Shown here: one piece after another, positions 1 to 64,000 of the stretch
Position numbering within the stretch: the first letter of the stretch is position 1
Layout: every line of letters begins with the position of its first letter
NCBI GenBank assembly: GCA_031292145.1
Contig: JARLHR010000204.1
Location: 62,001-126,000 of the forward strand
Direction: 5' to 3'
DNA: 64,000 nt
Source: Clostridium sp.
GTDB taxonomy: Bacteria; Bacillota; Clostridia; Clostridiales; Clostridiaceae
Translations under genes and position numbers: made by a program
The notes under the pieces: model-generated
Database searches by the model: none
What the model saw: only the letters and a program-made list of their open reading frames with translations
What the model was told of the DNA's origin: nothing

Positions 1-507
1 CTGTAATGCTTCGAATACATCTAAGTCTTCTATCTTCATGTTACATAAACACATAATAGAAAAGTTTACACCAAATAACTCGCATGAAATGTTTGTCATT
101 ATCATTCCATTCCTTTTATAAAAATCTATTCTTCTTTTACGTATAGATTTTTCAGTTTCATCAGGAGCACATTCAATTTTTTCTACTTCCACCATGATTC
201 CATGATAATCTTTGCATTTTTCTTTTAAAATATTTAAAAATTTACTTCCTATTCCCTTATTTCTATATTCTTCACACACTGAATAATAGTCAATCAATAT
301 ATATGATTTTGAAGATACTAAAAATGCATAAGCTAACAATTGTCCATTATCATACAAGCCATAACATATATAATTTTCCTTCTTTACAAGCTTTTGTATT
401 ACATCAACTGGCTTTAATTCTTCAATTGGAAAATCCCTTCGCATATGGTTATTATACACATTAATAATATCTTCATCATTTAGTTTTTTTAAATCCATTA
501 TATTCAT
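1..507 (-). CDS. GNAT family N-acetyltransferase (3' end outside window)
   Basis: Reading the minus strand from position 507 gives an open frame of 169 codons that runs off the window edge without a stop. It contains the acetyl-CoA-binding signature of GNAT enzymes, R-N-K-G-I-G, after a VCEEY strand, and a hydrophobic strand before it (LLAYAFLVSS). These enzymes transfer an acetyl group from acetyl-CoA to an amine; the substrate cannot be told. Two in-frame ATGs exist, at 507 and 498. I prefer 507 because AAGG lies about six bases upstream, but 498 is possible. The gene is followed upstream by a 200-base gap and is not obviously part of an operon. Confidence 0.8.
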   Translation of the reverse strand, partial: MNIMDLKKLNDEDIINVYNNHMRRDFPIEELKPVDVIQKLVKKENYICYGLYDNGQLLAYAFLVSSKSYILIDYYSVCEEYRNKGIGSKFLNILKEKCKDYHGIMVEVEKIECAPDETEKSIRKRRIDFYKRNGMIMTNISCELFGVNFSIMCLCNMKIEDLDVFEALQ

Positions 508-660
508 CCTAACCTTCTAATTTCACTATAAGCTTTTTTCTATATTAGTGTTAGGTATATTTTATCACTATACACTAACTTTTTAATAATGAAAATTTCT
601 TTTAATTTATATATCTTACCTTTACCAATTTTCGTGTTTATTATATCATAACTTTGCCTT

Positions 661-690
661 AATTAAGGCACATGAAAATAAGTATATCTT
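661..690. repeat. fragment of GGCACATGAAAATAA intergenic repeat
   Basis: The sequence AAGGCACATGAAAATAA matches the end of the fuller palindromic repeat at 20407-20499. It lies just beyond the stop of the large kinase gene. Nothing else is evident between 508 and 706 apart from a weak inverted repeat near 547-582. Confidence 0.4.
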
Positions 691-706
691 AAAAGTATAT
701 ATAACC

Positions 707-3700
707 TTAATCAAAGTAGATATCTGAAAATTCTATATTAAGAGTATCTACTAAGCTGCTAGAATTTTCAGTTTGATTCTGTGGCTTTTGAAGTTGATTT
801 TCATGTAGCTTTTTCACTGGGAACTCGATAATGAATTTGCTGCCCTTTCCAAGTTCACTAGTTAATGAAATTTTCCCATCATGCAATTCAACAAATGATT
901 TTACAATAGAAAGTCCTATACCAGTTCCTTCATTTTTTCTTGTAAATGTGTTATCAATTTGCTGAAATTTTTCAAAAATCATTTCTTTCTTTTCTGCAGG
1001 TACTCCAATCCCTGTATCTTCGATAGAAACTATAACACTATCGGTTTTATTTAAAATTTTTACAAATATGCATCCCTTCTTTGGTGTAAACTTTATTGCA
1101 TTAGAAAGTAAGTTTAGTAATATTCTTTCAATCTTATCCGGATCTACAGCTATAATTTTCTCTTCCTCATCTGTATCAAATATTATCGTTATTCCCTTTA
1201 ATTTAGCATACTCTACTACAGAAATTGTTATATCCTCAACTAAACTTACAATATTAAGATTTTTAAGGTCAAGTTTTCTAAAACCAGCATCAAATTTTGT
1301 TACATCAATAATATTATTAACGAGTCTTAGCAATCGATAGCAATTCTGCTTAATTGTCCTAATATGATTAGATAGATTTTGTTTATTTTCAGATTCATTA
1401 CTATTAATGTTAACTTCAATTAACTGTATTCCACTTAAAATAACGGCAATAGGAGTTCTAAGTTCATGGCTTATATTTGCAATAAAATTACTCTTCGCTA
1501 TATTTGCATTGTCAGCTTCTGCCTTTGCATTTTTAAGTTCTAGTTCAGTCTTACTGTATCGCTCTATTTCTCCTTCAAGAATCCCATTTACCTCCTGGAG
1601 GATAAGGTTCGTTCTCTCAAGCTCCTTAGCTTTATCAGTATTAACTATTAGATTACTAGTTTCACCAATTTTACTCATCAAAGCCGACTCTTCACTAGAT
1701 GTATTAACAAGAAACTGATTTTTTAAAATATTTACTTCCTCTATTGTCTGCTTTGCTATTTTTAGCTCATCTTCAGATTTTTTTCTTTCAGATATATTCA
1801 TATGAATTCCAGACATTCGGATTGGTTTATCGTGTTCGTCCCACTCAATTACCCTGCCTCTATCTTTTATCCATACCCAATCTCCACTTTTATGTTTTAA
1901 TCTCAGCTCACATTCATACCAATATATTTTTTTTGAAAAACATTGTTCTATACATTCCATCACTCTAGAAGTATCCTCAGGATGGATTAATTTTATCCAT
2001 GTATCAATATTAGCAGGCATTAATTCCTCTACAGTATACCCTAACATTTTTCCCCATTCTTCATTAATTATATTTTCTCCAGTTTCTATGTTCCAATCCC
2101 AAAGCCCTACCCCTGCACTACTAGCTGTAATATTCAATTTAATTTCACTATCTCGAAGCTTATCTTTCATATTTTGTTCCAAAGTATTATAAAGCATAGC
2201 ATTTTCAAGTGAAATAGCTGCCTGAGCCGATAAGATCTCTATAATTTTTACTCTATCAGGTCTAAATGCACCTTCAATCAAATTATTTTCAAGGTATAAA
2301 ATACCTTTTATCTCATTTTTAAGTTTTACTGCTTTTGAGATGAATGATTTTGGTTTTTGGTTAATAATATAAGTATCATTATTAAAGAAAGATTTATCTA
2401 TTTTTTCAGGAAATATAACATCTTCCCCTGTTCTTCCTGTATATCTAATAACTGTTTTTGGAAGTTCTTCACATTCATCAAGAGGTAGTGATGTTAATAT
2501 TTGCTTCTTATTTTCTGCTTCACCTAAATAAGCTTCAATCATAAGCTTATCTCCTCTCTTTAGTATAAAGAATCCCCTTTGAGCTCCCACATTTTCTATC
2601 ATAACAGTCATAAGACGACTAAGCAGTCCTTCAAGATTGATTTCACTAGAAATTGCCTGCGATGCTTTCATGATGGAGAACAAATCAATATTTTGATGAG
2701 AATCTATCTTTTCATTACTGCCTGAAAATAAATTTGGATATGTATCATCCAAATTTTCCACTTTAGCTGCAGCTCCCCAATGCTGATACTTATTTCTAGC
2801 TTCCATAAGGTATACTTTTGCAGTGTCCAATTTACATTCATTCAAATAGAATTTTCCTGCTAATTCATAGGCTAAAGCTTCTTCATTTAAATATTCATTT
2901 TCCTTAGCTAAATTGATGGATTTATCATAGTATTCTTTAGCTTCACTATAATTTCCACTTACTTTGCATAACTCAGCTTGAACTAAATAAAATTTATGTA
3001 GAAAATTCATTGGTGCTAGTTTTGACCACATTAGCATCTTTGCTTGATTGTTGTTAACTCTTACTAAATTCAGATTTTGCTCTTCCTTTGTCAAAGTGAA
3101 ATGTAGAGCTAGTCTTATAAGAGAATCATAAAAATAGAAAATAGCAATATCTATCATTCCTCCAAATCCATTTATGTTTTCTTCTATTTTCTGTCCACAT
3201 TCAATAGCTCCAGAGTAATTTTTGAAGTAATAACTTAACATCATTTTAGCTAAATAGAGATACTGCATTCCCTGTATATCTCCAATGCCTTGAATAATGG
3301 GCAACATCCTATCTTCATCAAAATAATCACCATTAAACTCCAAAACATTTTGACATCTTCCTTGCAAATTCTGGATGGTTTGTCCAAAAATATTTATCCA
3401 AATAATACTTAAACCCTGTTGCATTTTCTGTAATCTTTTTATATTAATATCTATTTCTTTTCCTGCTACCTCAAGAATCTGACCAGCGTAAAGTGAATTC
3501 TTACTGTACATAGATGCACAATATCCTGCATATTCAAAGTTACCATTTTCTACTCCAGACCAATACCCTTCAATATATGGCTTAAATGTTTCTCTTATAT
3601 GTTCTTTCCAATGCTTCGTAAAAGTATTATTTGCATCCATTACTAATGACTTATATTGCTTCATATTTTGACTTTCTACAAGTTTATCGCTCATTTTTTC

Positions 3701-6619
3701 TAATTTATATGCAAGTTCTATATATTCCTCTAATTTATCTCCTAGCTCTATATTGTTTATGTGCGAACAAAGAGTATTTGCATAAAATGAATAAACTACT
3801 GGAGCAAACGGAGTATTACCAAATTTTACAGTTAACTCTACCATCTTACATATTACTATATTTCCAAGTATAGAATCTAATTGAAATGCGACTGGCGTGC
3901 TACTCAGCAAAATCTGCATTGCTGCAAGCTTTACAGGATCTTTCAGTTGCGGTAACTCAGTTAACTTTTCTACTTGCATTACTGATATGGTCTTCCATGT
4001 ATTTTTAAAAGCTACTTCAAAATCGTATTGATTAGGTTCCCTTGGAATATAAATTCCAAGATGTTTAAGAACTGTTGCACTTGTCTCCATTGCTTCCTTT
4101 AAATTTAACTCAGCTTGATAAGCTTCTATTTTAATTTTATAAACTTTAATTTTATCTAGTAATGTTTTTCCATTACTTAATACAATTCCTCCAAACTTAT
4201 CCATTTCATTATACTCATTTATTAAATGCGCTGCCTCTGTAATATCTGAATACAATTGCAAAGTCAAATCATAATTCTCTTCCCACGCATTACTACTTAA
4301 TAATTTAATTCCTTCACTAAAATAATTATATGCAGAAGAATATGCAGAAGATTTTTTTGCCATTATACCTGCCTTCAAATATAATTCTGCCAATTTAACC
4401 TTTTTTGCTTCATCAATGATTATTGCGCTTCCAGCATTAAGTTGCCTAACTATTTCAAACAATTGCTCTGAATTATTTAAATCACTACAGTTTTTCAAAT
4501 AAAGTTGCCCTAGCTGTAAATGTATGACACATTTTTCATCTTCTGATATCATGGAATATACTGCCTGCTGGATACGGTCATGAACAAACTTAAATTTAAT
4601 ATATCCCTGTACCTGCTGCTGAAATTCACTTTTATCAACATAGATCATACCAATTTCAACTGCTTCTTCTAACGAATGTAATATGATTTCAGCGGGATTA
4701 TCACCAACCAAAGCTAGTGTCTGCAAATCAAATTGATTTCCAATGCATGCTGCATATTTAAGCCACAGTATTGCCTTCGGATTTAGTGTTTTAATTTTGC
4801 TATTTAACAGATCTATTACATTTTCTGTTATGTTCATTTTTTTAATCTCTTCAGTATTAAAGCGCCATGTACTTAACCTATAATCAAACCATAAGTATCC
4901 AAAATCATATAAAGATCTTAAAAATTGCTTAACAAAAAATGGATTACCCTGTGTTTTATTCCATATACAATCGGCCAATTCTTGGAACTCCATCAAATCT
5001 TGATCCAAACTTACTAATGTATCTTCTAGAAGCAGCTGCACATCTTTCTTTTGAAGTTCCTTCAAATTAATTGTATTAGTAATGGTTTTGTCCTGAATCA
5101 TCTCAGCTACCCATGATGTAATTGGATAAAGGAAACTAGTGTCGTTATCTCGATATGCCCCCACCACCAATAAATGCTTATTTGATTTATTCGTGATTAT
5201 CATTTTTAAGAAATTCAAACTCGAAGAATCTGCCCATTGCAAATCATCGATAAATATAACAAATGGATGTATCGCTGTGGCTATAATTTGTATAAAATTT
5301 TTGAATACAAAATTAAACCTGTTCTGGTTCTCAACAGCACCTAATTGAGAAACCGCAGGCTGCTTTCCTATAATTAATTCTAAAGCTGGAATTACATCTA
5401 TAATAACTTGACCATTATTCCCAACTGCTTTCAAGATACTTTGCTTCCATCCCTCCAATTTATTTGAAGATTCCATAAGAAGCTGATTAATAAAATTATC
5501 CAAGGATTGAATAATCGCACTATATGGAATATCATTTTGAAATTGTTCAAACTTACCAAAAGTAAAGTATCCATGTTTTTTCTTAATATAACTGCAAAAT
5601 TCATGAACTATAGCAGACTTTCCCATTCCTGGTGCTCCCCATATTATAAATAATTCCGACGCACCTTCTCTGACTCTATCAAAGGATTCCATCAATATTT
5701 GAAATTCCTTATCACGTCCATATAATTTTTGCGGTATAAAAAATTGCCCAGAAAAATCATACTTCCCTAATTTAAAACTCTTACTAAAATTGTTTTCCAC
5801 ATTCATAAGGCATCTTTCAAAGTCCTTCTTTAATCCAAAAGCAGACTTATATCTATCTTCTGGATTTTTTGCAATTAATTTTAGTATAATATCAGATACA
5901 ACTTTAGGTATAGCTGAATTAATTTTATTAATACCTTCTGGTTCTTTTGCTACATGACTATAAATCAGCTCAATTAAATCTTTTGATGGAAAAGGTACCT
6001 TTCCCGCCAACATTTCATAAAAAGTTATTCCCAACGAATAAAAATCACTTCTATAATCCGCAGTTCTATTCATTCTTCCTGTTTGTTCTGGTGAAATGTA
6101 ATTTAATGAACCCTCGAAAATATTAATATCTGCTAATATATAATTTTTATTTGATAAGTGCACTGCATTACTAAAATTAATGATTTTTACTTCTCCTGTT
6201 TGTCTATTATATAAAACATTAGACGGATTAATAGCTCCATGAATAATATTTTTAGCATGAATTTTTTTTAATGCACTACAAATTTGAATAGAAATTAATA
6301 AAAATTCTTCAAGATCAAACACACCGAACTTATTTAATTTATCTATAGATTCTCCATTAAAATACTCTTGAATTATTGCAAGCCCATTATTGTAATTTAT
6401 TAAATCAATGTACTTAATAACATTGTTGCTTTTAATTCTATTTCCTATTTCAAACTCTTCTTTAAGTCTTTTTGTATCTTCATTAGTTTGATATTTTATA
6501 TTATTTATTTTTATAATAACAGAGCATCCATCAGAAATTCTCTTTCCCCTAAAAATACTTGTTCTTGCCCCACTATGCAATTCACTTATTATTTCATAGT
6601 CTTTTAATTTAGTATACAT
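707..6619 (-). CDS. giant kinase-like/AAA ATPase/GAF/PAS sensor histidine kinase
   Basis: This 1970-residue cytoplasmic protein has the layout of trifunctional Ser/Thr kinase-ATPase-histidine kinases. Residues about 7-270 are a protein-kinase fold; about 300-520 an AAA/Orc-like ATPase with Walker A GAPGMGKS (K334) and Walker B VIFIDDLQWAD; then a long helical TPR-like region to about 1270; a GAF domain about 1300-1460; a PAS/PAC domain about 1490-1590; and a histidine kinase with SHELRTP (H1718), N-box NLLSNAIKFT and G-boxes DTGIG and EGTGIGLS. The kinase domain keeps the ATP lysine (K37) but the HRD aspartate is alanine (A129, in HGAINPSN) and the DFG aspartate is asparagine (N148). It is therefore probably a pseudokinase. 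No receiver partner is adjacent. The last residues, EFSDIYFD, resemble those of the kinase at 53651-56008. The start has AAAGGA about ten bases upstream. Confidence 0.93.
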   Translation of the reverse strand: MYTKLKDYEIISELHSGARTSIFRGKRISDGCSVIIKINNIKYQTNEDTKRLKEEFEIGNRIKSNNVIKYIDLINYNNGLAIIQEYFNGESIDKLNKFGVFDLEEFLLISIQICSALKKIHAKNIIHGAINPSNVLYNRQTGEVKIINFSNAVHLSNKNYILADINIFEGSLNYISPEQTGRMNRTADYRSDFYSLGITFYEMLAGKVPFPSKDLIELIYSHVAKEPEGINKINSAIPKVVSDIILKLIAKNPEDRYKSAFGLKKDFERCLMNVENNFSKSFKLGKYDFSGQFFIPQKLYGRDKEFQILMESFDRVREGASELFIIWGAPGMGKSAIVHEFCSYIKKKHGYFTFGKFEQFQNDIPYSAIIQSLDNFINQLLMESSNKLEGWKQSILKAVGNNGQVIIDVIPALELIIGKQPAVSQLGAVENQNRFNFVFKNFIQIIATAIHPFVIFIDDLQWADSSSLNFLKMIITNKSNKHLLVVGAYRDNDTSFLYPITSWVAEMIQDKTITNTINLKELQKKDVQLLLEDTLVSLDQDLMEFQELADCIWNKTQGNPFFVKQFLRSLYDFGYLWFDYRLSTWRFNTEEIKKMNITENVIDLLNSKIKTLNPKAILWLKYAACIGNQFDLQTLALVGDNPAEIILHSLEEAVEIGMIYVDKSEFQQQVQGYIKFKFVHDRIQQAVYSMISEDEKCVIHLQLGQLYLKNCSDLNNSEQLFEIVRQLNAGSAIIIDEAKKVKLAELYLKAGIMAKKSSAYSSAYNYFSEGIKLLSSNAWEENYDLTLQLYSDITEAAHLINEYNEMDKFGGIVLSNGKTLLDKIKVYKIKIEAYQAELNLKEAMETSATVLKHLGIYIPREPNQYDFEVAFKNTWKTISVMQVEKLTELPQLKDPVKLAAMQILLSSTPVAFQLDSILGNIVICKMVELTVKFGNTPFAPVVYSFYANTLCSHINNIELGDKLEEYIELAYKLEKMSDKLVESQNMKQYKSLVMDANNTFTKHWKEHIRETFKPYIEGYWSGVENGNFEYAGYCASMYSKNSLYAGQILEVAGKEIDINIKRLQKMQQGLSIIWINIFGQTIQNLQGRCQNVLEFNGDYFDEDRMLPIIQGIGDIQGMQYLYLAKMMLSYYFKNYSGAIECGQKIEENINGFGGMIDIAIFYFYDSLIRLALHFTLTKEEQNLNLVRVNNNQAKMLMWSKLAPMNFLHKFYLVQAELCKVSGNYSEAKEYYDKSINLAKENEYLNEEALAYELAGKFYLNECKLDTAKVYLMEARNKYQHWGAAAKVENLDDTYPNLFSGSNEKIDSHQNIDLFSIMKASQAISSEINLEGLLSRLMTVMIENVGAQRGFFILKRGDKLMIEAYLGEAENKKQILTSLPLDECEELPKTVIRYTGRTGEDVIFPEKIDKSFFNNDTYIINQKPKSFISKAVKLKNEIKGILYLENNLIEGAFRPDRVKIIEILSAQAAISLENAMLYNTLEQNMKDKLRDSEIKLNITASSAGVGLWDWNIETGENIINEEWGKMLGYTVEELMPANIDTWIKLIHPEDTSRVMECIEQCFSKKIYWYECELRLKHKSGDWVWIKDRGRVIEWDEHDKPIRMSGIHMNISERKKSEDELKIAKQTIEEVNILKNQFLVNTSSEESALMSKIGETSNLIVNTDKAKELERTNLILQEVNGILEGEIERYSKTELELKNAKAEADNANIAKSNFIANISHELRTPIAVILSGIQLIEVNINSNESENKQNLSNHIRTIKQNCYRLLRLVNNIIDVTKFDAGFRKLDLKNLNIVSLVEDITISVVEYAKLKGITIIFDTDEEEKIIAVDPDKIERILLNLLSNAIKFTPKKGCIFVKILNKTDSVIVSIEDTGIGVPAEKKEMIFEKFQQIDNTFTRKNEGTGIGLSIVKSFVELHDGKISLTSELGKGSKFIIEFPVKKLHENQLQKPQNQTENSSSLVDTLNIEFSDIYFD

Positions 6620-6899
6620 TGTCTTTGTATCCTTTCACTCTATAGACTTTTATTAGGTATAAAAATATCATGCAATATTAATATATAAATTAAATCAATA
6701 TAAATAAAAATTCGACGCATAATAAAAAATACCTTCCTGAATTGTAAAAAGAAAGGATAAACCCATATGCTTTGGTAAAATAGCAAATAATATGAGATAA
6801 TTTGTTATTACCACTATCCATGCATGTTAGTTCTAATTATCTTTCAAATTCCCTAAATAACTTTTCAATTAGAGGCTTAAATTACCATGCATATATCTC

Positions 6900-6928
6900 T
6901 TGTACAGGCACTTTAAATATGTTATTAT
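6900..6928 (+). promoter_or_regulatory. SigA-type promoter of the Alu-like RNA/6S transcription unit
   Basis: TTGTAC (6900-6905), a 17-base spacer and TATTAT (6923-6928) form a good promoter. The same layout, including about 25 bases upstream, recurs before the second 6S RNA at 25600-25628. Transcription should start near 6935. Confidence 0.7.
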
Positions 6929-6934
6929 AACTTC

Positions 6935-7050
6935 ACGGAAACAAATTCGTGCTATATGGGGAGCTAGCGGTGCCCTGTAACCTGCAATCCGCTATAGCAG
7001 GATTGAATTCCCACTATAGAATTTAATTATCGACAGTGGGTGCACGATAT
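6935..7050 (+). ncRNA. SRP Alu-domain-only RNA
   Basis: The stretch 6947-7047 carries the hallmark 5' part of Firmicute SRP (scRNA) RNA: GGGGAGCTAGCGGTGCCC (helix 3) and CCTGCAATCCGC...GCAGG (helix 4). TAGCGG and CCGCTA are placed in the two loops for the tertiary loop-loop pairing, followed by TTGAATTCCC. Normal SRP RNA then runs through a long helix 5 to the S domain that binds Ffh. Here helix 5 is a stub (CCCACT/AGTGGG around a 19-base loop), and the 3' strand returns at once to the closing stem, TCGTGC (6947-6952) with GCACGA (7042-7047). No S-domain motif such as GGAAGGAAGC is present. There is no terminator after it, so it is probably made as a precursor with the 6S RNA that follows. 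That it is a folded Alu domain is clear; any function is inference. Confidence 0.8.
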
Positions 7051-7072
7051 TACCTTATTATAAAGAATATAA

Positions 7073-7259
7073 ATTCTGAAATATTCGTTAAGCTCTTATT
7101 TTGAACCTACGCATTAATTTGGGGAGTTCAATATTTAGATGAAGAAATGTACTTTCAATTGAGTCCTTTTACGGCATTGAAGGCGATTGAGGTATCTGTG
7201 AGGACACCCACCTATCGAAAGATAGGGATCAAAATTAGAGTATCGGTATTTTGGATATC
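7073..7259 (+). ncRNA. ssrS: 6S RNA, copy 1
   Basis: The 5' end, CTGAAATATTCGTTAAGC, and 3' end, CGGTATTTTGGAT, match the conserved closing stem of 6S RNA. CTCTTATTTTGA pairs with TCAAAATTAGAG to border the central bubble, and CCTATCGAAAGATAGG forms the usual small bubble-side hairpin. 6S RNA binds SigA-RNA polymerase by mimicking an open promoter and acts mainly in stationary phase. A second copy lies at 25663-25848. The differences between copies mostly preserve pairing. Confidence 0.88.
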
Positions 7260-7278
7260 ATAAATAGAATTTTTATGT

Positions 7279-7321
7279 GGTGCCTCAAGATGGTTAAAAA
7301 TCATCTTGAGGCACCTCTTTT
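7279..7321 (+). terminator. Rho-independent terminator of 6S copy 1
   Basis: GGTGCCTCAAGATG (7279-7292) pairs perfectly with CATCTTGAGGCACC (7302-7315), followed by TCTTTT. Confidence 0.9.
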
Positions 7322-7404
7322 AATTTTTTAGGCAAACCCTCTGTAACTTTAAATATATATTTAGTCTTACAGATTGCAATTTTAAAATAGTTATACAAAC
7401 TAAA

Positions 7405-7473
7405 TGGTATAGGTTAATTCCTATACCACAGTAAAAATCATGTTTTTTACTGCCCACGAATTCGTGGGCAGTA
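7405..7473. other. cluster of three consecutive hairpins with overlapping pairings
   Basis: TGGTATAGG/CCTATACCA (7405-7428, six-base loop) is followed by CAGTAAAA/TTTTACTG (7429-7452) and by a perfect 26-base palindrome centred on GAATTC (7448-7473, arms TACTGCCCACGAA). The second and third structures share TACTG and cannot form together. No gene follows on the plus strand and the T-run lies on the wrong side for a terminator of either neighbour. The rest of 7322-7550 shows nothing else. Confidence 0.5.
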
Positions 7474-7551
7474 ATTAGTATATCCTAAAAATAACCTTAT
7501 ATAATTAATAATACAATTTTGTAAGTTATATTAGGTACACAAATTCTATAG

Positions 7552-7581
7552 TTGACTTCTTAGATAAAAATATTAGATAAT
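7552..7581 (+). promoter_or_regulatory. possible promoter for structured repeat element copy 1
   Basis: TTGACT (7552-7557) and GATAAT (7576-7581) are separated by 18 bases. A transcript would begin about 15 bases before the outer stem of the repeat element. This supports, but does not prove, that the element is transcribed. Confidence 0.45.
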
Positions 7582-7603
7582 TCTTAAGTAGATATCTTCA
7601 CTA

Positions 7604-7888
7604 GAAATCATAAATATTTTTGTGCAGAAGGCATTTGAAAATGAGCTGTTAAAGGTTCTTAAGCAGTGAGCCCAAATCTATGATTTGGTGCGAATCGCTT
7701 ACTCAGCGAACCGCAGTGAGTCGAGTTTCCTCTATAAGTTGTTCCACTTTAACTTGTCACACTAAAAGTGGGAGCATGCTAAAGTGGGTACAACCTGCAA
7801 CTTAGAACCTTCAGCGACATTTTCATAGCCCTTCGAAATAAAAATATTTATGATTTCGGTAAGCTACCACTTAAGTCTAGTTTCCGTG
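7604..7888 (+). repeat. structured RNA-like repeat element, copy 1
   Basis: The element is a long, interrupted hairpin. The outer stem GAAATCATAAATATTTTT (7604-7621) pairs with AAAAATATTTATGATTTC (7840-7857). Inside, GAAAATG...GCTG pairs with CAGC...CATTTTC and AAGGTTCT with AGAACCTT. There are two internal hairpins: CCAAATCtatGATTTGG, and CCACTTTA pairing with TAAAGTGG. A tail, CGGTAAGCTACC...AAGTCTAGTTTCCGT, follows. Copies at 36040-36325 and 38272-38459 keep the pairings with different bases. No protein is encoded. It lies downstream of cysN in the opposite orientation. Confidence 0.75.
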
Positions 7889-7913
7889 TTGGATATCTAA
7901 AGCATTATATCTT

Positions 7914-9602
7914 CTAGTTAGTGCTATGAAAAACTACTTTTCTATAAGTCTCAAATTTAACCCATTTATTCAAGAACTCTCCTAGAGTCTTTTCATTAGT
8001 TTCTTTATATTCATTTAAAAATATTGTAACTTCTTCATTAGAATTTACTTTCACTTCAAATCCTCTACCATTAATAACTGGAACTTCTTGATACTTATAA
8101 TCATCGATTGATTTAATATTAGTAATTTTCTTATCACGAACTTCAATTGCTACTAAGTCACGAAGAACTAGTAAATCAAAGTTCTCTGGATATTCATAGC
8201 TATCACCTTTTATCGGAAGTTCATCACCTACAGTGTAAGTTTGTTCATTTGGTTTATATTTGAATATAGATAAAGTTTCTGTATCATAATAGAATTCTTC
8301 AAAAATGTCTCCTCTTGCTTTTAATTCATTATGTTCAAAAGCAAATTTTCCATCTTTAACATCATTATTATGAACATCTTCTATAACACCACAAGCTGAC
8401 GTCATGTTAGTAATACGATCTATTAAAATAAGTTCTCCTAAAGTTTTATGTGCCTCGAACTTATCTACAACTATTTTTTCAGAAAGTAAAATATCACATG
8501 CTGCTATTTCATTTTTTGTTAAATATCCAGTTGGTAAATGTTCACCTGTATTAACATCAATTTTATACTTTACATCTGTAACAACACCAGTTAGCATCTT
8601 AGTACCAACTTTTACAAAGTACTCTTTACCTGCTGTTAACTCTGAATCATCCATCCAAAGAATTTTTGCACTAAGTAACTTGCTTGGAGCAATGCTAGTT
8701 CCTTTTGTAAGTACACAGCCTCTTGATACGTCAACTTCTTTATTAAGCTGTATTGTAACCGCCTGTCCTTGCCCTGCACTTTGTGATTCCTTGTCTGTAA
8801 CATGAATGCTCTTTACTAGAGCTTTTTCATTGCTAGGAAGAGTTATAATCTCATCTCCTACTGCAATACTTCCTGCTTCAATTTCGCCTTGGAATCCTCT
8901 AAAGGTATGATTCGGTCTACATACCCTTTGAACTGGCATATAGAAACCTTCTTCTGATTTATTATCAATCTCTACATTTTCTAGATATGTTAAAAGTGCT
9001 TCTCCACTATACCATGGTGTATTTTCTGACTTCTTTGTAACATTATCCCCTTCTGTAGCTGATACTGGAATTATATGAACATTTTCTAATGAAAGTTCTT
9101 TTACTAATTCTTTAATTTGCTCTTCAATTTCTAGAAATCTTTCATGATTGTATTCTACTAAATCTATTTTATTAACTGCAAATACAAAATGTTTTACACC
9201 CATTAAAGAACAAATTCTTGCATGTCTTCTTGTTTGAACAAGTACACCTTGCTTTGCATCTAATAATATAATAGCAAGTTCTGCAAAAGATGCACCTACT
9301 GCCATATTTCTAGTATATTCTTCATGTCCTGGAGTATCTGCTACTATAAAACTTCTATTATCAGTTGTAAAATAACGATATGCAACGTCTATTGTAATTC
9401 CTTGTTCACGTTCCGCCATTAAACCATCTAATAATAGGGAATAGTCTATTGCTCCGCCTCTGCTTCCAACCTTACTATCTAATTCTAAAGCTTTTTCTTG
9501 ATCCGCATACAAAAGCTTTGAATCATATAAAATATGTCCTATAAGAGTAGATTTTCCGTCATCTACGCTACCACATGTTATAAACTTTAATAAGCTCTTC
9601 AT
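7914..9602 (-). CDS. cysN: sulfate adenylyltransferase large subunit (GTPase)
   Basis: CysN is the GTP-hydrolysing subunit that drives the CysD reaction, ATP plus sulfate to APS, in the cytoplasm. The elongation-factor-like G domain is clear: GSVDDGKST at about residues 10-18, DTPGHEEYTRNM and NKIDLV. Beta-barrel domains follow. I place the start at ATG 9602, one base after the cysD stop, giving 562 residues; the longer open frame would overlap cysD by more than 100 bases. About 100 residues after the usual CysN end have no P-loop, so this is not a CysN-CysC (APS kinase) fusion. It is the last gene of the sulfate cluster. Confidence 0.93.
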   Translation of the reverse strand: MKSLLKFITCGSVDDGKSTLIGHILYDSKLLYADQEKALELDSKVGSRGGAIDYSLLLDGLMAEREQGITIDVAYRYFTTDNRSFIVADTPGHEEYTRNMAVGASFAELAIILLDAKQGVLVQTRRHARICSLMGVKHFVFAVNKIDLVEYNHERFLEIEEQIKELVKELSLENVHIIPVSATEGDNVTKKSENTPWYSGEALLTYLENVEIDNKSEEGFYMPVQRVCRPNHTFRGFQGEIEAGSIAVGDEIITLPSNEKALVKSIHVTDKESQSAGQGQAVTIQLNKEVDVSRGCVLTKGTSIAPSKLLSAKILWMDDSELTAGKEYFVKVGTKMLTGVVTDVKYKIDVNTGEHLPTGYLTKNEIAACDILLSEKIVVDKFEAHKTLGELILIDRITNMTSACGVIEDVHNNDVKDGKFAFEHNELKARGDIFEEFYYDTETLSIFKYKPNEQTYTVGDELPIKGDSYEYPENFDLLVLRDLVAIEVRDKKITNIKSIDDYKYQEVPVINGRGFEVKVNSNEEVTIFLNEYKETNEKTLGEFLNKWVKFETYRKVVFHSTN

Positions 9603-9603
9603 C

Positions 9604-10503
9604 TTAGAAATACCCCTCTCTCTTTCTTCTTTCCATACTACCTGCTGCTTCACTATCAATAACTCTAGTCGTTCTTTCAGATGATACGGCACTAAGGGTT
9701 TCCTCAATAATCGCATCTAAAGTAACTGCATCTGATTCAAAACCACCTGTTAATGGATAGCACCCAAGTGTTCTGAATCTTATTGTTTTATGTTCAATCT
9801 TCTCACCAGGTAATAGCTTTAATCTATCATCATCCACCATAATAATATTGCCATCACGTTCAATACATGGTCTTTCTTTTGCAAAATATAAAGGCACGAT
9901 ATCAATATTTTCACGCTTTATATATTGCCAAATATCATTTTCAGTCCAATTTGAGATTGGGAAAACTCTCATACTTTCACCTTTATTTATTTTAGTATTA
10001 TAAAGCTTCCACATCTCTGGTCTTTGATTTTTAGGATCCCATGCCTGAGCTTCATTTCTGAAAGAGAAAATTCTTTCCTTTGCACGAGATTTTTCTTCAT
10101 CACGACGTCCGCCACCAAAAGCTGCAGTAAAACCATATTTAGTTAACCCTTGCTTTAAAGCTTGCGTCTTCATAATATCAGTATACGCTGAACCATGCTC
10201 AAGAGGATTAATTCCTTGCTTTATGCCGTCCTCATTTGAATGGACAATCATTTCTATTCCTAATTCTTTTGCTTTTCTATCACGAAACTCTACCATTTCT
10301 TTAAACTTCCATGTTGTATCAATGTGCATGAAAGGGAATGGCGGCTTTTCAGGATAAAATGCTTTCATTGCAAGATGCAGCATAACTGAACTGTCTTTAC
10401 CAATAGAATATAACATTACTGGTTTTTCACATTCTGCGGCTACTTCTCTAATAATATAAATTGCTTCTGCTTCTAATTTATCAAGATGTGATAATTCACT
10501 CAT
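9604..10503 (-). CDS. cysD: sulfate adenylyltransferase small subunit
   Basis: CysD is the PP-loop ATP pyrophosphatase-type subunit that forms adenosine 5'-phosphosulfate. The PP-loop, [14 protein letters not shown], lies near residue 33, and the family motifs [25 protein letters not shown] and LGCYPLTG are intact. Its length, 299 residues, is normal. AGGAGG precedes the ATG by about seven bases. It is directly followed by cysN, so the two subunits are translated in tandem. The 276-base gap from aprB contains a repeat, so a separate promoter is possible but none stands out. Confidence 0.95.
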
Positions 10504-10579
10504 ATATTAGTCCTCCTACTTATGCTAATTTAAATTCTAATATGCCTTAAAATACAGATTAAAACTGGCTACGCCATGT

Positions 10580-10765
10580 TTTTTTAATTGACAATTGACA
10601 ATTAAGGATGATATTCCTTCAGAATATATTTATTTATTTTTTTCAAACTCCTTCGGAGTTAGTTCCTTAACTCTTACTAATTTAAGTTCTTATTTTCATA
10701 AAAGTTCCGTATTGCAGCATAGCTGCTCTTTTCTAATGTGCATAGCTGCTCTTTTTATATGTGTA
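10580..10765. repeat. intergenic repeat with TTGACAATTGACAATTAAGG end and small hairpins
   Basis: The stretch begins with a tandem TTGACAAT motif, then carries AACTCCTTCGGAGTT and GCAGCATAGCTGC hairpins and a direct repeat of GCATAGCTGCTCTTTT. It does not code convincingly. This composition is typical of miniature palindromic repeats in clostridial intergenic DNA. The remnant ATTGACAATTCGCAATTG near 33997 may be related. Confidence 0.45.
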
Positions 10766-10779
10766 ACTCTTAATTGATT

Positions 10780-11094
10780 TTAATATTGATTTGAATCCTT
10801 ACGATTTATCTTAATTGAATGCTCTGTTCCATTGCTTTCTTCAATTTTCCAATCTGCAATATCCTCTTTCAATTTAACTGTCAGTCTGCTTCCTCTTCCT
10901 CCTATATCTGCTCCCAGATATAATGAAATTGAACCTGTAGGGCATTCTTTTATACAAGAAGAGCATCCCCAACAATCTTTAGGATATTTTATATAAACTT
11001 TTCCATCATCACTTGCTTTTATAAGACTTCCTGGACACACAGACAAACATTTTTTGCATCCTATGCATTTGTCTTTATTAATTGCTATGCTCAT
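10780..11094 (-). CDS. aprB: adenylylsulfate reductase beta subunit (ferredoxin-like)
   Basis: A 104-residue iron-sulfur protein with two [4Fe-4S] motifs: CIGCKKCLSVCPG near the start and CWGCSSCIKECPTG in the middle. Dissimilatory-type APS reductases pair such a subunit with a flavoprotein, and the aprA-like gene lies immediately upstream. Together they reduce APS to sulfite and AMP. I start it at ATG 11094 because AGAGGTG sits eight bases upstream; an ATG at 11112 lacks a site. It overlaps the aprA end by 17 bases, which indicates translational coupling. Confidence 0.85.
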   Translation of the reverse strand: MSIAINKDKCIGCKKCLSVCPGSLIKASDDGKVYIKYPKDCWGCSSCIKECPTGSISLYLGADIGGRGSRLTVKLKEDIADWKIEESNGTEHSIKINRKDSNQY

Positions 11095-12784
11095 ATGTTT
11101 CACCTCTTCCAACTAAATCTCTATACAAAATTGAAAGTTTTCCATCTTCAAGTTTTGAATTAACATATTTAAGCCATTCATCGCTTTTTTCTGGATAATC
11201 AAGATTTTCTGCAAAGCTGTGCCATCTAGTTTCTTTTCTTGCCTTTAAATGGGCAATTACAGATTTACAAATAGTAAGTCTCTCTTTTAATTCATATACA
11301 AACATCAATTCATGCATATCTTCTGCATGAAGACTCTCACTTAACTTCTCAATTTGTTCAATTTTCTCAGCTGCAAGTTCAAGCTGCTTTTCATTAAATT
11401 GATAATTACTTCCTATTCCACCTGCATAAGTATCCATAACTTTTTGCATAGCTTCTTCCAGCTGTTCAACATTGAATATTTGATTTTCGAAGTTCAATAC
11501 TTTTTCTATTTCCTCTTTCCTTTTCCTTATAAGTAAATCTTCTTCAGTTACTGATAAAGTAACCATATTTTTCTCATCACTATTTATTGCTTCAACTGCT
11601 GCCTTTGCTGCAATTTCACCTTCTACTAATGCACCTGTAACATATTTTTGTGGGCATCCACCAGCCACATCACCAGCTGCATAAAGACCTTTTATTGTTG
11701 TCTCTCGTTTAGTATCAACCCAATATCCGCTAGCAGTATGTCCGCCAACTATGTATGGCTCTGTCCCTTCAATCTCTACATTCTGCTCACTTGGATTTTT
11801 ACTTGCTTCTATCCATTTTAAAGTTTGGCTAGGTGCCATGTTTAAATATGCTTTTTTAAGTTCCTCATCTTGAGCCGCACTAATACCTTTTGTTCTCAAA
11901 TAACAAGGACCTCTACCCTCTTGGTTTTCCTTTACTGTACCATAAACCCTTTCAGAGGTAGTTAATCCATATTTTGTTTCATACACTTCACCTTTTGAAT
12001 TTACTTGCTTTGCCCCTACACCTTGTGCAATTGTACCTGTAGGTGCAATTGTATCTTTACATCTTAGAGCAATGAATCTCATTTCAAAAGTAGTCATTTC
12101 AGCTCCTGCTTTTATTCCCATAGCATATCCTGCTCCAGTATTAAAAGGAGGATACCACATTTTGTGTCTTGAGAAACCTGGATTGTTAGGCTTATACAAA
12201 CCTGCAGCTCCACCAGTCGCACATATTACCTTCTTTGCTTTAATTTCATATAGAATTTCTTCTTCTACGTCAATTGCAAATGCTCCAAGTATATGATTTT
12301 CTTTTACAATATAATCAATGACATTAACTTGATTCATAACTGTTACATCTGGAAGCTTCTTCACTGCATCTGCTAAAATAGGCTTAATATTTTCCCCATT
12401 AATTTTTATATTTCTATTTCCTCTGGCTACATATTCACCATTTTCATCTTTTAAAATAACAAGCCCTAATTCTTCTAACTTTTCTGTTACTTTATTTAAG
12501 CCTTGTGACATTGTAAGTAATAAATCTTCTCTTACAATATTATCTGCATCCTTTTTAGCGTAATCCACATAGTCTTCTGGTTTTCTTCCTTTTACTATAT
12601 ACGCATTGATCGCATTTACTCCAGCTGCCAAACAGCCGCTTCTTTTAATATTAGCTTTTTCAAGGATAAGTACGGATTCATTAGAATTTTCTCTTATTGT
12701 TATGGCTGCATAACACCCGGCAGTACCTCCACCAATAATTAATATATCCGTCTCTAATTGTTTTACTTGAACGTTTTTACCCAT
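11078..12784 (-). CDS. aprA: adenylylsulfate reductase alpha subunit (flavoprotein)
   Basis: A 568-residue FAD protein of the fumarate reductase/succinate dehydrogenase/AprA superfamily. The dinucleotide-binding motif is at residues about 14-30 (ILIIGGGTAGCYAA), a second FAD contact is ATGGAAGLY, and GLYAAGDVAGG lies near residue 360. Succinate dehydrogenase is excluded by the neighbours: an AprB-type ferredoxin, ATP sulfurylase and a sulfate transporter. Its role would be APS reduction to sulfite in cysteine synthesis. AAAAGGAG precedes the ATG. A 158-base gap separates it from cysA. Confidence 0.85.
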   Translation of the reverse strand: MGKNVQVKQLETDILIIGGGTAGCYAAITIRENSNESVLILEKANIKRSGCLAAGVNAINAYIVKGRKPEDYVDYAKKDADNIVREDLLLTMSQGLNKVTEKLEELGLVILKDENGEYVARGNRNIKINGENIKPILADAVKKLPDVTVMNQVNVIDYIVKENHILGAFAIDVEEEILYEIKAKKVICATGGAAGLYKPNNPGFSRHKMWYPPFNTGAGYAMGIKAGAEMTTFEMRFIALRCKDTIAPTGTIAQGVGAKQVNSKGEVYETKYGLTTSERVYGTVKENQEGRGPCYLRTKGISAAQDEELKKAYLNMAPSQTLKWIEASKNPSEQNVEIEGTEPYIVGGHTASGYWVDTKRETTIKGLYAAGDVAGGCPQKYVTGALVEGEIAAKAAVEAINSDEKNMVTLSVTEEDLLIRKRKEEIEKVLNFENQIFNVEQLEEAMQKVMDTYAGGIGSNYQFNEKQLELAAEKIEQIEKLSESLHAEDMHELMFVYELKERLTICKSVIAHLKARKETRWHSFAENLDYPEKSDEWLKYVNSKLEDGKLSILYRDLVGRGETYEHSN

Positions 12785-12942
12785 AGTATATCTCCTTTTT
12801 TAAGGTCAATATTTAATAAACAAATGCAGAATTATACATCCTTAATCGCCGCATTTTCGAGCATGTAATTATTATTTTCATGAAATATATACAATGCATT
12901 ATATATAATTATTTTTGGTAATGTTGTTGTTAATAGATATTC

Positions 12943-14004
12943 CTAAATAAACACTGATGCTTCTTGTGATTTAATTTTATTCTCAACAACTTTTGCTTTT
13001 TTATCATTAAATGTATAGACTCTATGAATTAATACTAAAACTTCCTCTCCTATAGTTAATGGTTCTTGCTCTAAATTTCTATACCCAGTTAATAATTGTT
13101 CTCCGATTTGAACATCTACTTCAATATTACTTCCCCTAAAAGCAATAGCTTTTACAATTCCCTTCTCAGCTGCAAGAGGAGTTAATATTTCTTTATCATT
13201 TTTTGCAATTTCTATAAACTCAGGTCTAACTATAGCTTTTGATTCTTTAGAATTTTCTTCAAAACCTTTAAGTTTTGTATAATCATCTATAAGATTTGAT
13301 TCTCCAATAAATTGTGCTACAAATGGTGTTTTAGGATTTTTATAAATTTCAACTGGAGTTCCTTTTTGCTCAATTTGCCCTTTATTAGTTATTATGATTT
13401 CATCAGCCACTTCTACTGCTTCTTCTTGATCATGAGTTACAAATATACTTGTAATCCCAAGCTTTGATATTGTTTCCCTAAGCCAGCTTCTAAGTTCTTT
13501 TCTTACCTTTGCATCTATAGCTGCAAATGGTTCATCTAGCAGCAACAGCTTAGGATTTGGAGCAAGTGCTCTTGCAAAAGCCACACGCTGTCTTTGGCCT
13601 CCAGATAGCTGACCTGGATATCTCTTTTCAAGACCTTTAAGTCCAATAAGTTCTATTAGTTCAGTAACCTTTCTGTGCATATCTTCTTTTTTAGCCTTTT
13701 GTACTACAAGACCAAAAGCGATATTATCATAAACCGTCATATGGCGAAATAAAGCGTAATTTTGAAAAACAAATCCAATTCCCCTTTTTCCAGGTTCAAT
13801 ATCATTAACTTTTACACCGTTAATAATAATGTCACCTTCATCTGGAGTTTCAAGACCTGCAATCATTCTAAGAATTGTAGTTTTACCGCTTCCACTTGGT
13901 CCAAGTAATCCAATTAATTTCCCTTGTTTTATTCCGAAATTGACATTATCAGATGCTTTAAAGTCTCCAAATTTTTTGTTTATATTTTTTAACTCTACAT
14001 ACAT
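12943..14004 (-). CDS. cysA: sulfate/thiosulfate ABC transporter ATP-binding protein
   Basis: This is the ATPase of the sulfate importer. It has Walker A GPSGSGKTT, signature LSGGQRQRVAFARAL, Walker B LLLLDEPFAAID and the switch histidine in FVTHDQEEA, followed by a C-terminal TOBE-like domain. I choose ATG 14004 (353 residues), eight bases after the cysW stop, with AGGAGGG upstream; a longer frame from 14043 overlaps cysW and starts with unrelated residues. It couples to the two permeases upstream. Confidence 0.93.
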   Translation of the reverse strand: MYVELKNINKKFGDFKASDNVNFGIKQGKLIGLLGPSGSGKTTILRMIAGLETPDEGDIIINGVKVNDIEPGKRGIGFVFQNYALFRHMTVYDNIAFGLVVQKAKKEDMHRKVTELIELIGLKGLEKRYPGQLSGGQRQRVAFARALAPNPKLLLLDEPFAAIDAKVRKELRSWLRETISKLGITSIFVTHDQEEAVEVADEIIITNKGQIEQKGTPVEIYKNPKTPFVAQFIGESNLIDDYTKLKGFEENSKESKAIVRPEFIEIAKNDKEILTPLAAEKGIVKAIAFRGSNIEVDVQIGEQLLTGYRNLEQEPLTIGEEVLVLIHRVYTFNDKKAKVVENKIKSQEASVFI

Positions 14005-14011
14005 ACTTCTT

Positions 14012-14842
14012 CTAGCCCTCCTTTTTACTCTTCCATTCCACAATGTTTCTAAGAATTAAAATAATAATTGCAATGATAACTAATATTGAAGCAACTGCAA
14101 AAGCTGCTGCAAATTGATACTCGTTATAAAGAATTTCAACCTGTAATGGAAGTGTATTTGTCTTTCCTCTTATGTGTCCTGATACTACTGACACTGCTCC
14201 AAATTCACCCATGGCACGTGCAGCACAAAGTATTATTCCATATACTAGCCCCCATTTAATATTCGGTAATGTTACTTTTCTAAAAATTTGAAATCCACTT
14301 GCTCCCATCATAGCTGCTGCCTCTTCTTCATCTGTTCCTTGAGCCTGCATTAATGGTATTATCTCTCTTGCTACGAAAGGAAAAGTTACAAATATAGTAG
14401 CTAATATTATTCCGGGAATAGCAAAAACAATTTTTATATTTCCTTGATTAATTAACCCTTCAAGTAATCCTCCACGTCCAAAGGTTAATACAAATACTAG
14501 ACCTGCAATAACTGGTGATATTGCAAAGGGCAAATCAATTAAAGCACCTAATAAATTTTTCCCTTTAAACTTAAACTTTGTAATTGTCCAAGCCGCACAT
14601 ATGCCAAACAAAGTATTTAGAATTGTTGCTGCTATTGTTGCTGTAATAGTAAGATTCATTGCTTTAAAAGTATATCCATCTGAAACTGCTTTAACATATG
14701 CATTAAATCCTTTTGATAATGCCTCTGAAATTATTGATACCAGAGGAATTATTAACATTAAAATTAAAAATATTACGCTTATAGTTATCAATCCATATTT
14801 CACAAATTTATTTTCTCTCTGATGTGTTAATGATTTACTCAA
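14012..14842 (-). CDS. cysW: sulfate ABC transporter permease CysW
   Basis: A membrane protein with about six transmembrane helices and the EAA loop that contacts CysA: EEEAAAMMGASGFQIFRKVT followed by LPNI. Both permeases form the channel for sulfate. The start is uncertain. A TTG at 14842 has GGTGGGGAG a few bases upstream and I prefer it (276 residues); a GTG at 14854 has no ribosome site and nearly touches the cysT stop. Confidence 0.9.
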   Translation of the reverse strand: MSKSLTHQRENKFVKYGLITISVIFLILMLIIPLVSIISEALSKGFNAYVKAVSDGYTFKAMNLTITATIAATILNTLFGICAAWTITKFKFKGKNLLGALIDLPFAISPVIAGLVFVLTFGRGGLLEGLINQGNIKIVFAIPGIILATIFVTFPFVAREIIPLMQAQGTDEEEAAAMMGASGFQIFRKVTLPNIKWGLVYGIILCAARAMGEFGAVSVVSGHIRGKTNTLPLQVEILYNEYQFAAAFAVASILVIIAIIILILRNIVEWKSKKEG

Positions 14843-14855
14843 CTTACTCCCCACC

Positions 14856-15680
14856 TCATATTTTTTTCAATTTATTATTTCTAAGCTGAATTCCATTTAC
14901 TACAAGCAATATTAAAAATGATGCAAGCAGCATTACTACAGCTATTGCTGTTGCACCAGCATAATTATACTGTTCAAGCTTTGACATAATTAAAAGTGGC
15001 GCTATTTCTGTTTTCATAGGTTTATTTCCTGCTATAAAAACAACGCTTCCATATTCGCCTACCCCTCTTGCAAAGGCTAGTCCAAAACCTGTTAACAAAG
15101 GTGCTGATATTTCTGGAAATATGACTTTAAAAAATGTTCTTATTCTACTAGCTCCAAGCATTATTGCAGCTTCTTCATATTGACTATCCAAGTCTTCTAA
15201 CACTGGCTGAATTGTTCTCACAACAAAAGGAATTCCTATAAAAGTTAATGCTACGACAATACCAAAAATTGAAAATGATGATTGAATTCCAAAAGAATAC
15301 AGTATTTTTCCTATCCATCCATTTTCCGAATATAAAGTGGTTAGGGATATACCAGCTACAGCTGTAGGTAGTGCAAATGGTAAATCAATTATTCCATCTA
15401 TAAATCTTTTAAAAGGAAAATCATATCTTACTAAAACCCAAGCCAAAATCACTCCAAATACGCTGTTTATTATTGCTGCTATGAATGCTGATCCAAAGCT
15501 GACCAAGTACCCATGCATTACTCTAGGATCTAATATTGTACTTAAAAACTTATCTATTCCCATCCCTGCTGACTTTATAGCTAAAGTAGATAAAGGAATC
15601 AAAACTATAAGGCTTAAATAAACAAGAGAAACTCCCATTGTAAATCTAAATCCCGGAATAACTCTTTTAGATTTGCTCAT
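14856..15680 (-). CDS. cysT: sulfate ABC transporter permease CysT
   Basis: A 274-residue inner-membrane permease with the EAA loop YEEAAIMLGASRIRTFFKVI and several hydrophobic helices. It is the partner of CysW. AGTGGAGG lies six bases before the ATG. It sits 26 bases after the binding-protein gene and immediately before cysW, as in canonical cysPTWA clusters. Confidence 0.93.
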   Translation of the reverse strand: MSKSKRVIPGFRFTMGVSLVYLSLIVLIPLSTLAIKSAGMGIDKFLSTILDPRVMHGYLVSFGSAFIAAIINSVFGVILAWVLVRYDFPFKRFIDGIIDLPFALPTAVAGISLTTLYSENGWIGKILYSFGIQSSFSIFGIVVALTFIGIPFVVRTIQPVLEDLDSQYEEAAIMLGASRIRTFFKVIFPEISAPLLTGFGLAFARGVGEYGSVVFIAGNKPMKTEIAPLLIMSKLEQYNYAGATAIAVVMLLASFLILLVVNGIQLRNNKLKKI

Positions 15681-15706
15681 ATATATCCTCCACTCTTATA
15701 TCTTTC

Positions 15707-16753
15707 TTAATTTTTTGGTTTGTAAATTTGATCAAATGTTCCTCCATCTGAAAAATGAGTTTCTTGAGCTTTAGCCCATCCCCCAAATTCACCATCTATT
15801 GTAACTAATTTAACATCTGGGAATGTAGATTTATATTTTTCTGCTACTTCTTTATCTCTCGGTCTATAATAATTTTGTGCAGCTATTTCCTGACCTTCTT
15901 TACTATATAAATATTCTAAATAAGCCTGTGCCACATCCCTAGTTCCTTTTTTATCAACAACTTTATCTACTACAGCAACTGATGGCTCTGCTAATATACT
16001 TATTGAAGGTACAACAATCTCATATTTATCCTTTCCTAGTTCATTCAGAGATAAAAGCGCTTCATTTTCCCAGGCAATTAGCACATCACCTAGTCCTCTT
16101 TCAGTAAAACTAGTTGTAGCTCCTCTTGCACCTGAATCTAATACAGCCACATTTCCAAATAATTTTGACATAAAATCTTTTATTTCTGATTCATTTCCAT
16201 TATATTTTTGTGATGCATAAGCCCATGCCGCCAAATAGTTCCACCTTGCTCCTCCAGACGTTTTAGGATTTGGTGTTATTACTGAAACACCATCTTTAGT
16301 TAAATCATCCCAGTCTTTTATATTTTTAGGATTTCCTTTTCTAACAAGAAAAACAATGGTTGAAGTATAAGGTGCACTATTATTTTCAAATTTACTTTGC
16401 CAATCACTATTAACAAGACCTTCCTTACTTAATGCATCAATATCACTACCTAATGCAAGAGTTGCAACATCTGCTTCTAATCCTCCAATAATAGCTTGTG
16501 CTTGTGCGCCAGATCCACCGTGAGATTGATCTATAGTCACATCTTGTCCAGTTTTTTCTTTCCAATACTTTATGAAACTTTCATTATACTTTGTATAAAA
16601 TTCTCTAGTTGGATCATAAGATACATTTAAAAGTTCTACTGGTTTATTATTTGCTGCATTTTCACTACTGGCTTCTTGCTTTCCACAGCCTGCAAAAGCC
16701 CCCATGATTAATGCAGCTGAAAGCACTACGCTTAAAATTCTAGTCTTTTTCAT
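15707..16753 (-). CDS. sbp: sulfate-binding lipoprotein of the ABC transporter
   Basis: A 348-residue extracellular substrate-binding protein. It has a lipoprotein signal peptide with lipobox AFAGC (cysteine about residue 23), so it should be anchored to the outer face of the membrane. The family motifs [38 protein letters not shown] and [12 protein letters not shown] are those of sulfate/thiosulfate-binding proteins. It is the first gene of the leftward sulfate cluster, with a promoter about 175 bases upstream. Confidence 0.93.
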
Positions 16754-16929
16754 AATATATCGCCCCTTTTCTTTTATTAAATGTCTTATCTTATATGTTT
16801 AGTAGGTTTTAATTGTAAAACATCTTTAATCGGAAATACTTTTTGGTTTCCAATATAATTATGATATTAAGTACTCATTTAAATACAATTTATTAATTCC
16901 CACTATTTTTATAGACTTTATATGAAATT

Positions 16930-16958
16930 ACTATACGGTATATCTATGCATTTGTCAA
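16930..16958 (-). promoter_or_regulatory. SigA-type promoter of the sulfate operon with overlapping palindrome
   Basis: On the minus strand TTGACA (16953-16958), a 17-base spacer and TATAGT (16930-16935) make a near-consensus promoter. TATAC-N-GTATA (16932-16942) is a perfect 5-1-5 palindrome over the -10 element and may be an operator. The leader of about 170 bases to the sbp start shows no known riboswitch. The rest of 16959-17120 shows nothing. Confidence 0.75.
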
Positions 16959-17120
16959 TAAAATTGTTCAAAATATATTCCAATATGCTTTGCCCTATTT
17001 TTATTTTGTTGCTATTTACTTCTTATTAAATCAATTTTAGGTTAAAAATAAACACTTATTTCAAAATGCTACTTTCCTATTCCCCGTACGTTTTCCGAGC
17101 TTTTTAACAATTATTTATAT

Positions 17121-17166
17121 CCTTAAAAATAGCCCTTGCCAGTATTTTAAAATACAAGCAAGAGCC
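17121..17166 (-). terminator. terminator of the oxidoreductase gene
   Basis: On the minus strand GGCTCTTGC pairs with GCAAGGGCT, with an internal TATTTTAAAATA stem, followed by ATTTTT. Confidence 0.75.
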
Positions 17167-17179
17167 ATTATTACTAAAT

Positions 17180-17214
17180 ACGGAAACTAGACTTATGAGC
17201 TAACTTACCGAAAT
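17180..17214 (-). repeat. isolated 3' tail of the structured repeat element
   Basis: Read on the minus strand this is ATTTCGGTAAGTTAGC...AAGTCTAGTTTCCGT. It matches the tail that follows the outer stem in copies 1 and 2 of the repeat family. The rest of the element is absent. It lies between the oxidoreductase stop and its terminator. Confidence 0.6.
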
Positions 17215-17221
17215 TGGAAAT

Positions 17222-18280
17222 CTATATTTCATTATTTCTCTCAAATATAACTTTTCCTGCACAAACCTTTGATTGACCAAACCACATACATTTTGCACAG
17301 CTTAAGCATTTACCAGTATCTTTGCCTTCTTTAGCATCATTGGCCCAATTAGGATTTATAAGAGCTCCTTTACCGATGTCAACCATGTCTACATCTCTTT
17401 CCCTTAATATTTCTTCTGCAGTTTCCGCTGAATAAATTCCGTTAACTGCAAATACTGGAACTGAAACTTCTTCCTTAATTTTTTCAGCCGCATAAACAGC
17501 ATTAGAGTATTTATATCCTTCAGGTACATTCATTTTTTGTTCGCTGCCAAAGCCATAAGAAATGTCAAGAAAGTCTATTCCATTCCTTTCTAATACTATA
17601 GCATAATGTAATCCATCTTCTATTGTTGGTTCAAAGCCTCCAAGACGTATTCCGACAACAAATTCTTTTGGTGTTACTTTTCTAATTCCTTCTAGTATTT
17701 CTATTACAAACTTTTCAGGATTAGTGCCATATTCATCAGTTCTAGTATTTACTCTTTTGTTAAAAAACTGACATATCAAATATCCATGGCATCCATGAAG
17801 TTCAACACCATCATATCCTGCTTCATAAGCTCTTCTTGCAGCTTCAATAAAATCATTTTGTATAGATTTTATATCCTCTATAGTCATTTCACGTCCAACA
17901 ACAGTTCTAGCAGGATTTTTATATTCATAGGCACTTGGACATAGTGGATTTTCTGATATTCCAACAACTCCTGCATGATGAATTTGGACAAATATTGGAC
18001 AGTTTTCTTCATGAACTGCATCAACTATGCTCTTTAGTCCTTCAATTTGGTCATCTGCCCATATTCCAAGCTGCTTTTCTGATAATTTTCCGTCAATATT
18101 TATACATGTAGCTTCTTGAATTATTAGTCCCGCACCACCTTGAGCTAACTTTTTATAACGTTCAATATTTTCAGTTGTTACAGATCCATCATTGCTAAAT
18201 CCAACAACCATTGGAGGTATACAAATACGATTCTTCATTTTTACATCTTTAATATTAAATTCACTAAATAACTTTTTCAT
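17222..18280 (-). CDS. NADH:flavin oxidoreductase, old yellow enzyme family
   Basis: A 352-residue TIM-barrel flavoprotein with family motifs QIHHAGVVG, GYDGVELHGCHGYLICQFF and NTRTDEYG. Such enzymes bind FMN and reduce activated alkenes or similar electrophiles; the physiological substrate cannot be read. The C-terminus has a cysteine cluster, CLSCAKC...CAG, like iron-sulfur-containing members (2,4-dienoyl-CoA reductase-like), but the additional NAD-binding half of those enzymes is missing. It lies downstream of an ArsR regulator in the same orientation. Confidence 0.88.
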   Translation of the reverse strand: MKKLFSEFNIKDVKMKNRICIPPMVVGFSNDGSVTTENIERYKKLAQGGAGLIIQEATCINIDGKLSEKQLGIWADDQIEGLKSIVDAVHEENCPIFVQIHHAGVVGISENPLCPSAYEYKNPARTVVGREMTIEDIKSIQNDFIEAARRAYEAGYDGVELHGCHGYLICQFFNKRVNTRTDEYGTNPEKFVIEILEGIRKVTPKEFVVGIRLGGFEPTIEDGLHYAIVLERNGIDFLDISYGFGSEQKMNVPEGYKYSNAVYAAEKIKEEVSVPVFAVNGIYSAETAEEILRERDVDMVDIGKGALINPNWANDAKEGKDTGKCLSCAKCMWFGQSKVCAGKVIFERNNEI

Positions 18281-18430
18281 AATTCAACACTCCTAATTCT
18301 CTAATTTATTTACTTTATTAATTTTAAGTTTTCTTATTTTTATTGTATTAAAAAGTTTATTAAATATAATACTGCTTTTTTTCCTATTAATTAGCTAATA
18401 TACCAAATTATAAGCTTAAAATCTATAATT

Positions 18431-18472
18431 AACGATTTAATTAATCTGTATCTGTAGATTAATTAAATCGTT
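18431..18472. promoter_or_regulatory. perfect 17-base inverted repeat upstream of the oxidoreductase
   Basis: AACGATTTAATTAATCT (18431-18447) and its exact complement (18456-18472) flank an eight-base loop. The plus strand continues TTTTT. It could be a regulator site for the oxidoreductase gene or a terminator; the long symmetric AT-rich arms fit an operator as well. Confidence 0.5.
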
Positions 18473-18517
18473 TTTAACAGATTAACACACTTATCTTATT
18501 ATTACAATATAAAAATG

Positions 18518-18575
18518 AAAAGATAGTAATAAATAAATTAAAATAATTAACTTAATTTGTTTATTACTATCTTTT
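18518..18575 (-). terminator. terminator after the ArsR gene
   Basis: A long AT-rich inverted repeat with AAAGATAGTAATAAA arms lies just beyond the stop and is flanked by T-runs on both strands. Confidence 0.7.
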
Positions 18576-18581
18576 TCACTT

Positions 18582-18893
18582 CTATAATTCAATTTTCATC
18601 CATTCTGTTATTTCCTTGATTGTTTTCTCGTTTCTTCTGAAATAAGTATATTGACCAATATTTCTTGATTCTACGAGCTCTGCCTCTTCTAATATTGATA
18701 AAAATCCTGATATAGTTGACTGACTTAATCCAGTTACTTTTCTTATAGCACCTACACATACACCTTCTTGAAAATCATCCATTACTGATAAATGGATCTG
18801 TGGAGCAAAATTATTTTGTGGATCTTTTAACCATAATAATATATTTAATCTAGTTTCATTTCCTAGCGCTTTAAAAATCTTTACTTTATCCAT
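18582..18893 (-). CDS. ArsR-family winged-helix regulator
   Basis: A protein of about 103 residues. It has FKALGNETRLNILLWLKD at the N-terminus, typical of ArsR repressors, and a recognition helix GLSQSTISGFLSILEEAELV. There is no clear metal-binding cysteine set; a single cysteine is present in EGVCVGA. I start it at ATG 18893 (AAGGA eight bases upstream) rather than 18917. It probably controls itself and perhaps the oxidoreductase downstream, although a terminator lies between. Confidence 0.8.
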   Translation of the reverse strand: MDKVKIFKALGNETRLNILLWLKDPQNNFAPQIHLSVMDDFQEGVCVGAIRKVTGLSQSTISGFLSILEEAELVESRNIGQYTYFRRNEKTIKEITEWMKIEL

Positions 18894-18936
18894 TCTCTTT
18901 TCCTTTCGTACTAACATCCATTTTTATAACTTTTAT

Positions 18937-18964
18937 ATTATCATATATTTTTTATTATATGCAA
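18937..18964 (-). promoter_or_regulatory. promoter of the ArsR gene
   Basis: On the minus strand TTGCAT (18959-18964) and GATAAT (18937-18942) are 16 bases apart, ending about 45 bases before the start codon. Confidence 0.5.
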
Positions 18965-19043
18965 TCTTATATTAAAGCCTTCAGAGTTTAGTCTATCTAT
19001 TTTAATGTGAGATGCACATACTCCTATGTCATATGAGTCTAAA

Positions 19044-19078
19044 ATAGCATTAACCAAGGAACATCAATGGTTAATGCT
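19044..19078. other. 12-base inverted repeat, possible terminator
   Basis: TAGCATTAACCA and TGGTTAATGCTA flank an 11-base loop; the minus strand continues TTTTA. It lies between the ArsR gene and the PHP gene, which diverge, so its role is unclear. Confidence 0.4.
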
Positions 19079-19254
19079 AGCAACTTTATTTATTTGTGAT
19101 ATGATTTACCATTCACTGTCCTAAGCCTTGCCTCGCATTTACATCTTTCGAAATTAATATTTAACAAGTGCAAACCTTCTGTTTGAAATATTTCACATAT
19201 CCAAGAAGAAGTAGAAAAAAGTATATCATCATAACTTCTAATTCCACCGCATAT

Positions 19255-19283
19255 TTGCCATAACCTGTAAATTGGTATAAAAT
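19255..19283 (+). promoter_or_regulatory. promoter of the PHP phosphoesterase
   Basis: TTGCCA (19255-19260), 17 bases, TAAAAT (19278-19283), followed 34 bases later by the ATG. Confidence 0.55.
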
Positions 19284-19317
19284 AAAGCATATAATTAAAA
19301 ATAACGAGGTGTATAAA

Positions 19318-20196
19318 ATGATAGATCTACATATACATACAACTTCATCAGATGGTTCGGACGAACCAAAAGAAATTCTTATTAAAGCACAAAATTCTGG
19401 ATTAAAATATATTTCTATTACAGATCATGATTCCATTGGTGCATATGAAAAGTTAAAAGATATTAATATAAGTAACTATTTTGATGGCAAACTTATTCCT
19501 GGCTGCGAATTTTCAGTTGTTTATAATGGAATACCTATTGAAGTGTTAGGATACGGTATAGATCTTGATTTAATAAATAAAACAGGTATAGTATCAGATG
19601 AAAAATTTCTCGAAAGAGAAAATAATTACCTGACGAAAATGATGGAGGTATGCAAAAATCTTGACATAAAATTTAGCAATAATTTATCAATAAAGGAGGG
19701 TAAATATTTTGCAACTCAAATAATGCACGCTGATCTTAAAAAATATCCTGAAAATGAAAAACATTTCACTAAAGAAGTATGGGAAAGCCTTAATGCATTT
19801 TACAGAACTTGTGTAAATAATCCCAACAGCTCTTTTTTTCTTGATCAAACTAAAAATTATCTTACAATTCCTGAGGCATCTGATTTAATAAAAAAAGCAG
19901 GTGGCAAAGCATTCCTTGCTCATCTATACGGCTATTTTTCAGATGATCATGATAAATTATTGAATTCAATGGTATCCTTAAATGCATTAGATGGAATCGA
20001 ATGCTATCATTCACTTCATTCAATTGATAAGACAAAACATCTGCTTGATTATTGCAATAAGCACAACCTTTATTCTTCAGGCGGAAGCGATTATCATGGA
20101 AAACTTAAGCCCAATGTTAAACTTGGTGAAAGTATTCTTGATACAAAAATACCATTCAAAATATTGGAACCATGGCTTCCAAGTAACATAATATAA
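19318..20196 (+). CDS. PHP-domain metal-dependent phosphoesterase
   Basis: A 292-residue cytoplasmic protein of the PHP family, which hydrolyses phosphoesters using a trinuclear metal centre. Metal-ligand motifs are visible: DLHIHTTSSDG, TDHDSIGAY, GCEFS, AFLAHLYGY and the C-terminal GGSDYHG. The layout resembles the small bacterial members (TrpH/nucleotide phosphatase-like), but the substrate is unknown. ATG 19318 is preferred because GAGGTG lies six bases upstream; the GTG at 19309 is inside that site. A terminator follows at 20358. Confidence 0.88.
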   Translation: MIDLHIHTTSSDGSDEPKEILIKAQNSGLKYISITDHDSIGAYEKLKDINISNYFDGKLIPGCEFSVVYNGIPIEVLGYGIDLDLINKTGIVSDEKFLERENNYLTKMMEVCKNLDIKFSNNLSIKEGKYFATQIMHADLKKYPENEKHFTKEVWESLNAFYRTCVNNPNSSFFLDQTKNYLTIPEASDLIKKAGGKAFLAHLYGYFSDDHDKLLNSMVSLNALDGIECYHSLHSIDKTKHLLDYCNKHNLYSSGGSDYHGKLKPNVKLGESILDTKIPFKILEPWLPSNII

Positions 20197-20357
20197 GAAA
20201 TATTACTCTATTTATTTTTAACTAACACATCTTTACCCTTTAATGGACAATTAGAGAAAATTGGTGTAATTGAATTTTATCCAGCAAAACAACTTTCTTC
20301 ATATACTCTTTCTTAATATTATGTATTTTTAGTACACAACTCTGATTTATAACAGAT

Positions 20358-20389
20358 AAAAAAGCAATATCTATATATACTGCTTTTTT
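20358..20389 (+). terminator. terminator of the PHP gene
   Basis: AAAAAAGCA pairs with TGCTTTTTT around an AT-rich stem, ending in a T-run. Confidence 0.65.
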
Positions 20390-20406
20390 ATTATATTTAA
20401 ATATAT

Positions 20407-20499
20407 GGCACATTCAAAAAAATAACAAGTCAATTTGCCTCCTTGCCTGATGAAAAATAATCATGGCAACTTTGGACTTGTTATTTATTTTCATGTGCC
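20407..20499. repeat. 93-bp palindromic intergenic repeat
   Basis: The ends GGCACATTC... and ...TCATGTGCC are inverted, and inside them ATAACAAGTC is matched by GACTTGTTAT. Related fragments occur at 661-690, 33908-33930 and 36432-36474. It looks like a small non-coding mobile or hairpin repeat. It has no coding capacity. Confidence 0.6.
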
Positions 20500-20551
20500 T
20501 AAATTCTTTTTTTAATATCATCTAAACCATATATCACGCATAAGCATAACA

Positions 20552-20716
20552 TTATTTCTTTTCTATTTTAATTCCATGGCACATACTTGCTGAAGAACAT
20601 CCAGAGCAGCCACAGCCGCATCCACGTTCTCCACTTTTAGCTTTTTTTATTTGCTTTCCTACCACCAATGCCATAAATCCAAATATTATACTAGCTAATA
20701 CAATTGTTGCTATCAT
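20552..20716 (-). CDS. FeoB-associated Cys-rich membrane protein
   Basis: A 54-residue protein. One N-terminal membrane helix (IVLASIIFGFMALVVG) is followed by KKAKSGERG and a cysteine cluster, GCGCGCSGCSS, with another CH near the end. Small proteins of this kind commonly sit after feoB in Firmicutes and are thought to help ferrous iron transport. AAGGAG lies eight bases before the ATG at 20716. It is 68 bases beyond the feoB stop in the same direction, so it is probably co-transcribed. Confidence 0.88.
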   Translation of the reverse strand: MIATIVLASIIFGFMALVVGKQIKKAKSGERGCGCGCSGCSSASMCHGIKIEKK

Positions 20717-20784
20717 TCATATCACTCCTTATTTTAAAATTTAAGTTTGTAGTATTATCAATTCTCATACTTAATCTTCATATT

Positions 20785-22932
20785 TTATTTTGTATAACTT
20801 AATTTTCTATTTTCTTGCTTTTCTCTTGAACTTCTTCCACTAATTATAATTATTGCTATTGCAGCTATCGCTATTACAACTGATGTTAAAGCTCCAAGTA
20901 AGCTTCCAACTCCTAATATATAATTACCAACTTGATTAATAACAAGTGAAACAATATAAGCTGTTCCTGTCTGAAATCCTAATGTAATAAATGTCCATTT
21001 CCAATTTCCCATTTCACGTCTTATTGCACCAATTGCTGCAAAGCAAGGAGCACAAAGTAAATTGAATGTCATAAATGCTAATCCACTTGCTGCTGTAAAC
21101 ATTGCACTAACATTGCTAATTAATGCAGGATCAGTTTCTGAAGCGCCAGCTAGTCCATATATAACACCAAAAGTTCCAACAAGATTTTCTTTTGCAACAA
21201 GACCCGTAATAGTTGAAACTGTTGATTGCCAATTCCCAAACCCAAGTGGTGCAAATATAGGTGCTATTATGTTTCCAAGACTAGCCAATATACTATTATC
21301 TGCATCTACCATTTCAAGTGACCAATTGAAAGATTGTAAAAACCATACTGTTGCACAAGAAACAAGAATTATTGTTCCAGCTTTTGTGATAAATGCTCTT
21401 ACTCTATCCCACATGTGAATTATTACACTCTTTGCACTCGGAACATGATATTGTGGAAGTTCCATAACAAATGGTGATGGATCTCCAGCAAATAACTTGG
21501 TCTTCTTTAATATGATTCCACAAACAACAATCATAACTATCCCTAAAAAATAAGCTGATGGAGCAACCCAAGCTGAATCATTAAAAAATGCCGATGCAAT
21601 TAATGCTATGACTGGTAGCTTAGCACTACATGGAATAAATGTTGTTAACATAATTGTCATCTTTCTATCCCTATCATTTTCCATAGTTCGAGTTGACATT
21701 ATCCCTGGCACACCGCAACCTGAACTAATTAACATTGGTATAAATGATTTACCTGAAAGACCAAATTTACGGAAAATTCTATCCATTATGAATGCTACAC
21801 GTGCCATATATCCACAATCCTCAAGAATAGATAAGAATAGAAATAACAATATAATTTGTGGTACAAATCCAAGCACTGACCCAACACCACTGATTATTCC
21901 GTTTATTATTAATCCTTGTAACCAATCAGCAATATTTGCACTTGTCATGAAAACCGAAACATTCCCTTGAATTATCTCTCCAAATAGTTTATCGTTTATC
22001 CAATTAGTTCCCACTGTTCCAATTGTTATTGCTATGTAATATACTGCAAACATAATAGCTACAAAAATAGGAAGAGCTAAAAAGCGATTTGTAACAATCT
22101 TATCAATTTTATCTGAAGTTGTTTCTTTTGCTTGGCTATTCTTTTTAATTGATTTCGAAACTACATCTCCAATAAAAGAATATCTATCTCCGGTTACAAT
22201 GCTTTCACTGTCATCATCAAGTTCTTCTTCATATTTTTTAATTATTGTTTCTATTTCATCTAAGATATCCTTTGAAATATTTAGTTTATCAATAATATTT
22301 TGATCCCTTTCAAAAAGTTTAATTGTAAGCCAATGTAATTCCATTCCTTCATGTGGAATACATTTTAATATTACTTTTTCTACCTCTTCAAAAGCGTCCA
22401 TAGCTTCATTAGAAAAAGGTAATTTAAAATTTGGTTTAACTTTTTCCCTTGCAGTTTCTATAGCCTTTTCAGCAGCTATCTTAATTCCATTACCCTTAAG
22501 TGCTGATGTTTCAACAACAGGACATCCAAGAATTTTTGATAATTTATTAATATCAATTTTATCACCATTCTTCTCAATAATATCCATCATATTAAGTGCT
22601 ATAACTGTTGGAATCCCTAATTCTAAAATTTGAGTAGTTAAATATAAATTTCTCTCAATATTAGATGCATCAATTATATTAATTATTGCATCCGGTTTAT
22701 CATTTATCATAAAATTACGTGTTACAACTTCTTCAAGAGTATATGGTGATAAAGAATAAACTCCTGGCAAATCAACAATTTCTACATCCCTATATCCTTT
22801 TAACTTACCACCTTTCTTTTCAACAGTTACTCCTGGCCAATTTCCTACATATTGAGTTGAACCTGTGAGTTCATTAAACATAGTTGTCTTTCCGCAGTTT
22901 GGATTACCTGCAAGACCTATTTTTATTGACAT
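20785..22932 (-). CDS. feoB: ferrous iron transporter B
   Basis: A 715-residue membrane protein that imports Fe(II). The N-terminal G domain has GNPNCGKT (residues 8-15), DLPGVYSLSPYTLEE and NMMDI. A helical spacer is followed by a membrane region from about residue 275 with Gate motifs (VAFIMDRIF, CGVPGIMSTRT, CSAKLPVIALI, GLVAKENLVGT). GGGGGAAG precedes the ATG. It is the third gene of a feoA-feoA-feoB operon with Fur boxes upstream of the first gene. Confidence 0.96.
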   Translation of the reverse strand: MSIKIGLAGNPNCGKTTMFNELTGSTQYVGNWPGVTVEKKGGKLKGYRDVEIVDLPGVYSLSPYTLEEVVTRNFMINDKPDAIINIIDASNIERNLYLTTQILELGIPTVIALNMMDIIEKNGDKIDINKLSKILGCPVVETSALKGNGIKIAAEKAIETAREKVKPNFKLPFSNEAMDAFEEVEKVILKCIPHEGMELHWLTIKLFERDQNIIDKLNISKDILDEIETIIKKYEEELDDDSESIVTGDRYSFIGDVVSKSIKKNSQAKETTSDKIDKIVTNRFLALPIFVAIMFAVYYIAITIGTVGTNWINDKLFGEIIQGNVSVFMTSANIADWLQGLIINGIISGVGSVLGFVPQIILLFLFLSILEDCGYMARVAFIMDRIFRKFGLSGKSFIPMLISSGCGVPGIMSTRTMENDRDRKMTIMLTTFIPCSAKLPVIALIASAFFNDSAWVAPSAYFLGIVMIVVCGIILKKTKLFAGDPSPFVMELPQYHVPSAKSVIIHMWDRVRAFITKAGTIILVSCATVWFLQSFNWSLEMVDADNSILASLGNIIAPIFAPLGFGNWQSTVSTITGLVAKENLVGTFGVIYGLAGASETDPALISNVSAMFTAASGLAFMTFNLLCAPCFAAIGAIRREMGNWKWTFITLGFQTGTAYIVSLVINQVGNYILGVGSLLGALTSVVIAIAAIAIIIISGRSSREKQENRKLSYTK

Positions 22933-23082
22933 TTTTCTTCCCCCTTACAATAAGGTATATCCCAAAAATAGCTGATATTTATACCTATCATTTTCCTAAT
23001 ATACCTAAATTAATTACAAAATATAATTTCCCAAAATCGGTTTTAGTTTTTACTTAGTCTGAAATATAATTTATTTTGCTAA

Positions 23083-23304
23083 CTACTCCACAAGAATCAT
23101 TTCTGCATCTGCTTTTCGTAAAGATAATTCATACCCACGAACCGTTACCTCTATTGGATCTCCAAAAGGTGCTACCTTACGTACATATACCTCACATCCT
23201 CTAGTAATTCCCATATCCATAATACGCCTGCGGACCGCTCCTAGACCTCCAACCTTTTTAACTATAACTGTTTGTCCACATGCTATTTCTTTTAATGTAC
23301 TCAT
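23083..23304 (-). CDS. feoA: FeoA-domain protein (second copy in operon)
   Basis: A 73-residue SH3-like FeoA protein with GLGAVRRRIMDMGITRGCEVYVRKVAPFGDP, closely matching the family core, and the typical VTVRGYELSLRKADAEMI end. FeoA is a small cytoplasmic partner of FeoB. It lies 13 bases after the other feoA. Confidence 0.93.
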   Translation of the reverse strand: MSTLKEIACGQTVIVKKVGGLGAVRRRIMDMGITRGCEVYVRKVAPFGDPIEVTVRGYELSLRKADAEMILVE

Positions 23305-23317
23305 TATTGTAATCCTC

Positions 23318-23527
23318 CTAAACTATTATTCTGCTTGCCATACTTTTATCTAATGCAATTCTACTATCCTTTACATTTATAATAAGATTTCCTCCCAGTT
23401 CAGAAATGATTTTAACTGATTCTCCAACAACAAAACCTAAACTATTTAAAAACCTTTTTGTTTCATCATTTCCATGTATCTTTTTAATATTTACTTCATT
23501 TCCTTTTGTAGCTAATATTAATGGCAT
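23318..23527 (-). CDS. feoA: FeoA-domain protein (first gene of operon)
   Basis: A 69-residue FeoA-like protein, more divergent than its neighbour, with RFLNSLGFVVGESVKIISELGGNLIINVKDSRIALDKSMA. Tandem feoA genes before feoB are common in clostridia. AAGGAG stands before the ATG. Two Fur boxes lie 100-170 bases upstream. Confidence 0.9.
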   Translation of the reverse strand: MPLILATKGNEVNIKKIHGNDETKRFLNSLGFVVGESVKIISELGGNLIINVKDSRIALDKSMASRIIV

Positions 23528-23621
23528 AACAATTCACTCCTTATATTATGATAGATTCATTTTTCACAGTTGATTAAGTTAATTTATTTGAATTCTCATT
23601 TATCATAATTCCAACTTAACT

Positions 23622-23640
23622 GATAATGATTTTCATTTAT
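23622..23640. promoter_or_regulatory. Fur box 1 of the feo operon
   Basis: GATAATGATTTTCATTTAT matches the GATAATGATAATCATTATC consensus at 15 of 19 positions by eye. It lies just downstream of a TATTAT -10 element on the minus strand. Confidence 0.8.
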
Positions 23641-23675
23641 CGTTCCACATTAAATATAATACCACTTTCAAAATT

Positions 23676-23697
23676 AATTGAAAATGATTTTCAATTA
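23676..23697. promoter_or_regulatory. Fur box 2 overlapping the feo promoter
   Basis: AATTGAAAATGATTTTCAATT is a perfect palindrome of the Fur type. On the minus strand TTTTCA at its edge and TATTAT, 17 bases on, form the likely promoter, so iron-loaded Fur would block it. The remaining AT-rich stretch to 23886 shows nothing else. Confidence 0.8.
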
Positions 23698-23886
23698 ATT
23701 TTGCAATTATTATAACTTTGCTAATGATAACGTTATATTTAAATTATATTTTTTCACTTTTTTAATTTAAACCTATATTCATTAATATTTTAATAACACA
23801 AATTTCATATTTAATTTTTTGCACTTGTCAAATAAATTTATATAATGTAAATTTATTTTAATTAAATCTTTCATGTCACACTATTC

Positions 23887-23906
23887 CCATAAATTTATGG
23901 TATAAT
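23887..23906 (+). promoter_or_regulatory. promoter and palindromic operator of the sulfite reductase gene
   Basis: TATAAT (23901-23906) is preceded directly by the perfect 14-base palindrome CCATAAATTTATGG (23887-23900). No good -35 element is present, which suggests activator or repressor control through the palindrome. Confidence 0.55.
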
Positions 23907-23944
23907 GTATACAAGCAAGATAATAAGCAATAGGAGGAATAATT

Positions 23945-25495
23945 TTGAGTAATTTTAAAGAAGAGTTATTAATTGAAATAGAAGCATTCAGAAAAATAGG
24001 CCATAAGTTTTTACAAGGTGAAGTTTCTGTCGCAGACTTTAAAAAAGCTTCTGGTGGAATGGGTGTATATGCCGAACGTAGCAAAAAAGATTTTATGATA
24101 AGACTTAGAATACCTTCAGGTGTAACAAGCATATCTCAAATGAATTGGCTATGTGATATAGCAGAAAAATATGAATCAGATAAGATACACTTAACTACAA
24201 GGGAAGCTGTTCAATATCATAATTTATCAATAGATAAAGTTTGCGAAATAATGAAAGACGGAATAGAAAATGATGTATATTCTAGGGGTGGCGGTGGAAA
24301 CTATCCAAGAAACGTTGCTTTATCACCACTTTCTGGAGTAGATAAGCTAGAAGCTTTTGATGTTACTAAGTATGCTTTAGCTGTAAATAATCACTTTTTA
24401 AGCAAAATAATATCATACAAATTGCCAAGAAAACTTAAGGTATCTTTTTCAAGCAGCAGCTCAGACCTTGGACATTGCAATATTGCTGATTTAGGATTCT
24501 TAGCTACTATTAAAGATAATAAAGAATATTTTAAAGTTTATTTAGGTGGTGGTCTTGGCCTAAATCCTAAAACTAGTGTTGAATATGATGAACTTGTTGA
24601 GCCAAGTAAAGTTTTATATCATGTGGAAGCTATAACTAATTTATTTATAGCTGAAGGAGATTATGAAAATAAAAACAAAGCTCGTATAAGATATATAGTA
24701 GAAAGAATGGGCAAAGATACCTTTATCGAAACATATAAAAAACATTTAGAAGAAGTTATTAACAAAGAAAATTTAGATTTAATAATCGATTCAAAGGAAA
24801 GCACAAAAGAAGGTAAAAAAATAACCCTAAAATATTCAAGATTATATGAACAAAAACAAGATGGTTTATACAGTATATATTTCCATCCAATTGGCGGGCA
24901 AATATATATCAAAGAATTAAGAAAAATTTTAGATGGTTTAAAATCTGTTGAGGACTTAGAAATAAGATTAACTATGACAGAAGGAATTTATTTTAGAAAT
25001 CTAAATGGTGAAGAAGCTGAAAATTTATTAAAAGCTACACAGAATCTTGGCGGAGAAACATCGCTTGAACAAAGTGTATCATGTATTGGAGTACCAATAT
25101 GCCAAGTTGGAATTTTAGAAAGTCAAAACGCTTTAAATGAAATAATCAATTATTTTAAACAAAAAGGATATACAAAAGATGTATTACCAAGAGTTCATAT
25201 ATCAGGATGTCCAAATTCTTGTGGTGTTCATGAAGTGGCAGGTATTGGATTCACAGGAAAACGTAAAAAAATAAATGATACTGTTGAAGATGTCTTTGCA
25301 CTTCACATTAATGGATCATTTGAAGATAATAATGCAAGACTCGGAAAAGTTTATGGTGATATACTTGCACGCGAAATTCCTCAGTTTTTATATGAGTTAG
25401 CATTGCTTTTAGAAAATAAAAACATTGATTTTTATGATTACGTAAGTGCTAATGAGGCTGAATTCTCAGAATTAATATCTAAATACGTCAAATAA
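23945..25495 (+). CDS. ferredoxin-type sulfite/nitrite reductase hemoprotein
   Basis: A 516-residue siroheme and [4Fe-4S] reductase. It has the two ferredoxin-like half domains, a siroheme-domain motif in THLTTREAVQYHNL-type sequence (HLTTREAVQ at about residue 82), and the cluster ligands CIGVPIC (C-x5-C) and CPNSC (C-x3-C). Family members reduce sulfite to sulfide or nitrite to ammonia by six electrons. With the sulfate cluster on the same stretch, sulfite is the better guess. It starts with TTG, with GGAGG about eight bases upstream. A terminator follows at once, so it is monocistronic. Confidence 0.88.
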   Translation: MSNFKEELLIEIEAFRKIGHKFLQGEVSVADFKKASGGMGVYAERSKKDFMIRLRIPSGVTSISQMNWLCDIAEKYESDKIHLTTREAVQYHNLSIDKVCEIMKDGIENDVYSRGGGGNYPRNVALSPLSGVDKLEAFDVTKYALAVNNHFLSKIISYKLPRKLKVSFSSSSSDLGHCNIADLGFLATIKDNKEYFKVYLGGGLGLNPKTSVEYDELVEPSKVLYHVEAITNLFIAEGDYENKNKARIRYIVERMGKDTFIETYKKHLEEVINKENLDLIIDSKESTKEGKKITLKYSRLYEQKQDGLYSIYFHPIGGQIYIKELRKILDGLKSVEDLEIRLTMTEGIYFRNLNGEEAENLLKATQNLGGETSLEQSVSCIGVPICQVGILESQNALNEIINYFKQKGYTKDVLPRVHISGCPNSCGVHEVAGIGFTGKRKKINDTVEDVFALHINGSFEDNNARLGKVYGDILAREIPQFLYELALLLENKNIDFYDYVSANEAEFSELISKYVK

Positions 25496-25502
25496 TTATT
25501 TC

Positions 25503-25540
25503 AAAAAGTAGCTGCAAAAATAAAAATACAGCTACTTTTT
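25503..25540 (+). terminator. terminator of the sulfite reductase gene
   Basis: AAAAAGTAGCTG pairs perfectly with CAGCTACTTTTT. Confidence 0.9.
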
Positions 25541-25599
25541 ATTTTAATATTTTGATACATTTTCTTACATATAGACTTAAATTACCAGCTATATGTCTC

Positions 25600-25628
25600 T
25601 TGCATAACAGTTTTGAATATGTTAATAT
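25600..25628 (+). promoter_or_regulatory. promoter of 6S RNA copy 2
   Basis: TTGCAT (25600-25605), 17 bases, TAATAT (25623-25628). Both the hexamers and the preceding bases (CTTAAATTACCA...TATATGTCTC) parallel the promoter at 6900-6928. Confidence 0.7.
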
Positions 25629-25662
25629 AATTTCACAACAGAAAACAAGTGATTAGATTATT

Positions 25663-25848
25663 ATTCTGAAATATTCGTTAAGCTTCTATTTTGAACCTAC
25701 ATATAAGTTTCGGGAGTTCAAAATTTAGATGAATAAATGTACTTTCATGTGAGTCCTTTTATGGCTTTAAGAGCGATTGAAACATCTGTGAGAACACCCA
25801 CCTATCGAGGGATAGGTGTCAAAATTGGGGTACCGGTATTTTGGATAT
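25663..25848 (+). ncRNA. ssrS: 6S RNA, copy 2
   Basis: The same architecture as copy 1: CTGAAATATTCGTTAAGC at the 5' end, CCGGTATTTTGGAT at the 3' end, CTATTTTGA pairing with TCAAAAT, and CCTATCGAGGGATAGG. Changes between copies are mostly in loops or compensated. Between promoter and RNA there are only about 30 bases, with no Alu-like domain. Confidence 0.88.
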
Positions 25849-25864
25849 GGTTGCAGAAAACTTT

Positions 25865-25902
25865 AGCCAATGCTTATTACAATTAAGCATTGGCTTTTTT
25901 TC
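25865..25902 (+). terminator. terminator of 6S RNA copy 2
   Basis: AGCCAATGCTTA and TAAGCATTGGCT form a perfect stem followed by TTTTTTTC. Confidence 0.92.
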
Positions 25903-25971
25903 TTGTAAATATTATAAATATAGTAGTTTAAAAGAGTATAATTTATTACCTATCATTGTATCTGAAAATGA

Positions 25972-26001
25972 AAGTGCAGCCACAATCTTATGACTGCACT
26001 T
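25972..26001 (-). terminator. terminator of the metal ATPase gene
   Basis: On the minus strand AAGTGCAG pairs with CTGCACTT, followed by TCATTTTC. Confidence 0.65.
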
Positions 26002-26005
26002 AATT

Positions 26006-28426
26006 TTATATATTTTCAATTTTCATAGCTCTCATTGCATTTAAAATTGCAAGTAGCGCTACTCCAACATCACCAAAAACAGCTTCCCACATAGTTCCAA
26101 TACCAAAAGCTACAAGCACTAATATTGCAAGTTTAACACCTAAAGCAAAAACTATATTTTGCATTACTATGCTTCTAGTTTTCTTTGCTATTTTTATAGC
26201 AGAGGCAATTTTTGAAGGCTCGTCTGTCATTATAACTACATCAGCAGCTTCAATTGCAGCATCTGAACCAACTCCACCCATTGCTATTCCTATATCAGCT
26301 CTAGCTAAAACTGGTGCATCATTTATTCCATCACCTACAAATATTATCTTTCCTTTAGATGATTTTTCTTTATACTGTAACTCTAACTTTTCAACTTTTT
26401 GATCTGGTAATAATTCAGCATAAACTTCATCTAAGCCTAATTCCCTAGCTATTTCATTTCCCACAATTTTATTGTCCCCTGTAAGCATAACTGTCTTTTT
26501 AATGCCAACTTCTTTTAAAGCTTTTACTGCACTTTTTGAATCACTCTTTATCTCATCAGATATAACTATATACCCTGCATATTTCTTATTTATAGCAACA
26601 TGAACTACAGTACCTATGGTTTCAACATTCTTATAAGTTATATTTTCTTTATCCATTAATTTATAGTTGCCGGCAAGTATTTCTTTTCCATCTAGACCCA
26701 CCTTAACACCATAGCCTGATATTTCTTCATACTCTTTTATCTTATCTTTAATAATTTCCTCATTATAAGCTTTTAATATAGAAGCTGCTATTGGATGATT
26801 AGAATAATTTTCTGCATAGGCTGCGCAAGCTATTAGTTCATCTTTTGAAATATTATTTTCTGGGTTTATTTCAGTTACTTTAAATATCCCTTTTGTAAGT
26901 GTTCCAGTTTTATCAAATACAACTATTTCAACATCATTTAAGGCCTCAAGGTAATTTCCACCCTTAACTAATATTCCATTCTTTGACGCTCCACCTATTC
27001 CTCCAAAGAATCCAAGAGGTATAGATATAACCAATGCACATGGGCAAGATACTACTAAAAATGCTAATGCTCTATAAATCCATTCTGAAAATGTTGCACC
27101 ACCTATAACTAATGGAGGAATCACAGCTAATGCTAATGCTGCAAAAACAACTGCTGGCGTATAAAACCTCGCAAACTTTGTTATAAAATTTTCAGTCGGT
27201 GCTTTTTTGCTACTTGCATTTTGAACTAAATCTAATATCTTTGCAACAGTAGAATCTCCAAATTCCTTTTCTACTTCTATTGTTAAAAGTCCATTTTTAT
27301 TAATAACTCCACCTAAAATACTATCTCCAACTCCAACTGCCCTAGGAACTGATTCACCAGTTAGTGCAGCAGTATCAATCATAGAATTTCCTTCAATTAT
27401 CTTACCATCTAGTGGAACCTTTTCTCCTGGTTTTACTATTATAACTTCACCTATACTAACCTCTTCAGGTGCAACTTTTTTGATTTCACCCTCCACCTTT
27501 AAGTTAGCGAAGTCTGGTCTAATATCCATAAGAGCTGAAATAGACTTTCTTGAACGGTTAACAGCAAGATCTTGAAACATCTCTCCAATTTGATAGAACA
27601 GCATAACTGCTACACCTTCAGGATATTCACCTATAGTAAAAGCACCAATAGTTGCTATACCCATTAGAAAATTTTCATCAAACACTTGACCTTTTCTTAT
27701 ATTCCTTAAAGCACCTAAAATAACTTCTCCACCAATAAGAACATAACTTGCCAAATACAAAAATAATTCTATTGAATTCGGTAGCTTCATAACGGTAGCA
27801 ATTGCAAAAATTATTGCCCCAATAGAAAGCCTAATTATTTCACTCTTATTGTCTTCCTTTTCAACGTCTTCATCTTTGCTTTTTTGCATATTCTTTTTCT
27901 CGTCAAGTACAATTACATTAACGTCTGGCTCGATTTTCTTGACTATTGCTTTAACATTGTCAATAATAGTACTTTCTTTTGAAGAATCATCTATTTCTAA
28001 AATTAACTTTGTTCTTATAAAATCTACTACTGCAGATTTCACACCTGCTGTATTATTTGATTCCCTTTCAATTTTTGATGCACAGTTAGCGCAGCATAAC
28101 CCTTCAAGTAGAATTTCTTTTCTTAAAATCTTTCCTTTTTCTTTTTCTCTAACCTTAACATGAGCCTCAATATTGATTACAATCTTTGTTACAGCTGCTA
28201 TAAGTTCTTCTACTCGGTTAATTTCTTTTATTTCTAATGTTAAAGTTTTAGTCAAAAAATTTACATTAGCAAAGTGAACTCCTTCTAATTCATTTATCTT
28301 TCGTTCCATTTTAGCTGCACAATTTGCGCATCCAAGTCCCTCTAAAATAAATTCTTTTTTTATATTATTTTTATCTGACAATTTAATATTAACTGATTCT
28401 CTAGCTATCTTTATATTATTTGCCAT
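26006..28426 (-). CDS. cadA: heavy-metal-exporting P1B-type ATPase (CadA/ZntA type)
   Basis: An 806-residue membrane ATPase that pumps divalent soft metals (Cd, Zn, Pb) out of the cell. Two N-terminal HMA domains each carry C-A-N-C (GLGCANCAAKMER and GLCCANCASKIER). The ion-channel motif is SCPCALVIS; the phosphorylation site is DKTGTLTKG, with TGES and GDGINDAPVLARADIGIAM also intact. The CPC motif and the CadC-type regulator next door favour Cd/Zn over copper. It follows the regulator by about 20 bases and should be induced by metal through the operator upstream of cadC. Confidence 0.92.
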   Translation of the reverse strand: MANNIKIARESVNIKLSDKNNIKKEFILEGLGCANCAAKMERKINELEGVHFANVNFLTKTLTLEIKEINRVEELIAAVTKIVINIEAHVKVREKEKGKILRKEILLEGLCCANCASKIERESNNTAGVKSAVVDFIRTKLILEIDDSSKESTIIDNVKAIVKKIEPDVNVIVLDEKKNMQKSKDEDVEKEDNKSEIIRLSIGAIIFAIATVMKLPNSIELFLYLASYVLIGGEVILGALRNIRKGQVFDENFLMGIATIGAFTIGEYPEGVAVMLFYQIGEMFQDLAVNRSRKSISALMDIRPDFANLKVEGEIKKVAPEEVSIGEVIIVKPGEKVPLDGKIIEGNSMIDTAALTGESVPRAVGVGDSILGGVINKNGLLTIEVEKEFGDSTVAKILDLVQNASSKKAPTENFITKFARFYTPAVVFAALALAVIPPLVIGGATFSEWIYRALAFLVVSCPCALVISIPLGFFGGIGGASKNGILVKGGNYLEALNDVEIVVFDKTGTLTKGIFKVTEINPENNISKDELIACAAYAENYSNHPIAASILKAYNEEIIKDKIKEYEEISGYGVKVGLDGKEILAGNYKLMDKENITYKNVETIGTVVHVAINKKYAGYIVISDEIKSDSKSAVKALKEVGIKKTVMLTGDNKIVGNEIARELGLDEVYAELLPDQKVEKLELQYKEKSSKGKIIFVGDGINDAPVLARADIGIAMGGVGSDAAIEAADVVIMTDEPSKIASAIKIAKKTRSIVMQNIVFALGVKLAILVLVAFGIGTMWEAVFGDVGVALLAILNAMRAMKIENI

Positions 28427-28447
28427 AATCTTTCCCCCATTTAAAAT

Positions 28448-28813
28448 TTATTTTTTTTCAGAGATATGAATTAATCCTTGGTCAAATATGCTTTTAACAT
28501 GCTCATCATCTAATGAATAGTAAACTACTTTACCTTCTCTTTTGTACTTTACAAGTCGTGCTTGTTTTAGTACTCTTAACTGATGTGAAATAGCTGATTG
28601 AGTCATTCCAAGTAATGCAGCTATATCACAAACGCACATTTCTGTTTGAAATAGTGCACATAAAACCTTTATTCTTGTTGAATCTCCGAACACTTTAAAT
28701 AAATCAGCTAAATCATAAAGAGTCTCCTCATCCGGTATACTTTCCGAAGCTTTTTTAATTATATCCTCATGAATTATCGTACAATTACAAGTATCAATAT
28801 TTTTATTTTCCAC
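28448..28813 (-). CDS. cadC: CadC/SmtB-type metal-sensing repressor
   Basis: An ArsR/SmtB winged-helix repressor of about 121 residues. It has N-terminal cysteines (DTCNC), LFKVFGDSTRIKVLCAL, the metal-site helix ETEMCVCDIAALL-like segment (C-V-C), the recognition helix MTQSAISHQLRVLKQA, and the C-terminal DDEHVKSIFDQGLIH ligand pattern. I place the start at GTG 28813 with AAAAGGA seven to eight bases upstream. Earlier ATGs, up to 28891, lie within the promoter and operator and cannot be used by the transcript. It should repress itself and cadA until metal binds. Confidence 0.88.
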   Translation of the reverse strand: MENKNIDTCNCTIIHEDIIKKASESIPDEETLYDLADLFKVFGDSTRIKVLCALFQTEMCVCDIAALLGMTQSAISHQLRVLKQARLVKYKREGKVVYYSLDDEHVKSIFDQGLIHISEKK

Positions 28814-28833
28814 ACCCATCATCCTTTTCATAT

Positions 28834-28861
28834 GAACATATGAATATCTATTCATATGTTC
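28834..28861. promoter_or_regulatory. CadC/SmtB operator
   Basis: GAACATATGAATA and TATTCATATGTTC form a perfect 13-2-13 inverted repeat. It begins directly after the -10 element and ends about 20 bases before the repressor start, as is usual for ArsR/SmtB operators. Confidence 0.88.
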
Positions 28862-28891
28862 ATTATATGCAATATAAATTAATTTTGTCAA
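28862..28891 (-). promoter_or_regulatory. promoter of the cadC-cadA operon
   Basis: On the minus strand TTGACA (28886-28891), 18 bases, TATAAT (28862-28867). The -35 element overlaps the end of the broken acetyltransferase gene. Confidence 0.85.
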
Positions 28892-29339
28892 TACATTCTG
28901 AGAATTATTTCAACTTTTTCTTTATCAGACTTTGTAGCAAGTTTTAATTTAATATCCCTATCATTTTCACTATAAAAACCTAAATCTCTAGTAAAATATG
29001 CTTGCTTTTGTATATTACTAAAATTATCTAAACAAAGGCTTAATAAAAATTCGTCTCCAGTAGGAACAAATGCCTCTGATACTTCTTCAAGGTATTTTAC
29101 CTTCATAAAAATTTCTTGAGCTAAATAATTGTATTTTTCCCCAAATTAAATAATGTTATTAATCCTTTATTGTAAATACCGCAATATTCAATAATTTCTT
29201 CGTTAAAAATTATATTATAGCAATTTGATTCAAGAGCATGTTTCTCCCAAAACGAATATACTAATATATCATTTTCCTTATAGTATTTATATACTTTTTC
29301 TTTAATCTCTTCAAATTTACACATTTCAAATCTAATCAT
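28888..29339 (-). pseudogene. frameshifted and truncated GNAT-like acetyltransferase
   Basis: Two short frames in one direction join into a single plausible protein. The first starts at ATG 29339 (AAAGGA upstream; MIRFEMCKFEEIKEKVY) and stops at 29121 after GLITLFNLGKNTII. One base shift in the GGGGAAAAA tract restores GEKYNYLAQEIFMKVKYLEEV and leads into the second frame, which ends at 28888. The joined protein resembles the N-terminal half of clostridial GNAT-type proteins as I remember them. The acetyl-CoA half is missing, so it is broken twice. The identification by eye is moderate; the frameshift reading is better supported. Confidence 0.6.
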
Positions 29340-29375
29340 TCTATTTTCCTTTTTCCTCTGGTTATTATTTACCTT

Positions 29376-29414
29376 ACAAAAAAAGAAAACAGGCATAGAA
29401 AATACTATACCTGT
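29376..29414 (-). terminator. terminator-like hairpin in the leader of the broken acetyltransferase
   Basis: On the minus strand ACAGGTATAG pairs with CTATGCCTGT and is followed by TTTTCTTTTTTTG. No gene precedes it closely, so it may be an attenuator or the end of upstream read-through. The stretch 29415-29628 shows nothing else. Confidence 0.55.
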
Positions 29415-29628
29415 AATATACAATCTATTAACTGTATGTTTGCATTTTCTGTAAGGCATTAATTATAAGCATAACAAATAAAGCTTCAAAAGCACTATAT
29501 TTACTATACTTTATAAATTTATAAATGCTTATTACAGATCAATTAACAAACACACACCACCTTTTCGAATATCATGTGATTAATATACCATTATTACATT
29601 TTTCTATCAATTAATAGCAAGCAAAATT

Positions 29629-30084
29629 TTATGATTTTAGATATTCAGTAACCAAATCGGTAAAAAGAATGCCCTCTAAATGGTCAATCTCATGACAAAA
29701 GCATTTTGCTAAATCTCCTGTACCTGTCAATATAACTTCTTCACCATTCTCATTTAGTGCTTGTACGGTTACTTTTGCTGATCTTATTAATCTTCCAAAT
29801 ACATTAGGATTACTTAAACACCCCTCAATGACTTCCTGCCTACCTTCCTCACTGATTATCTTTGGATTGACTAATTTAATCAGGCCTTGTCCCATATCCA
29901 TTACAACTAATCTTTTTAGTATGCCTATTTGCGGTGCTGCTAATCCTCCACCATTTTCAGTATTATACATAGTCTCTGCCATATCATTTAGAATTTTCCT
30001 TATTTTATCATCTACAATTTCAACTTCTCTGCTCTTTTTTCTTAAGATTTCATCACCAAAAAGTCTAATTTGTCTTAATGCCAT
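29629..30084 (-). CDS. def: peptide deformylase
   Basis: A 151-residue metalloenzyme that removes the formyl group from nascent peptides at the ribosome. All three motifs are intact: GGGLAAPQIG, EGCLSNP (cysteine ligand) and CHEIDHLEG (two histidine ligands and the catalytic glutamate). The length fits the short clostridial type. Its ATG overlaps the stop region of the HTH gene upstream, so the two are translationally coupled. It is away from fmt and priA, the usual def context, so it may be a second copy. Confidence 0.93.
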   Translation of the reverse strand: MALRQIRLFGDEILRKKSREVEIVDDKIRKILNDMAETMYNTENGGGLAAPQIGILKRLVVMDMGQGLIKLVNPKIISEEGRQEVIEGCLSNPNVFGRLIRSAKVTVQALNENGEEVILTGTGDLAKCFCHEIDHLEGILFTDLVTEYLKS

Positions 30085-30321
30085 TTAAACCGCCCTCCTG
30101 CTCAACTGTGCCCTAGATTTTTTTTCACTTTGTTCAAAAAGAAAAACGTCTTCTATAACACAATCAAATATTTGTGATATATCATAAGCTAACCATATAG
30201 ATGGTTCATATTTTTCCGTTTCAATGGAATTAATTGCTTGCCTTGATACCCCCACAAGCTCTCCCAATTGTTCCTGAGTTAATCCACGAGCTTCACGAAA
30301 TTCTTTTAACTTATTTTTCAT
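30085..30321 (-). CDS. Cro/CI-type HTH regulator
   Basis: A 78-residue regulator made almost only of a helix-turn-helix: [35 protein letters not shown]. It resembles short bacterial XRE proteins such as YozG/YvaO types. It is fused in one operon with deformylase by overlapping ends. Target and signal are unknown. Confidence 0.88.
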
Positions 30322-30487
30322 TAATATCCACTCCTGTCATGTTTGCCTTACATATAATTATATAATTTTTCATTTCTATGTCAAGTTAACATTACATACT
30401 TTTTCATGAAGTCCTATATATTAAAGATGCAACTCTATTTCCTGATGAGGCTGTAATCAAAAATGTAAAGAAAATCGTATTTCGGTC

Positions 30488-30516
30488 TTGAACAACCTAT
30501 AATAATATAGTATAAT
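30488..30516 (+). promoter_or_regulatory. distal promoter upstream of glnN
   Basis: TTGAAC (30488-30493), 17 bases, TATAAT (30511-30516). It would produce a leader that meets a terminator at 30612-30652. Confidence 0.65.
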
Positions 30517-30522
30517 TAACAT

Positions 30523-30652
30523 ATCTTGTATATAAGGCTATGGCAGTCTTGCAAGTGAATATTTTTGTGATGTTAAATTTAAATTATGAATTAAATAGAA
30601 TACTTAGCAATGGAGCTAGAGAATGTTTTAATATTTCTTTAGCTTCTTATTT
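30523..30652 (+). ncRNA. terminated leader with ANTAR-like hairpin before glnN
   Basis: The terminator stem GGAGCTAGAGAA...TTTCTTTAGCTTC (30612-30645) followed by TTATTTTTT would end transcripts from the distal promoter after about 130 bases. Its 5' arm overlaps a smaller hairpin, TTAGC-AATGGA-GCTAG (30604-30619), whose hexaloop has A at position 1 and G at position 4. That is the rule for ANTAR antiterminator targets, so the two structures are mutually exclusive. The first hairpin of the usual ANTAR pair is not clear. ANTAR regulators often control nitrogen genes in clostridia; the assignment here is inference. Confidence 0.5.
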
Positions 30653-30744
30653 TTTAAATGTGTATTTATTTCCAAATATGTATTTATAATGAAGCTATTT
30701 ATTGTTTTATTCTACAATTTTTTGTTGACAATTTAATATTCTTA

Positions 30745-30773
30745 TTGACAATTTAATATTTATATTCTAAAAT
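30745..30773 (+). promoter_or_regulatory. proximal promoter of glnN
   Basis: TTGACA (30745-30750), 17 bases, TAAAAT (30768-30773). A second TTGACAATTTAATAT lies 20 bases earlier (from 30725), so the -35 region is duplicated. Confidence 0.65.
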
Positions 30774-30851
30774 TTTTTTAAAATTAATAATTATTTAAAT
30801 TAGTTAATAACAATTCAAATAATGTTGTCTATCTGAAAGGAGATTTTATTA

Positions 30852-32945
30852 ATGAACAAAATCAATGAAATTTTTGCTTCAAATGTATTTAGCGATGCAG
30901 TTATGAAAGAACGTCTTCCAAAGGCTACTTATAAGGCTTTAAAAAAGACAATTGAAAAAGGAAATGCTCTTGCACCAGAGGTTGCAGATGTTGTTGCATC
31001 AGCAATGAAAGATTGGGCTGTTGAAAAAGGTGCTACTCACTTTACCCACTGGTTCCAACCAATGACTGGAATTACTGCTGAAAAGCATGATTCTTTCATC
31101 AACCCAACTTCTGACGGAAAGGTTATACTAGAATTTTCAGGTAAAGAATTAATTAAAGGTGAACCTGATGCATCTTCATTCCCTTCTGGAGGATTAAGAG
31201 CTACTTTTGAAGCTAGAGGATATACTGCATGGGATTGTACTTCACCAGCATTTATTAAGGACGATTCTTTATGTATACCAACTGCATTCTGTTCTTATAA
31301 CGGAGAAGCTTTAGATAAGAAAACTCCATTATTACGTTCAATGGAAGCTTTAAATAAGCAAGCCCTACGTGTTTTAAAAGCATTAGGTAATACTACAACT
31401 CAAAAAGTTATTACAACTGTAGGTCCTGAACAAGAATACTTCTTAATTGATAAGAAAATGTACGATGCTCGTAAAGACCTTATATTAACTGGAAGAACTT
31501 TATTCGGAGCAAAACCTTCAAAGGGTCAAGAACTTGAAGATCATTACTTCGGAACATTAAAAGAAAGAATTTCTGAATTCATGAAAGAATTAGATGCAGA
31601 ACTTTGGAAGCTTGGAATATTAGCTAAAACTAAGCATAATGAAGTTGCTCCTGCTCAACATGAATTAGCTCCTATATTTAGTACAACAAATATATCAACT
31701 GACCACAACCAACTTACAATGGAAATAATGAAGAAAGTTGCTGCAAGACACGATTTATACTGCTTACTTCATGAAAAACCATTTGCTGGAGTAAACGGAT
31801 CAGGTAAACATAACAACTGGTCAATGGGTACTGATGATGGAATGAATCTTCTTGAACCAGGTACATCTCCACACGAAAATCAACAATTCCTTTTATTCCT
31901 TTGTGCTGTAATAAAAGCTGTTGATGAATATCCAAGTTTATTAAGAGTATCAGCTGCTAATGCTGGAAATGACCACCGTTTAGGTGCTAATGAAGCTCCT
32001 CCAGCTATAATTTCTATATTCTTAGGAGATCAATTAGAAGACGTATTAGAACAAATTGAAAAAGGTCCAGCTACAAGTTCTAAATCTTCAAGCGAATTAA
32101 CTATTGGAGTAAATACATTACCTCCACTTCCAAAGGATGCAACTGATAGAAACAGAACTTCTCCATTTGCATTTACAGGAAATAAGTTTGAATTTAGAAT
32201 GGTTCCATCTTCAGCTTCAATTGCTGGCTGTAACTTTGTTTTAAATACAATAGTTGCTGAAACTTTATCTGAAATTGCAGATAAACTTGAAAATACTACT
32301 GATTTAACTGCTGACATCCAAGCAATCTTAACTGATATTGTTAAAAATCATAAGAGAATCATATTTAATGGTAATGGATATTCAGATGAATGGGTTGTAG
32401 AAGCTGAAAGAAGAGGACTTCCAAACATTAAGTCTACTGTAGAAGCTGCTAAAGCTATGATGGATGAAAAGAATCAAGCAGTATTAGAAAAACATGGAGT
32501 TTTAACTAGAGTAGAATCAGAATCTCGTTATGAAATTACTCTTGAAAACTACAATAAGATTATAAATATAGAAGCTTTAACAACACTTGAAATGGCAAAA
32601 CGTCAAATTATACCTGCTGTAATTCAGTATGCTACAAGCCTTGCTGAATCAATAAATACTATAAAAGCTACTGGAATAAATGTAGATATATCAGTTCAAA
32701 CTGAATTATTAACTGAAATTTCATCATTAACAGCTTCATTAAATAAAAATGTAGCACTTCTTGAAAAAGCAGTTGAAAAAGCTGACAACTTTGAAGGTGA
32801 TATATTCGATTTAGGAATGATGTACAGATACGAAGTATTCGAACAAATGAATACTTTAAGAGCTGATGCTGATAAGCTTGAAACTATAGTTGATGAAGAA
32901 TTCTGGCCACTACCAACTTATAGTGATATGTTATTCAACGTTTAA
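30852..32945 (+). CDS. glnN: glutamine synthetase type III
   Basis: A 697-residue GSIII, which joins ammonia to glutamate using ATP. Family-specific motifs are present: [19 protein letters not shown]-type region near residue 110, [43 protein letters not shown] and [17 protein letters not shown]. The size is that of type III (about 700) rather than type I (about 440). AAAGGAG lies nine bases before the ATG. It is monocistronic with its own terminator. Two promoters and an attenuator-like leader suggest nitrogen control. Confidence 0.96.
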
Positions 32946-32960
32946 TATAAATAATATCAC

Positions 32961-33000
32961 AAAAAATGGAGCACTACAGAAATGAAGTGCTCCATTTTTT
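32961..33000 (+). terminator. terminator of glnN
   Basis: AAAAAATGGAGCACT pairs perfectly with AGTGCTCCATTTTTT. It could serve degV on the other strand as well. Confidence 0.92.
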
Positions 33001-33013
33001 TGGTAATTATTAA

Positions 33014-33865
33014 TTACATTTTAAATCCTGCTATTCCAATAGCTCCAGGACCACAGTGAGTTGAAATTACGCAACCTGTTTGAACCCATGTAATTTTTTT
33101 AAACCCTTTTTCTTTTGCAATTTCTTCCATGCGTTGTTTTATTTCTTCTTCAAGACCCAAAGAATATATAAAATATAATTGTTCCCTGTCCAAATTGCAT
33201 CTGTCTATATATTCATTTACATATTTCTCAGCAACACGTTTCATTGGACCACGGTACTTCTGAGTCACAACCAATTTCCCATCTAAAATTTCAATTAGTG
33301 GTTTTATTTTAAGGACACAGGCACCTAAATAGGATGCATTGGACAAACGTCCTCCTGCCTTTAAATACTCAAGATCTCCTGGTATAAAAGAAACTTTTGC
33401 CCTATATACAAAATTTCGAATTTTTTCAACCAAGTCCTTTGGTTCAATATCTGGACATTCTTCTGTCAACTGGACTGCTTTTATAACAATTGCTGCTTCA
33501 CCACCAGTAACATTTAAAGAATCTACATGATAAACATTTTTCATCCCCTCAGATCCAATTAATGAATTCTGATAGGTACAAGATGCTTTAGATGAATATC
33601 CTATATGAATGATAGTGCATCCCGGATTTTCTTCTGTTATCTTTTGAAATGAATACTGATATTCATTTGGATTTACAGCTGATGTTGTTGGTATCTTTTT
33701 AGTTCTTTTATGATAATCATAAACATTTGTTACGGGAATGGACCCGTCTTGATAATCTACATCATCCATTACTACATGCATTGCAAGCACATGAATATTG
33801 TACAATTTTGCTAAATCTAAAGGTAAATCTGTACCACTCTCTGTTACTACAATAAATTTTTTCAT
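33014..33865 (-). CDS. DegV family fatty-acid-binding protein
   Basis: A 283-residue cytoplasmic DegV protein. The family motifs are TESGTDLPLDLAKLYNIHVL, PTTSAVNPNEYQ and a C-terminal GPGAIGIAGF. DegV proteins bind a long-chain fatty acid, and some (FakB) hand it to the kinase FakA. No fakA lies here, so the role is only inferred. AGGAG precedes the ATG. Confidence 0.9.
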   Translation of the reverse strand: MKKFIVVTESGTDLPLDLAKLYNIHVLAMHVVMDDVDYQDGSIPVTNVYDYHKRTKKIPTTSAVNPNEYQYSFQKITEENPGCTIIHIGYSSKASCTYQNSLIGSEGMKNVYHVDSLNVTGGEAAIVIKAVQLTEECPDIEPKDLVEKIRNFVYRAKVSFIPGDLEYLKAGGRLSNASYLGACVLKIKPLIEILDGKLVVTQKYRGPMKRVAEKYVNEYIDRCNLDREQLYFIYSLGLEEEIKQRMEEIAKEKGFKKITWVQTGCVISTHCGPGAIGIAGFKM

Positions 33866-34246
33866 AATTTCTCCTTTATCTAATGGCCTACATTTTCATT
33901 AATTATTTAAGGCATATTCGAAAAAAGGCCTTTGTTACTTGAATGTATTTCCTAAGTTATATTTTTTATTTCATCAAAATATTATATATATTATAATTGA
34001 CAATTCGCAATTGTAATCTCACAATGTTTCTTAGATTTACACTGACTAACTATTTTTGCAATACCCATATTAACTTAAAAAAGCTCATTATTTCAAATTA
34101 TATACAGTTAATTCCATTATATCACAAATATCACTTTGATACTTAAAATAATCTTACTATATCATAATTATTTCCAATATACATATTTTTAATATTTGGC
34201 ATTTCAATGAATTTATCCTTTCGATTATTTTCTTGATTGTGCCTTA
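33866..34246. other. AT-rich intergenic stretch, no gene seen
   Basis: The stretch contains short repeat fragments: AAGGCATATTCGAAAAAAGGCC near 33908 without its partner arm, and ATTGACAATTCGCAATTG near 33997. I see no start with a ribosome site and no terminator. Confidence 0.5.
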
Positions 34247-34696
34247 TTAAATTACTTTGTCCACTAACATTTTTAATGTAATTACCTTTTCTTTACCCAA
34301 TAGATAATATGCTGAATTAAATAAACACTTATCTTCCGTTACAAGAATAATGTTCTTATCTAAATAACAAGTATATAAAAGTAACAAATCATTTTCTGAT
34401 AATTTATTTTTATCATCAAAATATGCATTCCCTTTCTTCGAATACTTTATATCTATCATGGAGTAAAATTCCTCAATCCCCCTTCTATCCACTTCATTAA
34501 TAAAAGTAAGTAATTTGCAAAATCTTTCAGATAATACCTGCCGACCTTTATATTTTTTCTTTTCTTTTACAACAAGTTCTTGCCCCACTTCTTTTATTAT
34601 TTTAATATTTTCATCTTCAATTAGCTTATTCATAACAAAAGGATACTGCTTCCAAAGTCCTATGACAACATTAGTATCTAACAAATATTCATTCAT
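34247..34696 (-). CDS. PIN-domain protein
   Basis: A 149-residue PIN-like nuclease. LLDTNVVIGLW at the N-terminus supplies the first acidic residue, and SENDLLLLYTCYLDKNIILVTEDKCLF carries the central acidic set (E, D, D). PIN domains cleave RNA, usually as toxins. No antitoxin gene is adjacent on either side, so it may be solitary. The start at 34696 has AGGAG about eight bases upstream; an extension to 34810 lacks a site and has a different composition. Confidence 0.75.
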   Translation of the reverse strand: MNEYLLDTNVVIGLWKQYPFVMNKLIEDENIKIIKEVGQELVVKEKKKYKGRQVLSERFCKLLTFINEVDRRGIEEFYSMIDIKYSKKGNAYFDDKNKLSENDLLLLYTCYLDKNIILVTEDKCLFNSAYYLLGKEKVITLKMLVDKVI

Positions 34697-34905
34697 AATG
34701 ATTGCTCCTATAATTTCTAACATTATTTTTTCTTTTATTATACTTCTATAGACGTTCATGTATTCGCTAAAACAATTCTGAATTGATTTATTATAATTAT
34801 TGAAGTACATTAACTATATTAAAATCAGCATAATTTGGAGCAATAATTGCATATGAACTTTGTCTTGGAGTACATTTTAATATTTTTCTTAATTATTGTA
34901 TTTGT

Positions 34906-35700
34906 TCATAAATTAAATAAAACTTTTTCTATTGTGATTCTGGAATAATTTTTTATATAATCTCCATTTTCCTTCATAATTAGTTCTAACTCTGCTTCAA
35001 AATGATTGTTTAAAACTCTTCTAACATTGACACTATCACTCTTTTCATAAAATCCTAAAGCTTCTTCATGAGTAAATCCACCTTTCATTTTCCTATCAAT
35101 TAGCCTTTGTTTTAATATCTCCTCATCTGCATTAATGAATATACTATAATTACAAAAATCCTTTAAATCTCTCCATTTCTCCTCATCTGTTAATAACCAA
35201 TTTCCTTCAATTAGAATTATTTTTTTATTAACAAATATGCTCGCCTCCACAACATCATGAATATTTCTATCATATATTGGCCACATAATATTTTTCTTTT
35301 CTAGCTCCTTTAACTTACCTTTTAATTTATCTATATCAAAAGTCTCTAGACAACCTTTAACCTCACTCATAGGAACATCTTTTCCTTTTATATTAACACT
35401 GTGTCTCCTTATATAATCTCCATGAAAATGAAATCCATCTAATCCAATAGCCTGAATTTCATCTATTCCTTCTATGTTTTTAGATAGATACTCAAGAAAT
35501 ATAGATAAAGTTGTTTTTCCCGCCGCTGGCGGCGCCACAAGAAAAATTACAAATCGTTCATCTTTCTCCTTACTCATCTCTGTCCATTTCCTCAATAATG
35601 GAATAAAAATTTCATCTATATTTCTTTGAAAATAAGCTGCCTTTGTATCAAATCCATTTACATTAAAATTAAATTTTCTAATATTATCCATATTAAACAC
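34906..35700 (-). CDS. P-loop nucleoside/sugar kinase-like protein
   Basis: A 264-residue P-loop protein of the uridine kinase/phosphoribulokinase/pantothenate kinase group. Walker A is APPAAGKTTLS at about residue 52; GLDGFHFHGDYI resembles the substrate-binding region; ILIEGNWLLTDEEKWRDL follows the second beta strand; and a basic lid, KQRLIDRKMKGGFTHEEA, is present. Such proteins are usually annotated only as nucleoside/nucleotide kinase family. The substrate is unknown. It stands alone. Confidence 0.8.
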   Translation of the reverse strand: MFNMDNIRKFNFNVNGFDTKAAYFQRNIDEIFIPLLRKWTEMSKEKDERFVIFLVAPPAAGKTTLSIFLEYLSKNIEGIDEIQAIGLDGFHFHGDYIRRHSVNIKGKDVPMSEVKGCLETFDIDKLKGKLKELEKKNIMWPIYDRNIHDVVEASIFVNKKIILIEGNWLLTDEEKWRDLKDFCNYSIFINADEEILKQRLIDRKMKGGFTHEEALGFYEKSDSVNVRRVLNNHFEAELELIMKENGDYIKNYSRITIEKVLFNL

Positions 35701-36039
35701 CCCTTTGCTGTTTTCCCAAAATAAATGCCGTTACCCCTACAATTTTTTTGATATAGTCACTAAACAATTTTCCTACATTTTACAATGTTATTTTTTATGT
35801 ACTGCTTTTATAATTTAATGCATTTCTTATAATTTTGCTTCAGAAATACTCCATCCACACGGCTTTAATGTTTTAAGTTAATTATATCACGAACTTACAT
35901 AAATTGATTTAACCACTGATTTCAACATAAGTTTGTTATTTCAAATATTATTACATATATATAACTAAGTTCTACATTAGGCTTATTATTAAAAAATATA
36001 CCTCTACATGCTCTAGACTTTAAGTGTATAGCTGCACCA

Positions 36040-36325
36040 GAAATCAGACATATTTTTGAGTAGTAGGCATTTGAAAATGAGCTGTTGAAGGTTCTTAAGC
36101 AGTGAACCCAAATCTATGATTTGGTGTGAATCGCTTACTCAGAGAACGCAGTGAGTCGAGTTTCCTCTAGTGATTGTTCCACTTTAGCTTGTCACAATGA
36201 ATGGTGGGAGCATGCTAAAGTGGGTACAACCACTTATTTAGAACCTTCCAGCGAAATTTTCATAGTCCTACGTAACAAAAATATGTCTGATTTCGGTAAG
36301 TTACCACACAAGTCTAGTTTACATA
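36040..36325 (+). repeat. structured RNA-like repeat element, copy 2
   Basis: The outer stem GAAATCAGACATATTTTT (36040-36057) pairs with AAAAATATGTCTGATTTC (36278-36295). Compared with copy 1 the inner bases differ on both arms together. GAAAAT...GCTG, AAGGTTCT/AGAACCTT, CCAAATCtatGATTTGG and CCACTTTAGC/GCTAAAGTGG are present, followed by the CGGTAAGTTACC...AAGTCTAGTTT tail. A 64-codon open frame crosses it but has no ribosome site. The stretch 35701-36039 shows nothing else. Confidence 0.75.
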
Positions 36326-36401
36326 TTGATTTTAAATTTTGCTAACATGAAAGTTTTTATTAATTCTCCATAAATTACATTGGCAAAAATCATGAAAGAA
36401 A

Positions 36402-36430
36402 TTAGACTTCTAAATTTAAACCTGTATAAT
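36402..36430 (+). promoter_or_regulatory. promoter of the ftsH-like gene
   Basis: TTAGAC (36402-36407), 17 bases, TATAAT (36425-36430), 73 bases before the ATG. It lies after repeat copy 2, so the repeat is not in the ftsH leader. Confidence 0.65.
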
Positions 36431-36431
36431 C

Positions 36432-36474
36432 TATGTTAGGCATTCGAAAAAAAATAATAAGTTAATATGCCTTA
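36432..36474. repeat. partial copy of the GGCA...AATAACAAGT repeat
   Basis: AGGCATTCGAAAAAAAATAA...ATATGCCT is a short version of the palindromic repeat at 20407-20499. It falls in the ftsH leader. Confidence 0.45.
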
Positions 36475-36503
36475 AATTATCTTTTAAAATTAGGAGGTAC
36501 TTA

Positions 36504-38243
36504 ATGAATAAGATAAAAAAATATTATATTATTTTTCCTATAATTACTGCGATACTATCACTTATAGTATTAATCGCAACATCTATTAATACTAAAGTAG
36601 TTAATAAAAGTTATTCTATATTTACACAGGATTTAAATTCTAATAATATATCTACTGTTGTAATGGACAGTTCTGCTAAAATGACTATATTACTAAATAA
36701 TGGTGATAAATATTCTACAGATAATCCACATACTGATACCTTAAAAGAAAAATTATTATCAAATGGAGTAGAAGTAGAAGATGAAACCACTCCCCCTCTA
36801 ACAAAATCTATTCCAACTGGTGTTTTTGTTTTATCTCTTATAACAATAGCAGCTATGCTTGCTTATAAAACTAAAGCTCAAGGTTCTTCTATAACATCTA
36901 TGGAAATGCAGGATTTTAGCAAAAATAAGAAAGCTGCTTTAAATTTTAATGCTGTAGCTGGTAATGAAGAAGCTAAAGAAAGCTTAATGGATATTGTGGA
37001 TTTTCTTAAGAATCCTGAAAAATATCAAAAATATGGTGCAAGAATGCCTAAGGGGGTTATTCTTTATGGTGATCCCGGTACAGGTAAAACATTGCTTGCA
37101 AAAGCTGTAGCTGGTGAGGCTGGAGTTCCATTTTACGCTATCAGTGGTTCAGACTTCGTTCAAGTATATGTTGGGGTCGGTGCAGCAAGGGTAAGAAACT
37201 TATTTAAAAAAGCAAAATCTCATGGAAAAGCCGTAATATTCATCGATGAGATTGATGCTATAGGTAAGGCAAGAAGCAATGGTAAAAACGGCTCTAGCAA
37301 TGATGAAAAAGATCAAACCTTAAATGCTCTTTTAACAGAAATGTCTGGTTTTGGACAAGATGAAGGTATAGTAGTCATTGCTGCTACAAATAGATTAGAC
37401 ATGCTAGATAACGCCCTTTTAAGACCAGGTAGGTTTGATAGACATATAGAGGTATCACTTCCTGATGTCAATGCTAGGGAAAAAATTCTATCTCTTCATT
37501 TTAAGAATAAACCTCATGAGAATATTGACATAAAAGATATTGCAAAGAAAACTGTATATTTCTCTGGTGCCAAGCTAGAAAGTTTAGTAAACGAAAGTGC
37601 TATTTTAGCTGCTAAAGATAATAGTGACTCTATCACTTCAGCTCATATAGACGCTGCATACTCTATAACTTTGGCTGGACATGAGAAAAAAGAAAGAAGT
37701 TATCTTAAAGAAGAAGACAAGCTTCTTACTGCATATCATGAGGTAGGACATGGACTAGTTAATATGCTACTACTTCCGCAGGACAAGGTTTCTAAAATAA
37801 CAATTATACCAACTACTAAAGGTGCTGGCGGTTATACATTAACCATTCCTGAGGATAGAAGCTACCATAGAATTGATTACTTAAAGAATAAAATTAAAGT
37901 TTCCCTTGGAGGCAGAGCTGCAGAAGAAATTATTTTTGGAAAAGATAAAATTTCTACTGGTGCCCATGGGGACATCTCTCAAACTACTGATATTGCATTA
38001 AAAATGGTTACAGAATACGGTATGGGAGAAACTTTAGGGCTTATAAAACTTTCAAGTGTTGGTTCACTATACAGTAGTTATGGAAATCCTGTTATTGAAG
38101 AATGTAAAAATATTGTTGATAAACTATATGAAGAAACTCTAGAACTTTTAAAAGAAAATAGAGATGCTCTTGATAGAATTGCTTTAGAATTATTAGAAAA
38201 AGAAACTTTATATGAAGATGAGTTAAATAAGCTTGCTATATAA
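36504..38243 (+). CDS. ftsH: FtsH-type ATP-dependent membrane metalloprotease
   Basis: A 579-residue protease that unfolds and degrades membrane and regulatory proteins. Two membrane helices (IIFPIITAILSLIVLIATSI and GVFVLSLITIAAMLAYK) flank a short external domain of about 75 residues. The AAA domain has Walker A GDPGTGKT, Walker B VIFIDEIDAIG, the pore loop FVQVYVGVGAARV and the SRH with RPGRFDRHIEV. The zinc site is HEVGH. It is slightly shorter than housekeeping FtsH (600-650), and the housekeeping gene usually lies near hprT/tilS, so this is probably a paralogue. A decayed 3' fragment of a similar gene lies at 40630-40783. Confidence 0.92.
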   Translation: MNKIKKYYIIFPIITAILSLIVLIATSINTKVVNKSYSIFTQDLNSNNISTVVMDSSAKMTILLNNGDKYSTDNPHTDTLKEKLLSNGVEVEDETTPPLTKSIPTGVFVLSLITIAAMLAYKTKAQGSSITSMEMQDFSKNKKAALNFNAVAGNEEAKESLMDIVDFLKNPEKYQKYGARMPKGVILYGDPGTGKTLLAKAVAGEAGVPFYAISGSDFVQVYVGVGAARVRNLFKKAKSHGKAVIFIDEIDAIGKARSNGKNGSSNDEKDQTLNALLTEMSGFGQDEGIVVIAATNRLDMLDNALLRPGRFDRHIEVSLPDVNAREKILSLHFKNKPHENIDIKDIAKKTVYFSGAKLESLVNESAILAAKDNSDSITSAHIDAAYSITLAGHEKKERSYLKEEDKLLTAYHEVGHGLVNMLLLPQDKVSKITIIPTTKGAGGYTLTIPEDRSYHRIDYLKNKIKVSLGGRAAEEIIFGKDKISTGAHGDISQTTDIALKMVTEYGMGETLGLIKLSSVGSLYSSYGNPVIEECKNIVDKLYEETLELLKENRDALDRIALELLEKETLYEDELNKLAI

Positions 38244-38271
38244 CGTAGAATCTGTATTTATCCGCAGTCAA

Positions 38272-38459
38272 CCGAAATGAGATACCTGTTTATTCCGCAG
38301 GACTATGAAAATATCGCTGAAAGCACTAAAAGGATGGTTGTCTCCAATTTAGCTTGCTCCAACTATTCAGTTAGACAAGCAAAATTGGAACAACCATCCT
38401 TTAACTGCTTTTAACAGCTCATTTTCAAATGCCTGCTTCACAAACATGTATCTCATTTC
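38272..38459 (-). repeat. structured RNA-like repeat element, copy 3 (short form)
   Basis: Read on the minus strand, GAAATGAGATACATGTTT pairs with AAACAGGTATCTCATTTC with one mismatch, although its sequence differs widely from copies 1 and 2. The conserved core TTTGAAAATGAGCTG and CAGCGATATTTTCATAG is kept. The AAGGTTCT stem has become AAAAGCA/TGCTTT and the hairpin CCAATTTTGC/GCTAAATTGG replaces CCACTTTAGC/GCTAAAGTGG. The CCAAATC hairpin arm is missing and the tail is not conserved. It lies just beyond the ftsH stop, facing it. Confidence 0.75.
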
Positions 38460-38568
38460 TTTGTTGGGATATATTATGCTTACGTGTAATTCATTTTTTT
38501 TAACTTCTTTATTTTCTAAATAGCTTTTCTATCTCTATTATAAAGAATTGCTCCATTTCATCTAATCT

Positions 38569-39531
38569 TTATTTTGGAATTATAACATTTTGATTCTGCA
38601 ATAATTTTATTGTTAGAAGTAATATTAACTTTTCGTTAATATCATGAAATGCTTGTTCATGATGGGATTTACACTCCTTCTTATTAGTTGGATTTTCAAG
38701 TATATCAGACTCGATAAATTCAGCGCTGATTAATTCACAGAATACTTTTTCATTAAAGAATTCAATTAATCTAAAATTTTGCTCTCTAATATCTCGTCCG
38801 CTTATCCCCCCACATGGATTGCACACTCCAACATCACTTTGTAATATTTCTACTTTATTCTGAGGGGTATTTATTTTAAACTTAGGAGGAGTGTTAAATG
38901 TGACTCTTGTAGTACATTTAAAAGGAACATTAACAGTAGCATGCTTTAATCTTCCATTTACTGTTCCTTTATGATTGTGCTCTTTATTAAAATATTCTAT
39001 GTTCTTCCTAATAAAACCAGCTAGAAATAATATTCCAGTATTAGGTTGACCATTTTCAGAGTTTGGAATAAGTTTGCACTGATTTAAATATGCATTTTTT
39101 CTAATGTGTTTAATTTCTAATACAGTATCCTCTAGTTTAAGTAATGACTCAACAGTTATAGTTATACTACATTCTGTTAACACTACTGGAAGTTTCACAA
39201 TTACAGGCCCTGCAGTAACATCCGAAGTATGAGGGCTATTTTCACAAATTGGTAATGTTTCTGAAGAAACCGTCGTTTCACAAATCTCAATATTACACTT
39301 ATCCTCTTGAATTTTATCAATAGGATCACATGGTTTATTAGTATAATGTTTTTTATATATTTTTTTAACTGATTTATACTTATTTTTTTTAGATTGCCTT
39401 TCTTTTGCTGAAGTATTATGGCTACCTTCATAATATTTTTTCTTGTATAAATAATACTTATTCAACCTTTTAAAATATTCTTCATACTGTTTTCTGTTAA
39501 GTTGATTATAGCAATCTCTTAAATAACACAT
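38569..39531 (-). CDS. CsxC-like exosporium/spore-surface protein with basic N-terminus
   Basis: A protein of about 320 residues. Its C-terminal 240 residues are paralogous to the upstream gene: GPVIVKLPVVLTECSITI, EIKHIRKNAYLNQCKLIP, GILFLAGFIRKNIEY, VPFKCTTRVTF and TEKLILLLT-like end. The N-terminal about 75 residues are rich in Y, K and R (KKYYEGSHNTSAKERQSKKN). Cysteines are frequent. The start at ATG 39531 has AGGAGG four bases upstream; an earlier in-frame ATG lies within a terminator hairpin. The relation to clostridial exosporium protein CsxC is from memory and should be treated as likely, not proven. Confidence 0.65.
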   Translation of the reverse strand: MCYLRDCYNQLNRKQYEEYFKRLNKYYLYKKKYYEGSHNTSAKERQSKKNKYKSVKKIYKKHYTNKPCDPIDKIQEDKCNIEICETTVSSETLPICENSPHTSDVTAGPVIVKLPVVLTECSITITVESLLKLEDTVLEIKHIRKNAYLNQCKLIPNSENGQPNTGILFLAGFIRKNIEYFNKEHNHKGTVNGRLKHATVNVPFKCTTRVTFNTPPKFKINTPQNKVEILQSDVGVCNPCGGISGRDIREQNFRLIEFFNEKVFCELISAEFIESDILENPTNKKECKSHHEQAFHDINEKLILLLTIKLLQNQNVIIPK

Positions 39532-39549
39532 CTTTCCTCCTCTTAGAAA

Positions 39550-39587
39550 CAGACCCAAAATATCTCTTTGCAGTTCTTGGGTCTGTA
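39550..39587 (-). terminator. hairpin between the two spore-surface genes
   Basis: CAGACCCAA and TTGGGTCTG pair, followed on the minus strand by TTTCT. It would partly end transcripts of the upstream gene. Confidence 0.6.
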
Positions 39588-39664
39588 ACATATTAATTAA
39601 CATACAATTTATTAAGAGTACTCTTTATATTGAGTTTTCAATTAAATTTCTGAATTTTATTTTT

Positions 39665-40477
39665 TTATAATCCTATTGCTGTAATCCTTACTTGTTGTTT
39701 TTGTAATACTTTTAGTGTTAAATTTACAATTAATTTTTCTGTGATAGTATTAAAAAATTGTTCTGTAGGAATTGTGCAGCTAGCAGTTGGATTTTTGTGA
39801 ATATCAACTTCAGTAACAACTGCATTTACTAATTCAACAAATGGCTTTTCATTAAAATTTTCTGTGAATAAGAAACTCTGATCACAAGGATTACGGCCAA
39901 GCACTGGATCTGCACAAATATCGCAGCCTTGAAGCTCATCTGTAAAAAATTCTAATTCACTTGGAGTAGTGTTTTCAGTAAAAACTGGTGGTCTGAGGAA
40001 AGTAACTCTAGTAGTGAAATTAAAAGGTACTTCAACTGTACATTGTCTTATATCTCCACAAAAATTTGGAGTCCCAGCTGTAATGCAAGTTTGAGTTGCA
40101 TACTCAATATTCTTTCTTACAAAACCTGCAATAAACAATATTCCAGTACCAGGGGTTACAGGAGTTGTAGAGAATGGAATAAGACGAGATTGAGTTAAAA
40201 ATACATTCTTTTTAATTCGTTTAATTTCCCTAGCAGCTTGATCCAATGTGATAGTAGCTTCAACTGGAATAGTTATATTTGTCTCTGCTAATATAATTGG
40301 AATTTTAACAAATACAGGTCCAGCTGGAATAATATCAGGAGTTACAGCGCTTTGCTCAGTTAATGGTTCGACTTCAGTAGTAACAGTTGCACAAGAATCT
40401 GGCTTACACCCAAAAGCATTTATATTTTTTATACCTAATTCTTTGTTATCGATATTTAATCCTTTGTTATCACTCAT
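39665..40477 (-). CDS. CsxC-like exosporium/spore-surface protein
   Basis: A 270-residue protein without signal peptide or membrane helix. Its order of motifs is GPVFVKIPIILAETNITIPV, EIKRIKKNVFLTQSRLIP, GILFIAGFVRKNIEYAT, VPFNFTTRVTF and KLIVNLTLKVLQ, with eight or more cysteines. Proteins like this coat clostridial spores and crosslink by cysteines. A SigK-type promoter at 40535-40561 supports late mother-cell expression. GGAGGGA precedes the ATG. The neighbour is a paralogue. Confidence 0.7.
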   Translation of the reverse strand: MSDNKGLNIDNKELGIKNINAFGCKPDSCATVTTEVEPLTEQSAVTPDIIPAGPVFVKIPIILAETNITIPVEATITLDQAAREIKRIKKNVFLTQSRLIPFSTTPVTPGTGILFIAGFVRKNIEYATQTCITAGTPNFCGDIRQCTVEVPFNFTTRVTFLRPPVFTENTTPSELEFFTDELQGCDICADPVLGRNPCDQSFLFTENFNEKPFVELVNAVVTEVDIHKNPTASCTIPTEQFFNTITEKLIVNLTLKVLQKQQVRITAIGL

Positions 40478-40534
40478 TATAATGTTCCCTCCATTTTATC
40501 TAATCAAAATTTAGTTATTATATTTTTTCTAATA

Positions 40535-40561
40535 TATACTATGCAATTCTTCTCTTTATGT
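40535..40561 (-). promoter_or_regulatory. SigK-type sporulation promoter
   Basis: On the minus strand AC (40560-40561), 16 bases, CATAGTATA (40535-40543) matches the AC-N16-CATANNNTA pattern of mother-cell SigK promoters. Confidence 0.6.
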
Positions 40562-40629
40562 GTTAATATATGCTCTTAATACAATAAATGATTTATTCCG
40601 GCTAAGAATGGAAAATAAAATTTTCTATT

Positions 40630-40783
40630 TGTGGAGAGTTCGAGAAGAAATTATTTTTGAAAGGATAAAATCTCTACTTCAATCTATAAATGCATTTCTT
40701 AAATTACTGATATTGCATTAAAAATGTTACTGAATAAGATGTGGAAAAAACTTTATACGAAGATGAACCCAAATAACTAGATA
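40630..40783 (+). pseudogene. decayed 3' fragment of an ftsH-like gene
   Basis: Three segments line up in order with the ftsH gene at 36504-38243: GAAGAAATTATTTTTG... with 37922-37958; ACTGATATTGCATTAAAAAT with 37984-38003; and AAACTTTATACGAAGATGA with 38206-38224. Intervening sequence is deleted and frames are broken. It is a remnant of a second ftsH copy downstream of the spore-surface genes. Confidence 0.75.
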
Positions 40784-40800
40784 TGTAGATAAAACAATTG

Positions 40801-40845
40801 CAACCGAGGCCAATGAAAAAGTAACTTTTTCATTGACCTCGGTTG
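40801..40845 (-). terminator. terminator of the FIST-EAL gene
   Basis: CAACCGAGG...CAATGAAAAAGT and its near-perfect complement form a 20-base stem with one mismatch; the minus strand continues CAATTGTTTTATC. Confidence 0.65.
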
Positions 40846-40912
40846 TAACTAATTTACATATATCTTGGTTTTATTCTTCTACATATGTTTTATATAGAAA
40901 TTAAACTAATAA

Positions 40913-43384
40913 TTAAAATTCAATATTATCCTTAGGTTCAGAAAAATAATATCCTTGTGAATAATCTACATTTAAGTCTTTTATTTTATTATATATTTCT
41001 TCTTCCGATACAAACTCTGCAACTGTTTCTATTCCTAATTCCTTTGCAAATGCTACTATAGTTTTTGTAACTGTCTCTGCTGATTTATCTTTGTGTATAT
41101 TTTTGATTATTGATCCATCTATTTTTATATAATCTACATTTAATTTCATCAGATAGCTAAAATTTGAGTATCCTGTTCCAAAATCATCAATAGCAATTTT
41201 ACAACCATATTTTTTTATTTCTTTTATAAATTCTGCTACTTCGTTAAAGTTTTCTATCCCTTCTGATTCTACTATTTCAAATACAACATTTTCAGGATTC
41301 TTGGCTTTTTGCAATTTTTCTATAATTAGTGCTCTAACTTGACTATTCACTATATCTTGGAAAAGAAGGTTTATAGATATTTGATAATCTGTTTTATTTG
41401 AAATTTCAAAAGTTTTCTCTAGCATTATTTTTGTTAATTCTTTATATAAACCAGCCCTTTTTGCAATATCTAAGAAAAAATAAGGTGATATGACCTTTTC
41501 ATTTTCATCTATCATTCTTATTAAAGCTTCACATTTTTCAATGGTTCCCAATTTATTATTAACTATAGGTTGAAAATATGGTAAAATTCTATTTTCTGCG
41601 ATAGCATCTTTAATCTTTTTGGTCCATACTATATTTTCTTTAATCCCTTCATATATATTTAGTTCTTCTTTATATACCTGAAATAATTCTCTGTTTTTTT
41701 TAGCATGATTTAATGCCATTTCAGCCTTCTCGAATAATAATTCTTCCTCTAATGCAACTCCCATTGTTACTGTTATAAAAATTTTTACTTCTTCACTAGA
41801 GAAACATTCTTTGTTTATATTATTTTGTAATGATCTTATTTTTTTTATAAATTCTTCTTTTAATCCTTTATTATTAACTATAACAAATATATCAGAATTT
41901 ATTCTATAAGGATGTAATTCATTTTGGTTACAATACCTATTAATTAATTTTGAAAGAGCTATTAGCACTGTATCGCCTATTGCATTTCCATAAAAATCAT
42001 TTATATCGTTAAATGACTTTATATCAATAATTACTAGTTTGTCATATTTACCTTTGGACAAATCTTTAATTAATTTATTTCTATTTTCTAAGCCTGTTAA
42101 CTTATCCCTATAATATTGTTTTTCTAATTCTTCTGTTTTTTCTTTGATTTTTTCTTCAAGCCTTAAATTTAATTGTTCTGATTCTTCACCTGTAGTTTTT
42201 ATAAGGTTATATAATGCAGAATCTTCATCAGTATAATACGCATATTCACTGTTAAGTTCTGTATTTACTTTAAGTCTTGCATTAATATCCTCTGAAAGTA
42301 CCAGTATTGTCATTGTTTCTGTAAAAAACATATTCTCATTGTTAATATAATTAAATTCACCAAAAGTATAAAATCCACCTACTGATAACTCCCCATTAAC
42401 GGGTACTATTTCTTTAGCCCCCTTTTTCTTAAATAAGTTTTTTCTTGAATCACAAGAATATATGAATAAACTCTCTCCTGGATAATCTTTAACTTTATCA
42501 TACATATCTTTAGATCCTTGCAAAAATTCTCTTAAATCCCCATATCCGATTCTTGCCTTTTCCCCTGGTGCTATATTACAAGACATAATTGCTTCCTCAT
42601 CGTTTATAAATTTTAAGACATGTATACTAACATACCTGTTATTTCTTTTTATCATTAAAGGAAACTTAACTCCAATACGTTCTATTTGATCATTTGTATG
42701 TGTACCTAAATACTTACTATAAAATTCTTTTACTGACATATTACCTATTTTTTTAATTACATTTTCTTCTACACATTTTATTTCATTTTCTTTACCTATA
42801 GGTATGCAATTTGAACTACTTGCATTCTTCACATACAAGTCCTTACTTATTAAAGTCGCTGCTACTACTGCATCTTTTTCTACACCATTTTCTGTAAAAA
42901 CATATGTCTCATCTTTAGAATTACACTTACCCGCAATCCCTCCTGCCACTAGAACACCCTTATTTTTGGAGTTTATTCCAGCTAAAAATTCTTCTCCATT
43001 AATGCTTATATCACCAAAAGATATTATAGCTTTAGTCTCCGGACAAATTACTCGCTTAGCTATTTCTATACCTTTCTGAAAATCTGATATTTCATCTTTA
43101 ATTAAAATAGTTTTGACTAATGTTTTTTCAAACACACTTATAGAAATTAAACATTGCTTTTCAAAAATATTTCCATTTAGAATTTCCCCAGAAGATGTAG
43201 CACCTATTATTTTGCATTGTGGAATTAATGCTTTTAGATTTTCTATTACTCCTTCTATAAATTCTTTTTTTCCTATTCCAGAAAATACTTGTACTAATAT
43301 GTTAGTATATTTTATTATGTCACTATTATCTATATATAATTTTAATGCTTCATAGTCAGTATATTTAATATTATAGTTTTTCAT
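40913..43384 (-). CDS. FIST sensor, degenerate GGDEF and EAL phosphodiesterase protein
   Basis: An 823-residue cytoplasmic signalling protein. Residues about 1-390 are FIST_N and FIST_C domains, thought to sense small ligands such as amino acids. A coiled coil then leads to a GGDEF domain in which the signature is N-S-D-I-F, so cyclase activity is probably lost. The EAL domain retains its metal and catalytic residues: CEALIRM, SINLLFQDI, FEIVESEG, IDDFGTGYSN, DYIKIDGS, AEFV and QGYYFSEP. It should degrade c-di-GMP. The start is ATG 43384, since an ATG four codons earlier lies within the GGAGGG ribosome site. Confidence 0.9.
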   Translation of the reverse strand: MKNYNIKYTDYEALKLYIDNSDIIKYTNILVQVFSGIGKKEFIEGVIENLKALIPQCKIIGATSSGEILNGNIFEKQCLISISVFEKTLVKTILIKDEISDFQKGIEIAKRVICPETKAIISFGDISINGEEFLAGINSKNKGVLVAGGIAGKCNSKDETYVFTENGVEKDAVVAATLISKDLYVKNASSSNCIPIGKENEIKCVEENVIKKIGNMSVKEFYSKYLGTHTNDQIERIGVKFPLMIKRNNRYVSIHVLKFINDEEAIMSCNIAPGEKARIGYGDLREFLQGSKDMYDKVKDYPGESLFIYSCDSRKNLFKKKGAKEIVPVNGELSVGGFYTFGEFNYINNENMFFTETMTILVLSEDINARLKVNTELNSEYAYYTDEDSALYNLIKTTGEESEQLNLRLEEKIKEKTEELEKQYYRDKLTGLENRNKLIKDLSKGKYDKLVIIDIKSFNDINDFYGNAIGDTVLIALSKLINRYCNQNELHPYRINSDIFVIVNNKGLKEEFIKKIRSLQNNINKECFSSEEVKIFITVTMGVALEEELLFEKAEMALNHAKKNRELFQVYKEELNIYEGIKENIVWTKKIKDAIAENRILPYFQPIVNNKLGTIEKCEALIRMIDENEKVISPYFFLDIAKRAGLYKELTKIMLEKTFEISNKTDYQISINLLFQDIVNSQVRALIIEKLQKAKNPENVVFEIVESEGIENFNEVAEFIKEIKKYGCKIAIDDFGTGYSNFSYLMKLNVDYIKIDGSIIKNIHKDKSAETVTKTIVAFAKELGIETVAEFVSEEEIYNKIKDLNVDYSQGYYFSEPKDNIEF

Positions 43385-43928
43385 AATTCCCTCCATATTT
43401 TAATATTGGGTATTTGATGCATATATATATTATTATACTATTTTTCGCTATTCTAATCACTACATTTCTGCATGATTTAGCAGAATTTTCACTTCAATTC
43501 TTTAACGTCTTTTAATTCTTTATATAAATAAGCTATTTTATTAATAAGATTCAAATTATCTATTTCATAGTTCCATTTATTTAAATCAAACTTTTCCTCG
43601 TATATATCCTTCATTTTCTATCTTAAACAAACGATTATTTATTTCTCACTATGTTATTTTTTGCAGAAATATTTATCATAATAAAATTAAGACTAAAGTT
43701 TTCTAAGTATTATTTTCTATTCATCTACGTATTTTTCAGCTCTAGATCTAATAGGACAACCCTACATATAGTATTTACATTTTTTATTTAACACAACATA
43801 TTGTATTTTTCTATTGGATGATTTAAAATAGTAATGTACTTTTAATTAGAAAATATTATAACTAAAAATAATAAAAGGATTTGAAAGAATTCTTAGACAA
43901 TTTGAAAACATAACTGGAGGAATTATAC
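43385..43928. other. AT-rich intergenic stretch with a possible 41-codon minus frame
   Basis: A small minus frame at 43489-43614 (MKDIYEEKFDLNKWNYEIDN...) has no clear ribosome site; it may be a gene remnant. I looked for a cobalamin riboswitch ahead of the B12-dependent reductase and found none of its conserved boxes. Confidence 0.35.
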
Positions 43929-46022
43929 ATGAGTGAAATATTATCAGAAGCATTTTTAAACAAATATAGAGAGATAGATGATACTCCTTTAAGTAATATA
44001 GGTGAGTTCGTCTATTTAAGAACTTATTCAAGATATTTAACAAACAAAAAAAGAAGAGAGAATTGGTTTGAAACAGTTCTTAGAACAACAAAATATAATA
44101 TAGATCTTGGCATAGAATTCAAAAAGAAACATGGATTAAACATAAATATACAAGATGAAATAAAAGAAGCTGAACTTCTATTTGATAATCTTTTTAATTT
44201 AAGAACCTTTACCTCAGGAAGAACCCTTTATATGGGCGGAACAGTTATTGTAAAAGAATACCCTCTTTCAAACTATAATTGTTCTTTTACAATGATTGAA
44301 AAATTCCATGATTTTGTAGATGTATTTTATCTTCTTATGGTTGGTTCTGGTGTCGGAGTTAGAATTGATAGAGAATTAATCTCTAAGATGCCTAAAATAA
44401 GAAAGATATCCTTATACGGGGAATACACTGAAGATGTTCATAAGTATATGCCAAAGGAATATATGGAAGATACAAAACTTATTATAGACAGCAAAGATTC
44501 ATCTATTGCTACAATCAAAGTTGGTGATAGTAAAGAAGGCTGGTGCAATGCATTAGAAACTTACTTTGATTTAGTTACATCTTTAAAATATATTAATATA
44601 GAAAAAGTAATAATCGATTACAGTTATGTTAGGCCAGAAGGTGAACGATTAAAAAGGTTTGGTGGCAGGGCCTCTGGTCATAAATCCTTAAAGAGAATGT
44701 TTGAAAAGATTCATAAGGTTTGCAGCAATCTTATAGATGGCAGTTTAAAGTCAATTGACGTTCTAGATTTAGCAACTATAATTAGTGAAAATGTAGTATC
44801 GGGTGGAGTTAGGCGTAGTGCTATGATGATTATCTGTGATGAAGATGATACAGATATCATTAATGCAAAAAGTAATCTTTACAAAATAATTGATGGCAAT
44901 TGGATAGAAAATAAAGAAGTTTCTCATAGGAAGATGAGTAATAATTCCATATTATACAAGGAAAAACCATCTCTAGATAAAATAAAAGAAATACTAAATT
45001 CCATAAAAATAAATGGCGAACCTGGCTTTATTAATGGAACTGAAGCTGCAAAAAGAAAAAATACTTTTAAAGGCTGTAATCCATGTGGAGAAATTTTGCT
45101 TAATTCTCATCAATGTTGTAATTTATCTACAAACAATTTAGTTTCCTTTGTAAATGAAAATAATAAAATCAATATTGAACATTTAGAGGAAGTAATAAGA
45201 TTATCTGCAAGAGTAGCAATTAGAATGACTCTAGTAGATGTTGAACTTCCAGATTGGAATGAAATTATGCAGGCCGATAGAATAGTTGGGATTTCTTTAA
45301 CTGGTATGATGGATATGGTAAATAAAACAAATATGAGTTATGAAGATTTAGGTAAACTATTAAAGCACTTAAGAGAGATAGTCAGAACTGAAGGAGAAAG
45401 GTACTGCACAGAACTTGGAATTTCAGCTCCAGAGCTTATGACTACAATAAAACCTGAAGGTTCCCTTTCAACATTGCCATGTGTAAGTTCAGGAATTCAC
45501 TATTCGCATTCTAATTATTATATTAGAAGAGTTAGAATCTCTGCATCCGACCCACTATATAAAATGATAGAAAAACTTGAATGCTATCCTATTTATAATG
45601 AAAACGGTCAAACAGATGAAAATTGCACAACAAAAGTTATAGAATTCCCAATAAAAGCTCCTGAAGGTAAAACGAAATATGATGTTGGAGCAATAGAACA
45701 ACTTGAACTTTATAAGCTATCTATGATAAATTGGACTGATCATAATACTTCAATTACTGTACATGTTAAAGACGATGAGTGGGATGATGTTGCCAAATGG
45801 TTATATGGAAATTTTGAATATGTAGTTGGTATAACCTTCTTGCCATTAATGGATGAAACTTATCCTCTTTTACCTTATGAATCTACAACAAAAGAAGACT
45901 ATGAAGAACGTGTTAAAAATATTAAGCCAATAGACTATGAATTGCTATCAGAGCTTGATGACGACGAAGAGCACGAAATAATTGATAAAGAATGTGCAAA
46001 TGGTGTTTGCCCTGTAAGGTAA
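43929..46022 (+). CDS. nrdJ: adenosylcobalamin-dependent ribonucleoside-triphosphate reductase (class II)
   Basis: A 697-residue monomeric class II reductase that makes deoxyribonucleotides using a B12-generated thiyl radical. The sequence begins like the Lactobacillus enzyme (YREIDDTPLSNIGEFVYLRTYSRY). It has NYNCSF with the first redox cysteine, the active-site CNPCGEILL, CCNLSTNNL, and a C-terminal CANGVCPVR that supplies the shuttle cysteines. TGGAGG precedes the ATG. It is monocistronic with a terminator at 46058. Some clostridial annotations use rtpR for this enzyme. Confidence 0.93.
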   Translation: MSEILSEAFLNKYREIDDTPLSNIGEFVYLRTYSRYLTNKKRRENWFETVLRTTKYNIDLGIEFKKKHGLNINIQDEIKEAELLFDNLFNLRTFTSGRTLYMGGTVIVKEYPLSNYNCSFTMIEKFHDFVDVFYLLMVGSGVGVRIDRELISKMPKIRKISLYGEYTEDVHKYMPKEYMEDTKLIIDSKDSSIATIKVGDSKEGWCNALETYFDLVTSLKYINIEKVIIDYSYVRPEGERLKRFGGRASGHKSLKRMFEKIHKVCSNLIDGSLKSIDVLDLATIISENVVSGGVRRSAMMIICDEDDTDIINAKSNLYKIIDGNWIENKEVSHRKMSNNSILYKEKPSLDKIKEILNSIKINGEPGFINGTEAAKRKNTFKGCNPCGEILLNSHQCCNLSTNNLVSFVNENNKINIEHLEEVIRLSARVAIRMTLVDVELPDWNEIMQADRIVGISLTGMMDMVNKTNMSYEDLGKLLKHLREIVRTEGERYCTELGISAPELMTTIKPEGSLSTLPCVSSGIHYSHSNYYIRRVRISASDPLYKMIEKLECYPIYNENGQTDENCTTKVIEFPIKAPEGKTKYDVGAIEQLELYKLSMINWTDHNTSITVHVKDDEWDDVAKWLYGNFEYVVGITFLPLMDETYPLLPYESTTKEDYEERVKNIKPIDYELLSELDDDEEHEIIDKECANGVCPVR

Positions 46023-46057
46023 TTCTTGTAAATAGAATACTATATTTAAAAATTTTA

Positions 46058-46094
46058 GCCGCTGCTCAGTGTATTATTAAGCAGTGGCTTTTAT
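46058..46094 (+). terminator. terminator of the class II reductase gene
   Basis: GCCGCTGCT pairs with AGCAGTGGC, followed by TTTTATT. Confidence 0.8.
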
Positions 46095-46149
46095 TATGAT
46101 TCAAAACCACTTCCACCTCATGGATCATTTTTATTTTAAGTTAATTTAA

Positions 46150-46260
46150 TTAATTCAATTGTATTTTTTTCCAGACTGCGCTTGCTACTATTGGATTAAA
46201 TGCTATTATAGATGTTGTAATTGATGCAAAAGCAATAGCTTTTATTAAATATTTTCTCAT
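46150..46260 (-). pseudogene. signal-peptide stub of a lost secreted protein
   Basis: A 36-codon frame encodes a clean Sec signal peptide ending in VASA, followed by V-W-K-K and a stop six residues on. Clostridial cell-wall-binding proteins often start like this and continue with tryptophan-rich repeats. Here everything after the signal peptide is gone. GGTGG lies somewhat far upstream. It could be a tiny exported peptide, but a remnant is likelier. Confidence 0.45.
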
Positions 46261-46333
46261 AATATTATACACACCACCATTTTATTTCTATATGTATTAC
46301 TTTACATCATATGATTAATTTATTAAAAAATGA

Positions 46334-46371
46334 GATAACCGTTAATAAATTTTGATTTATTAACGGTTATC
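46334..46371 (-). terminator. terminator downstream of the GH30 gene
   Basis: GATAACCGTTAATAAAT pairs perfectly with its complement around TTTG. T-rich flanks are weak on the minus strand, so termination strength is uncertain. Confidence 0.65.
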
Positions 46372-46431
46372 TATTATTACAAATCTCCATATATAGATAA
46401 ACAAACTACTGATGATGCAGAAGGAAAGATA

Positions 46432-49400
46432 CTACTCAACCCAATCTCCATTTTCACTTAATGTATACCCATCAATTTGAGTATCACTTGCCATAACTCC
46501 ATTAGAATACAAATAGTACCACTTACTTCCTATAGACTTCCAGCCAGTTGCCATGGTTCCATCATTTTCTAAAAAATACCATTTGCCTTCTACTACTTCC
46601 CAACCAGTTGCCATAACTCCAGTATTTCTTAAGTAGTACCATTCATTACCTAATTGATGCCAACCAGTTTGCATATTACCAATTGAATCCATTAAATACC
46701 ATGAACCGTCTATCTGGTTCCAACCAGTAGCAGGTTTTCCATTTTTAATATATGTCCAAGCATTATCATTTTTATTCTTCCACCCGTCATTCAATTCATT
46801 ATTTGATAAATTATTATCTTTTGAAGTATTACTATTACTAACTGATGAACTTGAACTGTCACTGCTACTTGATGAAGATTTTTTATTTGATGAGGATTTT
46901 GAGCTACTACTTGATGGTTCATTTTCAATCTTTGAAGTAATATCTTCAAAGGTTTTTCCATCATAAATTGCTATTAATTTAATATAAGCTCCTATATCTC
47001 CGCCAGCTAATTTATAGGTTTTATCGTTGCCTACTAATACATAATCTTCTGAATCTTTTCTAGACAATCTATACCATTTATAGATTACATCTGAGGATGC
47101 AGTAAATTTCACTCTATCTTCTGTTAATAATTGTGCTTCTAAAGTGTTATCAACTTTATCAATACCTTCAATTTTTACTGCTGATGGTGTTGTTACATTA
47201 TCAGTTGGTGTCAATTCACTTGGAATATTTATGCATTCTGATGTTAATGCATATTGTTCTACTTTTACTTTAATCTTTTTACCTTTATCTTTATCAGACA
47301 CTTTATGCGTACTCTTATTCTCTCCATCGATTAACTCATCATTTCTATACCATTTATATACTACGTCATTATTTGTAACAAATTCACTTCCATCTTGATT
47401 CTTTAATTCAGCTGTTATCGTATCATCATCCATGTTGAGTACTATTGCTGCCGGTGTTGTCTCTGATACTGTATCAGCTTTCCATTGAGCATATAGTGTC
47501 ACGTCAGAATCTCCAATTATTAATGTATTTTTATTAGAATCTATTGGATCATAATTGGTTCCACTTCCATCTGATTTAGTATTCCATCCGGAAAAAGTAT
47601 ATCCTGTCTTTGTTAAAGTATTTTCTTTGACTGTTACTGTCTGATTAGCTTCATAGCTAGTATCATCTGCTGGTACAGTTCCTTCACCACTATTAGCATA
47701 ATATTTTACACTATGAGTTGCTTTTGTTACTTTAATCCACGAAATAAGTGGCTTATCTGTAGCATCAGTTGATTTTTGAGCCCTTACAGCCAAAACTCCA
47801 TCTTTTACATCAGCAGTATAATTTTGAGGTACCATTCCTATTTTGTTAGGGCAAAGTTCTGTTGCCACAACATTTCCATTAATTAATATATCCTCAAGTC
47901 TATTATTATGAGACCAAGGATCATAGAATCCCATTGTAATATTATATTTTCCATTTGGAACTTCAAACTTATATGTTAGACCTCCTTGAGGTGTACTTCC
48001 ATCATATTGTCTTTCACATCCATAGTTTGATCCAACAGAAGCCTCCTTATCCTGAGACCATACCTTATTTTCATCAGCAATGTACCCCCACTGCTTTCCT
48101 GTCAATGGATCTACACCATACGCCTGATCCTGTGTACTATTGTTTGTTCCTAGTATTTCATCATTTTCTAACACATCAGGAGTATCATCACCACAATTTA
48201 CATAATACAATAGATTTGAATCTTTAGGTGATACAGGTGACTCAGCTAATTCATTTGAATTAGCACTTTCTTTTCCGTTAACTACAGCACTTACGGCAAC
48301 ATAATATTTAGTTCCATTATCTAATCCAGTAATTAAATATGATGTATCTGTTACATTGTTAATAACCTTTGTATAGCTTCCTGAAGCGGTTCCATATTTT
48401 ATGTTATATGAAGTTGCTCCATCGATTTGATTAAATTTAACCTTAAGACTATTATATCCAGCAATTACTTGTGTAAGTTGTGGGTTTTGCACAACCTCAT
48501 CATCTGTACTGTTTTCGATTGCTACAGCACGATCAGCTATAACAAAAGTTGAACTAGAAGCAGCATTTTTTTCTCCTGTGATTCTAACTTTTACAGTATG
48601 CTCTGTTCCTCCATCTAATAATGGACTTTTATACATCAAAGCATTATCACTTCTAGCTGCAGAATACAAATCAACATTTGTTTCTGCACCACCATCAATT
48701 GATATACCAGCTATTCCTGCATCTGAATTAAAAGTTCCATAAAGCTTTATTCTATTCCCTTTAAATTTAATTTCATAATAGCTGTCCTTGGTATTAGAAT
48801 AATGCACATCATTACTATAAGCTCCACTTTGCGAATCATAGTATGACCATGAATCACTATATTTAAATTGGTTAACACTTGTTCCAGTAACATTGTCATT
48901 TACAGTAGTTCCAGCTTCACCACTATATTTAGCATTTGAAATAACATAAGTTACCATAGACTTTGCTGGTAAAGTATCTGTCAAGTTTCCATTTGTTATA
49001 GATACTCCGCTAGATACATCCGCAAGACTTTCTTCTCCAGTAGTTCTATAAGCCTTAATTGTAGCATTTGTAGTATTAAATCTTGAAAGATCTACTGATA
49101 ATGGTTCATCACTTGTAGAAGTATTCCTAGTTACCAAAACAAGCTTTTGTCCATCTGGATCAATTGCTGCAACAACATCAGAATTGTTAGCATCAATAAT
49201 TTTGTAACCTGGTCTTATAAACTTGCTAAAATGAGCCATTGCATAATATTGCTTTGTAATGAAGTACTTTTCAACATTATCTCCTGACCAATAAGCACTA
49301 ATAAGTCCCCAGTTTGAATTATTTGTCTGATTCATTGCTTCATCATCAACAACCTGCCATATGTCCCATCCTGGTGTCTTCATGTCTTTTAAATCCTTAA

Positions 49401-50403
49401 ATATATAGTCTGCAATTGAAAGTCCATTATCAATATCATTAGCATCATGCTTTGCTCCACCGCTTGTACATATTTCATCCATATATAATGGCTTTCCTAA
49501 AGATGCCGCTAAATCTCTAAGCTGACTTCTTGAACCATCGCTATACACATGCGTATTAAATTGACTAATCGCATCAATTGTTTTAGAATCAGCACTTTTT
49601 ATAGTATCAATAGAATTTTTGATACCGGTTTCATCAAAACCCGCAAGTTTTGTACTAATTCCATTATTATTAAAATCTTTACTCAAGTCTTGAAAAATAG
49701 TATCTTTCTCAGCTGCAGTATCAAAATCACATCCTTCTTGATTCCCGCCTTTTTTCCAATAATTTGTGCTCGGTTCATTCATTGGATCAATTGTGTCAAA
49801 AGTAATTCCATAATCACTTTTAAAATGTTTTACAACCTCTGTTAGATAATCTGCAAAATTTTGATACTGATCAGACTTAAGATTGCTTTTACCATCGATA
49901 TTTCCAGAAGATTGTCCACTTATTGTCATAAAATATGGTGGTGAATTTGAAAAAGCTTCTGCTTTAAATTCATCTCCAGCTATTTTCTTTTTTGCTTGGT
50001 CAAGTACCCATCTTTGACCTGCATCTTTTGTCCAATCATAGGTACCATTTTCTAATAAGTATGATTCCACATCTCCCCCAGGTCTTAAATTTGTATCATT
50101 AGGACTTTTTGCACCGCCAATATTATATCTTACCATATTGAGTCCAAGTCCCTTATCTTTATCAAATGCCAGATCCATAATCTCATTTTTCGCATCAGTT
50201 TTCCACTCACCTACTAACTTTCCCCACCAAGCAAGTGATGTGCCCCATCCCTCCATTGTTTGATATTGTAAAGATGGATCAACTGTCACTATCTTGGCCG
50301 TAGCGGCACTAACTCCCTTATTAAATAATGGGTTATTAGGAATAATAGATGATCCAAAAAAGAATACTAGAGATAAAGATACTACTTTGTGTAATTTAAA
50401 CAT
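46432..50403 (-). CDS. secreted GH30-family glycosidase (beta-1,6-galactanase-like) with cell-wall-binding repeats
   Basis: A 1323-residue exported enzyme. A signal peptide ends near residue 34 (GVSAA). Residues about 35-490 are a GH30 barrel with the acid/base in DPMNEP (E210) and nucleophile in YMDEI (E310), most like endo-beta-1,6-galactanases. Then follow a carbohydrate-binding beta-sandwich (about 500-625), fibronectin type III (about 635-720), a malectin-like domain (about 730-890), an InlB-type repeat with YTFSGWNTKSDGSGT (about 900-975), two Ig-like modules, a serine-rich linker (about 1165-1200) and about five choline-binding-type repeats (WYYLRNTGVMATGW and relatives). It would be held on the cell surface and attack galactan side chains. 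Substrate is inferred. Confidence 0.88.
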   Translation of the reverse strand: MFKLHKVVSLSLVFFFGSSIIPNNPLFNKGVSAATAKIVTVDPSLQYQTMEGWGTSLAWWGKLVGEWKTDAKNEIMDLAFDKDKGLGLNMVRYNIGGAKSPNDTNLRPGGDVESYLLENGTYDWTKDAGQRWVLDQAKKKIAGDEFKAEAFSNSPPYFMTISGQSSGNIDGKSNLKSDQYQNFADYLTEVVKHFKSDYGITFDTIDPMNEPSTNYWKKGGNQEGCDFDTAAEKDTIFQDLSKDFNNNGISTKLAGFDETGIKNSIDTIKSADSKTIDAISQFNTHVYSDGSRSQLRDLAASLGKPLYMDEICTSGGAKHDANDIDNGLSIADYIFKDLKDMKTPGWDIWQVVDDEAMNQTNNSNWGLISAYWSGDNVEKYFITKQYYAMAHFSKFIRPGYKIIDANNSDVVAAIDPDGQKLVLVTRNTSTSDEPLSVDLSRFNTTNATIKAYRTTGEESLADVSSGVSITNGNLTDTLPAKSMVTYVISNAKYSGEAGTTVNDNVTGTSVNQFKYSDSWSYYDSQSGAYSNDVHYSNTKDSYYEIKFKGNRIKLYGTFNSDAGIAGISIDGGAETNVDLYSAARSDNALMYKSPLLDGGTEHTVKVRITGEKNAASSSTFVIADRAVAIENSTDDEVVQNPQLTQVIAGYNSLKVKFNQIDGATSYNIKYGTASGSYTKVINNVTDTSYLITGLDNGTKYYVAVSAVVNGKESANSNELAESPVSPKDSNLLYYVNCGDDTPDVLENDEILGTNNSTQDQAYGVDPLTGKQWGYIADENKVWSQDKEASVGSNYGCERQYDGSTPQGGLTYKFEVPNGKYNITMGFYDPWSHNNRLEDILINGNVVATELCPNKIGMVPQNYTADVKDGVLAVRAQKSTDATDKPLISWIKVTKATHSVKYYANSGEGTVPADDTSYEANQTVTVKENTLTKTGYTFSGWNTKSDGSGTNYDPIDSNKNTLIIGDSDVTLYAQWKADTVSETTPAAIVLNMDDDTITAELKNQDGSEFVTNNDVVYKWYRNDELIDGENKSTHKVSDKDKGKKIKVKVEQYALTSECINIPSELTPTDNVTTPSAVKIEGIDKVDNTLEAQLLTEDRVKFTASSDVIYKWYRLSRKDSEDYVLVGNDKTYKLAGGDIGAYIKLIAIYDGKTFEDITSKIENEPSSSSSKSSSNKKSSSSSSDSSSSSVSNSNTSKDNNLSNNELNDGWKNKNDNAWTYIKNGKPATGWNQIDGSWYLMDSIGNMQTGWHQLGNEWYYLRNTGVMATGWEVVEGKWYFLENDGTMATGWKSIGSKWYYLYSNGVMASDTQIDGYTLSENGDWVE

Positions 50404-51189
50404 AAATTCCCTCCTAAGATTTTTTTAGCCTTAAAATTTATTAACCTTTTCCAAGCTGAAATGCTTGCAGTCAAGTGCCTAAAGCTATATTAATTGTTAA
50501 AAGCCTTTTTTGTTCCCACAATGATTTCAAATAAAACTAAAAATACTTCATAAATTATACGCCTTCCCATTCGATATCGTTTACAAAGGGCAACTACTGA
50601 ACTAACATCATATTATTATACTTTCTTGTTATAGTTTTGTTAATGTAAATAATAATATGTTACTCTTTAGCATCATAACAATTTCTTCTTTTATTCTATA
50701 CCATATTATGGTAAATAAATAGCATTATTTTTATATAAACTTGTATTATTCTTATATAAGTTTCAAACTCATTCTTTTCTAATTCAATTGATGCATTTAA
50801 GTTATCCTGAATTATGTTAACACATCCTATGGCCAATCCCAACTCTACAATCATCGTTTCGCCTTTTTAGCATCTAAGAATCTTATAAAACCTAGCAACA
50901 TTAAACTGCTATACATTATAAATCTTTCAAAATCTCCAAAACCAAATATACTTCCCAATTGTCGGCTAGTATTATAGATATAATTGAATACCCTTATGTA
51001 TAAAATGAACCATGACATCAGCAATCTCTTCTAAAACATACTCTTTACTATAGTTTTTCCTTACCCCAAATAATTCCACATATAATTAATAATTTATAAT
51101 AAAGTTTTTTTAACAGAGGATAAATTTTTTATAAAAAGCCAACCTAATATTAGATATTATTAATTAATATATTTATCTGGAGGATTCTA
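50404..51189. other. non-coding stretch with possible remnants of a MazG-like gene
   Basis: On the minus strand around 50990-51066 a frame reads KNYSKEYVLEEIADVMVHFIHKG before stop codons. Other frames to about 50850 read FGFGDFERFIMYSSLMLLGFIRFLDAK-like sequence. The pieces look protein-like but are interrupted and short. No intact gene, riboswitch or clear operator is seen. A GGAGG site for the next gene lies at its end. Confidence 0.3.
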
Positions 51190-52242
51190 ATGAATACACT
51201 AAAGAAAATTACGCTGTTAGCTACTCTCTTAATTTTATTAACTTCTATATTTATAGACTCTAATAAAAATAATGTATACACTGCTTCACAAGTTTCTACC
51301 TCCAAGCAAATTAAAGCGGCTGTAATATTCTATACTTTTGATGATCCTTATTTATCTTTAGTCCGTAAAAGCTTAGAAGCAATTGAAAATAAACCTGGAA
51401 GCAATGTTAACTATACTTTTTATAGTGGCCAAAGAAATCAAGATACACAAAATGAAATTATAGATTCAGTAGTTGATAATAATTATGATATTTTATTAGT
51501 AAATTTTGTTAGCTTGGATAAAAATACAATTCAATCAACTATAAATAAAGTGAAGCAAAAAAATATTCCAATAATTGTATTTAATGCTTTACCATTTACA
51601 GTTGAACCGATTAAATCTTATAACAAGGCTATCATTATAGCAAGTAATGCTAAGCAAGCTGGAACTTTAGAAGGAAATAGTATTATTACTGAATGGAATT
51701 CTAACAAAAATATTATGGATAAAAATGGTGATGGCATATTACAATATTACATGTTAAAAGGCCCTGCTAATAATACTGATACAGTTGAAAGAAGTCGTTA
51801 TTCTATTTCAACACTTAATGATGCTGGAATAGAAACTCAAGAAGTTATATCAATCTTTTGCAATTGGGATGAAAAATGTGCTGAAGACTACACTGACTCA
51901 CTATTTTTAGGATATGGTAACAAAATTGAAGCAATTATTTCAAATAATGATGCTATGGCAATAGGAGCTATTAAAGCATTGCAAAAATATGGCTATAATA
52001 ACGATGATAAATCAAAACACATTCCCACTTTTGGAATTGATGGAATACCTGAAGCCATAGAATTAATTAAAAAGGGCATTATGGATGGTACTGTTTTTCA
52101 AGATCCTAATGAATTAGCTGAAGCCATTTACACCGTTGGGAATAATTTAGTTTACAATCTAAATCCCCTTGAAAATACAAATTATAAATTTGATGAAACA
52201 GGAGTTGCCATCGAACTACCTTTTCATGAATATAAAAGATAA
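51190..52242 (+). CDS. orphan MglB-like sugar-binding protein
   Basis: A 350-residue periplasmic-binding-protein-fold protein of the galactose/glucose (MglB) type. It has a hydrophobic N-terminal segment (LLATLLILLTSIFI) without a lipobox cysteine, so it is either secreted or anchored by that helix. The calcium-loop motif DKNGDGILQYY of MglB and the late IISNNDAMAIGAIKALQKYG and TFGIDG motifs are intact. No permease or ATPase genes are near. Such orphans can act as sugar sensors with a histidine kinase; the kinase at 53651 is nearby but not adjacent. Confidence 0.85.
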   Translation: MNTLKKITLLATLLILLTSIFIDSNKNNVYTASQVSTSKQIKAAVIFYTFDDPYLSLVRKSLEAIENKPGSNVNYTFYSGQRNQDTQNEIIDSVVDNNYDILLVNFVSLDKNTIQSTINKVKQKNIPIIVFNALPFTVEPIKSYNKAIIIASNAKQAGTLEGNSIITEWNSNKNIMDKNGDGILQYYMLKGPANNTDTVERSRYSISTLNDAGIETQEVISIFCNWDEKCAEDYTDSLFLGYGNKIEAIISNNDAMAIGAIKALQKYGYNNDDKSKHIPTFGIDGIPEAIELIKKGIMDGTVFQDPNELAEAIYTVGNNLVYNLNPLENTNYKFDETGVAIELPFHEYKR

Positions 52243-52295
52243 CTATCTTGTTTGTATATTATTTAAATAATTATCAATTTCTACAAAATAGAAAT

Positions 52296-52335
52296 GAGAC
52301 AGATTAAATTTACTGTTTAACCTGTCTCTAAAAAT
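52296..52335 (+). terminator. terminator of the sugar-binding protein gene
   Basis: GAGACAG pairs with CTGTCTC with further ATTAAA/TTTAAC pairing inside. The following 52336-52660 is AT-rich with one hairpin (GATACT/AGTATC near 52549-52583) and no gene. Confidence 0.65.
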
Positions 52336-52687
52336 AGCTATTAAGTTCCTAAAAATATACTCCATGTATTTTTTCTTATTCTTTAGTCTAAGATTGTTAA
52401 AAGATTATTTATTAACATAATAATAGTCTACTTATTTATAATATAACTTGATGATTAGCTACTTTTTTAACAATTTAAAATAAAATTCAGAAAATTCTCA
52501 ACAAGTACTTGAATAATGAATAACACATTGTTATAATAATAAAAAAGATACTATTAAATTATATCTATATTTTTTTAGTATCATTGTTAAATTATTAACG
52601 TTAATTATTTAACTTTATTTTTTATTATAGTGAAATATTTTATAGAAATTAATATTTAAATATTTGGAGACTAGGGGGATTAATATT

Positions 52688-53332
52688 ATGATAATAAAAA
52701 GACCAATTAAATATGCAATTATAATCGACAGACAAGGTGATTGCGGTGTATTTGACACTATGGATGATGCTATTCAATTAGCTTATGCAGCATCAGACGA
52801 ATATTCTAAATATAGCCTTTCAAGAAAAAATGAAATTGTTGACGCAGTCACTAAAGAATTAGAATCTCATTTAGAAGAACTAAGTCTAATGACTTACAAA
52901 GAAAATTGTACTAGCTCCTATGATGATATTCTTTATAGGAATACCGTTGCATTAAGTAGTGCAAAAAGTGATAACTATTTTGAAGCCAGATTAGCTACAA
53001 ATAATAAAACAAACAATTGTGAAAATTCTTATATAGTCAATGGAGTAATTGTTTCTCCATCTAATCCAATTGAAGCTATAATTAAAAATAGTATTTTAAT
53101 GCTTAAAGCTGGAAATTCAGCTGTATTTTCATCAAATCAAAATGTAAAACATGTAGTTGCTTTCGCTGTTAAACTTATAAATAATGCCATAGAAGCTGTA
53201 AATGGTCCTAAAAATCTTATCGTTACAGTAAAAGAACCTAGCATTGAAAATACTAATATAATGACTGAAGATGAAAGAATAACTCTTATTTCCACAATAG
53301 ATAACCACACTTCAGAAAGAATAGCTCTTTAA
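52688..53332 (+). CDS. half-length CoA-acylating aldehyde dehydrogenase-like protein
   Basis: A 214-residue protein that matches only the N-terminal half of clostridial CoA-dependent aldehyde dehydrogenases (EutE/Ald): GVFDTMDDAIQLAYAA, SPSNPIEAIIKNSILMLKAGNSAVF and VAFAVKLINNAIEAVNGPKNLIVTV. Full enzymes have about 470 residues; the catalytic-cysteine half is absent, so dehydrogenase activity is not expected. The frame is clean, and AGGGGG precedes the ATG at 52688, which suggests the short form is expressed. It could be a truncated gene kept for regulation or a recent remnant. Confidence 0.7.
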   Translation: MIIKRPIKYAIIIDRQGDCGVFDTMDDAIQLAYAASDEYSKYSLSRKNEIVDAVTKELESHLEELSLMTYKENCTSSYDDILYRNTVALSSAKSDNYFEARLATNNKTNNCENSYIVNGVIVSPSNPIEAIIKNSILMLKAGNSAVFSSNQNVKHVVAFAVKLINNAIEAVNGPKNLIVTVKEPSIENTNIMTEDERITLISTIDNHTSERIAL

Positions 53333-53482
53333 TTTGCGAAGAAATAAATTACTAGAATCTGTAGCTTAATTTATTTCAGTGGTTGAGTGAAATGTATGAT
53401 GGTTTATATTTTGTATAATATTAAAATTTCTTTTGGAATTTGCTTTTTTATCCATTGTATTTCACTCATTTTTGTTAAATTT

Positions 53483-53503
53483 ACCCCAATGGGGTCTTTT
53501 TTT
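53483..53503 (+). terminator. short terminator after the aldehyde-dehydrogenase-like gene
   Basis: ACCCC-AAT-GGGGT followed by seven T residues. The stem is only five pairs. Otherwise 53333-53650 shows no gene. Confidence 0.45.
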
Positions 53504-53650
53504 ATTTACCTTAATTTACTTAGGGATCTTCAAGAATTTCACCAGTATTTAAAGTACATAGTAAAATATAGAATTTTGTGGTATTATGTGGTATTATATT
53601 TTTGTACTAACAATACAATAAAATTAATTTTATATATTGGGGGGAACATA

Positions 53651-56008
53651 TTGAATAATGATTTGCTATACTGCATGGACAAACCTTTAATAAAAGAAAA
53701 AAATGGAATTATATTAGATATCAATGATGAATTTTTGCATTTAACACAATTCACTAAAAACGAATTATGTGGAAAACATATTGATGCTGTATTAGATGAG
53801 TTATTTAGGTGTAGCCATAAAATTAATATAAGTAACGAAGAAATACAAACAGTTTTATTTACCAAAATCTTTGATGTAAGGTTTGTTAAAATAAATAAAT
53901 ATGCACATTTCAAAAAAAACATAGCTGATACAGATTTAAGTTATAATTTATATGTTTTTAATGAAATAGAAAATTCGCGACTTGATAATAAATTACTTTT
54001 TATAGAAAATCTAATAAATGATAATAAGATAGGCATAGGAATTTATACTGCAAGTGATATAAAGCTTATTAAAGCAAATCAAAGATATTTAGATTATTTG
54101 CCTCGGCCATTTAATACAAAGGAAGTTGGTTATGGAGTATGCATGAGTGAATTTGTACCTAAATTTGATGAAAGCAGGGCTAAGGAAGTATTTACAGATG
54201 TTGTTAAACTTAATAAAACACTATATGTAACTGAAAAGCAAGGCATTATGCTAGGCGATAATGATTACTGGGATAATACCATTACTCCCATATCTGAAAA
54301 TGGTGAGGTAAAATACATTTTGTCCATCCTAGATAAAGTTACTGAACGCGTCCTAAGTAGAAAACATATCCAAATGAAAAATAAGCAGCTAGAAAGCATT
54401 ATTGAAAGTGTTGACGATATAATTTCAATAGTTGATAAAAATGGAAAATTCACAAAGCTTGATAATATAATGAGCAAATTATTTGGTAAAAATGAAAATT
54501 TCTATATAGGACATTCAACTATTCAAGGGAAATATTATGACTTAGCTGGCAATCCAATTCCCTCAAATGATTTATGCTTTATGAAATTATTAAAAGGTGA
54601 AAAAATAAAAGACCAAAAGGTAAAATATGTTTACAATAATAAAGAATATTACTTATGTTTAAACTCAATCCCCATCTTTGATGAAAATGAACAGTTTGAA
54701 ATGGGCGTAATAGTGACACATGATATTACTGAACTTGTGCAAAACAATAAACTAATATCGAATCAAAAGAAAGAACTTGAAATAATTGTTGACAATGCTT
54801 ATGACGCATTAGCAGTTATAGATAAGAATGGTAATCTCATAAGGAAAAACTACTCCTTTGCTAATCAAGGAAATAGAGCCATTTTGATTCCAAATTTTGA
54901 TAGAATCGGAGAAACTATGCTAAAGGGACAAAAGTATTACAACGATAATGATGAAGAATTAAATTTGAAAGAGCTGCCTGGTTATAGGGTTTTAAACGGC
55001 GAAACAGTAAAACAAGAACGCTTAGTAATAAAAAACAATAACCATAGAATGTATCTTGAATTTAACGGTGTCCCTATTTTTGATGAAATGGGAAATTTTC
55101 AATACGGAATACTTTTAGCTCATGACATAACACACATTATGCGAAAAAACAACAAAATAAAACAACAACAGAGACTTGTTATTAAAGCAGAACAAGAGAA
55201 GCTTGAAGCAGTTGAAAAAGCTCTTGCCATGAAGGATGAATTTATATCTTTAATATCTCACGAATTCAAAACTCCACTAAATGTAATCTATTCAGCAATT
55301 CAATTAATTGAATATGTCTATGTTGATCAAATGCCAGATAAGCTACAAGGCTTAATGAAAAATATAAAGCAAAATACCTTTAGGCAATTACGCCTTGTTA
55401 ATAATTTATTAGATATTGCGAGATTAAACTCTGGACGTTTAAAATTAAATATAAGTAATATTGATATTGTATCTTTAACAAAACAAATTTCTGAATCTGT
55501 GAAACTATATTCAAATGAAAAAAATATTAAGTTACTATTTTCATGTAGTCTTAACTGTAAAAATATTGCTATTGATGATGAAAAACTTGAACGAATTATA
55601 CTAAATCTACTTTCTAATGCAATAAAATTTACAGCTGAGGGAGGCACAGTAACTGTTAGTCTTGATGAAAATAAAGAGACAAATATGATAGTAATCGAAG
55701 TCTCTGATACAGGAATGGGCATACCAAAAGATAAGCAAGAACTTATCTTCGAAAGATTTGGACAAGTTGACAGTAATTTATCAAGGCATGCCGAAGGGAC
55801 AGGTATAGGTTTATCGCTTGTTAAAAAATTAGTTGATGTATTAAATGGAAAAATAGAATTAGAAAGTGAACTGGGCAATGGAAGTACTTTTAGAATAACT
55901 TTGCCTACAAATGATCATATAGAAAAAGAAAAAAATGGAGAACTTTTTGATAAAGATAATAGATTAGTACACTCATTACATGTTGAGTTTTCTGACATAT
56001 ATTTATAA
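53651..56008 (+). CDS. multi-PAS sensor histidine kinase
   Basis: A 785-residue soluble histidine kinase. About four PAS-like units (KNGIILDINDEFLHLTQF, DIKLIKANQRYLDYLP, DKNGKFTKLDNIMSKLFG, DKNGNLIRKNYSFANQG) precede a dimerisation domain with SHEFKTP (H537) and an ATPase domain with NLLSNAIKFT, DTGMGIP and EGTGIGLSLVKK. It lacks membrane helices and a receiver. The start is TTG 53651, six bases after GGGGGG; the open frame extends upstream but without a site and through a likely terminator. Its C-terminus, VEFSDIYL, resembles that of the giant kinase at 707-6619. No response regulator is adjacent on this strand. Confidence 0.88.
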   Translation: MNNDLLYCMDKPLIKEKNGIILDINDEFLHLTQFTKNELCGKHIDAVLDELFRCSHKINISNEEIQTVLFTKIFDVRFVKINKYAHFKKNIADTDLSYNLYVFNEIENSRLDNKLLFIENLINDNKIGIGIYTASDIKLIKANQRYLDYLPRPFNTKEVGYGVCMSEFVPKFDESRAKEVFTDVVKLNKTLYVTEKQGIMLGDNDYWDNTITPISENGEVKYILSILDKVTERVLSRKHIQMKNKQLESIIESVDDIISIVDKNGKFTKLDNIMSKLFGKNENFYIGHSTIQGKYYDLAGNPIPSNDLCFMKLLKGEKIKDQKVKYVYNNKEYYLCLNSIPIFDENEQFEMGVIVTHDITELVQNNKLISNQKKELEIIVDNAYDALAVIDKNGNLIRKNYSFANQGNRAILIPNFDRIGETMLKGQKYYNDNDEELNLKELPGYRVLNGETVKQERLVIKNNNHRMYLEFNGVPIFDEMGNFQYGILLAHDITHIMRKNNKIKQQQRLVIKAEQEKLEAVEKALAMKDEFISLISHEFKTPLNVIYSAIQLIEYVYVDQMPDKLQGLMKNIKQNTFRQLRLVNNLLDIARLNSGRLKLNISNIDIVSLTKQISESVKLYSNEKNIKLLFSCSLNCKNIAIDDEKLERIILNLLSNAIKFTAEGGTVTVSLDENKETNMIVIEVSDTGMGIPKDKQELIFERFGQVDSNLSRHAEGTGIGLSLVKKLVDVLNGKIELESELGNGSTFRITLPTNDHIEKEKNGELFDKDNRLVHSLHVEFSDIYL

Positions 56009-56168
56009 GTTTACTATTCTATCTTTAACTTCAACGAAAAACACCAAGTTAGAGTGATTCTATTTTTAAATAAAAAATTCTTAACTCCATATATACATTA
56101 CTACTTCTGATAAACTAGATTATTAGATATTTGATGATTTTGTATAAAAAATTTTCTAAAATATGATT

Positions 56169-56207
56169 AAAGCTGAGATATTCTGACTATACGAAAATCT
56201 CAGCTTT
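56169..56207. terminator. bidirectional terminator between converging genes
   Basis: AAAGCTGAGAT pairs perfectly with ATCTCAGCTTT. It separates the PAS kinase from the receiver gene. Confidence 0.75.
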
Positions 56208-56275
56208 AAAATTATATTTTATTATAAAATTTTATAATATGCCTAATAACTATTATATGAAAAATAAGTATAATC

Positions 56276-56638
56276 TTATTTACATTCTTCGAATATATTT
56301 AATAACTCTTTAGCATCAAAGGGTTTCTTAAGATAACCTTTAGCTCCAAGTGCCATGCATTCATCTTTTACATGTTCATACCCTACTGCTGATATAATAA
56401 TTACAGCTGCTTCCGGATTAATCTCCATGATTTCATTTAACACTGAAACACCATCCATCCTAAATTCAGACATGTTCAAATCTACAGTTACAACATCCGG
56501 CTTTTCATTCTTAAACATCTCTATAGCTTCTTCTTTGGTTGATGCCTCAAGAGTTATACACAAACCATCCTTTTCAATAATTTTCCTTAAAAACATTCTC
56601 ATATACGATGAATCATCCACTATTAATACCTTTTTCAT
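56276..56638 (-). CDS. CheY-like single-domain response regulator
   Basis: A 120-residue receiver with the acidic pair VDDSS (D8, D9), phosphorylation site D53 in VTVDLNMSEFRMDG and the conserved lysine in LKKPF. There is no output domain. The loop after D53 is longer than the usual MPxMDG by about three residues. It ends the leftward signalling cluster and may receive phosphate from the hybrid kinase upstream. Confidence 0.92.
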   Translation of the reverse strand: MKKVLIVDDSSYMRMFLRKIIEKDGLCITLEASTKEEAIEMFKNEKPDVVTVDLNMSEFRMDGVSVLNEIMEINPEAAVIIISAVGYEHVKDECMALGAKGYLKKPFDAKELLNIFEECK

Positions 56639-56699
56639 ATTTAAAACTCCTTTGTATCCCTAATTATTCATAATTTATTTATTAATTTATTAGAATCCA

Positions 56700-59549
56700 C
56701 TAATGAAGCAAATCTTTTATTTGATTAAAGATTCTTGCACATTCATCTATTTCTTGATTTTTAGCTTTTTCCTCAAGCTTTATTGCTAATTCATGTATCG
56801 AAGTTATTCCAAAACTTCCAGAAGAACCTTTTAATTCGTGCGTAAGCCTTGCTATTTTCTCAAAATTCTTACTTCCAATAGCATCGTTAATGCCTGTAAA
56901 TAACTCTGGCAGATATTTTATATAATCTTCCAATATTTCCTTTGCATCCTCTTTGCTAAGTCCTGTAATTTCAACAAAGTGATCAATATTATTATCTACG
57001 ATACTATTATAATCGGTCATAAACTCTCTCTCTTTAGTATTCAACTCTATCATTTTGAACATAGTATCAAAATTAATAGGCTTGCTAATATACGCATCCA
57101 TTCCAGCTTTAATACACTTTTCCCTATCACCTGCCATGGCATTAGCAGTCATTGCAATAATTGCTGTGTGCTTTTTGTGTCCTTCAAGAAGTCTTATTTT
57201 GCTTGTGCTTTCATACCCATCCATTACTGGCATCTGACAATCCATAAAAACAACATCATAATCTTTTTCTGAAACAGCTTTTAATGCTTCACTACCATTT
57301 AGCGCTACATCACAAGTCATATTACGAGATTTAAGCATGCTGATAACAATTTTACGATTCATTTCATTATCTTCAACCAATAAAATTCTCGGTTGCAATA
57401 GATTCTTAACTTCTTTAATCACAGGCTTCTCTGATACTTCGTACTCTCGCTCGTCTTCCTTTTTCAAATCTAATGCTACAGCAAGGCAATTGAGTAAATC
57501 ATCTCTCTTGACAGGCTTGACTAAATATGATGAAAAACCATATTCTTTTGCTGCCTTACCATCTCCTCTTTGAGCTGCAGATGCTAAAAGTATTAGTTTA
57601 ATATCCTTTGCAAAAGGCATAGTTTTTAATGTAGTTGCAAGTTCTATACCACTCATACCTGGCATTTCATAATCTATTACAGCAATGTTAATTTTATCTT
57701 GTGTACTTGAATTTGAAATAATTGTAGTAATCGCGCTACCAGCATCCTGTGCTTCAAATACCTTAAGGCCAGTTCCTTGAAGGTATGAATTAATAATTTT
57801 CCTATTATTAGCATTATCATCGACAATTAAAACATTAGCACCATCAAGCTTTTCAAACATATATTTTAATTCTGAAGCTCTTTTGGCTATCTTTAATCTT
57901 ACATCAAATTTAAATGTGGAGCCCTCTCCCACTATACTTTCGACATAAATTTCTCCGCCCATCATTTTTACCAATTCACTAGATATAGCAAGTCCGAGCC
58001 CTGTTCCTCCATACTTCCTAGTCGTAGAAGCATCTGCCTGGTTGAATGATTGAAAAATCTTATTAATATCTTCTTTGCGTATTCCAATACCAGTATCCCT
58101 TACCAGAAAATTTAGAACAGCTATTTCATTTTCTTTCTCTAAATAATCAACTGTAACAGAAATTTCACCACTTTCGGTAAATTTCACTGCGTTACTTATA
58201 AGATTATTTAATATCTGCCTAAGCCTTGATGGGTCTCCAATAACCTCTTCAGGAACATCTTCTTTAATCATAGCATTAAGTTCTATTCCTTTTTCCGCAG
58301 CTTTTGGAACTAGAAGTGAAACGGCATCTTCAATGGCATTTCTTAGATTGAATTCAATGCTTTCCATAGTTAGCTTTTTAGCTTCAATTTTTGAAAAGTC
58401 CAATATATCATTAATAATATGTAATAATACCTCTGAAGCAGATTTTGCTTCACGTATGTACTCTTTTTGTTCTAAAGACAAATTAGTTGATTGCAATAAT
58501 TCAAGAAATCCAAATATTCCATTCATTGGTGTCCTTATTTCATGGGACATATTTGCAAGAAACTGACTCTTTGCAATATTGGCTTCTTCCGCCTGCTCTT
58601 TTGCCTTGTACAGCTCAGTTTCCGCTAGCCTTTGCTCTGTAATATCCTCAGCAGTACATATTAGATACTTAATATTACCAGACTCATCCCTCTGAGGCTT
58701 ACTTTTAATTTGAAGCAGCCTATTTTCACCTTTACAATTTTTAATCTCAAGTTCTTTTTCTGCAGGTCCATTTTTTTGAAATAAGTCCCAATTATTTTCA
58801 GAAAGCTTATTTGCAGTATCTATATCAAATATATCGTATAAGTCCTGATATTCTAGGTCGCTTTTCTTCTTTCCAAAAAACTTTGCATGGGCCTCATTAA
58901 CAGTTGCATAAGAAGTAACATTACTTAATGCCCAAATTTGTGACTCAGAATTATTAAGTAAAATTGCTTGCCCATTAATTGTTGATTCGTATGCTTTTTC
59001 CTTTATAATCCTCGCTCTTGTATATGAAAAAGCCCTTGGAATATCCCTTAATATTTTAATTTGATTCTCTTCCCATTCTATAGGCCTTGATAAACTTTCA
59101 TATCCTATAAATCCAATTAATTTATTTTCATCTTTTAATGGAATTATAAGAGAAGCTTTTATTCCTTCCTCATAAAAAACTTCTGCTTCAAATATCGCTT
59201 CGGCAGGCAGTTCCTTTATGTTATTTATTGCAACAAAATCATTATTCTTAATCTGACGAATCAACCATGGAAGAGCATAAACTACCTCTTCCTCTTGAAT
59301 TGTTCTCTTTGGCTTTATATCTTCCCTATTCCATTGACATTCTATTTGCATAAAAGTAGGATCTTTAGAAAAATAATAGATATAAATTCTATCCATATCA
59401 AACAACAAACCAATTTGCTCCAGTGTCTTTTTTAACTCAATCTCATAATCGGCACTGTTTACATTTAAAAATTTCTGAAACGTATCATGAATTACTTTTA
59501 GACAATTATTAGAATATCTAATATTTGCACAATTACCCCCATCACTCAT
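56700..59549 (-). CDS. hybrid histidine kinase: GAF-PAS-HisKA-HATPase-REC-REC-HPt
   Basis: A 949-residue soluble phosphorelay protein. A GAF domain (about 10-190) is followed by PAS (about 195-305), a dimerisation domain with SHEIRTPMNG (H336), an ATPase domain with NLISNAVKFT, DTGIG and GGTGLGLA, two receivers (VLIVDDNANN... and ILLVEDNEMN..., the second with VFMDCQMPVMDG), and a C-terminal HPt with RLTHELKGSSGSFG. It resembles BarA/TodS-like enzymes. The start is ATG 59549 (GGGAG upstream), 17 bases after the HD-GYP stop, so the two genes are in one operon. Confidence 0.92.
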   Translation of the reverse strand: MSDGGNCANIRYSNNCLKVIHDTFQKFLNVNSADYEIELKKTLEQIGLLFDMDRIYIYYFSKDPTFMQIECQWNREDIKPKRTIQEEEVVYALPWLIRQIKNNDFVAINNIKELPAEAIFEAEVFYEEGIKASLIIPLKDENKLIGFIGYESLSRPIEWEENQIKILRDIPRAFSYTRARIIKEKAYESTINGQAILLNNSESQIWALSNVTSYATVNEAHAKFFGKKKSDLEYQDLYDIFDIDTANKLSENNWDLFQKNGPAEKELEIKNCKGENRLLQIKSKPQRDESGNIKYLICTAEDITEQRLAETELYKAKEQAEEANIAKSQFLANMSHEIRTPMNGIFGFLELLQSTNLSLEQKEYIREAKSASEVLLHIINDILDFSKIEAKKLTMESIEFNLRNAIEDAVSLLVPKAAEKGIELNAMIKEDVPEEVIGDPSRLRQILNNLISNAVKFTESGEISVTVDYLEKENEIAVLNFLVRDTGIGIRKEDINKIFQSFNQADASTTRKYGGTGLGLAISSELVKMMGGEIYVESIVGEGSTFKFDVRLKIAKRASELKYMFEKLDGANVLIVDDNANNRKIINSYLQGTGLKVFEAQDAGSAITTIISNSSTQDKINIAVIDYEMPGMSGIELATTLKTMPFAKDIKLILLASAAQRGDGKAAKEYGFSSYLVKPVKRDDLLNCLAVALDLKKEDEREYEVSEKPVIKEVKNLLQPRILLVEDNEMNRKIVISMLKSRNMTCDVALNGSEALKAVSEKDYDVVFMDCQMPVMDGYESTSKIRLLEGHKKHTAIIAMTANAMAGDREKCIKAGMDAYISKPINFDTMFKMIELNTKEREFMTDYNSIVDNNIDHFVEITGLSKEDAKEILEDYIKYLPELFTGINDAIGSKNFEKIARLTHELKGSSGSFGITSIHELAIKLEEKAKNQEIDECARIFNQIKDLLH

Positions 59550-59565
59550 AAAATCACTCCCAAAT

Positions 59566-60636
59566 CTAAATTTCACAGGTTTTTATAATAAAAAGAGTCA
59601 ATTCTTTTATTAAATCAATTTCATAAGGTTCTGAAATTACATTTCCATCCTTATCATATATAACTTTTACTACTGGTCGCATTGGCATTGAGTTATTTTG
59701 CCTTACTACTAAGCCCTTTTCATTTGAGTTTAGAATAACTGCACTTCCTGTTGGAAAAGCAGCTATGTTCATTGTAAATTTTCTAACCATTTCTTCGTCA
59801 AAATAAATATTGCTCATACCAATAAGATATTCAATAACCTCATATACATTTCTAGGTTCCCCCGCATCTCTACCTGATATTAAATTATCAAAGACATCAC
59901 ATATAGCGACTATCTTTGCAATTTGGTTTATTTCGTCACCTTTTAGTTTTAATGGGAATCCACTACCATCACTTCTTTCATGATGCATTAATGCAGCTAC
60001 CTTGATGGATGCATTCCAAACATGCTGCTCTCCTAACATATCATAACCAATCTTTGGATGATTCAATTCAATATATCTATCTAGTTCGTCCTTATTCTTA
60101 AACTCCGATAAAATTTTCTTGTCATTCATGATTTTTATCTTACCTACATCATGCAGCAATGCAGCAGTAGCTATATCTTTAAGTTTTAGCATACTGTATC
60201 CCATATGAGTTCCTATTATTGTAGACAATACACAGACATTGACTGAATGTGAATATACATTATTATCATTTGCACTTATTTCCGCAACATTTATCAAAAC
60301 ATCTTTATTTGAAAGTATATCTTCAATTACTGAGTTTACTGAATTCATAACACTACTATTATCAGTTTTCCCTTCGCGACAATATCTTCCAATCATTTCC
60401 TTAACTGCATGTTTACTCATTTGCCTAGTTTTTTCTGAAATACTTTCTTCAATAGTCACATTTTTTGATATATCGTCATCAATGTATACTGAATGAATAC
60501 CAAGTTCTTTAATTCTTTCAATATAATAAGGTCTAAGCTTTACTCCAATACTAAGCAAAACTCTGCCTGTTTCATCAAAAATCTGTTTTCCAAGTATTTC
60601 ATCTCCCTTTAGGCTTGAGACACTAACAACCCTCAT
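59566..60636 (-). CDS. HD-GYP domain c-di-GMP phosphodiesterase
   Basis: A 356-residue protein. An N-terminal region of about 120 residues is followed by an HD-GYP domain with YSHSVNVCVLS, LLHDVGKIKI, HPKIGYDML, HHERSDGSGFP and ICDVFDNLISGR. All metal ligands appear intact, so it should degrade c-di-GMP; the GYP triplet reads G-S-G-F-P. The start is ATG 60636 with GGAGGTG three to four bases upstream; the TTG four codons earlier lies in that site. The neighbours are kinases and CheR. Confidence 0.92.
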   Translation of the reverse strand: MRVVSVSSLKGDEILGKQIFDETGRVLLSIGVKLRPYYIERIKELGIHSVYIDDDISKNVTIEESISEKTRQMSKHAVKEMIGRYCREGKTDNSSVMNSVNSVIEDILSNKDVLINVAEISANDNNVYSHSVNVCVLSTIIGTHMGYSMLKLKDIATAALLHDVGKIKIMNDKKILSEFKNKDELDRYIELNHPKIGYDMLGEQHVWNASIKVAALMHHERSDGSGFPLKLKGDEINQIAKIVAICDVFDNLISGRDAGEPRNVYEVIEYLIGMSNIYFDEEMVRKFTMNIAAFPTGSAVILNSNEKGLVVRQNNSMPMRPVVKVIYDKDGNVISEPYEIDLIKELTLFIIKTCEI

Positions 60637-60807
60637 ACGCACCTCCAAATGAAATATTTACTATATATATTCTACTCTATTTTTTTCATTTTGTTTAGCT
60701 TTATATATCAAATTATCTGTTTTTTCACTTTCTCCTCTATTTTTAGTAATACATATTTAAAAAATACTAGGTCAGTATTTGAATTTATTAGTAAAATTAT
60801 TTTTGGC

Positions 60808-61956
60808 CTAGTCAATATGATATTTCTTATTATAAATTTTTAATTTTTCATCATAAGTACAAAAATATTTTTCTCCGCTATTTCTTTGAATTCCTTCACT
60901 CTTCCCAAGCACTAAAAATCCATTATTAGTTAAAGAATTATGAAAATTTTTTAGTACTTTCTCTTGTAAACTATCATTAAAATAAATAAATACATTTCTG
61001 CAAAGTATCAGATTAAATTCGTTTAGTGTTCCATTGCTAAGCAAACTATGGTGAAAAAATAATATGTTTTTCATAAGTTCTGGTTTAACTTTTATGTAGC
61101 TATTCGTAATGCTAAAATATTGAATAAAACTTTTCTCTCCTTGTGCATTTCTATAATTACTTATATCTTTATCTAATGTAGCTGTAGAATACATTCCGTT
61201 TTTTGCTTCTTCTATGACATAAGGATTAATATCTGTAGCATAAATTTGTGTTTTATTTAGCATTCCTGCTTCTTCTAACATTATAGCCAAGGAATACACT
61301 TCTTTTCCAGTAGAACAACCTGCACACCAAATTTTAATATGATTATATGAATTCAAATATGGCAATATCTTAGTTTTAATTAAAGCAAACACCTCAGGAT
61401 TTCTAAAAAACTCCGTAGTATTTATTGAAAAATCAAGAAACAGATTATGAAAAAATTTTTCGTTGTTTAAAACCATATCTTTAAATAAATTAAAATTACG
61501 GATGCCCTCTTTTATCATAGCTACGTTTATCCGTCTCATTATGCTATCTATTTGATATTCTGTATAATCATAGCCGTATACAATACTTAATTTATTTAAG
61601 AAGCTTTGAACTTCTTCTTTATCTATAATTTGTACTTTATCAGATGAATTATCAGTTAAGTTCTTACGAGACCAATTTTCATTAGCATATTTACATTTTA
61701 TACCTAAGTTTTGAAGATATGAGTATAAATACCTCTGTAAAACAAAAACTGTGGTCTTTCCAAGCTCTTGTAATTCAAAAAGTTTTTCCACAATATTTCG
61801 AGGAATTATATTGGCTTGTAAAAAAGTTATATTAATATTTTTCTTTTCTAGCGAGTTTAATAGTTTTATTAGTTCTACTTTATGCTTATGTTCTTCAAAT
61901 TCTCCAATAACAACTATTTTTGCTTCTACTTGTTTGTAAATTATTTCAAAGTTCAA
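60808..61956 (-). CDS. cheR: CheR-type methyltransferase with STAS-like N-terminus
   Basis: A 382-residue protein. Residues about 110-380 are CheR, which methylates glutamates of sensor proteins using S-adenosylmethionine: SINTTEFFRNPEVF, IWCAGCSTGKEVYSLAI, ATDINPYVIEEAK and NLILCRNVFIYF. The first about 100 residues look like a STAS or STAS-related fold (NITFLQANIIPRNIVEKLFEL...YLQNLGI), which is not part of ordinary CheR. No cheB and no chemoreceptor lie in the window. It follows the hybrid kinase upstream by 19 bases. Confidence 0.88.
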   Translation of the reverse strand: MNFEIIYKQVEAKIVVIGEFEEHKHKVELIKLLNSLEKKNINITFLQANIIPRNIVEKLFELQELGKTTVFVLQRYLYSYLQNLGIKCKYANENWSRKNLTDNSSDKVQIIDKEEVQSFLNKLSIVYGYDYTEYQIDSIMRRINVAMIKEGIRNFNLFKDMVLNNEKFFHNLFLDFSINTTEFFRNPEVFALIKTKILPYLNSYNHIKIWCAGCSTGKEVYSLAIMLEEAGMLNKTQIYATDINPYVIEEAKNGMYSTATLDKDISNYRNAQGEKSFIQYFSITNSYIKVKPELMKNILFFHHSLLSNGTLNEFNLILCRNVFIYFNDSLQEKVLKNFHNSLTNNGFLVLGKSEGIQRNSGEKYFCTYDEKLKIYNKKYHID

Positions 61957-61975
61957 AATTTTCCTCCATTGTTTC

Positions 61976-64000
61976 TTAAGCTTTATTTATCCAGGCCTTC
62001 ACCAAGGTTATAAGCACATCGTAATCAATTGGCTTAGAAATATAATCATTTGCTCCAGCTTCCATGCACTTTTCTCTATCGCCTTTTAACGATTTTGCAG
62101 TGGTAGCAATAATTGGTATGTGTTTTATTACATCATTACTCCGTATAGCTTTAATTGCGTCATATCCATTCATAACAGGCATCATTATATCCATTAAAAT
62201 TAAATCACAAACTTCATTTTCTAGCTTTTTCAGAGCAACTTTTCCATTTTCAGCTTCAATTATTTCTGCACCATACTCTTCTAATGCTGCTGCAAGAACG
62301 AATATATTTCTTGCATCATCATCTACAATCAGTATTTTTTTATTCTCCAGATTCAATGCGCTATCCTTATTAATCTTAGAAGTGATAATATTTTTATATT
62401 CCTTGTCCCTATTAACCTTATGAAGTATTAAAGTTAATTCATCTAACAGCCTTTCAAAAGAATTTGTAGTTTTAATAATTATGCTGTCTGCATATAACCT
62501 TATCTCTTTTTCCTGCTCGTTACTTATATCCATACCTGTATAAATGATAACAGGTATACTTAAATCTTTTTGTTTTAGTGACCTATTAATTTTTTTTAAT
62601 AAATCAATTCCCTCTATGTCTGGCAAGCCTAAATCCAACACAATACCATTAATTTTATTTTCTTCTATAAGCTTAATGCCTTCAGTTCCATTATTAGATG
62701 TTAATACTTTAAAGCCCATTCCCTCAGATATAGCTTTAATAGATTGAAGTAAACTTATATCATCTTCAATTATAAGCAAGCTTTTGTGTTTCTCGCTTTT
62801 TATCTCTTTATATGCGCCATTTAATATATTATCTTGTTCACAAATAGTAGCTGCTATCTCTTCCTCTTTATTAGTAGCTTGTCCTTGAACTGTAAGAGGC
62901 AAATATAATGAAAAAGTGCTTCCCATGCCGGGCTCACTGATTACTTTTATTTTTCCCTTCATAAGCTCGCTAAGTCTGTTACTAATGGATAGCCCTAGTC
63001 CTGTACCACCATATTTTCTTGAGATAGATCCATCTCCTTGATGAAACTCATTAAAAATCATATCTAAATTATCTTTAGATATACCAATCCCTGTGTCCAT
63101 TACAGAAAACACCAGGTTATTATCCAATTGGGTATCCCTTTCAATCTTTAGTTTTACAGAACCTTTATGAGTAAATTTAAATGCATTAGATAAGTAATTT
63201 TTTAACACTTGAGAAATTTTGTCCTTATCCCCATAGATATTATCTCCAAACTCATCTTCGCATATAAATTGGATTTCTTTTTCAATTGCAGTTTCATTAA
63301 ATAAATCACTAAGTTCTTCAATAATTTCACTAGAATTGAAATATTTATAGTTTAAGTCTAGTTTTCCCGCCTCAATTTTTGCTAAGTCTAAAATATCATT
63401 TATTAGGGTCAATAAATCCTGTCCAGCTTTAAATATGACTTTTATTTTTTCCTGTGCATCTTTAATAGTAATATCTTTATTGCTTTTTATTAAAAGATTA
63501 GATAGTAAAATAATAGAATTTAGTGGTGTTCTAAGCTCATGGGACATGTTGGCCAAGAACTGAGTTTTATATTTATTTGCCATTTCATAATCTTTTGATT
63601 TTGCCAAAATATCTATTCTGGATTTTTCTAATTCTTCATTTTTAATTCTTAGGAGTCTTGCTTGTTCCTCAATATGCAATTGATTTTCCTCAAGCTGAGC
63701 ATTAGTTTGCTGCATCTCTTCACTTTGCTGCTCTAATATTTGCTGATGCTCTTCAAGTTGGGCATTAGTTTGCTGTAATTCTTCAGCTTGAACCTGGAGC
63801 TGCCTTTGCTGTTCTTCTAGCATTTCATTTGTATTTACTAACTGAATTGATACTTCTTGTGCTTCTTTTTTTGCTTTTTCACTTACTTCTAATAGTTGCT
63901 TAATTTGTTCATTTTGAATTGCAGAGTATAGATTTGTAGCAATTATATTACTTGCTGCTTCTATAAGTTCCTGTTTTAATTCATTAAAATTTTCAAAGGA
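61976..64000 (-). CDS. hybrid histidine kinase (GAF-like, coiled coil, HisKA, HATPase, two REC); 5' end outside window
   Basis: The open frame continues past the window edge; residues before the internal ATG at 63823 (FNELKQELIEAASNIIATNLYSAI) look like the end of a GAF domain. A glutamine-rich coiled coil with repeated LQQTNAQLEE units follows, then SHELRTPLNS, NYLSNAFKFT, DTGIGIS and GGTGLGLSISN, then two receivers (LLIIEDDISLL and ILIVDDDARNI, the latter with ILMDIMMPVMNG). This is the layout of HK-CheB/CheR-associated kinases in clostridia and cyanobacteria. It is co-directional with cheR, HD-GYP and the HPt kinase. Confidence 0.9.
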   Translation of the reverse strand, partial: SFENFNELKQELIEAASNIIATNLYSAIQNEQIKQLLEVSEKAKKEAQEVSIQLVNTNEMLEEQQRQLQVQAEELQQTNAQLEEHQQILEQQSEEMQQTNAQLEENQLHIEEQARLLRIKNEELEKSRIDILAKSKDYEMANKYKTQFLANMSHELRTPLNSIILLSNLLIKSNKDITIKDAQEKIKVIFKAGQDLLTLINDILDLAKIEAGKLDLNYKYFNSSEIIEELSDLFNETAIEKEIQFICEDEFGDNIYGDKDKISQVLKNYLSNAFKFTHKGSVKLKIERDTQLDNNLVFSVMDTGIGISKDNLDMIFNEFHQGDGSISRKYGGTGLGLSISNRLSELMKGKIKVISEPGMGSTFSLYLPLTVQGQATNKEEEIAATICEQDNILNGAYKEIKSEKHKSLLIIEDDISLLQSIKAISEGMGFKVLTSNNGTEGIKLIEENKINGIVLDLGLPDIEGIDLLKKINRSLKQKDLSIPVIIYTGMDISNEQEKEIRLYADSIIIKTTNSFERLLDELTLILHKVNRDKEYKNIITSKINKDSALNLENKKILIVDDDARNIFVLAAALEEYGAEIIEAENGKVALKKLENEVCDLILMDIMMPVMNGYDAIKAIRSNDVIKHIPIIATTAKSLKGDREKCMEAGANDYISKPIDYDVLITLVKAWINKA

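Follow-up and report, generated by a model that had tools for sequence, protein, structure and literature searches.

An Alu-domain-only SRP RNA ahead of 6S RNA in a Clostridium genome, probably an intermediate in the disappearance of a second SRP RNA gene

Results

The window, a 64,000-nucleotide stretch of a Clostridium sp. contig analysed here as a whole, carries on its forward strand a compact RNA unit. A probable promoter (6900-6928), composed of TTGTAC at 6900-6905, a spacing of 17 nt and TATTAT at 6923-6928 with a TG one base upstream of it, precedes a 5′ leader (6929-6946), an SRP-related RNA cut to its Alu domain and a stub of helix 5 (6947-7047), a 6S RNA (7070-7261) and a terminator-like hairpin of 17 pairs followed by a T-rich stretch (7279-7315). 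The original prediction had proposed running the Rfam models over the locus, and both scored above their cut-offs, RF01854 for large SRP RNA (77.3 bits vs 60) and RF00013 for 6S RNA (49.6 bits vs 46.4). Taken by itself, the promoter consensus scan is at chance level (8 sites found vs 7.5 expected). The promoter, which had also been predicted, is called since a matching block precedes both the SRP2-6S and the 6S-only units of relatives, SRP2 being our name for a second SRP RNA lineage; in this comparison, the core was picked by pattern in one alignment set and the flanking letters were not. A scan of 6620-7920 returned two terminator-like sites vs 0.5 expected, one of them 7279-7315, and none between the Alu piece and the 6S RNA. 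The two Rfam matches and this uninterrupted stretch agree with the proposal of a shortened SRP RNA that probably shares a transcription unit with the 6S RNA. The predicted precursor of 6935-7259 holds as a single unit but not in its end, as the likely transcript, terminator included, extends to about 7320. By eye, the sequence of the 7279-7315 terminator is unlike the AAGCCAATGCTTA type found behind most 6S genes of relatives.

Several other features surround the unit. A perfect, loopless 14-nt inverted repeat lies between it and the next gene (7447-7474), and an inverted repeat with 40-nt arms, 83% complementary and spaced by 174 nt, occupies 7604-7857 and might be a small mobile element. On the minus strand, an ORF of 1970 aa (707-6619) resembles, by eye, a fusion of protein kinase, ATPase and histidine kinase.

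The SRP model aligns end to end with 6947-7047 (E 7.6e-11). Both Alu hairpins are present, with the loop-loop pair TAGCGG (6965-6970) and CCGCTA (6989-6994) containing the paired AGCGG/CCGCT characteristic of the family, as are the TTGAATTCCC junction, the end helix TCGTGC/GCACGA and TGTAA; all the predicted elements, the helix 5 stub included, were thus recovered. The chance expectation of such an Alu-only pattern in the window is 0.00. For the 101-nt RNA, the predicted folding energy is -33.4 kcal/mol (z -2.31), a value matched by 2 of 200 shuffles. The S domain and distal helix 5, which make up 166 of the 256 model positions, are covered by just 9 nt, and a motif check of the piece found neither the Ffh-binding GGAA hairpin nor the internal loop of the S domain, as the original prediction had stated. 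Since the Ffh-binding motif is missing, the piece is better described as SRP-derived than as an SRP RNA. A full-length normal SRP RNA is encoded on another contig of the same genome (C12:47483-47749, 199.5 bits).

Helix 5 is reduced to the stub CCCACT (7010-7015) and AGTGGG (7035-7040), closed by a 19-nt loop (7016-7034) that contains the deletion junction; in the alignment, about 165 nt are absent relative to full-length SRP2. Compared with same-genus copies, the stub looked like two new compensatory paired changes. We rejected this candidate, and with it the idea of a newly made closure: the same letters occur in G119 (genus g23) and, nearly so, in G113, G115, G116 and G121b, and the state of the stub is therefore probably inherited. 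A joining of the two ends of a full-length SRP2 gene during assembly seems highly improbable. The genome is a draft of 282 contigs and the Alu letters of its two SRP genes are nearly identical, which would favour such an artefact, but the site lies far from the ends of a 214-kb contig, the sequence flanking the junction is unlike that of all aligned full-length copies, and the 5′ leader is shortened too.

The origin of the piece was traced through additional SRP genes of relatives. Across the order, an SRP match was found in 214 of 225 genomes, the window's own included, and more than one in 21 (7 in the window's genus and 14 across five other genera); this search used stricter filters, and we rely on its counts per genome, the matches being listed only in part. 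A closer search of the 14 other-genus genomes gave 31 copies, 17 of them extra and every one full-length. The full-length SRP2 set comprises 22 of 23 extra copies, a third extra copy of G118 being left out. Within each genome, the lower-scoring SRP gene was labelled as the second copy and this label was then tested by trees. In a tree of 44 rows and 101 columns, 23 second copies, including the window piece, are split from 21 first copies by a branch with 100/99 support. When 23 of 30 single-copy SRP genes were added (in the other seven the script did not find the motif), the second copies separated from the other 44 rows with 100/100 support and in 100% of 200 bootstrap trees. The window piece falls inside the second-copy clade in both trees, built from 101 columns only. 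At the level of sequence comparison, its origin from SRP2 is clear, as are the layout of the unit and the remnants described below. One old duplication followed by many losses would fit these trees, and so would spread by transfer.

The SRP2 genes appear to be maintained, with both halves in use. Indeed, the Ffh-binding motif is kept in all 22 full-length genes examined, of the 132 cells for the six leading pairs of helix 5, 126 hold a standard pair and five of the six positions show two or more standard pair types, and the mean identities of SRP2 (Alu 0.944, S domain 0.865, helix 5 0.74 to 0.78) resemble those of the first copies (0.952, 0.888 and 0.74 to 0.77, respectively). No second Ffh for SRP2 was found in 18 genomes, each with one normal-length match over the cut-off; one weaker match per genome is presumably FtsY.

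Full-length SRP2 genes also occupy the place of the window piece. With the whole unit as query, 68 genomes of this genus, that of the window among them, were searched; six others (G008, G034, G027, G059, G060 and G081) have a second SRP gene directly before 6S, in each case full-length (171.0 to 195.7 bits). The 6S RNA behind them exceeds the Rfam cut-off in two cases (G081 and G027) and its sequence is plain in all six by alignment. The window unit is collinear with these six, but it lacks approximately 165 nt spanning helix 5 and the S domain, and its 5′ leader is reduced by about 23 nt. Overall, 6S directly follows SRP2 in 12 of 22 full-length cases, namely all six of the same genus and 6 of 16 others scanned, the latter all in genus g23 (L106, L107, L112, L114, L119 and L120; the 6S of L107 and L119 is below the Rfam cut-off). 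For the remaining ten other-genus copies, no 6S match was found at E 0.05 within about 1.5 kb. By eye, G113, G115 and G121b each have, right behind SRP2, a terminator resembling those of the 6S units. G118 (L119, L152) has two SRP2-6S units separated by about 20 kb, one near genes for 16S rRNA and a tRNA; its third extra SRP copy is elsewhere.

The gene neighbours of the window unit and of the units of relatives leave their positional orthology tentative; these neighbours were also the basis on which carriage of the unit by a mobile element was considered. Five of the six same-genus units adjoin a gene whose counterpart in the window genome stands near another 6S copy (C104:53038), not near the window unit. 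The G060 unit follows a gene run that is found upstream of the window unit in the window genome, there with further genes between. That the SRP-linked 6S genes form one clade, a possibility also considered, was unsupported, with four changes on a weak tree of 13 linked and 25 lone genes; on the same weak tree, linked genes are nevertheless more clustered than expected by chance (0 of 500 shuffles as low).

The Alu piece could have been kept as a structured 5′ leader that protects the 6S precursor or helps its processing. Its position directly before 6S with no intervening terminator, and the presence of SRP2 at that place in the 12 cases above, speak for such a role. On the other hand, 6S leaders without a full SRP2 vary freely in length, from 28 to 170 nt (the value of 28 possibly reflects a wrong promoter choice by the script, the next shortest being 38 nt), and we regard a leader role as quite improbable. 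Since other 6S genes sharing the promoter block have short leaders of 28-82 nt, 6S seems not to need SRP2.

Remnants of SRP2 were sought in the leaders of 6S genes that are not preceded by a full SRP2 gene. There were 26 such leaders, of which 20 were too short after trimming and six were tested, the window leader serving as a positive control (score 135.6). The G023 leader scored 77.8 against a maximum of 48.8 in 200 shuffles, and the first 6S leader of G060 scored 52.0, only just above its maximum of 49.3 in the same number of shuffles. No remnant signal was seen in three of the five non-window leaders, i.e. those of the first 6S gene of the window genome, G081 and G069 (50, 180 and 127 of 200 shuffles as good, respectively). 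In both G023 and G060, the 3′ arm aligns and the Alu part is unrecognisable, which is the opposite of the window. Since different parts were kept, SRP2 was apparently lost by different deletions. The original prediction had named a silent locus, or decay of the Alu part and its pairings at homologous loci, as evidence against it; decay of the Alu part is what the homologous leaders of G023 and G060 display, which bears out the second of these in part.

A second Alu-only RNA was not seen in the searches of the genus, the order and named genomes, where close records of this species may be missing; the pattern used requires a closing helix like that of the window within 25-55 nt of the second Alu loop. 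In the named-genome collection, its 12 matches are all SRP genes running into an S domain (11 complete, with L082 ending at a contig edge). Viral contigs gave no match to the pattern, and two phage records gave 41-nt matches at record ends. Among 18 plasmid records with a match, the nine examined comprise four of C. difficile in serS-dnaX surroundings, L168 and L169 beside dnaX, and three Priestia plasmids; the first six have chromosome-like neighbourhoods, from which the Priestia plasmids differ. No Alu-only RNA was found among six plasmid records scanned with Rfam (L164, L166-L169 and the third Priestia plasmid), all SRP RNAs being full-length. Within the scope of these searches, Alu-only RNA thus occurs in no more than one species, and the predicted new class reduces to the sole short member seen, lying inside a lineage of full-length second SRP genes.

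The Alu core itself is little altered. Its first 64 nt contain one base unseen in the 22 other SRP2 rows, a T at RNA position 9 (window position 6955) where these have 20 G and 2 A; among all 43 other SRP rows, the base is G in 41 and A in 2. In the Rfam alignment, this T changes a G-U to a U-U. A T at position 49 is common to 7 of the 22 SRP2 rows, and departures from the majority in this segment number 2 in the window and 0 to 6 in the other rows. At fourfold sites of rpoB, the window genome and G060 differ in 128 of 368 (0.47 corrected), and half of this value gives, as a rough estimate, about 15 neutral changes per 64 nt for the full time of separation of the lineage. One change against about 15 implies either a cut made within roughly the final third of this period or continuing selection on the Alu part; a single unusual base in 64 does not discriminate between the two. 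An rpoB tree of 23 of the 25 genomes (G081 and G023 had no match) puts the window genome near five SRP2 species and four without SRP2, not firmly placed.

This conservation bears on the proposal, made in the original prediction, of a functional Alu-only RNA that would be released from the 6S precursor, bind HU and the factor site of the ribosome without taking part in targeting, and slow translation when 6S slows transcription. An almost unchanged core, the retained paired loops and TGTAA, and the good fold are consistent with such a function. However, the searches made gave no other case, the T at position 9 weakens helix 2, and relatives lose the Alu part instead. We consider a working Alu RNA rather unlikely.

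A tandem in the reverse order was found on three Priestia plasmids, where a gap of about 14 nt separates 6S RNA (76.3 to 81.4 bits) from a full-length SRP RNA downstream of it (176.7 to 192.3 bits); the recorded spans are 1297-1764 in L166, 1298-1764 in L167, 8798-9432 in both L189 and L190, and 8668-9135 in L191. Two of the plasmids are identical over the 646 nt searched and carry 5S rRNA and tRNA genes behind the tandem, and the third has 16S, 23S and 5S rRNA genes elsewhere. In a search of 72,556 plasmid records, 175 matched some part, and among the best 40 of these, with records covering both RNAs ranking first, the tandem occurs on these three only; phages gave no match to it. The two distinct plasmid SRP sequences form a clade of their own, apart from SRP2 (100/99), and by this phylogeny the Priestia tandem appears independent of the clostridial one.

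Discussion

SRP RNA is usually regarded as a single-copy housekeeping RNA, and the linkage of a second such RNA to 6S RNA is surprising in its own right. We propose that SRP2 arose within this bacterial family, where it often heads a promoter-SRP2-6S-terminator unit. In the window lineage, one such unit may have lost about 165 nt, comprising the S domain and distal helix 5, together with about 23 nt of 5′ leader. The remaining Alu domain probably continues to be made, at the 5′ end of the 6S precursor; devoid of an Ffh-binding site, it cannot act as an SRP, and the normal SRP RNA encoded elsewhere would serve targeting.

Our preferred interpretation, held with moderate confidence, is that the piece represents a stage in the repeated loss of SRP2, having no dedicated role, with 6S keeping its own job. 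The complete spare gene is found in relatives in the same context, which makes a gene in the course of being lost a likelier reading of the window piece than a new RNA class. The single SRP2 clade, the full-length gene at the same place of the unit in six genomes of the genus, the remnants that keep the opposite part, the short leaders of other 6S genes with the same promoter block, the single normal-length Ffh and the G-U to U-U change all point to such a loss. The small number of changes in the Alu core relative to neutral drift, the intact paired loops, end helix and stub, and the missing remnant signal in three of five leaders argue against it. As to the Alu piece itself, we infer its transcription, its processing and its lack of function.

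An old SRP2 under a 6S promoter would link protein targeting to the growth-phase control of transcription. In addition, the natural series from full-length through Alu-only and remnant to gone offers a way to ask what each half of the RNA is required for. The reverse-order Priestia tandem suggests that the link between SRP and 6S is more than the accident of one lineage. More speculatively, SRP2 behind the 6S promoter could be a growth-phase SRP, cut back in this species to a free Alu RNA acting as a brake on translation, as 6S does on transcription, with Priestia as a second, independent coupling; we regard this as unlikely. Passages of a study of C. acetobutylicum under stress describe strong 6S and raised SRP RNA levels (PMC3879012), and parts of another paper give background on the Alu domain and HBsu (PMC8230904); passages of a third (PMC6429828) had no relevance to the present case. 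Among the search results listed, from literature that mostly lies outside subscription journals, no title or abstract was found on SRP-6S linkage in clostridia or within a single transcript, on Alu-domain SRP RNA, or on second or truncated SRP copies.

Among known systems, the window piece shares with the bacterial large SRP RNA (RF01854; the scRNA of Bacillus subtilis) the Alu domain, the end helix and the initial helix 5 pairs, but it differs in having no S domain and no Ffh site, in its place before 6S, and in that the genome encodes a full-length SRP RNA at another site. By Rfam, the 3′ portion of the unit is 6S RNA; it departs from the usual 6S RNA in that an SRP-derived RNA precedes it in the same likely transcript. 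The Priestia plasmid tandem resembles the window unit in its adjacent 6S and SRP RNA genes on one strand; unlike the window unit, it has 6S first, its SRP RNA is full-length and of a separate lineage, and it is plasmid-borne. In primates and rodents, free Alu RNAs derived from 7SL (scAlu, BC200) are likewise Alu halves of SRP RNA without the S half. To our knowledge, SRP9/14 proteins are absent in bacteria. The window piece differs from these RNAs in its separate origin and in being known here from sequence alone.
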